Source of the DNA: Limisalsivibrio acetivorans
GTDB lineage: Bacteria > Chrysiogenota > Deferribacteres > Deferribacterales > Geovibrionaceae
Assembly: GCF_000421105.1 (NCBI RefSeq)
Contig: NZ_ATWF01000001.1
Location: 840,930-904,929, forward strand
DNA length: 64,000 bases
Direction of reading: 5' to 3'
The translations under genes were made by a program, and so were the position numbers. The notes beneath the pieces are model-generated. The model saw nothing but the letters and a program-made list of their open reading frames with translations, was not told the origin of the DNA and ran no database searches. This document shows positions 1 through 64,000 of the stretch, piece by piece (position 1 is the first letter of the stretch; every line of letters starts with the position of its first letter).

Positions 1-273
1 TTTGATCGCTCGCACCGATTCCTCCACGGTTCCGAAGCCCGTTATAAGAAAGAAGAACGTATCCGGGCTCTCCTTCTTCACGTTTTCCAGCAGTTCAAGA
101 CCGGAAAGGCCGGGCATCTTCATATCGGAGATAACGGCATCCGCCCCCGATTTGCTGAGATGCTCAAGCGCCTTGAGCGGATCATTAAAGGTTACTATAT
201 CAAACTCGTCCTCAAGGCTTTTCTTGAGGAGCATGGAAAGCGTTACATCATCATCAACAAGAAGAACTTTCAT
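1..273 (-). CDS. Response regulator receiver domain (3' part cut by window edge)
   Basis: The ATG at 273 opens a frame that stays open to base 1 (91 codons). It reads as a CheY-like receiver: VLLVDDD at the start supplies the acidic pocket, SDMKMPG carries the phospho-acceptor Asp near residue 53, and an ITGFGTVEESVRAIK stretch follows, as in NtrC-type regulators. The start lies inside the end of the upstream histidine kinase (20-base overlap), so the two are translationally coupled and almost surely cognate. Output domain and true length lie outside the window. The GFGTVEESV helix favours an NtrC-like (sigma-54 activator) protein, but that is inference. Confidence 0.88.
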   Translation of the reverse strand, partial: MKVLLVDDDVTLSMLLKKSLEDEFDIVTFNDPLKALEHLSKSGADAVISDMKMPGLSGLELLENVKKESPDTFFFLITGFGTVEESVRAIK

Positions 274-2083
274 CGAATTCCACCCTTATGGTTGTACCCC
301 TCTCCTTCTCCGATTCCACGGATATGCGTCCGCCGTGTTCGGTGACAATCCTGTGCACAATACTCAAACCAAGCCCTGTGCCTTTGTCCGGTGATTTGGT
401 TGTGAAGAAGGGGTCGAATATATTCTCCATCTCTTTCTCATCCATACCCCTGCCAGTGTCCGAAACCTCCAGCACCGCAGAGCTGTCGATGCAGAATAGC
501 TTAATATTCACCTCACCCTCGGGGTAAACGGCATCCACCGCATTTATCAGGATATTCAGAACAACCTGGGATATGAGGGTCTCATTAGCTGTTATGTATA
601 CATCATTAAGCTCTGCTTTTAGTGATATCTTTGCATCCACCTCAAGGAACCGCATGATGTTCTCTATGGTTTCACGAAGGTTTACGTTGGTTTTATCCTG
701 CGCCGAGCTGTCGGTCATAAGCCTCTTCATGGCTGAGAGTATATCCACACACCGCTCCGCCTGAGCCCGAACCGCCGTAAGCTCCTCGCTCTTTCCGTAC
801 TCCTTTTCCATGAGGGTGCAGGCCACCAGAATGGAGTTCAGCGGTGTTGCAAGCTCATGGGATATGCCTGCACTCAGAACGCTCAGGGAGCTGAGTCTGT
901 CCACTATCTCCATCTTACGCCTGCTCTCCTTCATACCCTCGATATGGTGTTTGAGGGAACTTGCCATCTCACGTATGGAATCCGCCATATCGTTGAGTTC
1001 ATCGGTGAAATCCCCCTCAAGCTCATGGTCGAGGTTCCCCTCGCCGTACTGCTGGAGAGAATACTTTATATCACCGATGGGCTTAAGGAACCTTGCGGAG
1101 AATATGAAGGCTGTTATCACGCTCATGAAGAGGGATACCGCCATTACAATTATGAAGTTGTATTTAAGACCCGAGAGGCTGCGGAAGATGAAATCCCCGT
1201 TAAGAACTGCGGCAATCTTCCATTGCCTCCTGACGTCGTTGTAAGGTGAAATAGTTGTGAAGGCGAGGTAATCCTTTCCGTTGTTAATCTTCATTAGCCC
1301 GTTGCGGTTATTCTCAAAGGCGTGCATAACATCTTCGCCATAAACCGAAATCACACGCTTGTTATGCTCCATCTGGTTTGCAAATTCATATGTTTTATCC
1401 CGATGGAAAAGGAATATCCCGTGGCGCATCGGCTCCTTCCTATTCATCTCGGCGATGAAGCTGAAACCCTCTTCTTTGCGCATCTTATCGATAACTGCGC
1501 CGATACGCTCACCCCAGAAGTTCACCACAAGGAAGCCCCTCTTCTCTCCGTTCTCCATAAATGGGATAACAGCCCTCAGCATGGACGGGCAGAAGCTTGT
1601 AGCGTCTGGGAGGTGACCCCGCTCGAAGTTGGAGAAGATTATACTCTCCTCCTCCAGCTCAAAGGCGGGCTGCATAAACTCTTTGTCGGAGATATCGATG
1701 GGCTCGTAACCCTCCTCCCCGGTGAGGTTTACGCATTCCCTGATGAATATACGGATAACGCCGTCACTATCCACAACACGCAAAGCCTGAATCTCGGGTA
1801 TATTGGCGCAGTAGTTCATGAAAAGGTTTTCTATCTCGTCCTTCCCCTCGCCGGAGTCGAGATACATTGTAAGGTATGGGTTATGGAAAAGGCCGAAGGT
1901 AACGCTCTGCATGTGATAAAGGAAATCCGCAACAGTCTTCCTGTCCGCTTCAAGAAGCTCTGTGGCACGCCTGCCTATCTCCCTCTCTATGACAGCACGG
2001 GACTGCGCAAAATAAATACCGGTGGAAAGAAGAAGGACCAGCGCCACAAGGACGCTGATCCACATAGCTAGTTTTCTGCTCAT
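254..2083 (-). CDS. Membrane sensor histidine kinase with periplasmic sensing domain
   Basis: A 609-residue kinase. A transmembrane helix (about 8-27) is followed by a periplasmic region of roughly 280 residues that looks like a double-Cache-type sensor, a second helix (about 309-331), a HAMP linker, a HisKA helix with the motif AGISHELATPLN (phospho-accepting His409) and a HATPase domain with N-box NILINAVDAV, DTGRGMD and GTGLGLSI. It would autophosphorylate and pass phosphate to the overlapping response regulator. It begins 40 bases after the sucrose synthase stop on the same strand, with only a weak ribosome site, so it is likely transcribed with the sucrose genes. The ligand is unknown; a link to osmotic or carbon signals is inferred only from context. 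Confidence 0.9.
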   Translation of the reverse strand: MSRKLAMWISVLVALVLLLSTGIYFAQSRAVIEREIGRRATELLEADRKTVADFLYHMQSVTFGLFHNPYLTMYLDSGEGKDEIENLFMNYCANIPEIQALRVVDSDGVIRIFIRECVNLTGEEGYEPIDISDKEFMQPAFELEEESIIFSNFERGHLPDATSFCPSMLRAVIPFMENGEKRGFLVVNFWGERIGAVIDKMRKEEGFSFIAEMNRKEPMRHGIFLFHRDKTYEFANQMEHNKRVISVYGEDVMHAFENNRNGLMKINNGKDYLAFTTISPYNDVRRQWKIAAVLNGDFIFRSLSGLKYNFIIVMAVSLFMSVITAFIFSARFLKPIGDIKYSLQQYGEGNLDHELEGDFTDELNDMADSIREMASSLKHHIEGMKESRRKMEIVDRLSSLSVLSAGISHELATPLNSILVACTLMEKEYGKSEELTAVRAQAERCVDILSAMKRLMTDSSAQDKTNVNLRETIENIMRFLEVDAKISLKAELNDVYITANETLISQVVLNILINAVDAVYPEGEVNIKLFCIDSSAVLEVSDTGRGMDEKEMENIFDPFFTTKSPDKGTGLGLSIVHRIVTEHGGRISVESEKERGTTIRVEFDESSSC

Positions 2084-2123
2084 GTAAAGATATTACGCCG
2101 TAAAAACACGGCGGTCAAAAACT

Positions 2124-4520
2124 TTAGTGTATATCCTCCGCAAGCCTGCGATATACGGTTCCGTAGAACATCTCAAGGTAACGCCCGGTCTCCTCGCGCT
2201 CCAGGTTTGTGACATACTTCCAGAAGCCGTAAACCCTTGAAAGTGTGAGCAGTTTGCGTGCATAAAGCTTCCATGTGTATCTGCTCTTAACCCTCGCCAT
2301 CGCTCCATCGGATATATAATTCCAGTGGTCGGGGTTCTCGTTGCATTTTCTGAAAAACTCAACCATCTTCTCCGAGGAGGCCTCGCCGTTACCCGGGTCT
2401 ATATGAAAACCGGATACCCCCTCTTCGATAATCTCAAGGGGACCGCCGTAAAGGGTTGCGAATACGGGGAGACCGGAGGCCATAGCCTCGATAACCGTTA
2501 GACCAAAGGCCTCAAAGAGTGCGGGCTGAACAAAGGCACCCTGCCTGTCCGCAACGTACCGGTAAAGCTCCCCCGCCTTGTTCTTCTCGAGGTGTCTGCC
2601 GAGCCAGCGAACCTGTCCGTCCAAATCATAGTCGTTCATCAGCTGGTGCATACGCTCGATCTGATGACGCTCCTCGTTGTCGCTGGACTGCTCAACATCC
2701 ACCTTACCGGCAACCACGAGAAGGTTAGCCTGCTCACGAAGCTCATCATTCTTGGCATACCACTCCACAAGACCGCTGATATTCTTTACGGAATCAAGCC
2801 TCGCCATGGTGAAGAGGAGAGGCTTATCCTTATTCTCAAAGGTTCCTCTGCAGTCGTGGGTTTCGCCATAAATAAGCTCCTCCAGCTCGGGGTGCATATC
2901 GGTTATTCGGCGTTTTTCGTCCTTGTAGCTGAAATACACCTTTTCGTCCGCACCGGGAGAGACGATGTTGAATTTCGGATCAAACACGTCTATTCCGTTC
3001 ACAACCCTGTACATGTCGGGCATGGTGAATGATGTGTAGCTTTCGTACTGGCCGAGGGAGTCCTCGGTGCCGGCTATCTCCTGATAGGTACTCGTTATAA
3101 TGAAGTCGCAGGCGTTCATGCTCACAAGATCCGCAGTGAACTGGCATGCGAAATTGTTCTCACGATTGTCCTGCCAGTACAGATCGCTGTAAAGGTATTT
3201 TGCCTTCTCAAGGGCGTGGGCGATGTTGCACTGGGTAACCTTCATCCGCCTAGAGAGAAGATAAGCCACGAGGTTTCCGTCGGAGTAGTTGCCGAGGATA
3301 AGGTCCGGTCTCCCGCCGAGGAGTGCGTAAAGCTCCTTCTCGGACTCGAGGGAGAACCTCTCAAGATAGGGCCATACCTTGAATCGGGAGATCCACTCCT
3401 GCTTAACCTCTCCGTGCTCACCACGGAAGGGTATACGCAGGATCTTCGCATTCTCCGTGCCGATGATATCCTCAAGGGGTTCATGGCATGAGGTGTTGCC
3501 CGATTCGGGTATCTGCCTTGTCAGCACAACGATCTGGGGTGTTATATCGATCCCCTGCGCCTGTATCTGGCGTTTCATCTCCGCCTCAAGAGCCTTCACC
3601 TGATCAAGGATATAAACGATCTGTCCTCCCGTGTCGGGCATACCGAGGACGTTCCCCTGCCCGAAATAGCCGTGGGGTGAGACGATAACAACGCTGTATA
3701 TCATGGGGATCCGCCCAAGGAAGCGCTCGAGGGTTTTAGGATCGGGCACCTCAAGGATATCCATGAGCATGCTCATCATCTCCTTAACACGGCCGGCGTT
3801 ACTCCCCCAGCCGGGCTCAAATCCCAAATTCTTCAACCTATCGCTGAACTCCTTGTACTCCGTACTGTTAGTGATGCTTTTGAGATATTTTATCGCCTTT
3901 CGCAGGCTGTCACGAAGCTGCTGGATATCCTCGATATGACCGTTAAGCATAAGCTGCTGGCCGGATACCTGATGCACACGAAGGAAATCCAGCATGCGGT
4001 TTCCTCCGTTGTCCTTCTCGCCGAACATCTTTCCGGAAAGGGTACGGTTAAGGAACTCAACACCCCTTCCTATACTCCGGTTCTCTGTCATTCTGGGAAA
4101 CTCCCTGCTGAACGGAAAAAGGTCCAGTTCAAGGGCGAAGTTGGCATTCTCCTTTGCTCCCACCACGAGGCGCTCCTTCTGCTTCAGGTAGTCGGATATG
4201 GAGATCTGCTCCCCCTCCATAGCCTCGGTGTGGATCTGGTAGTATTCCCAGATGCCGATGGCCGGTCTGCTGGCAACATATATCCACGGTGCTCTTACCG
4301 CCATCTCCTGACAACCGGGAAAGAAATCCTCGCCGTAGGTTCCTTTAAGCTGGGAACCTCCTTCTGTCTCAAGGAATTTCTCCCATGCGTTATAGATGTC
4401 TGTACGTAGAAAAAAATGCCTGTCCGCCTCAAGAAAGAAGCTCTGGAAAAATGTATACAGGCAGTTTCCGTGGTTTTCAAAAAGCTCTTTAAGTTTCCTC
4501 TTCATATTCTCCCCATTCAT
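2124..4520 (-). CDS. susA: Sucrose synthase (GT4, bacterial type)
   Basis: Reversibly converts sucrose plus NDP to NDP-glucose plus fructose in the cytoplasm. The protein is about 798 residues, the usual length for sucrose synthase. It has a helical N-terminal half, then the GT-B core with [15 protein letters not shown] in the first Rossmann domain, [12 protein letters not shown] in the second, and the retaining-transferase E-x7-E motif ([11 protein letters not shown], Glu670 and Glu678). Where plant enzymes carry the Q...N pair that favours UDP, this protein has His643 and Ala649, suggesting ADP or mixed nucleotide use. I chose the ATG at 4520; an ATG at 4505 is possible, and the open frame also reaches a TTG at 4538. 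It overlaps the end of the sucrose-phosphate synthase gene. Confidence 0.93.
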
Positions 4521-6651
4521 GTTCTTTGACGACCCCAAACAGGTCGTAATAATTTACCCCCTCAATAATGCCGTCCGCATATGTCTTTTCGGCAAAATAA
4601 ACGTTATATCTTCCCTTGAGCTTAGCAAGCTCCTTGCTGTGGTTCCCCACCACAACACCGAGGAGGTTTCCGTTTATCATATCCTCATCATTCCCTGAAT
4701 CTCCGGCAACGAGGATATGGTCCATGGGCACACCCCATTTCATGGATACATACCTTACAGCCTGCCCCTTGGAGGAGCGCACCGGAAGAATGTCCAGAAA
4801 TTCGCCGTGGCTCATGATTATCTTGGCATTAAGATCCTTTTCCCGCAGCATACGCATGATCCTGCGCTTGCCGGGCGTTTTCTTCGGATCATAGTAGAAG
4901 CTTATCTTATGTTCACGCTGGTTTTGCTCTGGCTGAAACTCAAGACCCGGAATATCAGCCATAACCTTTTTCACCTCATCGGGCTTCCATCGCCAGTCGA
5001 GTCTGGAACGCCAGCCCGTATCCGCCACAAGGTTCTTACCGTAGTTGATCTCGGAGCCGACTGAGGTTATATAAACGTCTGGCGTTTTAATGTTCCACTC
5101 CTTAAGCACCTGAACAGCGCTGTCAAGACTACGGCCAGTGGCAACCCCGAACCCGACGGTATCCTTGTGCTCTTCCAGAAACTCCACAAACCTTTTTGCC
5201 GCACCCTCATCTCCGAGAAGCGTGTTGTCAATATCCGTTATTATGAGCTTCTTAACAGTGGGGAGCACGCTCTTAGACCGTATGATATTGGTGGCCAGTT
5301 TCCTGCCTCCCACCTCTTTCTTTATCGCTTTTATGTACTTATCCGCATGGCTCTCCCAGCTGTAGTGCTTCTTTACACCTCTGATACCTGCGTTTGACCA
5401 TTTGCGCCACTGATCCTTATCCGCAAGTGTCTGGATAAGCCGTTTAGATATATCCTCCCTGTTTAGAGGGTCTATGAGAAATCCGTTTTCACAGTTTCCT
5501 ATGATCTCCTGGGGTCCGCCATCATCGGTGGCAACTATGGGCAGACCGCACGCCGCCGCCTCAATGAGTGTCAGCCCAAAGGGCTCTGTTAGTGCAGGAT
5601 TTATGAACACGCCCTTGAGCTGGGCAGCCATTCTGTAAAAATCGGGTACATCATCCGGCTTATGCTGTTTTGGATAGGCAACCTTACCGTAGAGATCGAA
5701 CTTGTCTATATTAAGGAGCATGTCCTTCAATACCCTTCTGGCACCTTTGTCCATCTCTGTGATGTCCTTTCGGTTACCCGCAACAACAACGAGGTTTGCC
5801 ATCTCCTGCAGCCTAGCATTTTCGCCGTAGGCCTGTATGAGGGTATTGATGTTTTTACGCTCATCCGCCCTGGAAATAGCCAGAACCACCGGCTTCTTGG
5901 GTTCATGAAGGAACCTTTCGATCTTCTCAAAAACCGCAGGAAGCTTCCATCTGCTCTTAGGTGGGTAAAACTTCTTCAGATCCGTCCCCGGAGGCACAAC
6001 ACGCATCTGCTTCGGGCGGTAGTTTTCATAGGAGGAGTACTGCTTCTCTATCTCCTGGCTGGTGCTCGCCACAACGAACATAGCCGTGTCAAGGGCCTGC
6101 TCCTCCGCCTCAATGCGGGTGGAGATGTTGTAGCGCTTCTCTATATCCTCCTGGCTCATCCCTTTATCAAGAAGAAGCCTGTTCTTCTCCCTGCCGAGGG
6201 AATGCCCTGTAAAGATAGTGGGAACACCGAGAAGATTGCCGAGGCTTGCGGCGCAGAGTCCTGCATCTGCGTAATGGCCATGGAGTATATCGGGCACAAG
6301 CCCCTTCGTTCTGAAATACTTAAGGGTTCTGTCCATAAATTCGTCAAGGTAGTTCCACAGAACCTCCTTACGCAGGTATCTCTTGGGACCGAAGGGGATC
6401 CTTACTATATGGGCATTATCCCCAATCTCCTCCTCGGGCTTCGAGTAATCCAGATCCACCTTGGGATCCTGCACCAGCCTCGTGAAGAGATCCACCTTTG
6501 CAACCATGGGGTGATTACCCAGGGCTCTGGCAAGTTCCACCACGTATTTTGTCTGCCCGCCTGTATCAGCATCCCGCCCGAGCTCAAGGTTTTCCCCCCT
6601 GATGAGCCCATGGATGCTGAAAAGTGCAATATAAAGTTTTCCGTCAATCAT
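4489..6651 (-). CDS. spsA: Sucrose-phosphate synthase fused to a sucrose-phosphatase-type HAD domain
   Basis: A 720-residue two-domain protein. Residues 1 to about 455 are a GT4 glycosyltransferase ([20 protein letters not shown] near 25-44; E-x7-E motif [11 protein letters not shown] near 355-365) that would join NDP-glucose to fructose-6-phosphate. From about 468 a HAD phosphatase follows, with nucleophile motif [10 protein letters not shown] (Asp473, Asp475) and [12 protein letters not shown] near the end, typical of sucrose-phosphatase. With both catalytic motifs present the enzyme could make free sucrose alone. A good ribosome site (GAGAGGGTGG) precedes the ATG. The start overlaps the PfkB kinase stop by 8 bases. 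Confidence 0.93.
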
Positions 6652-7522
6652 TCCACCCTCTCAAATAATAATCGTAAAATTCGATACTCTCAGTGGTTGC
6701 ACCCCTTATGGTGCACACACCCGCAGAGAACTGGACAGCACGCCTCAGAATGCTCTCCATACTCCACCCCTTTAACATGCCCATTACCGCAACGGAGGTG
6801 AAGGCATCTCCAGCCCCCACGGTATCTTCTATCTCTATCGCCCCGTCGGGCTTTTCCATATACATATCACTCTCAGTAACCGCAAAAGCCCCCTCCTCTC
6901 CAGAGGTTATGTAAAGAACGCTCAGGTTGTAGTTGTCAAAAAGCTGTCTTGCGGTTTTCAGGATATTCCCGGTTTCGATGCCGGAGAGCTTCGCAGAAAC
7001 TGTCAGCTCCTCTTCGCTCATCTTTACGTATGTGGAAAGACCGAGTACGCTTTTGATAAGCTCCTCATTCCAATGGGGATCACGCAGGTTAAGATCCACA
7101 AATGTGGGCGCTCCGGAGAGCGCTTTCATGCTGTACAGAGAATCCCTGTTGAAATCGGTGCGCAGAGCCAGTGTTCCGTGGCAGATAACAGGAGCGGCAT
7201 CAACACTTACAGCGGGCTCGATATAGTCGTAGGCCTGATTCTCTTCAATGGTATATTCCGGCTGTGAGTTCCTAAAACCCACACTGACACGCCCAGTGGG
7301 GTAGTCCTGCAATACCTTGACAGAGCTGGTGTTCATACCAGCTGATTCCATGGTTCTAATAACAGTGTTGCCGTCCTCATCGTCTCCTATGCAGCTGACG
7401 AAGACAGGCTTCATACCGAATTTATGCAGATTCCAGGCTACATTAAATGGCGCGCCTCCAAGAATCTTTTTGCCATCGGGAAACGTATCGAAAAGTACCT
7501 CACCGAATACAAGCGGCTTCAT
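6644..7522 (-). CDS. PfkB-family carbohydrate kinase, probable fructokinase
   Basis: A 292-residue ribokinase-fold kinase. The N-terminal GEVLFDTFPDGKKILGGAPFN sequence shows the PfkB substrate-binding GG, and DTVGAGDAF (233-241) holds the catalytic Asp239 and anion hole. Next to sucrose synthase and sucrose-phosphate synthase, the likely substrate is fructose: it would trap fructose released by sucrose cleavage, or supply fructose-6-phosphate for synthesis. Specificity cannot be read from sequence alone. The start follows GGAGGG and overlaps the upstream gene by four bases (ATGA), so translation is coupled. Confidence 0.88.
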   Translation of the reverse strand: MKPLVFGEVLFDTFPDGKKILGGAPFNVAWNLHKFGMKPVFVSCIGDDEDGNTVIRTMESAGMNTSSVKVLQDYPTGRVSVGFRNSQPEYTIEENQAYDYIEPAVSVDAAPVICHGTLALRTDFNRDSLYSMKALSGAPTFVDLNLRDPHWNEELIKSVLGLSTYVKMSEEELTVSAKLSGIETGNILKTARQLFDNYNLSVLYITSGEEGAFAVTESDMYMEKPDGAIEIEDTVGAGDAFTSVAVMGMLKGWSMESILRRAVQFSAGVCTIRGATTESIEFYDYYLRGWND

Positions 7523-8589
7523 GAACCCTCCTTATAATCGTTGAGCGGCTTCATAAAAGGTTCAATGGGTTCATCGGGTTCAAAGTCTCTCCCTCGCCAC
7601 CAGAACATGAGAGTCCGTGTTTTCTCCACCCATTCACCCTCTCTGCCGTCACTTACAGTTATATTATAAATAATAAGATTCTTCCCCGAGGCCTTCCAGT
7701 TTGCCTCAAAGGAGTAGGGAAATCCTCCGTAATGCACACTCAAAGGAGCCTCAAGCACATTGCTGTACCCCTTGCCGAAACGCATCCATATCTCAAGATA
7801 GCTTTCGCTTGACTGGTTCCCGCTTATATCCCCTTCAACTATAAGCTCATCCTCGGGGCCTCCGGCAATATCTTCCGTAAGGAAGCGAAGCCCTGCGTTC
7901 TTACCTCTGAAAATCCACTTCCCCGCCTTGAGAAAACCATGTTCCCCCTTTATCATGACAAACGCCACGGTAACCGGGTCTAAACCTTCATTCATGTGGA
8001 AGTCGAAATATACAATCACATCACGCCACATCTCCCCGTCCAGCTCCGCACCGATACCCTCACAGCTGTAGGATGCGTAGTCGTAATCCTTTCCTGCAAC
8101 CTCACGGGCGAGATCCGTAAGCTTTTTATCGCTGCAGGGATGGGGAAGGACAACGGCTGAGCCCATCCTGTAGTCAAGCCGCCACGGTTCGGAGGCTACC
8201 ACACTCCCAAGCTGTCTGCTATATGGTGTCCATGTTGTGACGTATCCGGAATCAGCTGTGATAAACCCCCTCGTACCCTCCTTGAGGTCGAAGTATATCT
8301 GTCCACCTTCGAGCGGTTCTTTCCCGGGGGGAACATTATGAAATCGTACCCAGATACGGCTCTCGCCTATACTCCCCTCAAGGGGATCCAGCACATCAAC
8401 CACCGCCTCCTTAAGGTTTGCATACTTCCCTCTCGACAGTGTTTTTACCTCGACAACACGCACCAGAGCCTTAAGGGGAGACTTCTGGGCAGTCTTCCGG
8501 TAATGGGAAGGGGGCATAACAGAGTGCACCTCAAGTGCTGTTGAGAAAAAAAAGAAAACCGCCGTTAAAAGCAGTGCAGGACGAATCAT
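7519..8589 (-). CDS. Secreted protein of unknown function, first gene of the sucrose operon
   Basis: A 356-residue protein that I do not recognise. The frame is open further upstream, but the ATG at 8589 has a strong ribosome site (GGGGGAAGGGG) and starts a clear signal peptide (IRPALLLTAVFFFFSTALEVHS), so the product is exported. The mature part appears beta-rich, with no Cys-rich, CXXCH or obvious catalytic motif; a hydrophilic middle section contains an SYSCEGIGAELDGEMWRDV stretch. It overlaps the sugar kinase gene by four bases, which ties it to sucrose metabolism in expression if not in chemistry. It is probably the promoter-proximal gene: a divergent lipoprotein gene begins at 8831. Confidence 0.75.
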   Translation of the reverse strand: MIRPALLLTAVFFFFSTALEVHSVMPPSHYRKTAQKSPLKALVRVVEVKTLSRGKYANLKEAVVDVLDPLEGSIGESRIWVRFHNVPPGKEPLEGGQIYFDLKEGTRGFITADSGYVTTWTPYSRQLGSVVASEPWRLDYRMGSAVVLPHPCSDKKLTDLAREVAGKDYDYASYSCEGIGAELDGEMWRDVIVYFDFHMNEGLDPVTVAFVMIKGEHGFLKAGKWIFRGKNAGLRFLTEDIAGGPEDELIVEGDISGNQSSESYLEIWMRFGKGYSNVLEAPLSVHYGGFPYSFEANWKASGKNLIIYNITVSDGREGEWVEKTRTLMFWWRGRDFEPDEPIEPFMKPLNDYKEGS

Positions 8590-8830
8590 ACCCCTTCCCC
8601 CAGAAATAGCGTTTATCCGCAAAAAGCTGAATAAGACTGCGGCGAACTGATTATTAACAGTCGCCCGGTTTTTATTAATCATACGGAAATTATAATAGCT
8701 TTAGCTCTCTTTTTCAAACCAGCTTGCGAACCCTGTTATCAACAGAGACTTTTTAAGTGTTATCCTGTTTGAAATGGAGGGAATCTCTGGTAAAATCAGA
8801 AGTAAACAAAAAACATTTCGGAAGTGCACT
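8590..8830. promoter_or_regulatory. Divergent intergenic region between the sucrose operon and the PKD lipoprotein
   Basis: About 240 bases separate the two divergent signal-peptide genes and must hold both promoters. The region is AT-rich, with a TATAAT hexamer around 8691 on the plus strand. I cannot assign -35 boxes with confidence and see no clear operator. Confidence 0.4.
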
Positions 8831-11671
8831 ATGAGAAGATCTTTGCTGGCCGTTATTATAACAGTTCTGTTCACCTTTATGCTCACCGCAGGCTGCGGAG
8901 GGGGAGGTTCCTCCACTGCGGACAAGAAAGAAAGCGTTCAGCTCGCCTTAGGTAATGCTCTCCCGCTTGTGGAAGATGATATGAACCTTGGTCCGGTGAG
9001 CGTTGACAAGGTTTATCTGGACATCCTCAAAGAGGGGAGTGTGGATGTTAGAACGGATATAACATCTGCGATGATGCGTGGTGAGAGAAGTGTCAGCGTA
9101 GAGATAACCTCTGGTACGCAGTATGATTTTCGAATCAGAGCATACGGCAAAGGGTCTGATCTTCTATGCGAGGACAACGCCACCGCTTTCGTTGAAAGCA
9201 ACGCTGTTACAGAGATAGACCTCCTCTGTGCCTTTCAGGACCAGGGTGTTATCTCCTCGCTATTCTTTGAGATGTTCAGCTATCTGGACAGCGAACAGGT
9301 TACAACAGAAGGTTTCGGTGAGTTCCTTGCAGCAGACTTCGGAATGATGGACGGAATGGACAGAAGCACTTTCATAGATCAGATCGTTTACGATAACGAC
9401 CGTAACGGTCCCGCACCACTTCAGGACACCGAGGTAACAAAGCTGGAGAAGATATCGGATACTGAATACGAAGGCGTTGTAAAGGCAATATACGAGGACG
9501 GAACCACCGAAAGGTTGCGGGGAATAGTGAAGAACGAGAACGGCAACTGGTACATGGCTGGTAACGGAAAAGCATTCCACTCATGGGTCCGCAGTACCAA
9601 CGTCAAGGTGACAAAGGCGGACGATTCCGTTGTGAAGCTTGCCGGTCTTTTCATTGAAGCGGAGAATATGGGGGATAAGGACATATCCTACATAATGGTT
9701 GTGGGCGCCGGTCTCCCCGAAGGTGGGCTTAAACTCGTCCCCAACACCTATGACGACGAGCACAAGGGTTTTGTAATCGCAGAGTACTATAATGCAACGG
9801 ACACCGATCTCAGCAACATGAACCTTTACCGTATGCAGGATACGCAGATAACCCAGATATCAGACGGTTCGATGTATACATTCAACGCATACGACAATAA
9901 CGGTGACCTTACGGCATCCACCACCGAAAGCATCGGCGCAAGACCCTACACCACCGGTGAAATGACATCTGCCCTTTTTGCTATGCCGTCAGAGACCCTC
10001 AGCCACGATGCGGCGGAGTTCTTCACCAACCCCTTCACTGCGGAGATAAGCAACCCCGCCGGCTACACGCCCCTGAGGATGGAGGCGGAACTCTCCGCAT
10101 ACAGCGAAAGCGGACACTATGACGAATGGAAACAGCTCAGGGTGGACGGCAATGCTTCCGTATCCTTTAATACCGGAAGCCTCAGCGATACACCTATGCT
10201 CGCATACTTCAAGACAGTAGCACTCGACAGCAGCGGCAGAGCATCAGTCTGGAAGTGGTACGCCAAAAGCACATACGAAAATATACACCCCGTTGTCAGC
10301 ATATCCCAGCCGGCTGAGCCGACCGTTACCGCCGGCGTTGTCTTCGACCTGGTGGCCACAGCCTATGACGCAGACGGCCAGATCACAGGATGGAGCATAA
10401 ACTTCGGTGACGGAACGGTCATAACATCGGATGACAACATAACCCAGACCGTACAAAGGGAAAACAGCCTTACCTTCCACGCATCCCATTCATACTCTGA
10501 AAAGGGAACATACACTGTGACGGTTACAGCCTTTGATGACGCAGAGGGGAGCGGAACCACGACCGTATCCCTTAACGCCACAGAACCCCAGAACCCATTC
10601 GTTGTGGAGATACTTAACCCCTCTGACGGCGGAAGCTTCCAGACAGGAGAGAGCGTATATTTCAATGCAGACATACAGCCTGTGGAGGGGGAGAGCCTGA
10701 GCAGTGTCCAGTGGAGCTTTGGCGACGGGGGCTCATCAACGGATAACCCCACAAGCCATACATACAGCGCCGCCGGAACTTACAGCGTTCTTGTGGAGGC
10801 ATACGACACAGCCGGAAACTACGGATACGACTACACCACTCTCACAGTGGAGCAGGGGCAGACACCCCCGTCCGTTGAGATCCTGTCACCCGCAGACGGC
10901 TCCGTATTCACCATAACCGGCACAGGCATACCGGTAACCTTTGACGGTTCTGCAACGGACAGCGATGGAACCGTAAGCTCTATCAATTGGAGTTTCGGTG
11001 ACGGCGGCACAGCTTCCATTGAGGATCCCACCCATGAGTACACCACACCGGGAACTTACACTGTGAGCCTCACAGCTGTGGATGACGATAACCTCACCAG
11101 CACAGACAGTATCAGCATAACCATTGATTCCTCAGGTACAGCACCGACAATAAGCATTACGGAGCCCACTGACAATGCAGAGGTTTACAAAGGAACGGAT
11201 GTGACATTCAAAGCCACAGCATCGGATCCGGATGGTGGAGCTGTTACCATAGGATGGGATTTCGGAGATGGAAGCTATGGAAGTGGAGCTGAAACAACCC
11301 ACCCCTTCAACTCCACAGGCACATACACCGTTCAGGCGAAGGCGGAGGATGAGGACAATATGACAACTACCGCTTCGGTTACCATTAAGGTTATTGAGTC
11401 CAACTCTCCTCCATCGGTGACAATACTTGAGCCCGGCAACGGAAGCACCTACTACACCCATGAAACAATAAACTTCGATGCCTCGGCCACAGATCCCGAA
11501 GGGGACAGCATATCAAGCGTTCAGTGGTTCTTCGGTGACGGCAACACGGCTGGAACCTATAACGCATCTCACTCGTATCCAACTGCAGGGACCTACACAG
11601 TGAAGTTCCAGGCAACGGACTCCAACGGCAACACAGGGGAGAGCACCATATCAATCTCCATACTACAATAA
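8831..11671 (+). CDS. Surface lipoprotein with five C-terminal PKD domains
   Basis: About 946 residues from the ATG at 8831 (GGAAG seven bases upstream). The start gives a lipoprotein signal peptide ending in LTAGC, followed by a Gly/Ser linker, so it is lipid-anchored and probably surface-exposed. The first half (about 450 residues) is unrecognised. The second half is five tandem PKD-type Ig-like domains, each with a W-x-FGDG core and a GTYTV strand. Such domains usually act as spacers or in protein/carbohydrate binding. No protease or glycosidase motif is evident in the N-terminal half. A strong terminator follows, so this is a single-gene unit. Confidence 0.85.
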   Translation: MRRSLLAVIITVLFTFMLTAGCGGGGSSTADKKESVQLALGNALPLVEDDMNLGPVSVDKVYLDILKEGSVDVRTDITSAMMRGERSVSVEITSGTQYDFRIRAYGKGSDLLCEDNATAFVESNAVTEIDLLCAFQDQGVISSLFFEMFSYLDSEQVTTEGFGEFLAADFGMMDGMDRSTFIDQIVYDNDRNGPAPLQDTEVTKLEKISDTEYEGVVKAIYEDGTTERLRGIVKNENGNWYMAGNGKAFHSWVRSTNVKVTKADDSVVKLAGLFIEAENMGDKDISYIMVVGAGLPEGGLKLVPNTYDDEHKGFVIAEYYNATDTDLSNMNLYRMQDTQITQISDGSMYTFNAYDNNGDLTASTTESIGARPYTTGEMTSALFAMPSETLSHDAAEFFTNPFTAEISNPAGYTPLRMEAELSAYSESGHYDEWKQLRVDGNASVSFNTGSLSDTPMLAYFKTVALDSSGRASVWKWYAKSTYENIHPVVSISQPAEPTVTAGVVFDLVATAYDADGQITGWSINFGDGTVITSDDNITQTVQRENSLTFHASHSYSEKGTYTVTVTAFDDAEGSGTTTVSLNATEPQNPFVVEILNPSDGGSFQTGESVYFNADIQPVEGESLSSVQWSFGDGGSSTDNPTSHTYSAAGTYSVLVEAYDTAGNYGYDYTTLTVEQGQTPPSVEILSPADGSVFTITGTGIPVTFDGSATDSDGTVSSINWSFGDGGTASIEDPTHEYTTPGTYTVSLTAVDDDNLTSTDSISITIDSSGTAPTISITEPTDNAEVYKGTDVTFKATASDPDGGAVTIGWDFGDGSYGSGAETTHPFNSTGTYTVQAKAEDEDNMTTTASVTIKVIESNSPPSVTILEPGNGSTYYTHETINFDASATDPEGDSISSVQWFFGDGNTAGTYNASHSYPTAGTYTVKFQATDSNGNTGESTISISILQ
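10290..11668 (+). repeat. Five tandem PKD-domain repeats within the lipoprotein gene
   Basis: Five units of about 255-295 bases start near 10290, 10600, 10867, 11142 and 11410. Each encodes a (V/T)-x-I-x-x-P opening, a W-x-FGDG turn and a GTY-(T/S)-V strand. Protein similarity is clear but DNA identity is only moderate, so these are old duplications rather than a recent expansion. Confidence 0.8.
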
Positions 11672-11694
11672 CACAGAACCTTTGTTATAAACGC

Positions 11695-11717
11695 AGGGGG
11701 CCCCTGCCCCCTTTTTT
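11695..11717 (+). terminator. Rho-independent terminator after the PKD lipoprotein
   Basis: AGGGGG, a six-base loop CCCCTG, CCCCCT and then a run of T. It lies 24 bases after the stop codon. Confidence 0.85.
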
Positions 11718-11754
11718 ATTCAATTATATTGTCAGAGATTAAGAGGAGGACTAT

Positions 11755-12567
11755 ATGATAGAAACTTTCAGCGGCTTCAATCCCATACTGCAGGCCTTTC
11801 TGGCCACACTCTTCACATGGGGGATGACAGCCGCAGGCGCATCACTCGTTTTCTTCTTCAACGAAATTAACCGGAAGGTGCTGGACGGCATGCTCGGCTT
11901 CGCCGCAGGTGTTATGATAGCTGCCAGCTACTGGTCTCTCCTTGCACCTGCCATTGAGATGGCGGAAAACAGTGGCGGTATACCATGGATACCCGCAACA
12001 GTGGGCTTCCTTACAGGAGGAGCCTTTCTGTGGGCTGTGGACAAGGTTCTGCCGCACCTGCATCTCGGTTTTCCGAGGCAGGAAGCAGAGGGAATAGAGA
12101 CAAACTGGCACAGAAGCATACTCCTTGTGCTCGCCATAACGCTGCATAACATACCCGAAGGTCTTGCCGTAGGTGTGGCGTTCGGTGCAGTTGCCCACGG
12201 CCTCCCCTCAGCTGCCCTTGCCGGAGCAGTGGCCCTCGCCATCGGTATCGGTATACAGAACTTCCCCGAAGGAACGGCGGTATCCGTACCCCTGCGCAGG
12301 GAGGGGCTCAGCAAAGGGAAATGTTTCTGGTACGGTCAGCTATCCGGGGTTGTGGAACCCATTGCGGCGGTTGTCGGAGCGGCGGCTGTTATCATGATGG
12401 AGCCCATACTCCCCTACGCCCTCTCCTTCGCCGCCGGTGCTATGATCTACGTTGTTGTGGAAGAGCTTATACCCGAGGCACAGCTTGAAAAGAACACCGA
12501 CATAGCCACCATCGGAACCATGATCGGTTTCGCCGTTATGATGACGCTCGATGTGGCACTCGGCTAA
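11755..12567 (+). CDS. ZIP-family divalent metal transporter
   Basis: A 270-residue inner-membrane protein with about eight hydrophobic helices. The signature [15 protein letters not shown] in the fourth helix and the matching [14 protein letters not shown] in the fifth form the ZIP metal site; here the second motif has Asn-Phe-Pro-Glu-Gly, as in the GufA/ZupT-like branch. A His-containing loop (LPHLHLGF) lies between the third and fourth helices. It would move zinc or other divalent metals into the cytoplasm. The AGAGGAGG ribosome site is strong, and terminators on both sides make it monocistronic. Confidence 0.9.
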
Positions 12568-12593
12568 GCATTAAATACTTACTGCATTACAAC

Positions 12594-12623
12594 AAAAAAG
12601 GGGCCCCCTGGGGCCCCTTTTTT
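12594..12623. terminator. Bidirectional terminator between the ZIP gene and the bd-like genes
   Basis: A perfect GGGGCCCC stem (12600-12607 and 12610-12617) with a two-base spacer is flanked by A6 on the left and T6 on the right, so it can stop transcription from both convergent sides. Confidence 0.9.
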
Positions 12624-12667
12624 ATTCTGAATCAGTTGCAAGAGAGGTACTCCCCTCTTAAAACTTT

Positions 12668-13804
12668 TTACTTATCCGAACCTTTGGCAGGCTTTGGGCT
12701 CTTTGTCCCCTTGAACTCAAGGTAGAGCTTCTGGAACATCACAAAAAGAACAACAAGCATGAGAACCAGAAACGCTATAAACATACCGAAGGAACCCCAC
12801 TGGGCATCTACGATAAGGCCGTTGTAGTCGAAGTATCGGGAGAAATAGCCGTGTTCGACGGTCCTGCGAACCAGAAGCATGGAAATAATCGCCACAAGCA
12901 TAAGAGCGGTAACATGTGTTGTGTCCGCCTTCTTGTTCTTCCAAACAATAATAGCAGCGGCAAGCCCTGTTACTATACCGATAAACAGAAATGCCGTTCC
13001 TATCATACTTCTGCCCATGAGGAGCATAAGCAGGTCTCTGTCATGGGACAGAAGGAACCATATTCCTATGGGGATCTGCATGAATGTGGACCAGACGAAT
13101 GCCTTCGCACCGAAGTCCTTCATCTCTTTCTTAAACTCGGGAGTATACTTCTTTCTAAGCTCAGAATAGATCATAAGAAAGAGACCCGTTACGGCTATGG
13201 AAGCGAAGGTGAAGTGAAGGTAACGGGGTATTATCGTATCCAGACTGAAGGCGGAACGCTCTCCTGTATAGATTGCAGCCCACTTTTCGGGCTGCAGCGA
13301 AAGGAGAGTGTTTGTAACAAGCATAAACGCCGTAAGCATGAAGAGAACAGCCGCAGCGGTTATGAAGAAGCCGCCTCCGTCCACCCTGTGCTTAAGGTAG
13401 CCCGGTTTAAACTTGTAAACATAGTAGCCGTAATAGCCCAGAATTATATAGGCCAGAACGAAGAGCCACTTCCATCCCAGGATAATCGAGGATGAATAGA
13501 AGAACTGACCGTATATAACCTGCAGAAAGAGCAGAGGTGCAACCCCTGTGGTTATCGTGAGCGAGATATTGAAGGTATTAACCCATCCGATCTCGCCAGC
13601 TATCTTAGTATAGTTTTCATTCCCCACATTCCGGCCGAAAAATCTTGCCAGAACAAGGAGTATACTCCCGCCAAGGGTCAGGTTCACAAAAAGGATGTGC
13701 AGGAAGAATGTGAACACATAGAAGAAGATGAAGACCATCGTGTGGCTGGGGAGCGGAACCGCATCGGGTGCGGGTATCAGTGAGAGAATTCTTTCCATTT
13801 CCAT
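12668..13804 (-). CDS. Membrane subunit of a cytochrome bd-like complex (CydA-related, no haem c)
   Basis: A 378-residue protein with about nine hydrophobic helices. Its first helix (FLHILFVNLTLGGSILLVLA) closely follows the CydA helix I pattern, in which the His ligates a haem b, and further membrane His residues appear (for example PRYLHFTFAS). It lies 14 bases after the larger subunit gene and is clearly its partner. I read it as the second subunit of a bd-superfamily oxidoreductase rather than a canonical CydB. The C-terminal tail is Lys/Pro-rich and cytoplasmic in type. Family assignment is by pattern only; haem ligands need alignment. Confidence 0.6.
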   Translation of the reverse strand: MEMERILSLIPAPDAVPLPSHTMVFIFFYVFTFFLHILFVNLTLGGSILLVLARFFGRNVGNENYTKIAGEIGWVNTFNISLTITTGVAPLLFLQVIYGQFFYSSSIILGWKWLFVLAYIILGYYGYYVYKFKPGYLKHRVDGGGFFITAAAVLFMLTAFMLVTNTLLSLQPEKWAAIYTGERSAFSLDTIIPRYLHFTFASIAVTGLFLMIYSELRKKYTPEFKKEMKDFGAKAFVWSTFMQIPIGIWFLLSHDRDLLMLLMGRSMIGTAFLFIGIVTGLAAAIIVWKNKKADTTHVTALMLVAIISMLLVRRTVEHGYFSRYFDYNGLIVDAQWGSFGMFIAFLVLMLVVLFVMFQKLYLEFKGTKSPKPAKGSDK

Positions 13805-13818
13805 TTTATCGCTCCTCC

Positions 13819-15087
13819 TTAATTAACCGTATCGGCGAGATACTCAGCCAATGCTTCACGTTCTTCATCCGTTCCCACAAAGGGTGGCATAAGCGGATTG
13901 GCATCCAGATACATGAACATATCGTTGAGATCTGCAGCCTCCAGACCCTCTATTAGCGGCGCAAGGGCGTTGAAATCGTACATATCATGACAGATGTTGC
14001 ACTGCGCCTTGTATACGGCAAAACCTATCTCCTTGGTGCTCGTATGCTCCTCAACGTTTGCCCATTTCGCCTTCGAAAGGATACCCTCCTCATTCAGCTT
14101 GTCCACCTCGGAGAGAAGGATACCGTTGGAGTACATGTAATCCCTTATGATATAGGGCTTACGCACTCGCTCTCTGGTGAACTCGTAGTAGCCGAAGCTT
14201 GTGAGGCCGAGAGCCATGATGACAAAAGCCACTATCACATGGTTAAATTTGGGAAACAGGAGGTTGAAGAAAACACCCAGAGCCGCTGTTATGAGCGTAA
14301 ACAGAGCCGCATTCTGATAGAAGCCGCTGAGGGTCTCGTTACCTCCGAAGAAGTTTGCACGAACCTCTTCGGGTATGGAATAGCTCCACCAGTACATGCC
14401 GATATAGGCGATTATCGTACCCGCTACGATGAACCATCCTGTAAAACGCCCCATCTTGACCTTTACTTCCTTGTCTTTGGTGAGCGCAACCACAACACCG
14501 GCATATATTCCTGCTATGAGAAGGGCTACGCCGGTTCTTCCTATGAGCGAGGGCCAGAACGTTGCGTTAAAAAATCCGTCCCAGAAGGAACGTGTCTCAA
14601 CCCAGTTTCCGGTGGTGAGCTGGAAGGTGATGATGCCGTTGATGATAAAAAGGCTCATCCATGCGGAGATAAAGTAGATCCATCCTATAAAAACATGAAA
14701 CTTGTCGCTCACCTTACCCCATGTGTAGTAATAGATAAGCAGAGCAACAATCTCAAGGACGAAGAACGTCCACTCCGATGCCCAGCCCCATACATAGATG
14801 TGTATCAGCGCCGATGTTCCCGCCGGAGAAACCAGAGCGATGCTGAACCATATACCCACACCGGTGAGTGCTCCGATAACGGCGGAAACCAGAAGGAGCA
14901 TAAGGGCGTTCCTGCGCACAAACTCCCTAAACGACTGATCTCCCGTCTTGATAGATTTCTTTTCAGCCAGAACAATATAAAGACCCATACCCACGGCAAA
15001 ATGGGATATGAATACGTGGATAACGGCGATGGTGGCAATAACCATCGCACCCCCTATCCCCGGGATATACCACAGTGGATAATCCAT
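13819..15087 (-). CDS. Cytochrome bd-like membrane subunit fused to a C-terminal c-type haem domain
   Basis: A 422-residue protein. I chose the ATG at 15087 because GAGGAGGG precedes it; the frame is open further upstream without a good start. About eight transmembrane helices occupy residues 1-330, with His residues in helix I (IAVIHVFISHFAVGMG) and helix III (LIHIYVWGW) in positions like those of CydA. After the last helix comes a cytochrome c-like domain with one CXXCH site (CNICH) and a likely distal Met in LMPPFVG. Canonical CydA has no haem c, so electrons probably arrive through or leave from this domain on the periplasmic side. The substrate could be oxygen or another acceptor. The pair resembles the non-canonical bd-superfamily branches more than quinol oxidases. 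Confidence 0.65.
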   Translation of the reverse strand: MDYPLWYIPGIGGAMVIATIAVIHVFISHFAVGMGLYIVLAEKKSIKTGDQSFREFVRRNALMLLLVSAVIGALTGVGIWFSIALVSPAGTSALIHIYVWGWASEWTFFVLEIVALLIYYYTWGKVSDKFHVFIGWIYFISAWMSLFIINGIITFQLTTGNWVETRSFWDGFFNATFWPSLIGRTGVALLIAGIYAGVVVALTKDKEVKVKMGRFTGWFIVAGTIIAYIGMYWWSYSIPEEVRANFFGGNETLSGFYQNAALFTLITAALGVFFNLLFPKFNHVIVAFVIMALGLTSFGYYEFTRERVRKPYIIRDYMYSNGILLSEVDKLNEEGILSKAKWANVEEHTSTKEIGFAVYKAQCNICHDMYDFNALAPLIEGLEAADLNDMFMYLDANPLMPPFVGTDEEREALAEYLADTVN

Positions 15088-15266
15088 AAAACCCTCCTCT
15101 AAAAGAATTGCGTTGTGCATAAAGCGGCTGTTTTTCATGAAATTAAGGCAGATAGCGATGTAAGTCCGCAATACAGCTTGTAAAAACAACCATTTTAATT
15201 GTACCATTTCAGTATCAAACTTCAAAGATAATCGGATTCTTTTTAAAACTTTTCAGGGGTGCTCTC

Positions 15267-16316
15267 TTGCATAAAAAAACCGTGACTGTCTTTCTCAAAG
15301 CCGGAGCAATAGGAGATACTTTGATGACTACGCCCGCATTGAGAGCCTACCGGAAATCATTCCCAGAAGATGAACTTGTTTTCATAATAGGTAAGTCTTG
15401 CGAAAAGGTACTCACCATGAACCCTCATATTGACAGACTGCTCACCTTCAGCGATGAAAACATCTACAATGGATCACTGATTGCAAAAGTGAAGGAAACC
15501 CTTCACCTCATTCGCCTTCTGCGGTCGCTGAAAGCGGAGCGGATCTTTGTGATGCAGAGGCACTGGATGTGGAACCTGGTATCCAGACTCTCCGGCATCT
15601 CTGTTAGATACGGTTTCGGAAGGGACAAGAATGGAAAGTACCTCACACACCCGGTATACAGTATAGACGACTACCACGAGATCGACTCCTATATTGAAGT
15701 CTGCAAACTCAAGGATGGCTTCAAGCCGGACGGCCATGGTATGGACATGTTCGCATCAGAGGTAAACCGTAAAAGAAGCGAAACGCTTACCGAAGGCCTG
15801 TTTGATAAGGATGTTATCGCCCTTGCTCCAGGAGGCGGCGCAAACGTAAAAACAAAGATGGACATAAAACGCTGGCCCGGCTTCAACGAGCTGGCAAGGC
15901 ACATCCTCGAAACGACGGAGATGAACATTCTCTTCATCGGAGCCCAGGAAGACAGGGATCTCATCGATTTCAAATCGCTAGATAAATCCCGAACAAGGGA
16001 TCTTTGCGGCAAGGTTTCTCTGGGAGGCTCCTATCATATACTTAAAAAGTGCCGACTCCTCGTCTCCAACGACAGCGGAGCTATGCACCTCGGCGCAGCC
16101 GCCGCCATACCCGTTATCGGCATATTCGGCCCCACAGACCCCCACAACCTCTACCCCATAACCCATCACCAAAGCCGCTACATCTGGCTGAACGTGGACT
16201 GCTCCCCCTGTTACAAGGATGGAGATTTTCCCTCGAAAACCGATCATAAATGCATGACAGGCATAACAAAAGAAGCAGTCTATGCACAAATTGAAGAGAT
16301 ACTGAAAGGAAAATAG
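15267..16316 (+). CDS. Glycosyltransferase family 9 protein, heptosyltransferase-like
   Basis: A 349-residue cytoplasmic GT9 enzyme of the ADP-heptose:LPS heptosyltransferase type. The N-terminal FLKAGAIGDTLMTTPALRA is the family's opening loop, and the C-terminal nucleotide-sugar site reads LVSNDSGAMHLGAAAAIPVIGIFGPTDP. It probably adds a sugar to the LPS core. The start is a TTG at 15267, with AGGGGT seven bases upstream; no ATG fits. The gene stands alone, between the divergent bd-like genes and a diguanylate cyclase. Confidence 0.88.
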   Translation: MHKKTVTVFLKAGAIGDTLMTTPALRAYRKSFPEDELVFIIGKSCEKVLTMNPHIDRLLTFSDENIYNGSLIAKVKETLHLIRLLRSLKAERIFVMQRHWMWNLVSRLSGISVRYGFGRDKNGKYLTHPVYSIDDYHEIDSYIEVCKLKDGFKPDGHGMDMFASEVNRKRSETLTEGLFDKDVIALAPGGGANVKTKMDIKRWPGFNELARHILETTEMNILFIGAQEDRDLIDFKSLDKSRTRDLCGKVSLGGSYHILKKCRLLVSNDSGAMHLGAAAAIPVIGIFGPTDPHNLYPITHHQSRYIWLNVDCSPCYKDGDFPSKTDHKCMTGITKEAVYAQIEEILKGK

Positions 16317-16327
16317 CGTTTTGTTTG

Positions 16328-16349
16328 TTGACAGAAGCGGGATAGAGTA
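16328..16349 (+). promoter_or_regulatory. Possible sigma-70 promoter for the PAS-GGDEF gene
   Basis: A perfect TTGACA at 16328 lies 86 bases before the TTG start. The best -10-like hexamer (TATTAA) is only 14 bases away, so spacing is short and the call is weak. Confidence 0.3.
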
Positions 16350-16413
16350 TTAACTTTACAATAAGCAGACAAATTAGGTCTTTTTAATACTCTTATGTTC
16401 AGGGGGCGGGTAT

Positions 16414-17313
16414 TTGAATAATATCGATAATCTGTACAAGACCCTTCTCGATGAGATTGCGGACGGAGTCTATTTCGTGGACACCGAAAAACGTATAACT
16501 TACTGGAACCATGCGGCAGAATCTCTTACGGGTTTCTCCAGTGACGAGGTTCTGGGCAGGCACTGCAGCGACAACATACTTATGCACATAGACCGGCAGG
16601 GGCGAAACGTCTGTAAGGATCGATGTCCCCTTGCTTTAACCCTCCTTGACGGCGAGAAACGTGTCTGCGAGCTTTTCATGCACCATAGCAAAGGTGAGCG
16701 CATCCCTGTGGAATCCTCCATAACAGCCATACGGGACGATTCGGGAAAGATAATCGGTGCCGTTGAGCTATTCCGTGACAACACCCACTCCCTTAAGCAA
16801 TCCAAGCAGATCAAGGAACTGAAATCCGCCGCACTCACCGACCCGGGCACCAAGATCGCCAACAGAAGATTCCTCGAGATGAAGATCTCAACCTCCTTTG
16901 AGGAGATGAAAAGATACAACATACCATTTGGCATACTCTTGATAGATTTGGATAACTTCAAGCAGGTGAACGATACCTTCGGCCACGACACAGGGGACGA
17001 TATCCTCCGTGCTGTGGCAAGAACCCTGAGCGCAAACTGCCGATCTACCGACCTTGCCGGACGCTGGGGTGGCGAGGAATTCCTTGTTGTTGTAACCCAT
17101 GTTGACAAGGAGGAGCTTAACGCCATAGCCGATAAGATGCGCCTGCTCATCAAACACAGCTTTATCGAAAAAGACGATATGACAGTAAGCGTTACAGCGA
17201 CCATTGGAGGATGTCTCGCCGCAAAAGACGACACCGCTGAAACCCTTGTTAAACGTGCGGATGAGCTTCTGTATTCGGGCAAGGCGTGGGGTAAAAACAG
17301 AGTTGTAATCTAA
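16414..17313 (+). CDS. PAS-GGDEF diguanylate cyclase
   Basis: A 299-residue soluble protein. Residues about 8-125 form a PAS domain with a Cys-containing segment (Cys51, Cys67, Cys71, ending CPL) seen in a subset of PAS-GGDEF proteins. Residues about 140-299 form a GGDEF domain with an intact active site, GGEEF at 219-223, and metal site DLDNFKQVND. The inhibitory RxxD site (Arg210-Asp213) sits exactly five residues before it, so product inhibition by cyclic di-GMP is expected. There is no transmembrane segment. The start is TTG at 16414 after AGGGGGCGGG. The PAS ligand or cofactor is unknown. Confidence 0.9.
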   Translation: MNNIDNLYKTLLDEIADGVYFVDTEKRITYWNHAAESLTGFSSDEVLGRHCSDNILMHIDRQGRNVCKDRCPLALTLLDGEKRVCELFMHHSKGERIPVESSITAIRDDSGKIIGAVELFRDNTHSLKQSKQIKELKSAALTDPGTKIANRRFLEMKISTSFEEMKRYNIPFGILLIDLDNFKQVNDTFGHDTGDDILRAVARTLSANCRSTDLAGRWGGEEFLVVVTHVDKEELNAIADKMRLLIKHSFIEKDDMTVSVTATIGGCLAAKDDTAETLVKRADELLYSGKAWGKNRVVI

Positions 17314-17336
17314 AAACACTGTGTGTATCATCCAGA

Positions 17337-19940
17337 ATGATATACGCAGACAGAATACCTCAGGACGCCTCGCCCATAGGGCACACGGCGAACTACATCA
17401 AACGGAACTCCCTCACGGGAAGGGACTGCATGTGCATTCTTCCCACAGGAAGAAACACCCGCTCACTCGCAAACAGGCTATCAAGCTCAAAAGACTCGCC
17501 GGACATATATAACATATCCGACTTTTACCGATACCTATTCAAGATACCCGCACCCCTCGTGCCGAGCGAGCTTCGAAGCTATTACCTGCGTAAAGCCGCC
17601 CAAAGACTCAAGGCGGATGAGCAAACCGCCCTCTTCAAGAAGGAGGAGCCCTCCTTCATGGACGACTTCATATCCTTCACCGGAACCGGCACCACCTTCC
17701 ACCGATTCTTCCGTGAGCTTTCCGCAGAACATATAACCCCGGAGGATCTCCGCAAAGCCTCCCTTTACACAGATTATGAGCGTGAAACCGAGCTCCTCCA
17801 CGTCCTTCTCGGGCACTACAGGGATATCCTCGGAGAGAACGGGCTTTGTGATGATATGGATATACATGAAAACCCCGTTGTCGATGAACGCTGGCTGAGC
17901 AGATACAAAAAGGCTGTCATACTCATTTCCGGCTATCTCACCAGACACGAAAACAGAACCCTTGCAGAGCTCGGAAATCAACTCGAACTGCACATTATTT
18001 TTAATTTCTCAGGCTCTAAAACATGGAACCACAAAGAAACGGAACAAGCCCTCGCCATAGAGATCCCCGAAAGGGATCAGGTACCCCTCCCCCCTGTAAC
18101 CCTATCCTCTGCGCCCACAGCTGCCGAGGAATACGAAAGGGTTATAGCGGCGGTTTACAGTTATATGGAATCGGGAACCGAACCTGAAAAGATAGCCGTA
18201 CTCCTCCCCGATGAATCGATGAAAGAGATGTATCTACAGCACGACCCCTACAACCTCTTCAACGTATCCGCCGGTATGGATGCCATATCCTTCGAGCCAC
18301 TGCAGATAGCGGAAACCATCGCCGAGGCCCTGGAGAAGTCCACAGAGAGGGGACTGCCCATCGAATCGGCGATGAAGATTATTCGCCAGCCCGCTTGCAG
18401 CAAACTTTTCGGAAGCATCGGCATTGAGCAGAGGGTTCTGAAAAGGATGGAAAACGGCGCACTCTTTGTCTCTGCAAAGGATCTGACGGCTGTCCCCGCC
18501 GTAAATGATACCATCGGGATCTATTTCGCAGAGGATGAGGCGGAGCTTTCCATGGCGGCATACATGATGATCACCTCGATTAAGGCCTTCAAAAAGATCC
18601 TCGATTCCGACAGGGAGATTCAACACGCAAATACAGTGATAACTGAGCTACAGCGGCTGAGAATCATATATTCCGCCGCTAATGACACCTTTCCTCTGTA
18701 TGTTTGCATAAGACAGATACTTACCTCCCTCTCAGGCGTTCGCTTCCACCATCCGGGGGGGCCGGTAACCGTTATGGGGCTTCTGGAATCGAGGAATATG
18801 AAGTTTGATGCGGTCATCGTACCCGGAATGAATGCAGATACTTTTCCTCCGGTCAGTGAAAAGGATCTGTACCTCAATACAGAGCTCAGGCAGAACCTTA
18901 AGCTCCCCACCTTCATGGATAGAGAACACCTTGCAATAAACTATCTGGATCAGATCCTCCAGCGGAGCAAAAGTGCACAGCTTATTTACAGGGAACAGGG
19001 GGATGCCCACTTCCCAAGCCCATATATCGAAAAGCTGAGAACATCAAGAAAGCTCGAAACGATACAAAGCCCATACGGCGGGGCTCTCCTGTTTGGCAAA
19101 AAAGGGAGAAGAGGATACGAGGATATCGACACCCTCCCCCCTGTTAAGGATATTAAAGAGAGGCTCAAACGGAAAAAGATCAGCGCAACAATGCTTCAGG
19201 ATTATCTGGATTGCACTTTCCGCTTCTGCCTTAAATATCTTTACGGACTCAGGACACCACCCGAGCCTCTGCACAAGATACCAGCGTATGAGTATGGTAA
19301 CGCTCTGCACACGCTACTTGAACATATCTTCAAAGATGATATCGACTACTCACCCGAAGAGCTTCATAAGCTTATAAAGGAGGGCTTTCTCAAAAGTATG
19401 GCAAGATTCGATGCCTACAGCGCAAGCCCAGTGGAGCAATTCAAGTCTGAGATGACCGCCGAAGGATTGGTGAGCTTTGCTCGTAATGAGGCAGAGCGAA
19501 GACGGGAGGGGTGGAGAACCATCGAGTTTGAAGAGAAATACGAGGAGGAGCTATTCGGCTTTCCCTTCAAAGGGATCATCGACCGGATAGATCAGTCGGC
19601 GGATCATACTATTATCGTTGATTACAAGTTTTCAAAGAAAGATGAGAACTCAAAGGGGTTTGACCCGGAGAACCCAAAAGAAATCCAGATGCCCCTCTAT
19701 GCACTGTTGTATGAAAAACGTCACGGTAAACTCCCCGATGGAGTTTTCTGGTATGAACTGAAGAACAAGTACAACCTTGTGAAGGCCTTTGACATGGCAG
19801 ATATTGAACTGTTCAAAGGCTTTATAGAAACAGTAATCGGACGTATGACAGATGCACAGCAGGAGTTTACCAAAACAGAAAAAACAAGCCGTTGTCAGTA
19901 TTGCGACTACGCAGACATCTGCGCAAGGAGCAGAAATTGA
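17337..19940 (+). CDS. addB: AddB-like exonuclease/helicase-related subunit with Fe-S nuclease domain
   Basis: An 867-residue partner of the following helicase. The N-terminal two thirds look like a degenerate UvrD-type helicase. The C-terminal third is a PD-(D/E)XK nuclease: ALHTLLEH, GIIDRIDQ, IVDYKFSKK with the catalytic Asp-x-Lys, and a Gln-Tyr motif. The four Cys of the AddB iron-sulfur staple are present: one in DCTFRFC and three in CQYCDYADIC (CX2CX5C). Together with AddA it would process double-strand breaks for recombination. The TTG-started addA gene overlaps its stop by four bases. Confidence 0.85.
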   Translation: MIYADRIPQDASPIGHTANYIKRNSLTGRDCMCILPTGRNTRSLANRLSSSKDSPDIYNISDFYRYLFKIPAPLVPSELRSYYLRKAAQRLKADEQTALFKKEEPSFMDDFISFTGTGTTFHRFFRELSAEHITPEDLRKASLYTDYERETELLHVLLGHYRDILGENGLCDDMDIHENPVVDERWLSRYKKAVILISGYLTRHENRTLAELGNQLELHIIFNFSGSKTWNHKETEQALAIEIPERDQVPLPPVTLSSAPTAAEEYERVIAAVYSYMESGTEPEKIAVLLPDESMKEMYLQHDPYNLFNVSAGMDAISFEPLQIAETIAEALEKSTERGLPIESAMKIIRQPACSKLFGSIGIEQRVLKRMENGALFVSAKDLTAVPAVNDTIGIYFAEDEAELSMAAYMMITSIKAFKKILDSDREIQHANTVITELQRLRIIYSAANDTFPLYVCIRQILTSLSGVRFHHPGGPVTVMGLLESRNMKFDAVIVPGMNADTFPPVSEKDLYLNTELRQNLKLPTFMDREHLAINYLDQILQRSKSAQLIYREQGDAHFPSPYIEKLRTSRKLETIQSPYGGALLFGKKGRRGYEDIDTLPPVKDIKERLKRKKISATMLQDYLDCTFRFCLKYLYGLRTPPEPLHKIPAYEYGNALHTLLEHIFKDDIDYSPEELHKLIKEGFLKSMARFDAYSASPVEQFKSEMTAEGLVSFARNEAERRREGWRTIEFEEKYEEELFGFPFKGIIDRIDQSADHTIIVDYKFSKKDENSKGFDPENPKEIQMPLYALLYEKRHGKLPDGVFWYELKNKYNLVKAFDMADIELFKGFIETVIGRMTDAQQEFTKTEKTSRCQYCDYADICARSRN

Positions 19941-22891
19941 AAGCATTAAGAACAGATAAAAACATTGCCCTCGTTGCCTCTGCGGGAACGGGGAAGACAT
20001 ACAACCTTGCCTTGAGGGTTATAAACCTTCTAATGAACGGGGCGAGACCCCACGAACTTCTATGTATAACCTTCACAAACAAGGCAACGAATGAGATGAG
20101 GGAGAGGATCCTGCGCAATATTGATGATATTATCAACTGCTCATCTGTGGACATGATCAGTGAAGGCAAGGTGCTCATGGAGCTAAACTCACTGGATTCT
20201 GAAGCATTAAAGGCCAAGCTTTCCGGTGTCCGTGATGATGTGCTCGAAAACTTTTCTTCATTGCGGATAAAGACGGTCGATTCCTTCGTTAACCTAATCC
20301 TCACGCTCTTCCCCTTCGAAGCGGATATACGCCCCGGCTATACCGTTACAACTGATCAGGAGCTTGATGAGTTGCGGGAGGAGGCCTTTTTCGAAACGTT
20401 CCAGGTTTTCCGTGAGGAGAACAGAAACGTCCTAGAGAGTGCGTCTGTCGGTTTGGATATGAATGTTTCAAGCTTCCCTGAGACTCTGCATACTCTGGTG
20501 AAGAAGCTGGAATCAAGCTCCACCTCCTCCAGGGCCCTGCTCGCAAAGTATTATGCAGAACCAGGTGAGCTTGCGGCCATCTGCGAGAATGCGGGTCACG
20601 TTGCAGGAACCGCTGTGGAGCATGTTAAATCCTTCGGCACAATAATGAAGAAGGAAACCCTCAACAAAAACCAGCAGAAACAGATAGACAAATTCTGCCG
20701 TCTATACTCCATAAATGAAGTGGTTAAGATCCAGTTTTTTCTGAACGGAGATATCCAAAGCGGGTATTATAAAAAGTTCGTATTCGATGATGCACACATG
20801 TACATGTATGATAGCATTCATAGCAGCATAACACGTTTCCTTGAACTCAGGAACGAGATAATGACCAAGCTTGCCGTGAATTTCTTCGGCAAATACAAAG
20901 AGCGGCTAGAGTCAAAGAAGAAGGAAGCAAACACTCTCTCCTTCACCGATATAACAGATAAGGCCTACGAACTCCTTGTGGAAGGCTCCCTTGGTGGTGA
21001 TAAGGACTATCTCTATTTCCGTCTGGACGGCAGGATCCGTCATATACTTATCGATGAGTTTCAGGATACCAGCCTCGCCCAATGGAAGATTCTGGAACCG
21101 CTCGCCTCAGAGGCAATGGCGGGTATAGGCCAAAAGGACGAATCAGGCTCATTCTTCTTCGTTGGCGACCCGAAACAGACCCTTTACCGTTTTCGGGGAG
21201 GTGAGCCGGGTCTTTTTGATAGGATAACCGATTCCTTCCCAGATAAGATCGAACGGCAGGAGCTGGATGTAAACTACCGGAGCAGCAGAGCCGTTATGAC
21301 TGCGGTAAACGAACTCTTTTCGAGTATCAACGATTTCAGCTATACTATCCAGAGCTCCCATCGTGAGAACGAAGGATATGTTGAAATCACTGAGAGGGAT
21401 AAGGATTCAGACATAACAGAATACTGCATAGACAAATGCCACGAACTCATAGAGGCGGGCTACTCCCATGGCGACATAGCAATTTTGGTGGGGGATAATA
21501 AGAAAGCAGCTACAATAACAAACGAACTTAAGCAGGCTGGTATACAGGCAAGAAGTGAATCGAGTGCGACCCTTGACAAGAGTCCGGTTTCCCTCGTTCT
21601 AAGGGCGGCACTCTCCTATCTAAGCAAAAGAGATCCATTCAGCCTTTATGAATACCTCATGCTTCCACCCGCAGAATGTATGAGTGATCAGGTGTCCAAT
21701 CCCGCATATGTAAAGAACACAGTGTCTATGTTTGATTCTTTATCCGAGGAGCTGGAAACAAAAGCGGGGTTGTCTGTAATAACCTGCATAGTAGAAGCCC
21801 TCAACCTTGCCGACAGATTCGACAACGACCCAAACCTTCTGAAGATTATAGACATTGCGGCATCCTTAGAGCCATACAGAAACCTCGATATTATTGCAGA
21901 ACGCCTTGAAAAACTCTGCGCGGTTGAGAAGCTTGTGAGCAGTTCTCAGAATGAGGCAGTAACACTAATGACAATACACAAATCCAAGGGACTGCAGTTC
22001 CCTGTGGTATTGCTTCCTGAACTGAACATTGGCATGAGGCCGGATTCTAGAAAATCCAAGCTTTTCTTCGGATCAGATGATGGAACTTCCGTTCCCGACA
22101 AGGTTTTTATAATGCAGAGCAGGGAACACAACGAACTCATGGGAAATGATTATCTGGAGGCTTTTGGCCACGAAGAGAAAGGCTACTACAGAGACAAGCT
22201 TAACCAGCTTTATGTGGCTATGACAAGGGCTGAGGATGAGCTTTACATATCACTCAGCGAGGGTGATAAAAAGGACAACTTGGAATCAATTATCAAAGAG
22301 AAGCTTGGAGGAGACTATATCTGCGGCGTTAAAGGAGCTCCGGACAAGAGCCGAATGGCTGTCAAGCCCTCCTCCAAAACAGTGGAACAACCTATCCCCT
22401 TGGCAGAGCCGGAGGAGGAGGTAACAGAATCCATTGACGACCTCCATGGTGAAACCTTCGGAAACGCCCTGCATGAAGCTTTGCAGAAGATGACAACCTT
22501 CACTCCAGACGAGATCGATGAGATTAAAGACTTCATTCTGCGCAGATTCTATCCTGTCTTAAAAGCCGAGGACACGGCAAGGATAGCGGATTACCTCGAT
22601 ATTATCATCAATGATCACTTGTTCACTTTATTAATTAATAGCTCTGAGATCTTTCAGGAAAGGGGTTTTATGCATGGCGGAAAGTATCGTGTTATAGACT
22701 TCTATGCTGTTAAGGATGATAGAATAATCTGTATTGATTTCAAAACCGGCGAGATAGACGAACAGAAACTTCAACTTTATTCCGAACAGCTTAAAGAGTA
22801 TGCAGTAATACTTGGGGATGTTTATAACCTTCCCGTAGAGACAAGTATTGCCTCCTTCTCCGGCGGCGAAATTAACTGGATAGAAGTATAA
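19937..22891 (+). CDS. addA: AddA-like UvrD/RecB-type helicase-nuclease
   Basis: About 984 residues. The TTG at 19937 is preferred: AAGGAG sits seven bases upstream and the start overlaps the addB stop by four bases. Walker A is ASAGTGKTYNLA at the N-terminus, Walker B is LIDEFQDTS, and the GDPKQTLYRFRG, VNYRSS, TIHKSKGLQFPVV and YVAMTRAEDELY motifs are those of superfamily 1A helicases. The C-terminal nuclease shows GNALHEAL, VIDFYAV and CIDFKTGEID. It unwinds and degrades broken DNA ends with the addB product. The gene ends one base into the radical SAM start. Confidence 0.9.
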   Translation: MKALRTDKNIALVASAGTGKTYNLALRVINLLMNGARPHELLCITFTNKATNEMRERILRNIDDIINCSSVDMISEGKVLMELNSLDSEALKAKLSGVRDDVLENFSSLRIKTVDSFVNLILTLFPFEADIRPGYTVTTDQELDELREEAFFETFQVFREENRNVLESASVGLDMNVSSFPETLHTLVKKLESSSTSSRALLAKYYAEPGELAAICENAGHVAGTAVEHVKSFGTIMKKETLNKNQQKQIDKFCRLYSINEVVKIQFFLNGDIQSGYYKKFVFDDAHMYMYDSIHSSITRFLELRNEIMTKLAVNFFGKYKERLESKKKEANTLSFTDITDKAYELLVEGSLGGDKDYLYFRLDGRIRHILIDEFQDTSLAQWKILEPLASEAMAGIGQKDESGSFFFVGDPKQTLYRFRGGEPGLFDRITDSFPDKIERQELDVNYRSSRAVMTAVNELFSSINDFSYTIQSSHRENEGYVEITERDKDSDITEYCIDKCHELIEAGYSHGDIAILVGDNKKAATITNELKQAGIQARSESSATLDKSPVSLVLRAALSYLSKRDPFSLYEYLMLPPAECMSDQVSNPAYVKNTVSMFDSLSEELETKAGLSVITCIVEALNLADRFDNDPNLLKIIDIAASLEPYRNLDIIAERLEKLCAVEKLVSSSQNEAVTLMTIHKSKGLQFPVVLLPELNIGMRPDSRKSKLFFGSDDGTSVPDKVFIMQSREHNELMGNDYLEAFGHEEKGYYRDKLNQLYVAMTRAEDELYISLSEGDKKDNLESIIKEKLGGDYICGVKGAPDKSRMAVKPSSKTVEQPIPLAEPEEEVTESIDDLHGETFGNALHEALQKMTTFTPDEIDEIKDFILRRFYPVLKAEDTARIADYLDIIINDHLFTLLINSSEIFQERGFMHGGKYRVIDFYAVKDDRIICIDFKTGEIDEQKLQLYSEQLKEYAVILGDVYNLPVETSIASFSGGEINWIEV

Positions 22892-23994
22892 TGTTTGAGC
22901 AGGGTCCGATCCGTCCTCCTAGTGAAGCGGAGAGCCTCTTTATACGTGTTGTTCGCAACTGTCCATGGAATGCCTGTGCGTTCTGCCCGGTTTATAAGGG
23001 TGAGAAGTTCTCAAGACGCTCTTTTGCTGATATCAAATCGGACATTGACAATGTTAATAGAATGCTCCCAGCCGCCGCAGTTGCCCATGAAGAAGGAAGC
23101 CTCAGGGCCACCTTGAAGACTCTTAAGGAAGCGGATAAGCATCCGTTTTATGCCGCATGCAACTGGCTCTCTGGAGGTATGAAAAGCGTATTCCTACAGG
23201 ATGCTGACAGCCTGAACGCAAACCCTGAATTGCTGGAAGACGTTCTACGGTATCTAAAGGAAACCTTTGAGACTATCGAACGGATAACTGCATACGCAAG
23301 AAGCCGAAGTGCGGCGAAGTCTAAACATATGAAATCCTTCGCCGATGCGGGACTGAACCGTATCCATATCGGCATGGAAACAGGATCAGATAAAATACTT
23401 GCACATATGAACAAGGGCTGCAATAAACAGCATCATATAAACGGAGTTGGAAACGCAAAGGATGCCGGAATGCAGGTATCCCTTTATTGGATGCCTGGCC
23501 TTGGCGGACTCAAAGACAGTATGGAGAATGCCGCAGAGTCGGCAGACGTTATTAACAAATCCACCCCGGATTTTGTCAGACTTCGCACTGCGGCAGTACC
23601 TCCAGACACACCTCTGGAGGAGATGGCGAAGGGTGGGGAATATACACGCCCTTCGGATGAGGCAATAGTCAGAGAGATAAGAAAATTCATCGAGGAATGC
23701 AGATCATACTTCATTCTCAAGAGTGATCATATATTAAACCTACTCCCTGAAATAGAGGGAACCATGCCCGATGATAAGCAAGATATCCTCGAATCCATAG
23801 ATCGATTTCTCAACGCACCCGAGGATCTGAGGCAAACCTACATTATTGCCCGCAGACTCGGCATCGTTTCAGGCTTCGCTTCAATGAAGGATCCTCTCAT
23901 CCACCAGAATGCGAAACAAAGCGCACAGCAGGCTCTATCCCAATACCCGGATTTTGACTCCCTCTCTCGGGAACTGGTGAAACGGTTTATATAG
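22891..23994 (+). CDS. Radical SAM protein with CX4CX2C cluster motif
   Basis: A 367-residue protein. The cluster ligands are Cys24, Cys29 and Cys32 in NCPWNACAFC. This CX4CX2C spacing differs from the usual CX3CX2C and is typical of a poorly characterised COG1032-type group. Downstream are IHIGMETGSDKIL and YWMPGLGG, which fit the SAM-binding barrel. The ATG shares its A with the addA stop (TAA), so it is translated with the recombination genes. The substrate is unknown. No B12-binding or TRAM domain is seen. Confidence 0.8.
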   Translation: MFEQGPIRPPSEAESLFIRVVRNCPWNACAFCPVYKGEKFSRRSFADIKSDIDNVNRMLPAAAVAHEEGSLRATLKTLKEADKHPFYAACNWLSGGMKSVFLQDADSLNANPELLEDVLRYLKETFETIERITAYARSRSAAKSKHMKSFADAGLNRIHIGMETGSDKILAHMNKGCNKQHHINGVGNAKDAGMQVSLYWMPGLGGLKDSMENAAESADVINKSTPDFVRLRTAAVPPDTPLEEMAKGGEYTRPSDEAIVREIRKFIEECRSYFILKSDHILNLLPEIEGTMPDDKQDILESIDRFLNAPEDLRQTYIIARRLGIVSGFASMKDPLIHQNAKQSAQQALSQYPDFDSLSRELVKRFI

Positions 23995-23997
23995 AAT

Positions 23998-24225
23998 TTA
24001 TCCTTTCGGAGGATAAGGGTCATTCCCGTGGCTGTCGGAACGCTGGATTTTACCGTCTTTACCATGTACCTGAAGTTCAGTTCCCTGGTTTTTGCTGATT
24101 TCACGGCCAAGATTCTCTGCTTCTTTCTTTGTATCAGTAACATGACTCGGTCTTTCATCACCATCACGCTTAACTTGCCAACCTCCAGGATGCTTCATTA
24201 CTCTGTGAGTATCTCTTTTTGGCAT
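23998..24225 (-). CDS. DUF2188 small protein
   Basis: A 75-residue basic, hydrophilic protein matching the DUF2188 pattern: a VMKHPGGWQVKRDG strand pair, a short helix with KKEAENLGREISKNQGTEL, then VHGKDGKIQRSDSHGNDPYPP. The function is unknown; such proteins are often encoded near stress or mobile genes. The ribosome site AAAGGTGG is good. Its stop lies three bases from the convergent radical SAM stop. Confidence 0.8.
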   Translation of the reverse strand: MPKRDTHRVMKHPGGWQVKRDGDERPSHVTDTKKEAENLGREISKNQGTELQVHGKDGKIQRSDSHGNDPYPPKG

Positions 24226-24464
24226 TTTTCACCACCTTTATTCATTTTATGTATATATTAATCACTTATCATGACATTTCAAATACTTTTTGAATGTTGA
24301 CTTTATCCCGTATGAACTGTAATTATTACTCGAATAATTAATGGGAGTTTTTTTGAAACTTACTACTCAACCTAAAAAGGTGATTGCGTCCGGCCGGTAA
24401 TGCGCATTTCAGGCGTGTTATCGGTTTAATATTCGTTCACTAAGAATATTTTACGGAGGCAATA

Positions 24465-25465
24465 ATGAATTACGATCTTCAACAGGGGCGAATATCCTTC
24501 GCTTCCCACGGCAAATACACTGTAATATGCGGCAGTGAGGAATACCTTGCTGTCCTGCGTGGAAAACACATCTATACCAGCGCATAACCCCTGCTGTCGG
24601 GGATTTTGTACGCTTCACACCCAACCAGCACGGCGAAAGTATAATCGATGAGATCCTGCCCAGAAACAGCTGGATCAAACGTAAGTCCGCCGGGCGAACA
24701 TCCGATGAGAATGTGCTTGCCGCAAACGTGGACTTCATGCTCATCGTAACGCCGGTAGACAAAACGTTCAGCATACGCAGGATCGAACGATTTCTCGTAT
24801 TAGCCGAATCTGGCAGAGTACGTCCTGTGATAGTAATCACAAAGTCCGACATCTGCGATCCGGTGGATATGGCCGTAAACATCGGCAGTATCGAAGAGAT
24901 AACCGATGCTGAGGTCATCGAAACCAGCTCGGTCAGCGGGCTTGGCATAGACAGGCTGCAATCTATGATGACGGCCGGAAAGACATTCTGCGCCGTCGGC
25001 ACTTCCGGTGCGGGCAAGTCCACCCTGCTCAACCGGATTGCCGGTTCAGGCGTCGCCGCCACCTCAGACATCCGCTCCAAGGACAACAAAGGGCGCCACA
25101 CCACCACAGGGAGGCACATGTACCGGCTCGAAGAGGGAGCATGGTTCATCGACACACCCGGCCTTCGAGAGGTCGGCATAACCGATGATACAGAGGCAGT
25201 GGAGGACACCTTTCAGGAGATAAAGGCCCTCGCCCCCCAATGCTTCTTCGCAGACTGCACCCATAGCCACGAACCATTATGCGCCGTTCTGGAGGCTGTG
25301 AGCGATGGACGGATTAAACCTGAGCGTTACGAAAGCTATATGAGACTGCGCAGGGAGAGCGAAAACCACGCACTGCGCACCCAGCACAGGTTAGAGAAGA
25401 AGCGACAGGATAAGAACCTCAGCAAGCGTGTTAAGGCGGCGGGCAAACGCAAGAAACGATTCTGA
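24465..25465 (+). pseudogene. rsgA: Ribosome small-subunit GTPase RsgA gene interrupted by a frameshift
   Basis: The ATG at 24465 (GGAGG upstream) opens a frame that matches the RsgA OB-fold start (GRISFASHGKYTVICG) but stops at TAA 24585-24587 after 40 codons. The homologous sequence resumes in another frame just before this point (RITPAVGDFV, from about 24581) and runs to 25465. The second part has the circularly permuted GTPase motifs: G4 (TKSD), G1 (GTSGAGKSTLLN) and G3 (DTPGLREVG). The zinc-binding tail (CFFADCTHSHEPLC) follows. One missing base near 24575-24584 would restore a protein of about 333 residues, the normal RsgA length. This could be a sequencing error, a real null allele, or less likely a recoding site. 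RsgA helps 30S maturation. Confidence 0.85.
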
Positions 25466-25477
25466 AAAATTCATAAA

Positions 25478-25497
25478 AAGCCCCCGAAAGGGGGCTT
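25478..25497 (+). terminator. Hairpin terminator after rsgA
   Basis: AAGCCCCC, a GAAA tetraloop and GGGGGCTT start 13 bases after the stop. The stem is strong but only two T follow, so termination may be partial. Confidence 0.6.
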
Positions 25498-25602
25498 CCT
25501 CGATTAATAACAGAATTGCATGCCCGACTATTCGATTTCTCTAACACATTTTACACACTTGGCATATATTAGGGATTCATATCAAATAATAAGGATTTGC
25601 CG

Positions 25603-26727
25603 ATGCACTTCGCCCTGTTCACGTTCCTGATTCTGTTCTCATACGTATATATCAGCCTCGTGCTGTTCATGCCCTACAGCGTGCTCACAAAGGCGTTCTC
25701 CGGCGTACTCATTATTCTTATATGCCTGAAATTCATTATATACGAGAAGATTGGCGGTTTCTTCATCGCACCGGATTTCCCTTCAACCCTGATACTGCTG
25801 ATGGAGATAATGTATTCGACTGTGGTTATCATGCTCTTCCTGCTCGTAGTAAAGGATATTTACCTTATTACAGCCTGGGGTGCAAAATATATGGGGCTTT
25901 CGAACCTGCCTGCTGTGAGCCCTGTTGTACGTAATAATGTTATCGCCGGGGCGGCGTTTCTTCTCGCCCTGTTAGGCACTTATAATTCGATGAAGGTTCC
26001 GGATGTTAAGACTGTGGAGGTAAAGATCAAAAACCTTCCGGCGGAACTTGACGGCCTGAGCATCGTTCAACTCACAGACATTCATATCGGCCCCCTCCTT
26101 AAAAAGGATTGGCTCGAGAAGGTTGTTGATAAAACAAACGCCCTTGAGCCAGATATTATCGCCGTTACGGGTGATATTATAGACGGAAGCCCCGATGAGC
26201 TGGCAGAGGATATCGCACCGCTAAAGGATCTGCGGGCGAAGTACGGAGTCTACGGTGTTCACGGGAACCACGAATATTACTTCGATGACACTGTCTGGGG
26301 TCCGGTATTCGAAGGTTTCGGGATCAAAATGCTGGAAAACGAGCATGAGGTTGTGCCGGTTGAGGGTACGGAGATCGTGTTAGCCGGAGTCAACGACAGG
26401 AAGGCATCAAGGTACAACCGCCCTGCCCCGGATATTGAGAAGGCGCTGAAAGGCTCACCGGAGGTTCCAAGAATTCTTCTTGCCCACAGACCAGAATTCT
26501 ATTCAGATAAGGTAGATTTGCAACTCTCCGGCCACACCCACGGCGGCCACCTTTTCTTCATGAAGCCCCTCGTTGGGCATTTCAACGGAAACCTCGTAGG
26601 CGGCCTGTACAGAACCGGCGATACCGCACAGCTTTACCTAAGCGCCGGCACAGGCATTTGGGCAGGCTTCTCCTGCCGCCTCGGAGTAGACTCAGAGATA
26701 ACGAGGATTCTCCTCAGGGGTGAGTGA
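25603..26727 (+). CDS. Membrane-anchored metallophosphoesterase
   Basis: About 374 residues from the ATG at 25603 (AAGGA seven bases upstream; a TTG two codons earlier is less likely). The first 125 residues contain four hydrophobic helices. The rest is a calcineurin-like phosphoesterase with the full metal-site set: LTDIHIG, GDIIDG, HGNHEYY, and GHTHGGH near the C-terminus. It resembles the YkuE/YaeI type, implicated in cell-envelope phospholipid or lipid A precursor chemistry. The exact substrate is unknown. No partner gene is adjacent. Confidence 0.85.
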   Translation: MHFALFTFLILFSYVYISLVLFMPYSVLTKAFSGVLIILICLKFIIYEKIGGFFIAPDFPSTLILLMEIMYSTVVIMLFLLVVKDIYLITAWGAKYMGLSNLPAVSPVVRNNVIAGAAFLLALLGTYNSMKVPDVKTVEVKIKNLPAELDGLSIVQLTDIHIGPLLKKDWLEKVVDKTNALEPDIIAVTGDIIDGSPDELAEDIAPLKDLRAKYGVYGVHGNHEYYFDDTVWGPVFEGFGIKMLENEHEVVPVEGTEIVLAGVNDRKASRYNRPAPDIEKALKGSPEVPRILLAHRPEFYSDKVDLQLSGHTHGGHLFFMKPLVGHFNGNLVGGLYRTGDTAQLYLSAGTGIWAGFSCRLGVDSEITRILLRGE

Positions 26728-26834
26728 ATATAACTGCCTATCACTTATGTTTTGATCATATGTACACCTGATATCTAACCACCTATTATCCGCTTAAGCT
26801 CCCATTCTAGGCCTAAATCACTTGCTACTGTCTC

Positions 26835-26868
26835 ATATTAGACTATATTCTTATTATGGTCTACATAT
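26835..26868. promoter_or_regulatory. Imperfect inverted repeat upstream of the toxin-antitoxin pair, possible operator
   Basis: ATATTAGACTATA (26835-26847) and TATGGTCTACATAT (26855-26868) are near-complementary arms around a TATTAT -10-like hexamer at 26852-26857, 11 bases before the antitoxin ATG. This is the layout expected for autorepression by a Xre-type antitoxin. Confidence 0.45.
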
Positions 26869-26878
26869 GGAGGACGCT

Positions 26879-27277
26879 ATGGCTAGAGCGAATGACGCTA
26901 ACCAGGATACTGTCACCAACAAGGAGATGGCATCTGCCGGTTTCAAAGCATTTCTGAATATAACAGATAAATGGGGGCTAACCGTAGAACAGCAGAGAAC
27001 ACTGCTCGGGGGTATACCCATATCTACCTTTCATAATTGGAAAAAACAGGATAAACTAAATCTGGATAAGGATAAACTTGAACGTATATCATACATACTG
27101 GGGATCCACAAAAGCCTTCGAATACTCCATAGGGGAGATTCCGTGTACAACGTCATTAAAAGAAATATCCAGAACGACTTCTTTAACGGAGAAAGCCCCC
27201 TTGATGTAATGCTTGGCGGGCGTGTTATGGATCTCTATCATGTAAGAAGGTTCTTTGATGGTCAACGAGGATGGTAG
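26879..27277 (+). CDS. Xre/MbcA/ParS-type antitoxin
   Basis: About 132 residues from the ATG at 26879, with GGAGG six bases upstream; the frame is open further upstream but that gives a worse start. An N-terminal helix-turn-helix-like region (LTVEQQRTLLGGIPISTFHNWKKQ) is followed by the toxin-binding domain of the MbcA/ParS family (DUF2384), ending LDVMLGGRVMDLYHVRRFFDG. It should neutralise the next gene's product and repress the operon. The toxin start overlaps its stop by seven bases. Confidence 0.85.
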   Translation: MARANDANQDTVTNKEMASAGFKAFLNITDKWGLTVEQQRTLLGGIPISTFHNWKKQDKLNLDKDKLERISYILGIHKSLRILHRGDSVYNVIKRNIQNDFFNGESPLDVMLGGRVMDLYHVRRFFDGQRGW

Positions 27278-27963
27278 ATAGATCAAGCATAGACATCACA
27301 GGATTTCGCATAATACCCTCACGCTACCCTTCTATCTGGCTGTTCGAGGATGTTTCAAATCCAGAAGAGTTTGATGCTTTATACAAGCTCGAATCGATGA
27401 CAAACCCCAGAATTTCCGAAGAAGTCGGTGATATCACGCTGCTTTCAAAGGATGAACAGGTATTCGGCGAAGGCACCTCCCCCATTATGGCGGCTTTCAC
27501 TCATATAAAGCCAGAAGGTGATAGGTTCACTGACGGCTCCTTCGGAGCGTTTTATGCATCGGACTCTATAGAATGTGCCGTGTATGAAACAGCCTATCAC
27601 CGTGCGCAATATTTTGCGTCAATCAACGAACCCCCTTGCGAGATCGAAATGCGGGTCTATACGGCAAATATCCAAGGGGCACTGGTTGATATAAGAGATC
27701 TTGACAGATACGGGGATTATCACAACAAGGATTCCTATGGAGAGTCACAGCGATTCGGAAGGGAACAGAAAGATGCCGGTGAATTTGGAATAGTCTATTT
27801 GAGTGTACGATACGACGGCGGTACAAATGTGGCCGTCTTTCGCCCGAAAGGTGTTATAAACAATTGTAAAGAATTGAAGTATCTGAAATATCAGTGGGAC
27901 GGCAAAAAGATCACCAACGTCTATGAAATCTCCGGTGCTAGGGTTATATGCTACAGGAGCTAG
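27271..27963 (+). CDS. RES-domain toxin
   Basis: A 230-residue RES-family protein. Characteristic pieces are FRIIPSRYPS near the N-terminus (the family's conserved Arg), then FGAFYASDSIECAVYETAYHR, where a Tyr and Glu contribute to the NAD pocket. Related toxins (MbcT, ParT) degrade NAD or ADP-ribosylate a metabolic enzyme. It overlaps the antitoxin gene, the standard Xre/RES order. At 230 residues it is longer than many RES toxins; the C-terminal third still looks intact. Confidence 0.85.
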   Translation: MVDRSSIDITGFRIIPSRYPSIWLFEDVSNPEEFDALYKLESMTNPRISEEVGDITLLSKDEQVFGEGTSPIMAAFTHIKPEGDRFTDGSFGAFYASDSIECAVYETAYHRAQYFASINEPPCEIEMRVYTANIQGALVDIRDLDRYGDYHNKDSYGESQRFGREQKDAGEFGIVYLSVRYDGGTNVAVFRPKGVINNCKELKYLKYQWDGKKITNVYEISGARVICYRS

Positions 27964-27991
27964 TTGCTGTAGTACCCCCTAAAATAGGGAA

Positions 27992-28013
27992 GGGGGTGCA
28001 TCACTGCACCCCC
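27992..28013. terminator. Strong hairpin between the RES toxin gene and the convergent unknown gene
   Basis: A perfect nine-base stem (GGGGGTGCA and TGCACCCCC) around a TCAC loop. No T-run follows on either side, so it could terminate poorly or act as an mRNA 3'-end stabiliser. Confidence 0.5.
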
Positions 28014-28128
28014 AGGACAGTATTTCGTGATATAGAATCACGCTTTCGACGCCGTAGTTTGCTTTTCCTCCGGCCCTTGTTTGTTCATAACCTGCAAACA
28101 ATCAGCAGGCGGCCTTCGGTGGAACCTC

Positions 28129-28533
28129 CTATTCGAAGTCCCGAAACTTCCAGAGGAGCTCAAGTATCCTTCGACAGAAAACCGGAGTAACCCCCCTGCC
28201 GGAGAGCCTTTTCATCCTCTCCATCTGGTATCCGACATATTCCCCAAAACTCAGCCCGGGTTCTGCGAATACGTTTCCGTATTTCGTCTCACCTTCTGCG
28301 GCCATCTTTGGGAGCGAAACAAGGATAAAGTACAGGTAGTCCATCTCCTTTGAGTTCACATCCTCATCATAGGCCATCTCAACAAATCTGCCTATAACCT
28401 CGGCTGGGAAAACATCGGGGAACCGATACACCCTGTCGCAGAAAACCAGTTCCCGCAGGGCGGGGATCCTCGCCGCTTTCCTTTCCTCTGCGGCGGCAGT
28501 AAGTACATTTCCGGGCACTTCTGCGGCTTTCAT
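28129..28533 (-). CDS. Hypothetical protein, 134 residues
   Basis: I do not recognise this protein. It begins at ATG 28533 with GGAG eight bases upstream. The composition is ordinary for a soluble, mostly helical protein, with two Cys (VFCDRVYRF, PVFCRRILEL) and an acidic middle. An Ala-rich N-terminus followed by ELVFCDRVYRFPDVFPAEVIGRFVE could be a small binding domain; a phage-tail-assembly-like role is conceivable but unsupported. It lies alone, convergent with the toxin gene. Confidence 0.6.
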   Translation of the reverse strand: MKAAEVPGNVLTAAAEERKAARIPALRELVFCDRVYRFPDVFPAEVIGRFVEMAYDEDVNSKEMDYLYFILVSLPKMAAEGETKYGNVFAEPGLSFGEYVGYQMERMKRLSGRGVTPVFCRRILELLWKFRDFE

Positions 28534-28825
28534 AACCTTGCTCCTATTTCTTATTCAGAAGCTCTTTCGCTTCTGGACTTAATAGAGCAGGTTACGTGCC
28601 AGTTTTTTAAGGAAGTTTTTTCCATGATCCGGGGAGATCCAAACTCCCGGGGAAAAGATCTGCAACTTGCAGTAAGGAAAGAATTTCCGGGATCAGAAAC
28701 CTTTGCCCTGATCCCGAATATCTTGAAATTGATAACCGTCCTCGCAAGCATATTGAGAACGCACACGGCCGGACAATACTGCCAACCGCTTATTTTTGTA
28801 TACGAAGGGTACAGACCCTTCTATT
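28534..28825. other. Intergenic region with a nine-base inverted repeat, no supported gene
   Basis: About 290 bases without a convincing gene. Open frames on both strands lack ribosome sites and conserved features. CGGGATCAG (28688-28696) and CTGATCCCG (28708-28716) form a perfect inverted repeat, and an imperfect CCGGGGAG/CTCCCGG pair lies near 28633. The function is unknown. Confidence 0.4.
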
Positions 28826-29008
28826 TCAGAGAGACATAGTTCTTGCACTCTTTAAAACCCTCTCAATATCCCTTTTGAGCCTTCGGAGAACTGCCGCATT
28901 TTCGCTTTTATCGCTGATTAGCTCACTACACTTAGAGGCAACATCTTCCAGCCTCTCCAGCGGAGCGGGATCCTTACTTGAAGGTGTTTCCCTTTTCTTC
29001 TCAGCCAT
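28826..29008 (-). CDS. Small charged helical protein, 60 residues
   Basis: The product is 60 residues, highly charged, and probably two helices (LERLEDVASKCSELIS and VLRRLKRDIERVLKSA), with one Cys. An excellent ribosome site (AGGAGAGGA) precedes the ATG, which is why I call it a gene despite its size. No family is recognised. Confidence 0.6.
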   Translation of the reverse strand: MAEKKRETPSSKDPAPLERLEDVASKCSELISDKSENAAVLRRLKRDIERVLKSARTMSL

Positions 29009-29145
29009 TTTATCCTCTCCTGCTGTCCTACCAATCGGCGTGATTAAACACCTCTTTAGCTATTATAAAGATTTGCAATAACCATGCCACGCCCTGCAGC
29101 CGTAACTACCTGATAAAAAGGCCTATGAAGGTTTTATCTGATACT

Positions 29146-29445
29146 TTATTCCCCAAGTTTTTTCATAACAGAATCAACCTTTTCGTCCATACCGGGCTCT
29201 CTGTCCCTCCGGTAGTCCACCTTTACGGAGACGGAGATCCTGTTGCAGTCGCTAAGCTCCTCCACAGCCTGCCCGATAACACGGAACACATCGTCTATCT
29301 TCTCCCCCTCAACGATCGTACCCATGGGGGTAAGCCGCCAGCCAAGGCCGGATTCCTTAATAACCTTTACAGCTCTGGACACATACTGGGACACGCTCTC
29401 ATCCTTGCCCAGGGGTGTAATGGATACATACGCCATTGCGCTCAT
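29146..29445 (-). CDS. MTH1187/YqgV-family (DUF77) thiamine-binding-type protein
   Basis: A 99-residue ferredoxin-like-fold protein. The N-terminal AMAYVSITPLGKDESVSQYVSRAV and the middle WRLTPMGTIVEGEKIDDVFRVI are the family signatures; homologues bind thiamine or hydroxymethylpyrimidine. The ribosome site GGAGGAG is strong. No thiamine biosynthesis gene or riboswitch is nearby, so its role here is open. Confidence 0.85.
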   Translation of the reverse strand: MSAMAYVSITPLGKDESVSQYVSRAVKVIKESGLGWRLTPMGTIVEGEKIDDVFRVIGQAVEELSDCNRISVSVKVDYRRDREPGMDEKVDSVMKKLGE

Positions 29446-29507
29446 TTTCTCCTCCTGTTTAGCTTTTTAATGATATTACTACCGATATGGTGCAGACTAA
29501 AGAAAAA

Positions 29508-31685
29508 TCAGCCCTTTTGTTCCATAGGTACAGCTACATTGAAGACCGCCCCGATACCGTCGTTACTGACGCTTATGGAGCCCTTGAACTGATCCTGAAT
29601 GATGAGTTTTGAAATATACAGACCAAGGCCTATCCCTTTCCCCTCTTCCTTCGTGGTGAAATAGGGGTCGAAGATATTCTGCATAGCTTCCTCGGTGATC
29701 CCACCGCCATTGTCGGAGATGCTGACCCTGAGCATCTCATCCGATATCTCTGTGCTTATGCTTATTATGCCGTGTTTTCTCTCCCTCTCACGTATAGCAT
29801 CCATGGAATTAAGCACGATATTCTGCAGAACCTGCTTGAAGTCCCCTTCATTACCGTAAAGTGCGGCTTTCTCGTTGATACATGGGGGGAGTTCGTAGGA
29901 GTTTTCGCAGTTGTACTCCTTCATATCGCAAACACAGTTTATGGAATAACGTATACCGTAAAACTCAAGCTGGGCATGGAGAATGCGCATAATAACGCTG
30001 ATGGTCATAACAGGGTTAAAGCGCTCCATCTCTTTATCTGAATGGAAATAGTTTCTGAAATCATCAATGGTTCCTGAAAGATGCCCCACAATAGACATAA
30101 GGCTTTCGGAATACTCCCTGATCTCCTCATCATTGAGAAGCTTCTCATGCCTATCATCATAGAGTATCTGGTGCAGGAGGCCTATATTATTGAGGGGCTG
30201 TCTCCATTGATGGGCGATGGCGTTTATCATCTTGCCCATATCAGAGAACTTCTGCTGCTGCATAAGGAGCTGTTCCTGCTTGAGGTTTTTGTCCATCTCC
30301 TCCTTAACACGCCGCTGAAGGTTCTCGTTCAGATCCTTAAGCTCCCTCTCCATCTCTATGGTTCTGGTTACATCCTTGCAGAATCCGATATAGACATTAT
30401 CCTGAATCCTCAATGCACTGACAATCATATAAAAGTATGAGCCGTCCTTCCTTTTGAAGCGGAGCGTATCCTCAACACTCCCCGTCTCCATCATCTGCAT
30501 GGCAGCATTGCGGGCTCGTTCTGTGTAGTCCTCGGCAACGATATCAGGGATAGACATGCTGGTAAGCTCATCACTTGAATACCCCATAACACTGACAGCA
30601 GCATGATTCACCTCAATATATCTCCCCTCTTCATCGGCCACAAAGATGGGGTCAGGGGCATTATTGATGTAGGTGCGGTACTTCTCTTCGCTCAGCCTCA
30701 GCTCTGCGGTTTTAATTTTTAACTCATGGGCGGTCTTCTGAAAGGTTTTGGTAAACTCCCCAAGCTCGTCCCTGCTGTTGTGGATAACCTCAAAATCGTA
30801 GGTCTCATCCTCAATGGCTTTGATTGCGGCATTCTGGTTCTTGAGAAAACGTTTGAAATACCCTCTGATGCCCGCCCAGTAGACAAGGGCTAGAACTACC
30901 GCGGAGAGTGCTATCAATGAGGAAAAGATCGTAATGGTAAATATCTTCCGTCTGTTATGCTCGTTGAGGTCATCGATAAGTTCATCGGTAAACTGAAAGA
31001 ATCCTGCAGAGGAGCTCTCCATAAACTTTACCCTGTCCTCCTGTGCAAGATGGTTAAGGTACTTCTTTTCAATGCTTTTAACCAACTCCTCCGTCTGCCG
31101 TAAAATCTCACTATCTGGAGCAGCCTCTGCTATAGCCATGAAATCCTCCTTAATCTTCGGCAGGAGGGAGAGTTCATTTTGCTCTATAAAATACCCGGAG
31201 TAGTCCGTGAGCCTGTCAATGGAATCACGTAAACCACTACTCCCAGCATGGTGCATAAGGATGTGAAGCCTTTCTATACCACTGTTCACAGCCTTGTTCA
31301 GTCCACCTTCATTCCTATTCAGGTCTATAAGCTCCAGAAGTGCTTTTTCATAGTTCTTGAGATGGAAGCTGAAGCTGTCGAAGGATTCCTTCAGTTCCGG
31401 GGCACTGAAACGTTCCTCGTTCCTTAGCTTTTCAGCGTAGGCTTTGACATCTGCAATAACAGCCTGAGCACTATGGGCATTAACCTGAGTACCCTTCTCA
31501 TCAGTTTTAACCAGAAGCTGGAGCCTAGAAAGCTGAACAAGCTCATCCCGGAAGGAGAATACCAGATTCATACTGTCAAGGGTCGCACTCTGCATGCGGT
31601 ACACCGCATAGATATTTAAGGAGGAGAACAATGTGAGAGCAGTCAGAGTAAAGAAAATCCAGAAAACTTTTCTAGACAGCGACAT
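29508..31685 (-). CDS. PAS-containing membrane histidine kinase coupled to a binding lipoprotein
   Basis: A 725-residue kinase. Transmembrane helices at about 9-29 and 248-271 bracket a helical periplasmic domain. A HAMP linker, a PAS domain (about 333-445), a long coiled coil and a kinase core follow. The core has phospho-acceptor His492 in NAIAHQWRQPLNNI, N-box NIVLNSMDAI, DNGGGI and GIGLGLYI. There is no receiver domain here and no response regulator beside it. The upstream gene, 12 bases away, encodes an ABC-type substrate-binding lipoprotein, which suggests that the loaded binding protein is the signal. Confidence 0.88.
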   Translation of the reverse strand: MSLSRKVFWIFFTLTALTLFSSLNIYAVYRMQSATLDSMNLVFSFRDELVQLSRLQLLVKTDEKGTQVNAHSAQAVIADVKAYAEKLRNEERFSAPELKESFDSFSFHLKNYEKALLELIDLNRNEGGLNKAVNSGIERLHILMHHAGSSGLRDSIDRLTDYSGYFIEQNELSLLPKIKEDFMAIAEAAPDSEILRQTEELVKSIEKKYLNHLAQEDRVKFMESSSAGFFQFTDELIDDLNEHNRRKIFTITIFSSLIALSAVVLALVYWAGIRGYFKRFLKNQNAAIKAIEDETYDFEVIHNSRDELGEFTKTFQKTAHELKIKTAELRLSEEKYRTYINNAPDPIFVADEEGRYIEVNHAAVSVMGYSSDELTSMSIPDIVAEDYTERARNAAMQMMETGSVEDTLRFKRKDGSYFYMIVSALRIQDNVYIGFCKDVTRTIEMERELKDLNENLQRRVKEEMDKNLKQEQLLMQQQKFSDMGKMINAIAHQWRQPLNNIGLLHQILYDDRHEKLLNDEEIREYSESLMSIVGHLSGTIDDFRNYFHSDKEMERFNPVMTISVIMRILHAQLEFYGIRYSINCVCDMKEYNCENSYELPPCINEKAALYGNEGDFKQVLQNIVLNSMDAIRERERKHGIISISTEISDEMLRVSISDNGGGITEEAMQNIFDPYFTTKEEGKGIGLGLYISKLIIQDQFKGSISVSNDGIGAVFNVAVPMEQKG

Positions 31686-31697
31686 CGTTCCTCCACA

Positions 31698-32783
31698 CTA
31701 TTCACTGAAGAGGATCTCATTCAAGGACCCCTCATCTAGCGCCCGCTTGACTGTTCCGGTAAGGAGCCCGTCATCGGCCATAATCTCTGCCCAGATATTC
31801 ACACCACGTATGTAGGACTCATCAAGCCCCTGCCTGTAGTCTATATTCGGAACCGATGCCTCCTCCACCTCAACGGAGGTTCCAAGCCATTTGGAGACAT
31901 AGGCAGAGCTCTCATAGGGGTTCTCCTTTATGAAGACTGCCGCCTCTGCGAATATCTCTTTGAGATCCTCAATGATCTCGAGGTTTTCAGCGATAAAGTC
32001 CTCTCTGGAGGCCAATGCACAGCAAGGGTACTCATTCCATTTATCCTTGGGGGGGAGCTCGGTGAGCTTTGATATAATCCTCGCATCACCAGAAACCACA
32101 GCCTCTGCAGGAAATGGCTGCATAACCACAAAGAAGTCGATAAGACCGTTCCTCATTGCAGGGAGCAGATTCTTTGCCCCGTGGAGATTCATGAGAACAA
32201 CCTCATCCCCGCTGTTTTCAACATCCCTTGAGAAGGATATTCCGTTGAGCTCCAACGCCTCCTCAAAGATTATATTCTGGACCGAATACTGGATCTTGTA
32301 ACCCACCCGGACGGGCTCTTCACTCTGCTTGATATACTGCAGAAAACCTTCCCAGTCCTCAACAGGCAGTTCTATATTCCCCACAAGGGCAGCCCCGCCA
32401 GTATTAACAGGAGCTATTATCCTCATAGGACTTCCAGAGTCTATCATTTTAAGGATAGCGGGCACACCGCCGAAGGTTACATCCGTCTGCTTCTCATGGA
32501 GCTTTCTGATAAGCTGCATCCCGCCTACGCCGGAGTGGATCTTTACGATCCCTTTCTCTTCACCTTCGGAAATCAGCACATACTCCTTACCGGAGACCCG
32601 CTCTTCAAGATACTTACCAAGCTTCTTTTTGAAGTATGCAGGGTTCTGTACTGCAACGTACAGGGGGGCATGGTGGTCATGGGGTGCATGGCCGATGCGG
32701 ACAACAGGTGTCTCTGCATCCTTACAGCCGCTGAGAACAACTGCTGAACAAACTACGACAATAAACACTGCTAAACGTTTCAT
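31698..32783 (-). CDS. ABC-type substrate-binding lipoprotein (SsuA/NMT1-like), orphan
   Basis: 361 residues from the ATG at 32783 (AAGGGTG upstream). A signal peptide ends in the lipobox VLSGC (Cys20), so the protein is a lipoprotein of the periplasm. The mature part follows the NMT1/SsuA binding-protein fold: early APLYVAVQ strand, VKIHSGVGGMQLI, VTFGGVPAIL, then AAVFIKENPYESSAYVSKWLG. A His-rich segment, HAPHDHH (residues 32-38), sits in the ligand-pocket region and could bind a metal or oxyanion. No permease or ATPase gene is nearby. It probably delivers a signal to the downstream kinase rather than feeding a transporter. Confidence 0.82.
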   Translation of the reverse strand: MKRLAVFIVVVCSAVVLSGCKDAETPVVRIGHAPHDHHAPLYVAVQNPAYFKKKLGKYLEERVSGKEYVLISEGEEKGIVKIHSGVGGMQLIRKLHEKQTDVTFGGVPAILKMIDSGSPMRIIAPVNTGGAALVGNIELPVEDWEGFLQYIKQSEEPVRVGYKIQYSVQNIIFEEALELNGISFSRDVENSGDEVVLMNLHGAKNLLPAMRNGLIDFFVVMQPFPAEAVVSGDARIISKLTELPPKDKWNEYPCCALASREDFIAENLEIIEDLKEIFAEAAVFIKENPYESSAYVSKWLGTSVEVEEASVPNIDYRQGLDESYIRGVNIWAEIMADDGLLTGTVKRALDEGSLNEILFSE

Positions 32784-32897
32784 AATTGCACCCTTGAGGT
32801 ATTGCGAATGGTGAAGTATAATCCAGCCAAACACTCATAATGCAGTATAGAATACATATATGTGTGTATGCAAATCAAATAACTCCACGAGGACCCT

Positions 32898-33773
32898 ATG
32901 GCTGAAACCAAGAAAGTGAATATAAATTTCTACAACATCGAATCCCAGGAGGAATCCTTCTTCCTTACACTATCCGAAAAACTCGCCACCCTCTTTGATG
33001 CTGGTATGGACTACGGCTTCTTCGAGGCGAGAAACCGTGAGCTTATGTTCAAGCTGTTCGAAACAGTCGAGGTAAACGGATCCCCATGGTATCTCTTCGG
33101 TCTTGTGAAGGAGAAGGCGAGCTGGCCCGTCTGGTACAACCGTGAAGGTGCGATAACCGAGGTTCCCCTCGATGCCGGAACCCTTGGTGATATAACCTAT
33201 GGCTTCGCCGGACCGAACGACCGCATCCTGCTCACAGGGGCAGGTCTGGCCGGCAGGGGAGCCTTCGCAGAGTTCTTCCGCTGGCTCACCGACGACGCCT
33301 CCGCATCTCTAGAGCATATCTTCATAACGGACGCCTACGAGCGTGTGCGCAACTGGGAGGTCTTCCGCAAGCTGGAGCTAAGCGTTGAAGCACCTACGGG
33401 TGACTTCGTGGACGAGGTTATGAACACAAGGTCCGGTCAGGAGCTCGGCTCCATATTCACAACCCTCGAGGGTATGAAGCTGGATGTGAGCATAAGCATG
33501 GGCAACAACAAGGGCTCCATGAACTCCGGCGCACTCAAGGAGTTTCTGGACGCCATCATCAGCGACAATTACGCAAAGAAACTTAACATATACGGTAAAG
33601 GGTTCGAGGAGGAATCGGCGGAGAATATCGATCTCCTAAGCGCAAAGCTGAAGCACACCTCGGAGGTCGGCGTTCAGGGAACCTTCGTGAACGCAGAGGA
33701 GATGCGCTCTGCGTTTCTGGATGCCTATTACAACAATCAACAGCACCTGGTGGATGAAGAGGGTTACGAGTAA
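32898..33773 (+). CDS. Hypothetical protein, 291 residues; remote RexA/DUF6731-like layout
   Basis: I do not recognise this acidic, soluble protein with confidence. Starting at 32898 (CGAGGACC upstream), it has a beta-rich N-terminal half, a W-x-V-W-Y segment and an FRKLELSVEAPTGD strand around the middle. The C-terminal half includes LKLDVSISMG-like strands, then IDLLSAKLKHTSEVGVQG and EEMRSAFLDAYYNN. The order of elements reminds me of lambda RexA and related defence proteins, but this is only an impression. It is divergent from the sensor pair, and its last 10 bases overlap the end of the convergent capsule-type gene. Confidence 0.6.
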   Translation: MAETKKVNINFYNIESQEESFFLTLSEKLATLFDAGMDYGFFEARNRELMFKLFETVEVNGSPWYLFGLVKEKASWPVWYNREGAITEVPLDAGTLGDITYGFAGPNDRILLTGAGLAGRGAFAEFFRWLTDDASASLEHIFITDAYERVRNWEVFRKLELSVEAPTGDFVDEVMNTRSGQELGSIFTTLEGMKLDVSISMGNNKGSMNSGALKEFLDAIISDNYAKKLNIYGKGFEEESAENIDLLSAKLKHTSEVGVQGTFVNAEEMRSAFLDAYYNNQQHLVDEEGYE

Positions 33774-35122
33774 ACCCTCTCCATGGCCTTTTTGAATCCT
33801 TCGGCGGCCATACGGTAATCATCCTCCCCTGTCTCCGAAACATCTTCGCCGTAAACGGAGCCCTCGAAGGAGTTCTTGATTATACGGGCGAGAAAGGCGG
33901 AACATTTCTCCGGTGAGTTACCCCCTTTAACGGGTGTGAAGTTGATCAGATCCTCACGGCATCTGCACCTCTCCACCATGGGGAGTTTGTTAAAGAACAT
34001 ATCGCTGAACGTTACCGCCGGAATCCCCATAAGTCCCGCCTGATAGGCCACTGTGCCGGTAACTGTGTATACTCTCTCCGCACCGCTTATAAGCTCATAG
34101 CTATCCGATTCGGGATGCACGAGTATAACGTTCGGCATCCCTATGAGTGCATTGTAGAACTCCCGCACACGATCCCCAACACCCTGTGGATGTTCCTTCA
34201 CCACGAGGACCATATCCGATGGAAGGGAGCGTGCTATATCGGATATGAGGGCGAACTGATCCGAATGGTAGGCACCCAGAACATCTATGCTCGCCTCGGG
34301 CTGTACATGGAGGAAGTACACCGCATACTTCAACCCATCAAGCACGGAGAGATCTGTTTTAAGGCGCATCCGGCGGAAGCGCTTGGCGTTGTTCCTCCGG
34401 AAGATCTTAGTTTCAAAGAGCATATTAAGGGAAGGCCTTGTCATATCCCTGCCGCCGAAGCGGAACTCGTAGTTCAAGTGCTTCATAAGTTTTGCAATGT
34501 TGCTCCATGAGAGCAGGCGAAAATCACGCCGTGTACTGCTGTAATCAGGCTTCGGGCGGTGTTCACAAAACTCTCTGTAAAACTCTTCCCCTTCTTTCAG
34601 GTCATCGGATGTAAGCTCATCATCGAAAAAGAGTCTCTCCTGAAGTGGGCCCTTGAAGAAGGTGAAGCGTCCGTTAGGTATCCTCGTTGTGGCCGGTGTC
34701 AGATAAACCGCCCCGCACGCCTCCGCCGCAGCAGAGGCGGCAAGCTCCGCCGCCCATGTGGACTCGCCGAAGAGGGCCCTTATCTCATTCTCAGTGATAA
34801 AATCCTTCACCCTTTTGTAGGCACCGCACAGATAAGCGTATGAGACGTCTCTGGTCTTAGTGGAGAGTATACGATCGCTCATTATGATACCTGCAGCGGT
34901 GAAGGGTGTATTTATCTCAAGCTCTGCCAGGGCATCCATATCCGGCTCGGGGTAATCACCGGAGAGGTCGAGTATCCTTGATGCAGGAACCCCCTCCTCC
35001 TTGAGCCATTCTATCCAGTAAGGATCACCCGTGGAGATCCAGTATATATCAGCATCAAGGTATCTTGAGATACCGTGGAATGTTTTTGTCCGCAGATAGC
35101 TTACTAAAAATGCCGCTTTCAA
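33764..35122 (-). CDS. Capsule-type polysaccharide biosynthesis/glycosyltransferase-like protein
   Basis: A 452-residue soluble protein. The C-terminal half follows the KpsC/KpsS-like capsule polysaccharide fold: YFLHVQPEASIDVLGAY, then VLVVKEHPQG, a run like NVILVHPESDSYELI, and VTGTVAYQAGLMGIPAVTF, which is the usual sugar-nucleotide pocket. It would add sugars or Kdo-like residues to a cell-surface glycan. The next gene upstream, a flippase, overlaps its start by four bases. The opening segment (AAFLVSYLRTKTFHGISRYL) looks like a GT-B N-terminal domain. Confidence 0.78.
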   Translation of the reverse strand: MKAAFLVSYLRTKTFHGISRYLDADIYWISTGDPYWIEWLKEEGVPASRILDLSGDYPEPDMDALAELEINTPFTAAGIIMSDRILSTKTRDVSYAYLCGAYKRVKDFITENEIRALFGESTWAAELAASAAAEACGAVYLTPATTRIPNGRFTFFKGPLQERLFFDDELTSDDLKEGEEFYREFCEHRPKPDYSSTRRDFRLLSWSNIAKLMKHLNYEFRFGGRDMTRPSLNMLFETKIFRRNNAKRFRRMRLKTDLSVLDGLKYAVYFLHVQPEASIDVLGAYHSDQFALISDIARSLPSDMVLVVKEHPQGVGDRVREFYNALIGMPNVILVHPESDSYELISGAERVYTVTGTVAYQAGLMGIPAVTFSDMFFNKLPMVERCRCREDLINFTPVKGGNSPEKCSAFLARIIKNSFEGSVYGEDVSETGEDDYRMAAEGFKKAMERVYS

Positions 35123-36384
35123 ATCTCACCCCTGCGGGCTTTAGTGATAAGCCCTGTTTTTATAATATATAATGTAAGTGCCGCCGTATATGCTCCCTCT
35201 CCGCCAAGAAGAGCAATAGCCGCACCCGTTTTACCAAGTAATGGAACCATAATAATACTCAACACCAGCCCCGCCCCTCTCGCTATAAGTGTAAGACGGA
35301 GGAACGCACCCCCCATGCCGAGGCAGACGAGGGTCTGGATCCCAAGGAGGTTATTAACAGAAAAGAAGAACAGATAGAAGGAGAGTATACGGAGAATAAC
35401 CACACTCTCGCCGAAATCCGCTCCAAGAACCAGGCTAACCGCCTGCTCTGCAAATATTAACAGGCCGAGGGAGAGTAGAAGTCCGGCCAGCGAGGCGGCG
35501 GGGAGCATGATACGAAAGAAGCCGAACCAATCGGTGGAGGATCTTGAAGCGTGCTTCTTGGACTGGGGGAAGATCGCCTGAAACGCCGGAGCCAGCATCC
35601 CCCGAACTGCATCCATGAGCTTCTCCGCCGCTCCATAGTATCCCACAGCCGCGTCCCCTGCGAGAAAGCCGAGCAGGAGCGTATTGGTAACCTTTGCGAA
35701 GTTGTCCGTTATGCTCTTGGCAAAGTATGTAAACCCTTCCCTAAGCCGTTGAACAACCTCTGAGAACGAGGGGAACACAAAGTATACATCGAATTTTTTA
35801 TAAACAGAGCGAAGAGCCAGAAAGCCTACAACGTTATAGGCGATGAGGTTTGCCAGGGGCACAAGGATATAATCCCCCGTTTCCTTCACAATGAGAAGCA
35901 CAAGGGCAAGGTAGCCGCTTTTCACTGCTATGAGTGAATATGCGATGAATTTCATCCGCTCCATCCCCCGATAGAACCACTGGGGTATCATAAACTGCCC
36001 CCCGAGCATACCGAAGGTGAGCATGAACAGCACCCATTCCTCACGGAACTTTGGAACGAAATACACTAGCAGGGCGAATACACCGAATCCGGCCAGCAGA
36101 AGGATAAGCTTCGCCGCCATAACGGAGTGGAAGGTTCTTGAGACATGTTCGCTGTTATCCTGATCCTCCGCCAACGCCATGGTTCCGGAGATGTCAAACC
36201 CGTAATCCACAAGAAACAGGAAATACATCGCCGCACTCTGGGCGAAAACAACGGCACCGTAACCGGAAGGACCGAGCACACGCACAAGATACGGCACCGC
36301 AAGAAGGGAGATGGCATAGGTTACAAGCTGTAGGCTGAAAAGTGAGGCGGCGTTGCCGAAAACCCTCTTCCATTCGGTTCCCAT
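35119..36384 (-). CDS. Oligosaccharide flippase (Wzx/RfbX-like)
   Basis: About 421 residues with roughly 12-14 hydrophobic helices, matching the MOP-family polysaccharide exporters: YLVRVLGPSGYGAVVFAQSAA near the N-terminus and repeated GKTGAAIALLGGEG-like ends. It would move a lipid-linked oligosaccharide across the inner membrane. I place the start at the ATG 36384. The frame remains open to a TTG at 36480, but that stretch runs through a stable hairpin and overlaps the upstream gene. The ribosome site is weak. It pairs with the downstream capsule-type gene. Confidence 0.8.
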   Translation of the reverse strand: MGTEWKRVFGNAASLFSLQLVTYAISLLAVPYLVRVLGPSGYGAVVFAQSAAMYFLFLVDYGFDISGTMALAEDQDNSEHVSRTFHSVMAAKLILLLAGFGVFALLVYFVPKFREEWVLFMLTFGMLGGQFMIPQWFYRGMERMKFIAYSLIAVKSGYLALVLLIVKETGDYILVPLANLIAYNVVGFLALRSVYKKFDVYFVFPSFSEVVQRLREGFTYFAKSITDNFAKVTNTLLLGFLAGDAAVGYYGAAEKLMDAVRGMLAPAFQAIFPQSKKHASRSSTDWFGFFRIMLPAASLAGLLLSLGLLIFAEQAVSLVLGADFGESVVILRILSFYLFFFSVNNLLGIQTLVCLGMGGAFLRLTLIARGAGLVLSIIMVPLLGKTGAAIALLGGEGAYTAALTLYIIKTGLITKARRGEI

Positions 36385-36415
36385 GCTGGAGAGATTACAG
36401 CATTTTGACCCGTTG

Positions 36416-36441
36416 GGGAAGTACCCAAATAGGGTACTCCC
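36416..36441 (-). terminator. Hairpin upstream of the flippase gene
   Basis: GGGGAAGTACCC and GGGTACTCCCC pair over 11 bases with one bulge around AAATA. It lies between the DUF2269 stop and the flippase ATG and may attenuate read-through. No T-run follows. Confidence 0.45.
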
Positions 36442-36455
36442 CTTCGGACCACTTG

Positions 36456-36962
36456 TCAGATCTGCTTTCTCTTCCTCCAAGGCTTGAGTACAGAGATCGC
36501 AACCATAAATATAAGTGAAAGAAGCTGTATGGAGCCGGATATAAAATGCCGGCTCTGGTTAAGAAGGTATTCACTGTTGGTTAGAGCCTGTGTACCAAGC
36601 TCGCCGGTGAGATTCATCATCCTTGTTTCCCAAGGTCCCAGAAAGAACGTACCAAAGGTGATGGCAGTTATCGTTATGATCCATTTCACCGTGATCCACC
36701 TGTGCTTGAAGAACCCCCAGTTAGTGAACACCGAATAGATAAGACCGGTCAAAAAACACCCCGTTGCACCGGGGATTATGATAACCGCCCAGTCAAGGTA
36801 ATGGGTGCTGAGGTTCACACCGTGCACCACAGCGCCCTCTGAGATGTCCTTTTTGAGAAAGTAGAGCATCACCAGAGACAAGGCACCGCCAACCCAGCAC
36901 GAGGCTGTTATCAGGTGTGCTATCTTGAGTATCTTCTGGCCGTTTCCGCTTAGTTTTTTCAT
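36456..36962 (-). CDS. DUF2269-like integral membrane protein
   Basis: 168 residues with four hydrophobic helices. KILKIAHLITASCWVGGALSLVML is the typical DUF2269 first helix with a conserved His, and HYLDWAVIIIPGATGCFLTG and HRWITVKWIITITAI follow. The function of the family is unknown. It overlaps the next upstream membrane protein gene by four bases. The pair is divergent from a MarR regulator that probably controls it. Confidence 0.75.
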   Translation of the reverse strand: MKKLSGNGQKILKIAHLITASCWVGGALSLVMLYFLKKDISEGAVVHGVNLSTHYLDWAVIIIPGATGCFLTGLIYSVFTNWGFFKHRWITVKWIITITAITFGTFFLGPWETRMMNLTGELGTQALTNSEYLLNQSRHFISGSIQLLSLIFMVAISVLKPWRKRKQI

Positions 36963-37399
36963 ATCTGACTCCTCTTTAGCTTAAAACCATCCGCCATGTT
37001 CATTATAAGCAGAGCAAGGTTTATCCCCCCTGCCAGAAACTCAACCCCCTGAACCACATAAAAAACGGAGCCGAACTCCCCGTTGCCGGCCATGGAGGAG
37101 AGCCAAAGAGCTGAGGGTACGAGGATGAATATGCCGTTAAAGGCAATAACAGCCATCCTTACCCTCTTCATTTTGATTATACGCCCCTTTCTCCCTTTGC
37201 TGAGGTATGCTCCGCTCATACCGGCTCCAATAACCGAAGGGATCAAAATAAAGAGCCCTGGCGAAACAATAAGCCGCTTAACAAGGGCCACAGTCTCCCT
37301 CGGACAGAAAAGCTCCACAGCAGCTGAGGAAACATAAAACAGAGCAACACAAAGGACCGCAACACCGCCAAGCAGTGCATGAAGCTTAATTACGAACAT
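36959..37399 (-). CDS. Small integral membrane protein, partner of the DUF2269 gene
   Basis: 146 residues with four hydrophobic helices and a His in helix I (FVIKLHALLGGVAVL). I do not recognise a named family. The general build (four helices, early His) is similar to the DUF2269 protein, so the two may form a heteromer or bind haem, which is inference. The start has GGAGGTCAAG upstream. Located directly across from the MarR gene. Confidence 0.65.
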   Translation of the reverse strand: MFVIKLHALLGGVAVLCVALFYVSSAAVELFCPRETVALVKRLIVSPGLFILIPSVIGAGMSGAYLSKGRKGRIIKMKRVRMAVIAFNGIFILVPSALWLSSMAGNGEFGSVFYVVQGVEFLAGGINLALLIMNMADGFKLKRSQI

Positions 37400-37441
37400 A
37401 AATTACTTGACCTCCATGTTTAGCACGCACTATATATTCTA

Positions 37442-37473
37442 TAGCAACACATTTACATATTAGCAACATGTTG
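37442..37473. promoter_or_regulatory. Candidate MarR operator region
   Basis: Two direct TAGCAACA repeats (37442-37449 and 37461-37468) and a perfect ten-base palindrome CAACATGTTG (37464-37473) lie in the 97-base gap between the divergent membrane and MarR genes. MarR proteins normally autoregulate from such sites. Confidence 0.5.
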
Positions 37474-37496
37474 TCAAATATTTTCTGGAGAGAGTT

Positions 37497-37943
37497 ATGA
37501 ATTATTCGGATAATGGCTCTTTATTCACTGATATTATATTGGAATTGTTTCGCTTAAACGGCGTTGTCGTTAATGAGGGTGATGCCCTTGTGAAGGATCT
37601 GGGGCTAACGAGTGCGAGATGGAAGGTTCTGGGTGCTGTAAACCTTGCGGAGGCGCCGCTAACCGTTCCCCAGATAGCCCATCGCATGGGGCAGACGAGG
37701 CAGGGGGTTCAGCGTCTTACCGATGCCATGGTGAAGGAGGGGCTGTTAATGTATTCGGACAACCCGATGCATAAGCGTGCAAAGCTCGTTTCCCTGACGG
37801 ATAAGGGGAAGGAGACGGTCAGGAAGACCGAAGAGATTCAGATCCCATGGGCAAACGAACTTGGCGCAAACTTCACAGGCGAGGAGCTTAAAACCGTACT
37901 CGATGTCCTCACCCGAATGGAGGGTCTCTTCCGTCAGGGGTGA
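37497..37943 (+). CDS. MarR-family transcriptional regulator
   Basis: 148 residues. The winged-helix core is visible: LTVPQIAHRMGQTRQGVQRL (recognition helix), then VKEGLLMYSDNPMHKRAKLVSLTDKG (wing with conserved Asp/Arg). GGAGAG precedes the ATG. It probably represses the divergent membrane gene pair and itself in response to a small molecule. Its stop overlaps the end of the convergent DUF294 gene by 10 bases. Confidence 0.88.
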   Translation: MNYSDNGSLFTDIILELFRLNGVVVNEGDALVKDLGLTSARWKVLGAVNLAEAPLTVPQIAHRMGQTRQGVQRLTDAMVKEGLLMYSDNPMHKRAKLVSLTDKGKETVRKTEEIQIPWANELGANFTGEELKTVLDVLTRMEGLFRQG

Positions 37944-39823
37944 CCCTTGAAGTAGCGCAGCCCTGTGTTCAGATACTTGGAGACGTGGTTCAGCGAGCTC
38001 CTGAGCTTCTCCTGATTAAACAGGGACAGAGAATCGGGGTTTACATATTTGCTTATGCTCCTGTCCGTCTTGGCCTGATCGATCTGCTCATTGAGAACTA
38101 TATCTACCAGGGTTTCATAGGCGTTGAGCGTGGCCTGCATCGTCTCTTCCGAGAGGATCTTTTTACGTTTGAGGTGCTTAAGCCGCTCCACGGTGTTCAG
38201 GTCGTTCAGCTCCTTATATAGTGTAAACGCCCTTGTTACATCCACAATAAATGAAAGCGCCGCCACCTTGAGGTTCATCTCCCCCTTGTGCTTGCCGCTC
38301 TTCTCGGTGAGGAACCTTCCGAAGAGGTTTATGGGGCGCTTAATGTTCTGGTCGTTCTCCAGCATATAGATGAGGAAGATGGGCTTTTCGGAGATCTTTC
38401 TGTTAATGTATTCTCTAAGCTCCCAGACCAGCTTCTCATCCCCTGCAAGGCCATCGAAGTCGAAAACAATATTCGACCAGAGGATGCTCTTGCCGAGGGA
38501 ATCATCCACCCACTTCTTCACCTGGTGCTTCCACTCAGACAGACGGAGGGACATATCCGGATTTGTGACCATAACATTACCCGGGCATTTGAAATATCCC
38601 ACGTAATCGAGGTTTTCAACGAAACGCTCACCGAACTCCATAAACTTATCTATCTCTTCATTGGTGACATCATCCCCGAAGATGAATCCGTTATCCTGAT
38701 CCGGATCCAGCATCATCTCACGCCTTCCCCCGCTTCCCATAATAATGAGAGTGTGGCGCACCTTTGTTATGTCAAAACCTGTCTCCTCAAGATATTTCTC
38801 TGCCGTGAGCCTGTAGACACGCTTCTGTATATTAAGGTGAACGGAGGTAATAACGGGGAGTATCTCGTAGGTGAGACGGGTGTTGCTAACAAGGCTTTCG
38901 GCGATGAGATAAATATTGTCAAAAGACTTCTTGAGCTCCTCCATGGTGGCTATGCCGTCTATGTGGGTGTTGTAAACGTTGATATTCTTAAACAGGATCC
39001 TCATTATATCGTTGTTGGAGATGATCCCCACTGGCCTGTCCTTTTTTGCCACAACAGCATACTCCCGCCCCTTGAACTGCATCTCGGACAGCGCCTCCAC
39101 CAAGGGAAACTCAGAGGGGAGAACGATGGGGTCCGTATCCATATACAGCTCGATCTGCTGCCTGTCTATATTCTGCTCAAGCTCGGACAAAAACTTCTGA
39201 ACGATGTTCTTCGATGTAAGAACACCGCTAAGCAGGCCCTCGGAGTCTACAACAGCGAGAGCCCCTATGCCGTGGCTTGACATGAGCCTGCTCGCCTCCA
39301 CAACACTGCTCCCTTTATCAGCAGTTATGACAGGACTCGTCATATAGCTGGCCACCGCCTTATATGTGGAGGATTCGATGGTTGCCCCCTCCCTGCCGGC
39401 GAGGATATTGATACGCTCTGTTACGAGGCCGTAGAACCTCCCCCTGAACTCCTCATAATCCTCCATCAGTTTATATATGCAAAGCTCTGGAAGGAAAATC
39501 AGCTCGGTTTCCTTTGAGGTAACAGCGCTTACATGGTAGGTGGACTTCCCCACAAAGTTGGAGAGCCCCACAAAATCGCCGTCCTTGGATTCTGTGCAGA
39601 CGCCGCTTTCGTTAATCAGCTCAACCAGACCGGAGGTAACAAGGTAGACACCCTTATGGTAGGATTCCCCCTTGCGGAAGATAATCTCCCCCTCCTGGGC
39701 ATGAACGGTTTCGGACTTGCTCAGCACAAGGGCTATACGCTCCGATGGGATACCGGTAAATATATAAAGTCCCGATACATGTTCCAAAATGTCCTTGTCA
39801 TCATTAAAGGAGTTGAACTCCAT
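37934..39823 (-). CDS. cNMP-binding/CBS/DUF294 nucleotidyltransferase-like regulator
   Basis: 629 residues in four parts: a cyclic-nucleotide-binding domain (about 10-130), two CBS domains (about 150-275), a DUF294 nucleotidyltransferase-like domain with GSGGRREMMLDPDQDNGF (about 355-372), and a DUF294 C-terminal domain. Proteins like this occur beside acetate and other solute symporters and probably sense energy state, perhaps modifying a PII-like or transporter target. The divergent DUF485-actP genes fit that pattern. The GGAGG ribosome site is good. Confidence 0.85.
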   Translation of the reverse strand: MEFNSFNDDKDILEHVSGLYIFTGIPSERIALVLSKSETVHAQEGEIIFRKGESYHKGVYLVTSGLVELINESGVCTESKDGDFVGLSNFVGKSTYHVSAVTSKETELIFLPELCIYKLMEDYEEFRGRFYGLVTERINILAGREGATIESSTYKAVASYMTSPVITADKGSSVVEASRLMSSHGIGALAVVDSEGLLSGVLTSKNIVQKFLSELEQNIDRQQIELYMDTDPIVLPSEFPLVEALSEMQFKGREYAVVAKKDRPVGIISNNDIMRILFKNINVYNTHIDGIATMEELKKSFDNIYLIAESLVSNTRLTYEILPVITSVHLNIQKRVYRLTAEKYLEETGFDITKVRHTLIIMGSGGRREMMLDPDQDNGFIFGDDVTNEEIDKFMEFGERFVENLDYVGYFKCPGNVMVTNPDMSLRLSEWKHQVKKWVDDSLGKSILWSNIVFDFDGLAGDEKLVWELREYINRKISEKPIFLIYMLENDQNIKRPINLFGRFLTEKSGKHKGEMNLKVAALSFIVDVTRAFTLYKELNDLNTVERLKHLKRKKILSEETMQATLNAYETLVDIVLNEQIDQAKTDRSISKYVNPDSLSLFNQEKLRSSLNHVSKYLNTGLRYFKGHP

Positions 39824-40458
39824 ATAAGCCTCCGTTACTAAAAGTTAACAATATATATTATATTTTAATATAATGCAGAATAAACCGTTTTTATAAAACT
39901 GTATACAGTATACGCAAAAGCCCTTTCGTCAGCCTATGAAATACTGACATACATCACGGCATTCTTATGAAGAAACGGTTTATAAACATTTTAATGGTTA
40001 AAAAAAGTTCACTTATGCTCACCACAAAATAGAGCTCCAACCCTTTCAAAACATAGGGGATATAAATTGGAACTTATAGTGAAAGTCTTTACTGACAGTG
40101 GATAGAATAACAAAGATTCTTGACATCTGCAACGCATTCAATTAAACAACCTTTGAAATATTTTATATCTAATAAATCAAAGAACAGCGTCTCATAAACT
40201 ATTCATAAAATAACCAAGAGTTTACAATTAATATTATTAACCTTTTTCACCCTTACAGAAAGGGTTTCAAGCCTTTTCACAGTAAAGGATTATAAAAACC
40301 TGCTTGACAAAGACAGCCGTTTCAATTTAATAATGCGTATATTCTATAAAGCGGTTCTAATTTTTTACTAGATAAGTTTTAAATATGGATTAAACGAAAC
40401 CTTCGGGTTAGGCCGCTGATTAATGTTTTTCTATTAACGCTCAAACAGGAGGGTCTTA
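39824..40458. other. Long AT-rich intergenic region upstream of actP
   Basis: 635 bases without a supported gene. It holds a GTATAC-A-GTATAC palindrome at 39901-39913. AAACCGTTT (near 39883) has its reverse complement AAACGGTTT near 39974. An ACCCTT-ACAGA-AAGGGT hairpin lies at about 40249-40265. The symporter promoter is near 40304. Such length suggests several regulators act here. Confidence 0.5.
40304..40331 (+). promoter_or_regulatory. Sigma-70-type promoter for DUF485-actP
   Basis: TTGACA at 40304-40309, 16 bases, then TTTAAT at 40326-40331 (five of six bases of the consensus). It leaves a leader of about 120 bases before the DUF485 gene. Confidence 0.55.
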
Positions 40459-40752
40459 ATGGACGCAAAAGAGCTCACAAACTCAGACAAGTTCAAAAGT
40501 CTGGTGAAGAAGCGCTGGACTTTCAGCTTCATTATGCTGGCTGTTCTCTTCTTCATGTACTACGGATTCGTTTTCACCGTCGCCGGAAACAAGGACTTCA
40601 TGGTTAAGCCTTTCACCGAAAACATAACTGTAGGCGTTGTATTCGCCACCGGAGTTATTATAGGTGCGTGGTTTCTCACCATCATTTACGTTATCTGGGC
40701 CAATAAGGTCTACGACAAAGACGTAAAAGAACTTATTAAGATGATTGACTAA
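40459..40752 (+). CDS. DUF485 membrane protein
   Basis: 97 residues with two hydrophobic helices. FKSLVKKRWTFSFIMLAVLFFMYYGFV and IGAWFLTIIYVIWANKVYDKDV match DUF485, the small partner that almost always precedes acetate/solute:sodium symporters. It probably assists assembly or function of the next gene's product. AGGAGGG precedes the ATG. Confidence 0.9.
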   Translation: MDAKELTNSDKFKSLVKKRWTFSFIMLAVLFFMYYGFVFTVAGNKDFMVKPFTENITVGVVFATGVIIGAWFLTIIYVIWANKVYDKDVKELIKMID

Positions 40753-40768
40753 GGGAGGGTTGTAAACT

Positions 40769-42331
40769 ATGACTAGCGCAGAAAGAATCGCAGAACTAGG
40801 TATAGGCAACCCTGATCCGGTTGCCATCGCATTCTTCGCCCTTGTGGTTATCGGTACACTGGTAATCACGTACTTTGCGGCGAAAAAAACTAAATCCACA
40901 AGTGAATACTACGCTGCAGGACGCAGTGTTACAGGTTTCCAGAACGGTCTCGCCCTTGCGGGTGACTACATGTCCGCAGCATCGTTCCTCGGTATCTCCG
41001 GTATGGTTGCCCTTCAGGGTTACGATGGAATGATATACGCAGTGGGCTGGCTCGTTGGATGGCCCGCACTCATGTTCCTCATTGCGGAGCCCCTTAGAAA
41101 CCTTGGTAAATTCACCTTTGCAGATGTTGTTGCTTCAAGACTGAAGCAAGGACCCATCCGTATCGCAGGTGCTGTCGGCGGTCTTCTTGTTGTTCTCTGT
41201 TACACCATCGCACAGATGGTTGGTTCCGGTAAACTCGTTCAGCTTATGTTCGGTATGCCCTATGAACTCGCAGAGATTATCGTTGGTACTGTTATGCTTC
41301 TTTATGTTCTCTTCGGCGGTATGCTTGCGACCACATGGGTACAGATCATCAAGGCGCTTCTTCTCCTCTTCGGGGTTACTGTCCTTGCTGCTCTCGCCCT
41401 TGCTCAGTTCAACTTCAACCCCGCAGAACTCTATGCGGCTGTTACAGAGACATATCCTAACGATGACATGATGAGGCCCGGAAAGCTTATCACAACACCG
41501 CTTGATGCATTCAGCCTCGGCCTTGCACTCATGTTCGGTCTCCTCGGTCTTCCCCACATCCTTATGAGATTCTTCACCGTTCCGGATGCGAAGGAAGCGA
41601 GAAAGTCCGTTGTTTATGCAACCACATTCATCGGCTACTTCTACCTCATTATCCCCATAGTTGGTTTCGCAGCTGCCGTTATCATCGGCAAGCCCGAAAT
41701 ACTGGGTATTGATAAGGGTGGTAACATGGCCGCTCCCGTTCTCTCCGCACTCCTCGGCGGTAGGCCCTTCCTCGGCTTCATCGCCGCAGTTGCCTTCGCC
41801 ACAATCCTCGCAGTTGTTGCCGGACTCACCCTTGCGGCTTCCTCCGCAATGTCCCACGACATCTACGTGAGTGTATTCAAGAAGGGAGAAGCCTCCGAGG
41901 CGGAGCAGGTTAAGGTAGCAAGGATATCCACCGTTATCTTCGGTGTAACAGCGGTTGCCCTCGGTATCATCTTCAAGGAGCAGAACGTTGCCTTCCTTGT
42001 TGGTCTTGCCTTCGCCATCGCCGCAAGTGCAAACTTCCCCGCACTATTCCTCTCCATCCTTTGGAAGAACTTCTCCACAAGGGGTGCGGTATGGTCTATC
42101 CTTGCCGGTGGAATAAGCGCAACGGTCCTGATTATCCTCAGCCCCTCCGTATGGGTTGACATCCTCGGGTTCAAAAAGGCGATATTCCCCCTTAAGAACC
42201 CCGCACTTGTTTCCATGACCCTCTCCTTTGTTGCAGCCTATGTCGGCTCTGTGACAGCACCTGAAAAGGAAGCTCAGGAGAAGTTCGAGGAGGACAAGGT
42301 TCGTACATATCTCGGAGTTGGTGCGGAGTAA
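40769..42331 (+). CDS. actP: Cation/acetate symporter (SSS family)
   Basis: 520 residues with about 13 helices of the solute:sodium symporter fold. Diagnostic pieces are STSEYYAAGRSVTGFQNGLALAGDYMSAASFLGISG near the N-terminus and LGLPHILMRFFTVPDAKEARKS in the middle. Acetate uptake fits an acetate-oxidising anaerobe. DUF485 lies 16 bases upstream and the strong terminator downstream closes the operon. Propionate or pyruvate are possible alternative substrates. Confidence 0.9.
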   Translation: MTSAERIAELGIGNPDPVAIAFFALVVIGTLVITYFAAKKTKSTSEYYAAGRSVTGFQNGLALAGDYMSAASFLGISGMVALQGYDGMIYAVGWLVGWPALMFLIAEPLRNLGKFTFADVVASRLKQGPIRIAGAVGGLLVVLCYTIAQMVGSGKLVQLMFGMPYELAEIIVGTVMLLYVLFGGMLATTWVQIIKALLLLFGVTVLAALALAQFNFNPAELYAAVTETYPNDDMMRPGKLITTPLDAFSLGLALMFGLLGLPHILMRFFTVPDAKEARKSVVYATTFIGYFYLIIPIVGFAAAVIIGKPEILGIDKGGNMAAPVLSALLGGRPFLGFIAAVAFATILAVVAGLTLAASSAMSHDIYVSVFKKGEASEAEQVKVARISTVIFGVTAVALGIIFKEQNVAFLVGLAFAIAASANFPALFLSILWKNFSTRGAVWSILAGGISATVLIILSPSVWVDILGFKKAIFPLKNPALVSMTLSFVAAYVGSVTAPEKEAQEKFEEDKVRTYLGVGAE

Positions 42332-42357
42332 GCACAGCTTCTTAAAAAAACTTTATC

Positions 42358-42380
42358 AAGGGGGCGAAAGCCCCCTTTTT
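42358..42380 (+). terminator. Rho-independent terminator after actP
   Basis: AAGGGGGC, GAAA tetraloop, GCCCCC and T5. Confidence 0.9.
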
Positions 42381-42421
42381 ATTTTTGTCAAATATTTGTA
42401 TAGTACCCCCCGGAGGTACTG

Positions 42422-42955
42422 ATGGATAACAAACTTCCCGTTGCACTCCGGGGTGAAAAGATACTGCATCAAAGGGCTGAACGTATACTTGACCCCACCG
42501 ATCCTGAGATTAGAGATCTTGCCAAATCTCTGCTTATCACCATGCGTGCCACCGACGGCGTGGGCATAGCCGCCCCGCAGGTGAAGGTTCCCGTTTCACT
42601 CGTAATCGTAGAATCCAGACCGAACAGACGCTACCCAGACGCACCAGTTATGGAGCCTATAATCATGGTAAACCCCGAAATAACGGAGCTGTGGGGAGTT
42701 ATGGACAGCGGATGGGAGGGATGCCTCAGTATCCCCGGACTCAGGGGGTATGTTCCCAGATTCACCAATGCCAGAGTGAAATACGAGACGCTTACAGGGG
42801 AACTTGTAGAGAAGGATTTCGAAGGATTCCCGGCGAGGATCGTACAGCACGAGTGCGATCACCTTGACGGAATACTCTTCCCGGTAAGGATCGAGGACTG
42901 CTCGGACATACTTTCCGAAGAGGAATACAGAAGACGTATACTCAAAGAGGCATAG
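42422..42955 (+). CDS. def: Peptide deformylase
   Basis: 177 residues, usual length. All three catalytic motifs are present: GVGIAAPQV, GWEGCLSIPG (metal Cys) and QHECDHLDG (metal His pair and catalytic Glu). It removes the formyl group from new proteins. The usual partner fmt is not beside it. The stop region overlaps the end of the convergent bioC gene by 14 bases. GGAGG precedes the ATG. Confidence 0.95.
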   Translation: MDNKLPVALRGEKILHQRAERILDPTDPEIRDLAKSLLITMRATDGVGIAAPQVKVPVSLVIVESRPNRRYPDAPVMEPIIMVNPEITELWGVMDSGWEGCLSIPGLRGYVPRFTNARVKYETLTGELVEKDFEGFPARIVQHECDHLDGILFPVRIEDCSDILSEEEYRRRILKEA

Positions 42956-43688
42956 AACCCCTGATATAGGCTGTGCGGTAGGTTACGGGGATACTCTTTC
43001 CATCACCGAAGATAGACTCGTAGAGTTCGCAGAACTGTCTGTACGCCTCTTTTCCGGCGGATTTCTTTCTGCCTGTGTAAACCGCTCCGGTCCCCTTCTG
43101 CTTTTTCAGAAATGCCTTTGCGTCCGCAAAGCGCATAATGTACTCCCGCTCCTCTAAGGTATGCTCAATCCCTTCCCATTTCAGTATTTCAGAATAAGCA
43201 TCACCGGCTCTAAGTGGGTAAACGCTTCCGAAACCTGTCATACCGTTAAGGATCGCCATCTCTGGGAATGTGCCGTCAGCAAATATGGATAAGTGGAAAT
43301 CACCCCCCGGTTTCAGGAGCTTCATCATTGCCGGTATGGATCTTTCAGGGTATTGAAGCCATTGGAAAACCGATGAACTGAGCAGCCTGTCGAAGGAGCT
43401 CTGTCTGAACGGAGGATACTCAGCATCCGCAGTTACGCACCCGCAGCCGCAGGATGCAGTTTGAGCAGTCATGGCGTGGGAGATATCAAAGGCGCAAAGT
43501 TTTTCCGGTCTGCACTTCTCGAGATACATCTCCGTAAAGATGCCGCTTCCGCACCCCGCCTCTAGGGCGAATCCACCCCTGCACTCTATCCCATCTAGCA
43601 GATCGGCGGCAACGATACGCTGGATATCCGCCGAGGAATCATAGCTCCCCGCCGCCTTCTCGAAACGTCTGCGTACGTGTACTTTCAT
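42942..43688 (-). CDS. bioC: Malonyl-ACP O-methyltransferase BioC
   Basis: 248 residues. The N-terminal RRRFEKAAGSYDSSADIQ is the BioC signature and ALEAGCGSGIFTEMYL is the SAM-binding motif I; SSVFQWLQYPE follows. It methylates malonyl-ACP to start pimeloyl chain building. It overlaps the upstream hydrolase gene by four bases, which supports the hydrolase as the matching demethylating esterase. Confidence 0.92.
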   Translation of the reverse strand: MKVHVRRRFEKAAGSYDSSADIQRIVAADLLDGIECRGGFALEAGCGSGIFTEMYLEKCRPEKLCAFDISHAMTAQTASCGCGCVTADAEYPPFRQSSFDRLLSSSVFQWLQYPERSIPAMMKLLKPGGDFHLSIFADGTFPEMAILNGMTGFGSVYPLRAGDAYSEILKWEGIEHTLEEREYIMRFADAKAFLKKQKGTGAVYTGRKKSAGKEAYRQFCELYESIFGDGKSIPVTYRTAYIRGSMPL

Positions 43689-44251
43689 CGGGCGTACCCC
43701 TCAATCACGGAACCGCCGAAGAAATGACCGCAGTCCATCTCAATGAACTCCGCACCAATACTCTCGGCCGCTTCACGGACACCGGAGATGGGAACAACCT
43801 TATCACCCCTGCCGGAAACCACTTTCACAGATGGGTATCTGCCCACAGATTCCGCCCTGCTCCGGATGAGATATTCCAACGAGCCTGCAAGTGTCTCCGT
43901 GTACGTATCAGGGAGGATCCGTGGTGCTGAACATTTATCAAGGAAATCCGCAAGAACCTTATCCCTATCCTTTCGAAGCCCCCTTATCATAAGCTTAACA
44001 ACCCGCTCCGGCGTGTGTTCGCAGAAGCTGGCAAAGGGGGCGAACAGGATTACTCTATCGAATTTTTGCACAGCCTTATCTATATATTTCAATATTATAT
44101 GAGCGCCTGTGGACCATCCGGCGAGCAAGTCTCCCCCCGCCTCTATACGTTTGAGAACAGCTTTTTCATCGTAGGGTTCTATGATCTCCCACTCTTTCAG
44201 CTCGGGGAAAAGCTCCCTGCTTCCGGCAAACCCGTTTATAAGCACTGGCAT
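43685..44251 (-). CDS. Alpha/beta hydrolase in the BioH position
   Basis: 188 residues from the ATG at 44251, one base after the bioF stop; an ATG at 44272 is possible but lies inside bioF. A compact alpha/beta hydrolase: nucleophile elbow GWSTGA (Ser47), acid Asp150 in GRGDKVVP and His176 in DCGHFF. Standing between bioF and bioC, it most likely cleaves pimeloyl-ACP methyl ester, as BioH, BioG, BioK, BioJ and BioV do elsewhere. It is shorter than BioH (about 256 residues) and I cannot place it in a named group. Confidence 0.8.
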   Translation of the reverse strand: MPVLINGFAGSRELFPELKEWEIIEPYDEKAVLKRIEAGGDLLAGWSTGAHIILKYIDKAVQKFDRVILFAPFASFCEHTPERVVKLMIRGLRKDRDKVLADFLDKCSAPRILPDTYTETLAGSLEYLIRSRAESVGRYPSVKVVSGRGDKVVPISGVREAAESIGAEFIEMDCGHFFGGSVIEGYAR

Positions 44252-44252
44252 T

Positions 44253-45398
44253 TCAGAGTCTCCCGAAGGCATCTTTTATTCTGTCCAGATCCTCTTCGGT
44301 GAGGTCGAGTCGCATGGAGAGCCTGAGCCTTGCAGAACCCTCCGGCACTGTGGGGGGACGAACAGCACCCACCGCAATATCTAGCTCCTCAAGCCGCTCA
44401 CGCATCCTGAGAGTATCCTCATTCCCTCCGATGATTACAGGGATGATCTGCGTGGCGGATTCAGCCGTATCAAAGCCCATCCCTTGAAGTACATTACGGA
44501 GATCTGAGCTCTTTTCGAGGAGAACTCCCCCCGCTTCCGGATTGTTCATGACCCAGCTGAGGGCGGCAAAATCAGCCCCAATCACTGCTGGGGGGAGGGA
44601 TGTGGTGAATATGAAGGCTCGGCCCGTGTTGCGCAGATAATCGAGGATAAGCCTGTCACCGGCTATATATGCGCCGAAGGAGCCAAGTGCCTTGCTGAAC
44701 GTGCCCATGTGAAGGTCTATCTCCGAGGCGAGGCCGAGATGATGGGCATAGCCCCTACCCTCGCCAAAAACCCCGGTAGCGTGGGCCTCATCAACGATAA
44801 GAAACACGCCGTGCTCCCTGCAGAGCTCAACTATCCGTACGAGATCGGCACAGTCGCCGTCCATACTGAAGACAGTATCCGTTATGAGGATCTTATCCTC
44901 AACTGCAGAGTATTTTTCCATGAGGAGGGCAAGGTCGTCCATGTCGTTATGGCGGTATCGCACATGCTTCGCACCGCTCATGCGTATGCCATCTATTATA
45001 CTGGCATGATTCAATTTATCAGAAAACACGACGGTGTTTCTATCCGCAAGGGAGGACATAATAAGCAGGTTCGCCGTAAATCCTGTATTGATTACAAGGG
45101 CATCCTCTGTGTTTTTGAAGATAGCAGTCTCACGCTCGAGATCACCGTATAGGGAGTAATTCCCTGTAACAACCCTTGATGCACCGCTGGAGCACCCAAA
45201 GGCCTGAACTGCGCTAACAGCCTCGCTAACCAGCTCTTTTCGCTCAGACAACCCCAGGTAGTTATTGGAGCCGAGATTAAGAAGCATCCGCTCACCCTTG
45301 AGGATAAACCGCCCTGCCCCTGACTGCATCTCGGGAATTTCACGAAAACGCCCGTCTTTTTTGATTTTTTCCAGTTTTTTTGCTATCTTCTCTCTCAT
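44253..45398 (-). CDS. bioF: 8-amino-7-oxononanoate synthase
   Basis: 381 residues, a PLP enzyme that condenses pimeloyl-ACP (or CoA) with alanine. Seen are NNYLGLSERKELV, GSGASR-type glycine loop (FGCSSGASRVVTG), DEAHATGVFG and the PLP-lysine in TFSKALGSFGAYIAG. First gene of the leftward biotin operon; bioA begins 59 bases away on the other strand, so the two operons share one short control region. Confidence 0.94.
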   Translation of the reverse strand: MREKIAKKLEKIKKDGRFREIPEMQSGAGRFILKGERMLLNLGSNNYLGLSERKELVSEAVSAVQAFGCSSGASRVVTGNYSLYGDLERETAIFKNTEDALVINTGFTANLLIMSSLADRNTVVFSDKLNHASIIDGIRMSGAKHVRYRHNDMDDLALLMEKYSAVEDKILITDTVFSMDGDCADLVRIVELCREHGVFLIVDEAHATGVFGEGRGYAHHLGLASEIDLHMGTFSKALGSFGAYIAGDRLILDYLRNTGRAFIFTTSLPPAVIGADFAALSWVMNNPEAGGVLLEKSSDLRNVLQGMGFDTAESATQIIPVIIGGNEDTLRMRERLEELDIAVGAVRPPTVPEGSARLRLSMRLDLTEEDLDRIKDAFGRL

Positions 45399-45457
45399 GG
45401 CGGGATCATAAAACGCCCTTTTAACCCTGTCAACTTATTTGAAATCCGGAGGAAAAC
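45399..45457. promoter_or_regulatory. Shared control region of the divergent biotin operons
   Basis: Only 59 bases lie between bioF and bioA, so promoters must overlap. I see no clear BirA-type or BioR-type palindrome; the AT-rich stretch near 45419-45440 is the likely core. Confidence 0.4.
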
Positions 45458-46786
45458 ATGAAGAGCCCTACGAATATATGGCACCCCTGCACCCAGATGA
45501 AGGATGTGGAGAAGCACCCCCTGCTCGAGATCGAGAGAGGGCGTGGAATCTATCTCTACGACAAGAACGGAAAAAGCTATATAGATGCCGTATCCTCATG
45601 GTGGGTAAATCTTTTCGGACACGCCAACCCAAGACTCAACGAGGCTCTCAGCCGTCAGGCTCAGAAGCTTGAGCATGTTATCTTCGCCGGAACGACCCAC
45701 CCCGCTGCGGAAGAACTCACAGAAAGACTGCTCAGAATCACCCCCGAAGGGCTTACCAAGGTTTTCTTTGCGGACAACGGAAGCTCCGCTGTGGAATCAG
45801 CAATGAAGATGAGCTACGGATACCGCTTCAACACCGGCGAAAGGGAAAAGAACCGCTTCGCATATATAACAAACGGCTACCACGGCGAAACACTCGGTGC
45901 GCTCTCCGTCTGCGATGAGGAGCTCTACACAACCCTATACGGACCGATAATGATGGACAACCTCTGCGTTCCCGGGCCGGACTGCACAAGATGCCCCTAC
46001 AATAAAGAACGCCACACTTGCAGTGCGGAGTGCTTCGAACGCTCCGAAAAGGCGCTTCGTGAGAATGCGGAGAGGCTTACTGCGATCCTTGTGGAGCCTC
46101 TTCTCCAGTGTGCAGGGGGCTTCAGGATGTATCCTCCCGTATACCTTCAGAAGCTCCGAACACTGACTAAAGAGCTTAATATCCATCTCATTTTCGATGA
46201 GATAGCTGCTGGCTTCGGACGAACTGGAACGATGTTCGCCCTCGAACAGCCCGGCGTAACACCGGATCTGCTCTGCCTCAGCAAGGGGATAACCTCGGGC
46301 TATATGCCCCTAAGCGTAGTAATGGCCACCGATGAGATCTACTACTCATTCTACGACGACTACGAAACACTCAAAGCCTTCATGCACAGCCACAGCTATA
46401 CAGGCAACCCCCTCGCCTGCGCACTTGCCGTTGAAACGCTGAAGATATTCGAGGATGAGAATGTCATAGAGAACAACAAGGATAAGTACGGGCATATGCG
46501 AAACCTCATAGAAGAGGCGTTCAAGGGGCATCCTAACGTGGGAGAGATTCGTCATGTCGGCTTCGTTTCCGCCGTGGAGCTTGTGCAGGACAGGGACAAG
46601 ATGATCCCATTTGACTGGAAGGATAGGACAGGTTTTCAAATTTACCGTCAGGCGGTTAAGCGTGGCGCCCTGCTGAGGAATATCGGGGATACGATGTACT
46701 TCATGCCACCGTATGTTATAAATAAGGAACAGATAACCACGCTGGTGGGTATAGCTGAGGAATCATTGAAAGAGGTACTCGGATGA
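45458..46786 (+). CDS. bioA: Adenosylmethionine/lysine-8-amino-7-oxononanoate aminotransferase
   Basis: 442 residues, class III PLP aminotransferase. IWHPCTQMKD is the BioA opening, SSWWVNLFGH follows, and the PLP-lysine is in CLSKGITSGYMPL. A Cys-rich loop (five Cys between about residues 169 and 191: PDCTRCPY, HTCSAEC) is like that of Aquifex/Bacillus-type enzymes and is absent from the E. coli enzyme; Bacillus members use lysine as amino donor. GGAGG precedes the ATG. It overlaps bioD by four bases. Confidence 0.93.
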   Translation: MKSPTNIWHPCTQMKDVEKHPLLEIERGRGIYLYDKNGKSYIDAVSSWWVNLFGHANPRLNEALSRQAQKLEHVIFAGTTHPAAEELTERLLRITPEGLTKVFFADNGSSAVESAMKMSYGYRFNTGEREKNRFAYITNGYHGETLGALSVCDEELYTTLYGPIMMDNLCVPGPDCTRCPYNKERHTCSAECFERSEKALRENAERLTAILVEPLLQCAGGFRMYPPVYLQKLRTLTKELNIHLIFDEIAAGFGRTGTMFALEQPGVTPDLLCLSKGITSGYMPLSVVMATDEIYYSFYDDYETLKAFMHSHSYTGNPLACALAVETLKIFEDENVIENNKDKYGHMRNLIEEAFKGHPNVGEIRHVGFVSAVELVQDRDKMIPFDWKDRTGFQIYRQAVKRGALLRNIGDTMYFMPPYVINKEQITTLVGIAEESLKEVLG

Positions 46787-47373
46787 AGCTTTTCATAAGC
46801 GGCTCAAACACTGGCGTTGGTAAAACGATATTCTCCGCCCTGCTTGCCAGACAGATGATGCAGAAAGGGCTTCACACCGTATACATAAAGCCTGTGCAGA
46901 CGGGATACCCCGCCGATGATGATGCGGCCTTCGTTAAGAAGTTCGCAGGATTGGCCGATGACAGAGCACTTACGCTCTACACAGCGGAGCCGCCGGTGGC
47001 ACCATGCCTGTGTTTCGAGAGGTTCCCCCTTGAGCAGGTTGTGGACGCCGTTGACTCTATGAAATGCGACTGTCTTATTGTGGAAGGAGCCGGCGGGATC
47101 GCCGTTCCTCTGGATTATGAGCAGATGACCTATGAGATCCCTAGGCAGTGCGGGCTTGAGGTTATTACAGTCCTGCCCGACAGGCTCGGCTGTGTGAACG
47201 AGGCCGTTTTGAACAGAGAGTTCATGGACAGCCAGGGGCTGGAGTTCCACGGTTTCGCCCTTAACAGACATTTCAGTTCAAGCCCCAACGACAGCGAAAA
47301 CGCCGGGATCATTGAGAAACTGATGCCCGGCTCCATACGCTATCTTTTCAGCGACACCCTAAGCGGATATTAG
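46783..47373 (+). CDS. bioD: Dethiobiotin synthetase
   Basis: 196 residues. The P-loop reads SGSNTGVGKTIFSALLAR, then KPVQTGYP and LIVEGAGGIAVPL, all typical of BioD. It closes the ureido ring from DAPA with CO2 and ATP. It is coupled to bioA by ATGA. Its stop overlaps the end of the convergent unknown gene by four bases. bioB, the last step, is not in the window. Confidence 0.93.
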   Translation: MKLFISGSNTGVGKTIFSALLARQMMQKGLHTVYIKPVQTGYPADDDAAFVKKFAGLADDRALTLYTAEPPVAPCLCFERFPLEQVVDAVDSMKCDCLIVEGAGGIAVPLDYEQMTYEIPRQCGLEVITVLPDRLGCVNEAVLNREFMDSQGLEFHGFALNRHFSSSPNDSENAGIIEKLMPGSIRYLFSDTLSGY

Positions 47374-47837
47374 CCGAACAGGTTTACCTTGCTGATGCTC
47401 TCCGTAAGGTAACCGCCGTTTGCCATCTCTTTATTGGCCTCTGCAACGGCTTCGAGGATGCTTTCAGATTCCCCCGCCTCGCCGCTTTCCTTAAGCTGTG
47501 CGATTACAGCTTCAAGGTTAGTCATGGCACTTGAGGAGCTTTTCTGGTCCTCATTCATTCCCATAAGAGACTGGAGTGCTTTATTCTGGGCCTGTAGAAC
47601 AGGATCTGCCGAAGTGCCCGTTGTAGCCTGGTCCAAGGCATTCTGAGCCTCGGGCGATATGTTCACTGTATCCTTGAAAAGACTGCTGATGCCGTTGTCG
47701 GAACCGCCGCTCTCCGCTTTCTTAATAGCCTCAAGAAGACCGCTGCCGTTGGCGGCATTTGCCTGCGCCGAAGTACCTTCGTTGCTGAACATCTTCTGGT
47801 AGGCCTCAAGCTGGATATTTTTTCCGTTTACGATCAT
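47370..47837 (-). CDS. Hypothetical, Ser/Ala/Glu-rich protein with an ISPEA motif
   Basis: 155 residues, low-complexity, helical, no Cys. It contains DTVNISPEAQNAL, a short motif seen in proteins near flagellar genes and in FlgM-like or motility-associated small proteins. No flagellar gene is nearby, so this stays a hint. The ATG has GGGGGT upstream. Confidence 0.65.
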   Translation of the reverse strand: MIVNGKNIQLEAYQKMFSNEGTSAQANAANGSGLLEAIKKAESGGSDNGISSLFKDTVNISPEAQNALDQATTGTSADPVLQAQNKALQSLMGMNEDQKSSSSAMTNLEAVIAQLKESGEAGESESILEAVAEANKEMANGGYLTESISKVNLFG

Positions 47838-47932
47838 AACTACCCCCGTTTGTTACGGTTTTGGGTATTAGATCGCAAGCGGCGTGCCAAAGATCCCGGG
47901 CAGAAATTGCCTGATCAAAAAATGGAAGGCTT

Positions 47933-49057
47933 TTAGCCCCCCATCCGTTTGAGCATCTCGTCGAAGGTTTTGCCCGCTTTCTGGGTGAAGGGGAAATCAT
48001 CGTCCAGTTCAACGCCCTTATGCTGGACAAGGACAAAGAAGTTCTGGCCAAACCCACCTTCGGGCATGATAAGTGATTTGATAGAGGCCTTCTCAAGGTC
48101 CGTACCGGCGTTCTCGATCTCGCCGAGGATCCCAGCCTGAACAAGAAAAAGCCACTGGGGAAGAAGAGCCGCAGGTTCAAGGCCGTTATCCTTTCCTGCG
48201 TTCTCGAGGCTTGTGAAGTCAACAAAGGCGGTTATATCCTGATAACCCACACGCTCGAAAAAGTCGTTATTCTGTGTATGTTTGAAATAGCAGGTAACCG
48301 TGCCGTCACGCCTCCATGACTCGAAAAGCTGCTCAGCCGGATAGCCGTAGTCCACTGTGAAAACAACGCCCCTGCTGATCTTTGAGGCGAGCTGCTTCTG
48401 CCATTCCAGCATATTAAGGTTTATCTCAACAATCTGACCCTCCGCGACACGGAGGCCTATGGCATCTAGATAATCTTTTATGGCGGGATCGGATATATCA
48501 TCGGGCCAGAAGGTAAGCTTTCCTTCGTGGTGAATCACGAATAGCTCCTTCAGCTCATCGTTTATACGTATTACCCTGTGCACCGGGAAGGCGTCCACAA
48601 GCTCATTGGAGAAGAAAACACCCTCGAAGCCGTTGAGCTCCTCGAATGCTATCCATTTTACATGCCCCTCATGCTCTTTGAGCACCTCTTTCTGCCTCTC
48701 GATAAGATAAGCACTCTTCTCGATGATGGTATAGCTGAGCCCCTCATAGAAGTCGGGATCCTTTTCCTTCACCCTGTCAAGCACATCGCAGGCGAGCATT
48801 CCACTCCCCGCACCCATCTCGCAGAAGTTTGCAGGAAGGCTCAGCCGCCTAACAGTGTCGCGCATCGCATCGGAGATTGTCCTTCCGAAGGATGAGGAGG
48901 CATCCACAGAGGTATAAAAACTCCCCTGTATGCCGAAGGGGTTCTCCTTCTGGTAATACCCGTGTTCTGGGTCGTAGAGGGCTTTATCCATGAATTCGGC
49001 GAAGGTCATTCTGTTCTCCTTCACCATTTCTATAATTTTATCAGTAAATTCGTTCAT
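47933..49057 (-). CDS. MidA/NDUFAF7-family SAM-dependent methyltransferase
   Basis: 374 residues. MTFAEFMDKALYDPEHGYY is the family opening, FCEMGAGSGMLACDVL the SAM site, and FFSNELVDAFPVHRV the conserved second motif. The mitochondrial relative methylates an arginine of complex I; bacterial targets are unknown. It overlaps tonB by one base (TAATG). Confidence 0.85.
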   Translation of the reverse strand: MNEFTDKIIEMVKENRMTFAEFMDKALYDPEHGYYQKENPFGIQGSFYTSVDASSSFGRTISDAMRDTVRRLSLPANFCEMGAGSGMLACDVLDRVKEKDPDFYEGLSYTIIEKSAYLIERQKEVLKEHEGHVKWIAFEELNGFEGVFFSNELVDAFPVHRVIRINDELKELFVIHHEGKLTFWPDDISDPAIKDYLDAIGLRVAEGQIVEINLNMLEWQKQLASKISRGVVFTVDYGYPAEQLFESWRRDGTVTCYFKHTQNNDFFERVGYQDITAFVDFTSLENAGKDNGLEPAALLPQWLFLVQAGILGEIENAGTDLEKASIKSLIMPEGGFGQNFFVLVQHKGVELDDDFPFTQKAGKTFDEMLKRMGG

Positions 49058-49767
49058 TACCGCACCCTGAAGTATAGTGTCATCTCTGCCTGATCAGGCT
49101 TCGCATAGCGGACAGCATTAAACCTCAGCCTGCTTACAAAGTCAATGGCGAGCTGTTCTATCTTCTTGTCCGTTCTGGTGATAGGGATAACGGCGTAGGT
49201 TTTCCCCTCTTTGTCGATCTTGAAACGTACGGTCATCTTCGTATCGTTCTGGAGTGAGAATGAAGGTCTGGGGGGTATGTATGCCAGCTTACGCTCGACG
49301 TTTGTGATATTTTCCATAACGAAGAAGTCGCTGTTTTCGTATTCATCACTCTGGATATCGCTAGGCTCACCCTCACCCGCCCTTGAATCCTGAACAGTAT
49401 GCTCGGATGTCTCGATCTCCGCCAGAAGCTTCTCGTCTACTTGGGCTTCGCTGTCCGTATTGAGCCTGCGGCTCTGGATATCGGGTATTGTGACATCCAC
49501 ATCCGTATTAACGTCCACCCTCGGAACATCGACATCGGGCAACGCCATGGAGGGCTTTGGAACCTTAACGGGATTTTCCGGCGGTTTAACGGGCTTTCCG
49601 GGTTTATTAACCGGGGGTTTGGGCAGAATTTTAGGTTTCGGAGGGAGTATCTGCACCTCAACCACATCCTGTTTCCCCGAAAGATTTATATCAAACGCAG
49701 GGAGATACAGGAAAAAAACAAGATGCGCCAAAATGGATACGACCATAAAAAGGGCGATCCTGTGCAA
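49057..49767 (-). CDS. tonB: TonB-family energy transducer
   Basis: 236 residues. One N-terminal helix (about 4-22), a Pro/Lys-rich periplasm-spanning segment (VEVQILPPKPKILPKPP and further) and a C-terminal TonB domain (about 150-236) ending in MTLYFRVR. It would transmit proton-motive force to an outer-membrane partner. No TonB-dependent receptor is nearby; the partner may be the TPR protein of this operon. Confidence 0.88.
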   Translation of the reverse strand: MHRIALFMVVSILAHLVFFLYLPAFDINLSGKQDVVEVQILPPKPKILPKPPVNKPGKPVKPPENPVKVPKPSMALPDVDVPRVDVNTDVDVTIPDIQSRRLNTDSEAQVDEKLLAEIETSEHTVQDSRAGEGEPSDIQSDEYENSDFFVMENITNVERKLAYIPPRPSFSLQNDTKMTVRFKIDKEGKTYAVIPITRTDKKIEQLAIDFVSRLRFNAVRYAKPDQAEMTLYFRVR

Positions 49768-49770
49768 TCT

Positions 49771-50172
49771 CTACTCCTCCTCCACGGCGATGGCAAACTT
49801 CTCAAAGCCGTTCTTACGGCTTGCGTCCATAACAAAGACCACCTTGCCGTGGGTTACACCCTCATCCGCTTCGATAACAACAGTTGCGTTGGGGGTGGAC
49901 TCTTTCAGGTCGCTCAATACACCGGGAACCCTTTCCTGGGCATACCTCCGGCCGTTGATATAGATACCGCCATCCTCCGTAACAGATATGCGGATGTTCT
50001 TCTTCACCTCAACATTCTCACCCCTCGCCTGGGGGAGATCCACCTCGATGGAGCTGGAAACGATAAAGGAGGTGGAAACCATGAAGAAAATGAGCAGAAG
50101 AAAAACGACATCGATAAGCGGCGTGATGTTTATATCAAGAGCCTGCTTTCTGTCATTTCTACTGAATTTCAC
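49771..50172 (-). CDS. exbD: ExbD/TolR-family protein
   Basis: 133 residues. One transmembrane helix (about 14-37) with the conserved Asp in ITPLIDVVFLLLIFFMVS, then a periplasmic domain. With the ExbB protein it forms the proton channel. It overlaps exbB by four bases and tonB follows within three bases. Confidence 0.92.
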   Translation of the reverse strand: MKFSRNDRKQALDINITPLIDVVFLLLIFFMVSTSFIVSSSIEVDLPQARGENVEVKKNIRISVTEDGGIYINGRRYAQERVPGVLSDLKESTPNATVVIEADEGVTHGKVVFVMDASRKNGFEKFAIAVEEE

Positions 50173-50792
50173 GCATCACCCTCTTTGAATATAAGGTTCA
50201 CTATCATACTGGTTGATTTCTCAAGCTCCATGGTAACCCTCTCGGAACGGTGACGGACGATGTAGTAGAAGATCATCGTGGGGATAGCAACGCTGAGCCC
50301 CGCCGCCGTTGTAAGAAGCGCCTCGGAGATACCGCCGGCCAGTGCCTGGGCATCACCCACACCCTGGGATCCTATAATGATGAAGGTCTTGATCATACCG
50401 ATAACCGTACCAAGCAGACCGAGCAGAGGTGAAACACTTGCGATGGTCTGCAGGGTGGGGAGGTATCTGTCCAACTGTTTTGAATGGTAGCGTCCGGACT
50501 CCTCTGCCGCTTCCATGAGCCTTGTGAGGGGGAGATCAAGGTTGTGCAGGATATCCTTTGATATCTTTGCAACGGCGCTCTTGTCCGCCTCGGCAACGGC
50601 TGCCGCTGTCTGGAGATCCTTTTTACCGAGAGATTCATAAAGCTTTTCCAGAAATGCGGCGGGTGCATAGCGCTCCGCCCGGAGGGAAAAGATCCTCTCA
50701 AGGAATATTGCGAGTGATACAAGGGAGAGTAGTATAATGGGATACATAAGCACCCCTCCCTTCTCTATAAGCTCTAAAAAAGAGTCGAACAT
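50169..50792 (-). CDS. exbB: ExbB/TolQ/MotA-family proton channel protein
   Basis: 207 residues with three helices. The second and third contain IASVSPLLGLLGTVIGMIKTF and GGISEALLTTAAGLSVAIPTMIFY, family signatures. It starts 10 bases after the long TPR gene stop. Confidence 0.92.
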   Translation of the reverse strand: MFDSFLELIEKGGVLMYPIILLSLVSLAIFLERIFSLRAERYAPAAFLEKLYESLGKKDLQTAAAVAEADKSAVAKISKDILHNLDLPLTRLMEAAEESGRYHSKQLDRYLPTLQTIASVSPLLGLLGTVIGMIKTFIIIGSQGVGDAQALAGGISEALLTTAAGLSVAIPTMIFYYIVRHRSERVTMELEKSTSMIVNLIFKEGDA

Positions 50793-50802
50793 CGTGCCCT
50801 CC

Positions 50803-53466
50803 TTATCTGAGACTCTTCAGTTTCTTTTCTAACACCGAGGCTTCCTTCTCACGCCCCAGCTTCTTATATATATCCACCGTTCTTTCAAGACTCCTCTTGC
50901 TGTAGTCGGAATCGGGGAAGAGGTAGTGGCTCTTCATATAGAACCTTGCGCCCTCCTTGAAGTTCTCTTTTTCCTCAAGAAGTCTTCCAAGCTGGAAGTA
51001 TGCCGCAGGCATTATGCGGGCGTTGCGGCTGAGAACCATATCACGCACAAGCCCTTCGTTATTTACAAGCTGTTCGTCCGAAAGGAGTGAGAAGTATCTT
51101 TCAATTCCCCTATAGTACAGCTCCTCATCCTTACCCATAAAGTAACGGGCGGAACGCAGAACTGAGGCTGGGCTTGAGGAAATCTCAAGTATGCGGCTGT
51201 GTGCCAAATCGCCGAAACGCATTGAATCGGAGGCAAGCTCTTCGTATATCCTGAGCGACTCTTTCTTATCCTTAGCTTCGAGGCAGTCCGCCTTTAGGAA
51301 AAGGGCATCCTCACGTGACTCCCCCCTCTCGATAAGCCTTTCGGCATCGTTAACACACTGCTCAACCCTGCCCGTCTCTTTGAAGAGGCGTCCTCTGAGC
51401 AGATAGCCCTCACCAAGGTATGTGGACTCGGGAAACTCGGAGAAGAAGCGGTTCACAAGCCTTGTGGCAAGACCGGTTTCGCCGATATCTATGGCGAGCC
51501 TGGCCGCCTGCAGGATGAGGAAGTCCTTCTTCTCAAAACGCTGCTCCAATGTGAGGATACGTGAGCCCGTTTCGAGGAACCTGTCCTTCTCGTTCTGTGC
51601 CGCATATATGGAGAGAAGCCCGTAAACGGAATCGAACATCTCATAATCTCTTGTTATCAGCTCGGAATAAAGCTTCTCCGCCTCGTCATAGCGTTTGAGG
51701 GAGGAGAGGGTCTTTGCCTTAAGGAGCATATATCGGGAGCTGGAACGGTCCTTGTTGCCGATGAGGTTAAGTACCTGCTGATACTCACCGGCAAGGAAAA
51801 GGTTCTCCACGATGGTTTTGTAGAACCGGTCGCTTTCGGCGTTTCTTTCGAATACGGCAGATGCCTCCTCGTTTCTTCCCAGTTTCAGGTAGGTAAGCAT
51901 GAGGAGGTAGTCCGAATCCTCCGTCGGCTTCTGGATGGAGGTAAGCTCCCTGAGAGCCGCTTCGTACTGCTTTCTATTATAGTCCACAGTCCCTCTGAGC
52001 ATATGCGCCTGATCACCCTCAAGCCCAGTGAGCAGACCGTCCGCCGCACTGTACTGCTTGCGGCTGATGAAAATCTCAGCTTTTAGAAGCTTGCAGTGAG
52101 GCTCGAAGCAATCTTCTATTAGGACTAGGGCATCGTTCTGTCTCCCCTTAAGGTTATAGAGCTGGGCGAGCATGAACCGGCTTGTCCGCACCTTTTCCTC
52201 ATCCTCGCCGTTATCGATGTATTTAAGAAATAGAAACTCCGCACGTGAAGGGTCGAACCGGACATAGGTGAGCCCCCGATAGTAGTATGCGGTGTTTATG
52301 AGGTTTTTGTTGAATATGATCATATCCAGATACTCCGCCGCTTCTCTCGGTTCACCCTTTGCAAGACGGGACAGACCTACATAGAAATTGACGTAATCGG
52401 AGTTCACCTTTGAGTCGAAATCCAGATTTCCGGCGAAGCTTCCATCCAGTTCGGGGAAGTTCCGGGAGACGTAGTAAAAGAATATATTAAGCCGATTCTC
52501 ATCGCTCTTCACCTTATCGAGATAACTAACGGCCTCCGCATTATTACCCCTCAGGATGGCGAGCTTTGCCGAGAGAACAGCCTTCGTCTCCCCTTCGGGG
52601 ATCTTGGTTACGATATCTGCCGCCTCGGCATCCCTCCCCTCTGCAAGCATCGTGTCAGCGATTACAGGGCGTGTATTCTCCGTAGCCTTATCCGCCATGG
52701 ACATAACCTTGCCCCGCTCCCCAAGGGAGTAGTGCGCCATGATCTTGAAGTCGTACAGGGAGGGGTTCTCCTCCGCCAGTGCCTCATGCCTCTGGGATGT
52801 TTCGATGATCTCATTATATTCCTTTTTCTGCATGAGCGAATAGAGGAATGTATAGAGGGAGTAGTCTGTGAACACGGGATACTCACGCCCCGTTTCTATG
52901 ATAGAGTCGTAGTCCTTTATGCCGAAATAGTACGAATAGAGCCTGTCCGCTGCTATCTCGCCTATCTCCCCACCTTCGAGGGCTACCTCTTTAAGGGAGG
53001 CCAAACTGGACGAGATATTTCCCGTTTCAATGCCCGAAAGGGCAGCGATGAATTTTGATTCCTGCAGATAGCCGGAACCTACAAGCTTTTCCTGATACTT
53101 GTTCCACGATTCAACAACGGCAAGGTGGCGGCCGTTCAGATACGCCTTCACGATATTGTTACGGTACGCCTTGGGCCCCACGAAGACGGAGGAAAGACCT
53201 GTTCCGAAGCCTCCGGAGTATATTCCTCCCGGTTCATCGGTTTCATAGTCCTTCCCCTCACCCTCGTTCAGCTTAAACCGCTCCTGCTTGATATAGGTAT
53301 CAAAGCTGGAGCTCACGTTGAAGTTAAGGGATACGTCCATGAATGTGGGACGTATATCGAATGCGGCGATCTCTTCCCCGGTAAAGGAAAATTCGGGGAC
53401 GAGCACCTCGGCCCTTGCTGAAATGCTCAGCAGAAATATAAACAAAAAGGTTTTAAAGAGTCTCAT
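50803..53466 (-). CDS. Long secreted TPR protein of the Exb/TonB operon
   Basis: 887 residues from the ATG at 53466, which gives a signal peptide (RLFKTFLFIFLLSISARA) and overlaps the upstream small lipoprotein stop by four bases. About 25 TPR-type helix pairs follow (repeated A-x-x-x-Y/F patterns). The N-terminal 100 residues appear beta-rich. It probably sits in the periplasm as a scaffold between the ExbBD-TonB motor and the outer membrane; similar TPR-Exb-TonB blocks occur in other diderms. The exact role is unknown. Confidence 0.82.
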   Translation of the reverse strand: MRLFKTFLFIFLLSISARAEVLVPEFSFTGEEIAAFDIRPTFMDVSLNFNVSSSFDTYIKQERFKLNEGEGKDYETDEPGGIYSGGFGTGLSSVFVGPKAYRNNIVKAYLNGRHLAVVESWNKYQEKLVGSGYLQESKFIAALSGIETGNISSSLASLKEVALEGGEIGEIAADRLYSYYFGIKDYDSIIETGREYPVFTDYSLYTFLYSLMQKKEYNEIIETSQRHEALAEENPSLYDFKIMAHYSLGERGKVMSMADKATENTRPVIADTMLAEGRDAEAADIVTKIPEGETKAVLSAKLAILRGNNAEAVSYLDKVKSDENRLNIFFYYVSRNFPELDGSFAGNLDFDSKVNSDYVNFYVGLSRLAKGEPREAAEYLDMIIFNKNLINTAYYYRGLTYVRFDPSRAEFLFLKYIDNGEDEEKVRTSRFMLAQLYNLKGRQNDALVLIEDCFEPHCKLLKAEIFISRKQYSAADGLLTGLEGDQAHMLRGTVDYNRKQYEAALRELTSIQKPTEDSDYLLMLTYLKLGRNEEASAVFERNAESDRFYKTIVENLFLAGEYQQVLNLIGNKDRSSSRYMLLKAKTLSSLKRYDEAEKLYSELITRDYEMFDSVYGLLSIYAAQNEKDRFLETGSRILTLEQRFEKKDFLILQAARLAIDIGETGLATRLVNRFFSEFPESTYLGEGYLLRGRLFKETGRVEQCVNDAERLIERGESREDALFLKADCLEAKDKKESLRIYEELASDSMRFGDLAHSRILEISSSPASVLRSARYFMGKDEELYYRGIERYFSLLSDEQLVNNEGLVRDMVLSRNARIMPAAYFQLGRLLEEKENFKEGARFYMKSHYLFPDSDYSKRSLERTVDIYKKLGREKEASVLEKKLKSLR

Positions 53467-53585
53467 TCCTTGGATTGTTTCTCCTCGGGTGAAGTCGGGT
53501 TCATATCTGAACACCCCCCATCACACCCGAATATACCGCTGAATGAGGCAACAACAATGGTTAGAATTATGAATTTTTTAAGCAA
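53463..53585 (-). CDS. Small predicted lipoprotein, 40 residues
   Basis: Too short for usual gene callers. A TTG at 53585, just inside the surE end (AGGAGG 12 bases upstream), starts a Lys-Lys hydrophobic leader and a lipobox-like IFGC at residues 18-21, followed by a short Asp/Gly/Ser-rich and charged tail ending at TGA 53463-53465. The stop overlaps the TPR gene ATG (ATGA), so translation of the TPR protein is coupled to it. Phe at the -2 lipobox position is unusual but allowed. It resembles LptM-sized envelope lipoproteins. Confidence 0.6.
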   Translation of the reverse strand: MLKKFIILTIVVASFSGIFGCDGGCSDMNPTSPEEKQSKE

Positions 53586-54345
53586 ACTCACCGCCGTCCT
53601 CCTGCTCACACAGCTTACCGTAGGTGTCATGGCATGTCATATCATACATAAGAGGGGTTACGGATACGTAACCGTCGTTCAGTATCTTATCGTCAGAATT
53701 CTCTCTGGTGTCTCGCTTGTGCTCTTCCCCCACCATCCAGTAATAGGTGTTCCCCTTGGGGTCTTCCCTTTTGGCGAAGGTGTCGAGATAGGTGGTGTTC
53801 CCCTGTATGGAGTACTTCCACCCCTTTATCTCATCGTAAGGAAGGAGCGGGACATTAACATTAAGAAGCAGACTGCGGGGGTCTTCCATGGCATGAACCT
53901 TCCTTGCAAAGAAAGCGGCAACAGTAGCCGCTGGCTCAAAATCGGCTCCCTTCGCCTTCGGAAGGCTGACAGCGATAGACTTTATACCCAGCATTGCACC
54001 TTCGGTAGCTGCTGAAACTGTCCCTGAATATATCACATTTGTCGATAAATTAGCACCGTAATTTATGCCGGAAACCACAAGATCCGGCGTTTCGTCCATG
54101 ATATGGCTAACAGCGAGCTTAACGCAGTCCGCAGGTGTTCCCTTTATACCAGTACCAAAAAACTTGCCGAATTTATAGAAGTCTTCGGTTCTAAGCGGGT
54201 CGGATATAGTTATGGCATGCCCTACAGCGGATTGCTCCGTAATGGGCGCTACAACCGTTACATCAGCAAACTCGGTGAGCTTAAGGTATAGCTGATAGAT
54301 GCCGTCGGTATATATACCGTCATCGTTGGTAAGCAGTATTTTCAT
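53578..54345 (-). CDS. surE: 5'/3'-nucleotidase SurE
   Basis: 255 residues. MKILLTNDDGIYTDGI carries the metal-site Asp pair, and SGINYGANLSTNVIYSGTVSAATEGAMLGI is the family core. It hydrolyses nucleoside monophosphates and acts under stress. GGAAG is close to the ATG. It ends eight bases after the start of the small lipoprotein gene. Confidence 0.93.
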   Translation of the reverse strand: MKILLTNDDGIYTDGIYQLYLKLTEFADVTVVAPITEQSAVGHAITISDPLRTEDFYKFGKFFGTGIKGTPADCVKLAVSHIMDETPDLVVSGINYGANLSTNVIYSGTVSAATEGAMLGIKSIAVSLPKAKGADFEPAATVAAFFARKVHAMEDPRSLLLNVNVPLLPYDEIKGWKYSIQGNTTYLDTFAKREDPKGNTYYWMVGEEHKRDTRENSDDKILNDGYVSVTPLMYDMTCHDTYGKLCEQEDGGEFA

Positions 54346-54434
54346 CTTCCAATCACCTCATCCAACGGCAGAATAACCCATACACCCGCATTTTTCAAGC
54401 TTGCCCAGCGTGGTGCGAAGCCCTGTGGTGTCAT
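54342..54434 (-). CDS. Possible 30-codon ORF coupled to surE
   Basis: An ATG at 54434 opens 30 codons ending four bases into surE (ATGA). The product would be MTPQGFAPRW-like with a hydrophobic VWVILPL end. No ribosome site is strong and no family is recognised; it may be a leader peptide or chance. Confidence 0.25.
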   Translation of the reverse strand: MTPQGFAPRWASLKNAGVWVILPLDEVIGR

Positions 54435-54441
54435 ATATTTG

Positions 54442-55356
54442 TCAACGGTTTTCAAGGATCCTTATCCTGTTCTCCGCCTCCGCCCTGTGGGAACCGCCAA
54501 GCTCAAGATGGCGTTTGTAATCCTGCAGGGCTTTACCATCCTCACCGATGCGGTCCCTTGCGGCGGCTCTGTAGAAGTACGCCTCGGTGTAATCCGGCTT
54601 TCTGCTGATCGCCTCTTTGTAGTCCTCAATTGCACCTCTATAGTCGCTCATGAGGAACTTTGTCTGCGCCCTGTTGTACCAGGGGGCCGGCTCGGAGCTT
54701 TTGAGCTGTATCGCCTTGGTGTAGTCCTCAATCGCCTTCTTCGGCATTGTCATCGCCTTGTAGACGTTTCCTCTGTTCATAAAGACTGCGAAGTTGTTCG
54801 GCGCAAGCTGGGCCGCTTTGTCGAGATCCGGAAGCGCAGCCTCTGTTTTACCCTGACCAAGCTTAGCCAGAGCACGGTTTATATACCCCTCTGCCTGATT
54901 GGGGAAGTTTGATACCGCATTGGAGGCATCCTGCTCCGCACCGCTGTAGTTTCCCATGGAATATTTAAGGGCGGCACGGTTGGAGTAAAGCCCTGCCATA
55001 TTGCTGTTTATGCTCTCCGCCTTGTTGTAATGCTCTATCGCTTCACCGGCGTTACCCATCCTCTGCTCGGCAAGCCCCATGTTGTAATAGGCGTTCGCAT
55101 TCTGCGGATCGTAGTTCACAGCCTGACGGAAATCCTCAATGGCTCCCTGGGGATCCCCGAGGTTCATCTTTGCAATCCCTCTACCCACAAGTGCGGGAGG
55201 GTTATCCGGCTGTTTCTCAAGACCCTGACTTAAAAGCTCCAGCGCCTGCTGATAGTTACCCGATCTCAACGCCTGCTCACCCTCCTTAAAGGGATTTGCA
55301 AAGGCCGAAAAGGAGATAAGAGTAAAGAGAGTAAGTATCGTGATAATAATTTTCAT
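54442..55356 (-). CDS. Secreted TPR protein
   Basis: 304 residues. A signal peptide (KIIITILTLFTLISFSAFA) is followed by about eight TPR units with the classic pattern (A-x-x-x-Y-N-R/M-G, for example ANAYYNMGLAEQRMG and AGLYSNRAALKYSMG). It is a periplasmic protein-binding scaffold. It lies 96 bases upstream of surE on the same strand and may belong to the same operon as the Exb/TonB block. Confidence 0.85.
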   Translation of the reverse strand: MKIIITILTLFTLISFSAFANPFKEGEQALRSGNYQQALELLSQGLEKQPDNPPALVGRGIAKMNLGDPQGAIEDFRQAVNYDPQNANAYYNMGLAEQRMGNAGEAIEHYNKAESINSNMAGLYSNRAALKYSMGNYSGAEQDASNAVSNFPNQAEGYINRALAKLGQGKTEAALPDLDKAAQLAPNNFAVFMNRGNVYKAMTMPKKAIEDYTKAIQLKSSEPAPWYNRAQTKFLMSDYRGAIEDYKEAISRKPDYTEAYFYRAAARDRIGEDGKALQDYKRHLELGGSHRAEAENRIRILENR

Positions 55357-55458
55357 GTTGCCCTCCCTCTTCTGACAAATACATGATGAAAAAGTTTTAT
55401 CAAAGGTATTTTACCATTTCGCACAAACATTCAAATTGAACTTATGCTCATTTTGTCC

Positions 55459-55486
55459 TTGACATTACTCAATATTCAAATATTAA
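55459..55486 (+). promoter_or_regulatory. Possible sigma-70 promoter of the flavoprotein gene
   Basis: TTGACA at 55459-55464, 16 bases, then TATTAA at 55481-55486. It lies about 70 bases before the ATG. An AATATT-CA-AATATT near-palindrome overlaps the spacer and could be an operator. Confidence 0.45.
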
Positions 55487-55557
55487 TATATCGAGCAGCG
55501 GCGAAAATATTTAAGAGATGCTTAAATAAATCCACGCATTTGCTGAAGGAGCTTTCA

Positions 55558-56910
55558 ATGAAGATCGTTGTATTAGGCGGTGGCCCCGGCGGTATTCAGT
55601 TCACAAAAACAGTTAAGTCAATGAAACCGGAGGCGGATATTACGATGATAAGGCCCGAGCCTTACAGCGTTGTATACTGCGCCCTCCCTTACGTAATAGA
55701 GGATATCGTAAAGCGTGAGTCTATACGCAAAAAGAATGAGATGGTAACTGATACCGGCGCAAAGCTTGTTCTGGACAAAGCACTCAGTGTAGACTTTGGA
55801 AAAAGAAGTGTTATTACAGAGAAGAACGGCGAATTCAGTTACGACAAGCTGGTTATCGCCACAGGAGCCTCACCCTTTATCCCACCCGTTTGTGAAGGAA
55901 GCTTCAACAACGTATTCACTGTCAAGACCGAAGAGGATCTGGATCATATCCTCGGAGCTCTCAAAGACACCACAAGAAAAGCACTGGTTGTGGGCGCCGG
56001 AAATATCGGCATAGAAATGGCCGCAGCCTTCAGGCAGAAGGGGCTGGAAACGGTTCTTGCCGAGATGCAGGAATGGGTGCTTCCTAACCTTCTTGATCAG
56101 GATATGGCCGAACTACCCGCCCAGGAGATTCGGGAGATGGGGACAGATCTCCGCCTCGGAACCGCAGTGAAGACCGTTCAAGGTGAAAGACATGCCCGCA
56201 GGGCTGTTTTCAGTAATGGCGACGTAATGGAGCTGGGCGAGGACGATCTGGTGATATTCAGCGTTGGCGTTAAGCCCAATGTGGAGATTTTTGCGGACTC
56301 AACCCTTGAGATGGACAGCTTCGGCATCATCACAGATTCAAGGATGCATACTAATATTGAGGATGTATACGCCGTGGGCGACTGTGCATCTTTCTTTTCA
56401 TTCATAGACCAAAAGCCCGTTGGCGGGAAGTTGGCAACCAACGCTGTTCCTATGGGAAAGATAGCCGCCTACGATCTCCTCGGGCTGGATCTTGAGTATC
56501 CCGGCTTTGTGAATGGAGCCATTACAAAATCCGGCAACTGGCGCATGGGTGGAACAGGTTTCACCGAGGAAGAGGCAAAGAAAAGGGGCTTCATAACCAT
56601 AACAGCGAAGGGTGAGACAACCACAAGGTTCCCCATGATGCCCGGCGCAAAGCGTGTATTCGTAAAACTGGTTGCTGATGCAGATAGCGGAAGGATTATA
56701 GGGGGACAGGTTGTTGGAGGCGAAGGTGTGCCCGGCAGGGTAGACACCATAACCCTCGCCATACAGCAGAGGATGACCGCAAAGGAACTCTTCCTTTTCA
56801 GCTATTCAGCCCAGCCCTATCAGTCGTTCTTCCCCGCAAGCAACGCCATAGTTCAAGCGGCGGAAAAGATAATGCTTACCCTTAAGGAAAACAATCTCCT
56901 GAAGGTTTAG
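55558..56910 (+). CDS. CoA-disulfide reductase/NADH oxidase-like flavoprotein
   Basis: 450 residues from the ATG at 55558 (AAGGAG upstream); the frame is open further upstream but without a start signal. FAD site VVLGGGPGGIQ, NAD(P)H site VVGAGNIGIEMAAAF and second FAD site VYAVGDCASF are present. A single redox Cys (Cys41, in YCALPYVI) is at the position of the CoA-disulfide reductase nucleophile. A pair of Cys as in glutathione reductase is absent. Likely substrates are CoA disulfide, persulfide/polysulfide or oxygen; this family includes sulfur reductases. Confidence 0.85.
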   Translation: MKIVVLGGGPGGIQFTKTVKSMKPEADITMIRPEPYSVVYCALPYVIEDIVKRESIRKKNEMVTDTGAKLVLDKALSVDFGKRSVITEKNGEFSYDKLVIATGASPFIPPVCEGSFNNVFTVKTEEDLDHILGALKDTTRKALVVGAGNIGIEMAAAFRQKGLETVLAEMQEWVLPNLLDQDMAELPAQEIREMGTDLRLGTAVKTVQGERHARRAVFSNGDVMELGEDDLVIFSVGVKPNVEIFADSTLEMDSFGIITDSRMHTNIEDVYAVGDCASFFSFIDQKPVGGKLATNAVPMGKIAAYDLLGLDLEYPGFVNGAITKSGNWRMGGTGFTEEEAKKRGFITITAKGETTTRFPMMPGAKRVFVKLVADADSGRIIGGQVVGGEGVPGRVDTITLAIQQRMTAKELFLFSYSAQPYQSFFPASNAIVQAAEKIMLTLKENNLLKV

Positions 56911-56954
56911 TTCTACATTCCTTTTTATGAGGAACCCCTCCTACACACGCCAAA

Positions 56955-56982
56955 GGAGCCGGTATTGCTCAGTACCGGCTCC
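56955..56982. terminator. Hairpin between the flavoprotein gene and modE
   Basis: GGAGCCGGTA and TACCGGCTCC form a perfect ten-base stem with an eight-base loop, between two convergent genes. No T-run, so efficiency is uncertain. Confidence 0.55.
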
Positions 56983-56987
56983 CTCTC

Positions 56988-57791
56988 CTAATCGGTTATC
57001 CCGAGTATCACAGCGGAAGCCTTGAAAGCACCAGCGATGGCCTTTCCCACCTTTATATCCATAGCCTCGGCGGATTCCTTTGTCACAACCCCTGTTAGCT
57101 CGCTTCCGCCGTTAAGCCTTATCCTTACGGATGTGTTCACGGCCCCCTCTTCAATGCTCTCAACAACGCCTTCGAGGAAGTTGCGAGCACTCAGCCTACC
57201 CCTCAGCTCCGGTTCGGCGATGATCACGCTGGAGGATTTCACAATCGCCCATGCCTCCATCCCCTCCTCAATACCGAGCCTCTCAAGCCCGCCGAGGGTT
57301 ATTACAGAGGCAATCGTATCACCCCCCTTCAGCTCTATCTCAACGGAGGCGTTCACCTCACCTTTTGATACATTAACCACCCTGCCGAAGTACTGGTTTC
57401 TGGCACTTGTACGCATACTGAGCCTCCTGAGCGCATCGTAGAGGGATTCGAAATCGTGGAGATTGTCCTGTGCCTCTTTCACAAAGGTGAACAGGCGTTT
57501 CTCGATAAAATCATAGGCCCTCAGCATATCCTCTGCATATTCAGTCAGCTGTGCACCACCGCCGCCGGAGCCCCCCGTTTTGCTCTGAACGAGGGTTTCG
57601 GGGCTTATCTCGTTCATCGTGTTTATGGAATCCCACGCACCCTTATAGCTCATCCCCGCCTTTTTCGCCGCACTTGAGATCGAGCCGGATTCTCTCACAG
57701 CACGGAGAAGCTCTATCCTTTTCCTTGTTATACTCCCCTTACCGGCAAGCTTAAAACCTATCTCACCATCCAGGCTGAAATCTTTGTCCAT
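56988..57791 (-). CDS. modE: Molybdate-responsive regulator ModE
   Basis: 267 residues. An N-terminal winged helix (RIELLRAVRESGSISSAAKKAGMSYKGAWDSIN) with the GGSGGGGAQLT loop is followed by two Mop domains (SARNQYFGRVVNVSKG and SARNFLEGVVESIEEG) that bind molybdate. It represses molybdate uptake genes and regulates molybdoenzymes. No mod transporter is adjacent. Confidence 0.93.
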   Translation of the reverse strand: MDKDFSLDGEIGFKLAGKGSITRKRIELLRAVRESGSISSAAKKAGMSYKGAWDSINTMNEISPETLVQSKTGGSGGGGAQLTEYAEDMLRAYDFIEKRLFTFVKEAQDNLHDFESLYDALRRLSMRTSARNQYFGRVVNVSKGEVNASVEIELKGGDTIASVITLGGLERLGIEEGMEAWAIVKSSSVIIAEPELRGRLSARNFLEGVVESIEEGAVNTSVRIRLNGGSELTGVVTKESAEAMDIKVGKAIAGAFKASAVILGITD

Positions 57792-57863
57792 AAATGCACT
57801 CCCTGATAATCTAAATTTTAGCCCATAAGCCGAGACACTTCAAGAACCCGCTCAACCTCCTTC

Positions 57864-57873
57864 CCTGATCAGG
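57864..57873. promoter_or_regulatory. Palindrome between modE and the divergent reductase gene
   Basis: CCTGATCAGG is a perfect ten-base palindrome in the divergent gap. A TATAGT hexamer at 57908 is close to the reductase start. It is not the known E. coli ModE box; function uncertain. Confidence 0.3.
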
Positions 57874-57928
57874 CTTGCTTAATCATATTCGAATGGTAGC
57901 ATTTAGGTATAGTATGGAGGGATTGACA

Positions 57929-58675
57929 ATGGCACTCAACGATATTCAAAAGAAGCAATGCGAAACATCCAGATGGAACTTCGACTCCTTAAAGGCGATA
58001 TTCCTTAACTGTACCCTGAAAAAAAGCCCAGAACTGTCTCACACCAGGGGACTTATAGATATCTCAGCAGAGATAATGCGAAAGAACGGTGTTAAGGTGG
58101 ATATCCTGCGCCCTGTGGATTATGACATCGCTTCCGGTGTTTACCCCGATATGACCGAACACGGCTGGGAGAAGGACGACTGGCCCATGATATATCAAAA
58201 GGTTATGGAGGCCAATATCCTCATCATCGGCACACCGGTCTGGCTTGGGGATAAATCTTCCGTAGCTGCAAATGTGATTGAGCGGCTTTACTCAACATCC
58301 GGCAACCTGAACGATTCGGGTCAGTACGACTACTACGGAAGAACTGGTGGCTGTCTCGTGACAGGAAACGAGGATGGTGCAAAGCACTGTGCCATGAATA
58401 TTCTTTACTCACTACAGCATATAGGCTACACGATCCCGCCCCAGAGCGATGCCGCATGGCTTGGAGAGGCAGGGCCCGGTCCCTCCTATCTGGATGAGGG
58501 CTCCGGCGGGCCGGAGAATGACTTCACCAACAGGAACACCACCTTCATGACATGGAACTTGATGCACATGGCTCTCATGCTCCAGAAAAGTGGAGGCATC
58601 CCTGCCCATGGAAACCAGAGAACCGAGTGGGAAGCGGGTTGCAGGTTCGACTTTGAAAACCCGGAATACAGATAA
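57929..58675 (+). CDS. Flavodoxin-fold NAD(P)H-dependent oxidoreductase
   Basis: 248 residues from the ATG at 57929, with GGAGGG eight bases upstream; earlier ATGs have no ribosome site. AIFLNCTLKKSPELSHTRGLID is the FMN phosphate loop, ILIIGTPVWLGDKSS the second FMN loop and GGCLVTGNEDGAKHCA the third. It belongs to the NADPH-dependent FMN reductase group; electron acceptor unknown. It is divergent from modE. Confidence 0.85.
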   Translation: MALNDIQKKQCETSRWNFDSLKAIFLNCTLKKSPELSHTRGLIDISAEIMRKNGVKVDILRPVDYDIASGVYPDMTEHGWEKDDWPMIYQKVMEANILIIGTPVWLGDKSSVAANVIERLYSTSGNLNDSGQYDYYGRTGGCLVTGNEDGAKHCAMNILYSLQHIGYTIPPQSDAAWLGEAGPGPSYLDEGSGGPENDFTNRNTTFMTWNLMHMALMLQKSGGIPAHGNQRTEWEAGCRFDFENPEYR

Positions 58676-58712
58676 ATACCTATCATCAAAAGACAGAAAC
58701 ATTAATCGTGCA

Positions 58713-58742
58713 TAAAAAAAGCTCCCCGTAAAAGGGGAGCTT
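58713..58742 (-). terminator. Terminator of the leftward elbB operon
   Basis: AAGCTCCCC, six-base loop, GGGGAGCTT; on the minus strand a run of T follows (A7 on the plus strand). It may also stop the convergent reductase gene. Confidence 0.85.
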
Positions 58743-58782
58743 CCTATTGATTCTATATAGAATCAGCTTGGCTGATCTCTAA

Positions 58783-59445
58783 TTACATCAGGGCATAAAG
58801 TTTGTCAACTGCCGCTTCGATACCTTCTGATATCTCAAGGATATTCTGACCCAGCATATAGGCGGGGCTTGTGATAATCTTATTCGCCTCATCCACAACA
58901 GCCTCCTGAACGGGGCACTGTATGTGCTTCGCGCCAAGGGATTCAAGAGCTCCTGCAACACCCTCTTCGTTACCGATAGTTATGCTGGATTCAACACCTG
59001 TTCCGGCAAGGGCCTTGGCAACTATGACTGGTGCGATACAGATCGCCGCAAGGGGCTTCTTCGCATCGAGTGTGCCCTTCACAAGACGAAGGACGTCATC
59101 GTTTATCTTTGCATCCGGCCCGTCAACGGCGAAGGAGGTAAGGTTCTTGGCTGCACCGAATCCGCCGGGGATCATCAGTGCATCGAAGTCGGAAACGTTT
59201 ACATCCTTGATATCACGTATATCTCCTCGGCTTATTCTGGCCGCCTCTACAAGAACGTTGCGGGATTCGCCCTGCATAACGTCCCCTGTGAGATGGTTGA
59301 TAACGTGCATCTGGTCGATGTTCGGAGCCATATAGATTATCTCGGCACCACGCTTCTCAAGGAAGTATACGCTCATTATGGTTTCCTGCAGTTCGGAGCC
59401 GTCATAAACCCCGCAACCACTGAGAACTAGTCCTATCTTAGCCAT
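58783..59445 (-). CDS. elbB: ElbB-type DJ-1/PfpI glyoxalase
   Basis: 220 residues. The opening KIGLVLSGCGVYDGSELQE and MIPGGFGAAKNLTSFA are ElbB signatures; the nucleophile Cys is in AAICIAPV. It detoxifies glyoxal-type compounds and was linked to isoprenoid pathways. It follows hemY by 46 bases on the same strand. A strong terminator comes next. Confidence 0.9.
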   Translation of the reverse strand: MAKIGLVLSGCGVYDGSELQETIMSVYFLEKRGAEIIYMAPNIDQMHVINHLTGDVMQGESRNVLVEAARISRGDIRDIKDVNVSDFDALMIPGGFGAAKNLTSFAVDGPDAKINDDVLRLVKGTLDAKKPLAAICIAPVIVAKALAGTGVESSITIGNEEGVAGALESLGAKHIQCPVQEAVVDEANKIITSPAYMLGQNILEISEGIEAAVDKLYALM

Positions 59446-59491
59446 TGGATCCTCCTCTTAATCATTCTTATACAAGATCCTAACAGCGCAG

Positions 59492-60853
59492 TTACCCCTT
59501 TTCAAGGGTATTTCTAATACTCTCTGCTATGTTCCAGCTCACTCTGGTGCAGTCGTTGAGTGCAATACCGTAAAGTACGTTACCACCTATGTGGATACCG
59601 CCGATATCCGAGCATATGCTTTCCACACGCTTAACCCTCTCGGAGTGGCCGGGGTAATACTGGGGTATCGCTTTCTCCCAGCGGAAGGACTGCACAACCT
59701 CGGGTGCAGCCTTTACGCCAACAGTATCCTTGATCTCCTCAAGGGCAATGGTAATGAGCTCATCACTCGAATGCTCCATGAGCCTGCGTCCACGCTCGGT
59801 GTCCCCCCCCATGATTACACGGATAAGCTTCTTGCCGTCGGGGGCTCTTTCGGGAAAGATTGAAGATGTGAACAACCCACCAAGTATTCTTCTATTCTCC
59901 AAGCGGGGGATAAGGTAGCCGAAACCATCTAGCTCGTCCTCAATATCCTCGGCACGAAAGCCCATACCAGCAACAAATGCGGGTGAGTAGGCTATATCCG
60001 CCATCTCTTTGGCGAGCTCTTCGTTAAGGGGCTTGAGAAACTCCGCAGAGGCATAGGACGGGGAACATATTATGACTTGATCAAATGAATATGTATCCTT
60101 ATTAGTCTCCACGGTAAACCGCTCACCCTTGTGAACAGCCTTCACCTCGCAGTTTGTCACAAAATCCACACCCTTGCTGAGGGAAGCGATATCCTCGATG
60201 GCGTTTATGAGCCCACCCTTATATGATGTGAGCACTCCGCCGGGACCGGCAGGGCCGCTCTTCTTTTTCTTCTTCTTAAGCATACCTTTGAAAAGACCGC
60301 CGTAGGTCATCTCCAGATCATATATAACGCCGAAGGCGGACTTGAGGCTGAGTTTTTCAGCATCTCCGGCAAAAACACCTGATACCATGGGTGATATCAT
60401 GTATTCCATCGCCTCTTTGCCAAGCCTTCTTTTGGCGAATTCGGCAACGGTTTCGTCCTTGTCATCCTTCTTTTTGGAAACGAGAATTTCACCCATAAGG
60501 CGCATCTTGCCGCCGAAGGATATAAGGTCTGTCTTCATGAATGACGGTGGAGTTTCGGGTACACGAACCAGCTTTCCGTTGCGCATGATAAAGCGCTTCC
60601 TTGCCTTGTCGTTACTTCTGTAGAGCTTGTCCGCAAGCCCTGCGTCCTCGAAGAGCTGCAGAGTGTGGGGCTTATTGTCCAGGAAGCCGTTGGGACCCGC
60701 CTCAACGCTGAAGCCCTCTTGTCTGGCGGTATCGATACATCCGCCGAGCTTCTTATCCTTTTCCAGAAGTGTAATATTAAGGCCTTCTATCTGGGAGAGC
60801 CAGAATGCAGCAGCCACTCCGGATATTCCGCCCCCTATAATTCCGATGTTCAT
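59492..60853 (-). CDS. hemY: Protoporphyrinogen/coproporphyrinogen oxidase (HemY type)
   Basis: 453 residues, FAD enzyme. IGIIGGGISGVAAAFWLS is the dinucleotide fold, EAGPNGFLDN and SPMVSGVFAGDAEKL are HemY motifs, IHIGGNVLYGIALNDC the C-terminal FAD segment. It performs a late step in haem synthesis. Whether it takes protoporphyrinogen or coproporphyrinogen is not readable. It starts three bases after the glycoside hydrolase gene. Confidence 0.9.
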   Translation of the reverse strand: MNIGIIGGGISGVAAAFWLSQIEGLNITLLEKDKKLGGCIDTARQEGFSVEAGPNGFLDNKPHTLQLFEDAGLADKLYRSNDKARKRFIMRNGKLVRVPETPPSFMKTDLISFGGKMRLMGEILVSKKKDDKDETVAEFAKRRLGKEAMEYMISPMVSGVFAGDAEKLSLKSAFGVIYDLEMTYGGLFKGMLKKKKKKSGPAGPGGVLTSYKGGLINAIEDIASLSKGVDFVTNCEVKAVHKGERFTVETNKDTYSFDQVIICSPSYASAEFLKPLNEELAKEMADIAYSPAFVAGMGFRAEDIEDELDGFGYLIPRLENRRILGGLFTSSIFPERAPDGKKLIRVIMGGDTERGRRLMEHSSDELITIALEEIKDTVGVKAAPEVVQSFRWEKAIPQYYPGHSERVKRVESICSDIGGIHIGGNVLYGIALNDCTRVSWNIAESIRNTLEKG

Positions 60854-60856
60854 TAA

Positions 60857-62029
60857 TCAACCTCCGTTAAAGCAGTCTCCTTTAATATCATCCGCATGGT
60901 TAACGGGCACAAGAGCCTTGCTCACACCACCATAGGAATCAAGGATAGAGCATACCCCCTTCATCTCCTCCCCGGGGATGACGCTCTTGTCCTGCCATGA
61001 GATCCTCTGGAGCTTCACAAGCACCCTTGAAGGCTCCTTAACCTTAGATACAAGGGAGTTCACTATACTGTTAACATAGCTCTTTGTTTCGATATCCGAA
61101 AGATTAAGCTCGTTTTTTATCTGATCGTGGTAGCACATAACGGCGAAATAGTCGAAGCCCGCCTTCATCAGCCTGTCAATGGACTGGGAATACCACGACA
61201 TGCCGATCATATCGTCCAGCGGAGTTTCGTAGTAGACATTTGCTGCAAAACGGATGGAAGGGTTCCGTTTAAGAACCGCCATTCTCAGCTCACCAAAGAA
61301 CTGCGCGAGCATCTCCGTTTTCCACTTCGCCCAAGGGATGTATACATCGTTGCATCCACCGGGAACCTTGGTACGGTTGTTCCCGCCGCTACATGAGAAG
61401 AGGGAGTCCGAATCGAGGAATACGCCCGAATCAACATAGTATCGCTGTATAGCGGGGAGGCTTGCCCCCTCACGATAGCGCATGATGAAATCGTCCTGAA
61501 AAAGGATCCCGTCTATATCGTAAGCGGCCAGATCCTCGAAAAGCCTTATCAGCTTCCTCCGTACGGCCGGCTTGAATATGCTTGCTCCGTAGCCTTCGCC
61601 GCTTGTTCCGCCGTCTATAAAGGTCCGCTCCATGAGTACTGGTGTTTTGAGGAATGACAGGGTTCTGGTTGCCATCCATGCGTAAAGCTTCATCCCTCGG
61701 ATCTCAGCCTCAACAACTGCACGCTTGAGCAAATCATCAACAACGCATGCTTCCTCAGTATGGAAATAAACACCAGTTGAGCACTCGGAATCCATACCCA
61801 GATGATACCTGTCGACGCTGTTGTGGAAAACACGAAGGAAAACGGTGTTCGCACCGGCATCCTGCACCTCGTCGAAGAACCTGCCCAGATCTCCATTATA
61901 GGATGGATCAAGGACAAATATTTGCGCACCAGTAAGATGCGGATACTCACGCTCAAGGAGGGTTACCCCCTTGGAATACGCATTGGATGCGAGGACTGTA
62001 AGAACAAAGATAATTGAAAGTATTCTCAT
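60857..62029 (-). CDS. Secreted PgaB C-terminal-type (GH153-like) glycoside hydrolase
   Basis: 390 residues with a signal peptide (RILSIIFVLTVLASNAYS). The TIM-barrel part matches the C-terminal hydrolase domain of PgaB: DAGANTVFLRVF, MKLYAWMATRTLSF and DIDGILFQDDF with the acidic pair Asp179-Asp180. The N-terminal deacetylase domain of PgaB is missing and no pga genes are near. It may trim an exopolysaccharide or peptidoglycan. It overlaps the SPOR gene by four bases. Confidence 0.78.
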   Translation of the reverse strand: MRILSIIFVLTVLASNAYSKGVTLLEREYPHLTGAQIFVLDPSYNGDLGRFFDEVQDAGANTVFLRVFHNSVDRYHLGMDSECSTGVYFHTEEACVVDDLLKRAVVEAEIRGMKLYAWMATRTLSFLKTPVLMERTFIDGGTSGEGYGASIFKPAVRRKLIRLFEDLAAYDIDGILFQDDFIMRYREGASLPAIQRYYVDSGVFLDSDSLFSCSGGNNRTKVPGGCNDVYIPWAKWKTEMLAQFFGELRMAVLKRNPSIRFAANVYYETPLDDMIGMSWYSQSIDRLMKAGFDYFAVMCYHDQIKNELNLSDIETKSYVNSIVNSLVSKVKEPSRVLVKLQRISWQDKSVIPGEEMKGVCSILDSYGGVSKALVPVNHADDIKGDCFNGG

Positions 62030-62733
62030 TTGTCTGTTTTAACTATGATCGGGCTGTATTTTGTGCTCGATTTGACATTTGCAAGCCTCTTCTTTGCCGC
62101 CGTGTAGCCCGGTTCCTCACAACAGCGCACTCTGTACCATACACCTTTGCTTCCCAGATCTATTCTAACCATAAAAACATCAGGAAATACAGACTTAAGG
62201 GATCGCATCTCCTCCACTGCCTTGTATTTCTCTTTGTAGGCAACCAGTTGAAGAACATATTTAGGACCCGAATCAACCTTTTTTACAGGCTCAGGTTTCG
62301 GCTTTGGTTGTGGTTTTGGTTTGGGAGCTGGCTTCGGTTTTGGCTTGGGCTTAGGCTTTGGGGCAGGTTTTGGTTCAGGCGCAGGCTCAGGTTTCGGCTC
62401 AGGTTTAGCCTCACGTTTCGGCAACGGCTTCTCCTTTGCCTCATCCTCAGCTTTGGCCGTCTGAACAGGCTTCTCTTCAGGGGCTCGCTCACCCTCACGT
62501 ACAACGAGATCGCCATTTCCATCGAGAACATAATGGATTCGCTCCCCTTCGCCGGGATCGGTATAAGCACTTCCATTCAGAGGCTTTTTCAACCCCGCAG
62601 TGCGGTTGTCACCCTTCGGGGAGCCGAACATGCTCCCCACATACGCAACTAGAACCGCCGCTCCGCCGAAAAGCAGAAAGAATATGAATACTACAAGAAT
62701 ATTCCTGCCGAAGTTATCCTTGTTTTCGGGCAA
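62026..62733 (-). CDS. SPOR-domain membrane protein with Pro/Lys/Glu-rich linker
   Basis: 235 residues. One helix (about 10-30), a long linker (about 85-150) of repeating Lys-Pro and Glu-Pro units, and a SPOR domain (about 155-235: YVLQLVAYKEKYKAVEEM, MVRIDLGSKGVWYRVRC). SPOR domains bind denuded peptidoglycan at the septum. It starts two bases after argS stops. The repetitive codons produce a long antisense open frame on the other strand. Confidence 0.88.
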   Translation of the reverse strand: MPENKDNFGRNILVVFIFFLLFGGAAVLVAYVGSMFGSPKGDNRTAGLKKPLNGSAYTDPGEGERIHYVLDGNGDLVVREGERAPEEKPVQTAKAEDEAKEKPLPKREAKPEPKPEPAPEPKPAPKPKPKPKPKPAPKPKPQPKPKPEPVKKVDSGPKYVLQLVAYKEKYKAVEEMRSLKSVFPDVFMVRIDLGSKGVWYRVRCCEEPGYTAAKKRLANVKSSTKYSPIIVKTDK

Positions 62734-62735
62734 AT

Positions 62736-64000
62736 CTACATCCTTTCCGGTGCGCTAACACCAAGAAGACCAAGCCCGAAACGAACAGCAGAAGCTACTG
62801 CCAGTGCTAGGGAAAGCCTTGCACCTGTGAGTTCGGGGTTATCGGGCATGATGATTACAGTATTGTAGTAGTATGAGTGGAACATGGAGGCAAGATCCTG
62901 CAGGTAATAAACAATCCTGTGCGGTTCCCTGTGTGATGCCGCCGATTCCACGATACCCTTGAGCTCAAGTATTTTTCTGGTAATAGCCTGCTCGTCGTCG
63001 AGGGTAAGAAGGGACAGGTTCTCACCACTCTTAAACTCAACCCCCTGCTCCTCCGCCTTGCTTAAAAGACTGCAAACACGGGCATGGGCGTACTGAACAT
63101 AGTAAACAGGGTTATCGGAGGTTCGCTTCTTTGCTAGATCCAGATCGAAGTCGAACTGCGCCTGAAAATCCCTCATGAGATAGAAGAAACGTGAGGCATC
63201 AATACCAACCTCGTCCAAGAGCCACTTAAGGGTTATAAACTCCCCTGCCCTTGTGGACATGGAAACACGCTCCCCGTCTTTAACAAGATTCACCATCTGG
63301 ATGAGCACAACCTCAAAATCCCTGTCGTCATACCCTAGGGCCTTAACAGCGGAATCGAGCCTCTTAACGTATCCATGGTGGTCCGCTCCCCATACATCGA
63401 TGGAGGTCTGAACACCCCTTTTATATTTGTTCCTGTGGTATGCGATATCCGAAGCGAAGTAGGTGTATTCACCGTTCTGCCTCTGCACAACCCTGTCCTT
63501 ATCATCGCCGAATTTTGTTGAAGCGAACCAGACAGCGCCGTCCTTATCGTAGACGTGCCCTTTCACTCTGAGCTCGTCGAGGCATTCCTGCACATCCCCC
63601 TTATCATAGAGGGATTTCTCACTGAACCATTCATCAAATTCCACACGGAACTGGGCGAGATCATCCTTTATACTGCCGCCGATCTCATCAAGCCCGTAGC
63701 TCAGGCAGACCTTCAGAGCCTCGTTTTCGCCCATGAGGTAAACCTTTTTCCCCTCATTCGCATATACGACCTTAGCCACATCCATGATGTAATCACCCTT
63801 GTAACCATCCTCGGGGAACGGATACTTTTCGCCGATGAGCTCATGGTAGCGTGCGAGAATACTTTTTGAGAGGTTAAGCATCTGCTTGCCGGCATCGTTT
63901 ACGTAATACTCCCGCTGAACGGAATATCCGGCTGCCTCGAGGATCCGGGCCACGCTGTCGCCGTAGGCGGCGTTTCTTCCGTGGCCGATATGCAGGGGCC
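62736..64000 (-). CDS. argS: Arginyl-tRNA synthetase (5' end beyond the window)
   Basis: About 421 residues of the C-terminal part. The frame is open to base 64000 and includes PLHIGHGRNAAYGDSVAR, the class I HIGH motif, so the shorter GTG-started frame at 63953 is not the true start. WGADHHGYVKRLDSAVKALGYD and VSMSTRAGEFITL (KMSKS-equivalent) lie in the middle. The helical anticodon-binding domain ends the protein (HSYYYNTVII). It charges tRNA-Arg and leads the SPOR, hydrolase, hemY, elbB run. Confidence 0.95.
   Translation of the reverse strand, partial: PLHIGHGRNAAYGDSVARILEAAGYSVQREYYVNDAGKQMLNLSKSILARYHELIGEKYPFPEDGYKGDYIMDVAKVVYANEGKKVYLMGENEALKVCLSYGLDEIGGSIKDDLAQFRVEFDEWFSEKSLYDKGDVQECLDELRVKGHVYDKDGAVWFASTKFGDDKDRVVQRQNGEYTYFASDIAYHRNKYKRGVQTSIDVWGADHHGYVKRLDSAVKALGYDDRDFEVVLIQMVNLVKDGERVSMSTRAGEFITLKWLLDEVGIDASRFFYLMRDFQAQFDFDLDLAKKRTSDNPVYYVQYAHARVCSLLSKAEEQGVEFKSGENLSLLTLDDEQAITRKILELKGIVESAASHREPHRIVYYLQDLASMFHSYYYNTVIIMPDNPELTGARLSLALAVASAVRFGLGLLGVSAPERM

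Follow-up and report, generated by a model that had tools for sequence, protein, structure and literature searches.

A conserved pair of CydA-like proteins, one with a fused cytochrome c domain, as a probable cytochrome c-fed oxygen reductase

The cytochrome bd superfamily was split by Murali et al. (2021, ISME J 15:3534) into the branches qOR, OR-C and OR-N; as far as this work is reported in later papers (PMC10839748, PMC13189123, PMC8509429), neither OR-C nor OR-N has a quinol site, cytochrome c is their probable donor, and OR-N1 is believed to form a CydAA' complex with OR-N2. According to a 2021 review, all characterised bd-type cytochromes were quinol oxidases and an enzyme with another donor was still to be obtained (PMC8509429). 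The literature searched yielded no bd enzyme with a non-quinol donor since that review and no bench study of any member of the broader family to which the gene pair described here belongs. OR-C is the branch of the superfamily with haem c, and it is presumably the likelier home of this pair, given the fused haem c of the latter. To judge from its sequence, the pair lies within the non-quinol branches (OR-C/OR-N), which were predicted by phylogenomics.

The pair was found in a stretch of 64,000 nucleotides of Limisalsivibrio acetivorans DNA (the window). An earlier note, made from the letters of the window, had described a two-gene unit at positions 12668-15087, and both open reading frames were confirmed there on the minus strand:

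13819-15087, minus strand: gene 1 (P0002, 422 aa), predicted CydA-like catalytic subunit with 8 TM helices and a periplasmic C-terminal cytochrome c domain
12668-13804, minus strand: gene 2 (P0001, 378 aa), second CydA-like paralogue (A') with 9 predicted TM helices

The two coding sequences are separated by 14 bp. Each is preceded by a strong Shine-Dalgarno sequence, GAGGAGGG at 15092-15099 for gene 1 and AAGGAGGAG at 13812-13820 for gene 2, the latter overlapping the gene 1 stop codon. An origin as chance ORFs was ruled out by the Pfam matches, the Shine-Dalgarno sites and the cross-phylum conservation of the pair; a 468-aa version of gene 1 beginning at an upstream TTG was likewise rejected because the homologue starts correspond to the ATG at 15087, which bears the Shine-Dalgarno sequence. 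The pair is otherwise alone in the window, with a convergent ZIP transporter gene on one side and a divergent glycosyltransferase gene on the other. Since the neighbours differ among relatives, they were dropped as a functional hint, with the exception of the embedded bc genes described below. Elsewhere in the window (8774-11671, plus strand) a predicted lipoprotein of 965 aa with repeated PKD-like domains was recognized by eye.

Gene 1 matched the Pfam CydA family (PF01654, E = 5.8e-12, above the curated cut-off) and, over residues 354-417, a cytochrome c family (PF13442, 2.6e-6). Plain PDB sequence searches with the single proteins gave no match; the family profiles did match, that of gene 1 retrieving Geobacillus CydA (PDB entry 5doq, 2.3e-6) together with cytochromes c6. 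An AlphaFold model of the protein (5 sequences, single chain, mean pLDDT 66.5) contained eight long helices and had CydA chains as its top structural matches (9r2g_A, E = 2.7e-7); most of the TM part of this model was confident, and the cytochrome c domain had low pLDDT and was not confidently placed. The positive-inside rule groups the domain with the periplasmic loops. Assignment to the haem-copper oxidases was rejected, neither protein of the pair having a PF00115 match. Ligand positions in E. coli CydA were taken in part from established knowledge. Their numbering follows PMC6853902, and conservation in gene 1 was counted over 82 distinct homologous loci:

13837-14028, minus strand: cytochrome c domain of gene 1, residues 354-417 (PF13442 match)
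13987-14001, minus strand: haem c attachment motif CNICH, residues 363-367; C363, C366 and H367 in 82/82 homologues
13888-13890, minus strand: M400 (MPPF), presumed distal haem c ligand; Met in 73/73 homologues reaching the column
15016-15018, minus strand: H24, aligned with E. coli CydA H19; 81/82 homologues
14773-14775, minus strand: E105, equivalent to E. coli E99 in the CydA alignment; 81/82 homologues
14170-14172, minus strand: E306, equivalent to E. coli E445, within E-x-x-R-x-P[YF/W]; 79/82 homologues
14536-14538, minus strand: R184, at the position of the CydA b558 ligand H186; Arg in 82/82 homologues

The C-terminal CXXCH motif and Met-Pro-Pro-Phe ligand pointed out in the earlier note were seen as C363-x-x-C366-H367 and M400-P-P-F. 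When the larger protein was examined for the bd haem ligands and the GRxPW motif, as that note had suggested, H24, E105, E112, E306 and the RxP[YF/W] motif were found to be kept and the b558 His to be replaced by Arg in all 82 homologues. E112 corresponds to E. coli E107 (kept in 79 of the 82), and its spacing of seven from E105 is Geobacillus-like, the spacing of eight in E. coli being owing to a Leu101 insertion that is absent here; R309-K-P-Y is the equivalent of GRxPW, with R309 and P311 invariant (82/82). No conserved His was found at residues 176-195 among the 82 homologues. The TM6-TM7 loop, which is the site of the Q-loop in CydA, measures 23 residues, and the Q-loop is absent from both P0001 and P0002. 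Because of this short loop and the invariant Arg in place of the b558 His, the canonical quinol site is taken to be absent from gene 1, which, on its alignment to CydA, retains the predicted O2-site ligands. Among Acidobacteriota homologues of gene 1, a second or third C-terminal CXXCH domain is common (22 of 45 with two or three motifs; L016, L017, L018 and L061-L075).

The smaller protein scored below threshold against PF01654 (E = 0.12). By hhalign, the gene 2 family matched CydA with a probability of 69% (E = 5.7e-6), with H36 falling on CydA H19, and the gene 1 family with 98.7% (E = 1.5e-15); comparison with CydB gave 0.4% and no match. This value, together with the occurrence of the pair in CydB-less genomes, ruled out P0001 as a CydB. 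A fold model of moderate quality (5 sequences, single chain, mean pLDDT 63.8) contained nine helices, and its ten best PDB matches were all cytochrome bd chains. The earlier view that both proteins are CydA-like is borne out, since both fold models match CydA structures, not an unrelated membrane cytochrome family, and hhalign links the two families with each other and with CydA. A joint tree of both paralogues and CydA was too diverged to resolve (support of 0.24 for monophyly of the larger family). The following residues of gene 2 were considered:

13697-13699, minus strand: H36, at the position of CydA H19; His in 79/80 homologues, with one gap
13214-13216, minus strand: H197, at the position of the CydA b558 ligand H186 in the hhalign alignment; co-occurs with M309
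12878-12880, minus strand: M309, presumed Met partner of H197 by co-occurrence

No conserved Glu was found among the homologues at the E99 or E445 positions. H197 and M309, which sit on different predicted helices, are both present in 66 of the 80 homologues and both missing in the other 14, with no mixed case; of 3,188 column pairs tested, no other shows a perfect correlation (the next highest value being 0.87), and by parsimony on the tree the two residues were lost together in four separate events. The simplest reading of this pattern is that the two residues would be the His/Met axial ligands of one low-spin haem. M309 is not strictly equivalent in position to the canonical Met, since M393 lies on helix 7 and M309 on predicted helix 8.

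Homologues were compared at 85 loci from Deferribacterales-like genomes, Acidobacteria, Thermus and Alphaproteobacteria. At 82 of these the two genes are adjacent on one strand or have only bc genes between them (65 in the order gene 1-gene 2, six reversed and 11 in the order gene 2-Rieske-cytochrome b-gene 1); one of the other three loci is cut by a contig end. The full pair is present in ten genomes of the host's order, and 66 of 297 Acidobacteriota genomes (about 22% of those sampled) contain homologues, as do one deltaproteobacterial MAG and plasmids of Thermus (L048), Agrobacterium (L049) and Methylosinus (L050). Four genomes with the pair (G012, G017, G024 and G030) are without any CydB (PF02322). 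On the plasmids the public names of the pair members are `cytochrome c', `c-type cytochrome' and `hypothetical protein', the first of these being given in Thermus and Methylosinus to the larger protein and the last to the smaller; owing to such generic names for both proteins, a capacity for oxygen respiration may be overlooked in Acidobacteria. Downstream of the pair in Agrobacterium and Methylosinus lie a histidine kinase gene and then a short response regulator gene, a Fis-type DNA-binding domain being found in the Agrobacterium regulator; in Methylosinus the pair is also accompanied by a gene for a small cytochrome c and by the methanobactin genes, and in Thermus it is preceded by a ZnuA-like gene. 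In three families of the order the pair has a large ribonucleotide reductase gene next to it or close by (L053, confirmed by Pfam; L056, L057, L058 and L060, by sequence similarity).

The four-gene operon gene 2-Rieske-cytochrome b-gene 1 occurs at 11 loci of one clade of Acidobacteriota (L105, L106, L107, L109, L110, L111, L112, L113, L117, L118 and L144), and its Rieske and cytochrome b genes were confirmed by Pfam in L105. No other CXXCH protein is encoded in these 11 operons, the few further CXXCH frames nearby being outside the cluster or on the other strand, and the haem c of gene 1 would thus take the usual place of cytochrome c1. H197 and M309 are lost in ten of the 11 operons, which fits a haem c that serves as the electron entry and a b558-like haem that is dispensable with a bc complex attached. 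It is possible that the four-gene operon encodes a complex III-bd supercomplex.

The homology, conservation, ligand pattern, lack of a Q-loop and of CydB, conserved pairing and bc-linked operons were computed directly, and on them we base the proposal that the pair is probably a CydA-A' heterodimer which reduces O2 with electrons from cytochrome c or a bc complex, not from quinol. O2 as the substrate is assumed by analogy with bd enzymes. Electrons would be supplied by a periplasmic cytochrome c or directly by a Rieske/cytochrome b complex and would enter through the C-terminal, periplasmic haem c of the larger subunit; the suggestion in the earlier note that the pair may take electrons from periplasmic cytochromes gains support from the position of this haem c, the absence of a Q-loop and the bc-linked operons. 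From haem c the electrons would presumably move to the neighbouring haem at E306 and on to the haem that reduces O2 (H24/E105), all in gene 1. Since the cytochrome c domain directly follows the helix with the E445-type ligand, the fused haem c could feed the di-haem site (H24, E105 and E306) of the same subunit. The gene 2 product would stand in the structural place of CydB; in the host it probably binds a low-spin b-type haem (H197/M309), as a b558 relic or relay, and perhaps also a haem at H36. Candidate roles for the b558-like haem are those of a relay, a reservoir or a second entry point. Protons would be taken up from the cytoplasm as in bd, and charge separation is therefore expected without pumping.

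A more specific evolutionary reading is put forward tentatively, as plausible but somewhat doubtful: two CydA paralogues may have come to share out the bd haem set, the catalytic paralogue retaining the O2 site and having a fused cytochrome c in place of b558, and its partner retaining only a b558-like His/Met haem. In the acidobacterial clade the pair may have merged with Rieske and cytochrome b to give one complex III-bd unit, with the haem c of gene 1 doing the work of cytochrome c1 and the b558 relic gone from most members. If true, this would represent a bd enzyme that uses cytochrome c, and a III-IV supercomplex based on bd, not on a haem-copper oxidase.

The pair is not the sole oxidase of its host, as a caa3-type oxidase cluster (with the one COX1 of the genome, not at the pair) and a canonical CydAB are also encoded. 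The canonical cydAB genes lie far from the pair, and the earlier statement that no cydB is present holds for the two-gene unit but not genome-wide. Ccm proteins are encoded in the host. A single bc-type cytochrome b was detected in the host genome, and as an ExtS-like multihaem cytochrome (selenite/tellurite operon) is encoded next to it, it is no more than a possible donor for the pair there. It lies in the region G000:C1:1398000-1406000 (L104), which contains putative molybdopterin oxidoreductase, ferredoxin-type and NrfD-type genes, directly followed by Rieske, cytochrome b and ExtS-like multihaem cytochrome c genes. The other 11 genomes of the host's family encode caa3-type and cbb3 oxidases and not the pair, whereas the host has the pair and no cbb3; this contrast speaks for the reading of the pair as a cytochrome c-fed O2 reductase but amounts to one event within the family. 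Across 46 genomes of the order the pair and cbb3 show a weak negative association (P = 0.02-0.03, with kinship ignored). Two nearly complete genomes (G020 and G025) contain the pair and no haem-copper oxidase. In the cbb3-type clusters of the order (L175, L176 and L177), ccoN is accompanied by a gene for a FixO-cytochrome c fusion, and the stretches read contain no ccoP as a gene of its own.

Three other functions were weighed against a cytochrome c-fed O2 reductase. The pair could be a quinol oxidase with a new quinol site near the H197/M309 haem of the smaller subunit, from which electrons would pass to the larger subunit, with the haem c as a relay or second entry. Such a haem leaves room for quinol oxidation, its two ligands co-occur perfectly, as the axial pair of a haem at the CydA b558 position should, and they are mostly lost precisely where the clade's own bc complex would handle quinol oxidation. 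Neither protein has a Q-loop, however, and the Thermus and Methylosinus pairs have lost H197 and M309 while lacking adjacent bc genes, so that the enzyme apparently works without these ligands; we consider a quinol oxidase unlikely.

The bd-type di-haem site could also serve a cytochrome c-fed reductase of another acceptor, such as NO or peroxide. Enzymes of the bd type are established to react with both, many relatives of the host among the Deferribacterales are anaerobic, and in one relative an Rrf2-type regulator gene lies just upstream of the pair. This possibility is nevertheless judged very unlikely, given that none of the bd O2-site ligands is missing, that the family is common in Acidobacteria and also found in Thermus and Methylosinus, which are largely aerobic groups, and that no denitrification genes were recognised beside the pair in the regions read. 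A function as a cytochrome c:quinone oxidoreductase (an alternative complex III working in either direction), not as a terminal reductase, would agree with the presence of haem c and, possibly, of a low-spin haem b; such a role was at one time proposed for bd-like proteins in nitrite oxidisers (PMC3578206). The near-invariance of the terminal-site ligands and the lack of an evident quinone site speak against it, as does the clade with an operon-encoded bc complex, which would need no second quinol:cytochrome c enzyme, and it appears highly improbable.

With the predicted OR-C and OR-N enzymes the pair shares the CydA core, the lack of a quinol site, a predicted cytochrome c donor and two CydA paralogues (OR-N1 and OR-N2). 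With canonical CydAB (E. coli bd-I and Geobacillus bd) it shares the fold, the ligands H19, E99, E107 and E445 and the GRxPW motif, but it is without CydB, the Q-loop and the b558 His of the catalytic subunit and has an added haem c. Archaeal CydAA' (Caldivirga) likewise consists of two CydA paralogues without CydB; it is reportedly a quinol oxidase with b haems only and no haem c, whereas CXXCH is present in all 82 gene 1 homologues. The cbb3 and caa3 haem-copper oxidases probably do the same job, a cytochrome c-fed reduction of O2 with haem c in the complex, but their folds are unrelated to that of the pair. Bacterial bd-like oxidases comparable to the pair are described from Nitrospira, Nitrospina and Manganitrophaceae (PMC6606698, PMC3578206 and PMC9040806). 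The described Nitrospina bd-like protein has 14 predicted helices, in contrast to the eight helices, fused c domain and conserved second CydA paralogue of the pair. A ligand set divided between the two subunits, and Rieske and cytochrome b genes placed between the two subunit genes, were not found described in the accessible literature and, as far as that literature shows, are additional to the known predictions. Several relatives reside in culturable genera (Thermus, Agrobacterium and Methylosinus), which makes the donor question testable. Since OR-C and OR-N were already predicted, the pair represents a further member of a predicted and biochemically uncharacterised kind, for which it offers a compact two-gene candidate for a bd enzyme with a non-quinol donor.
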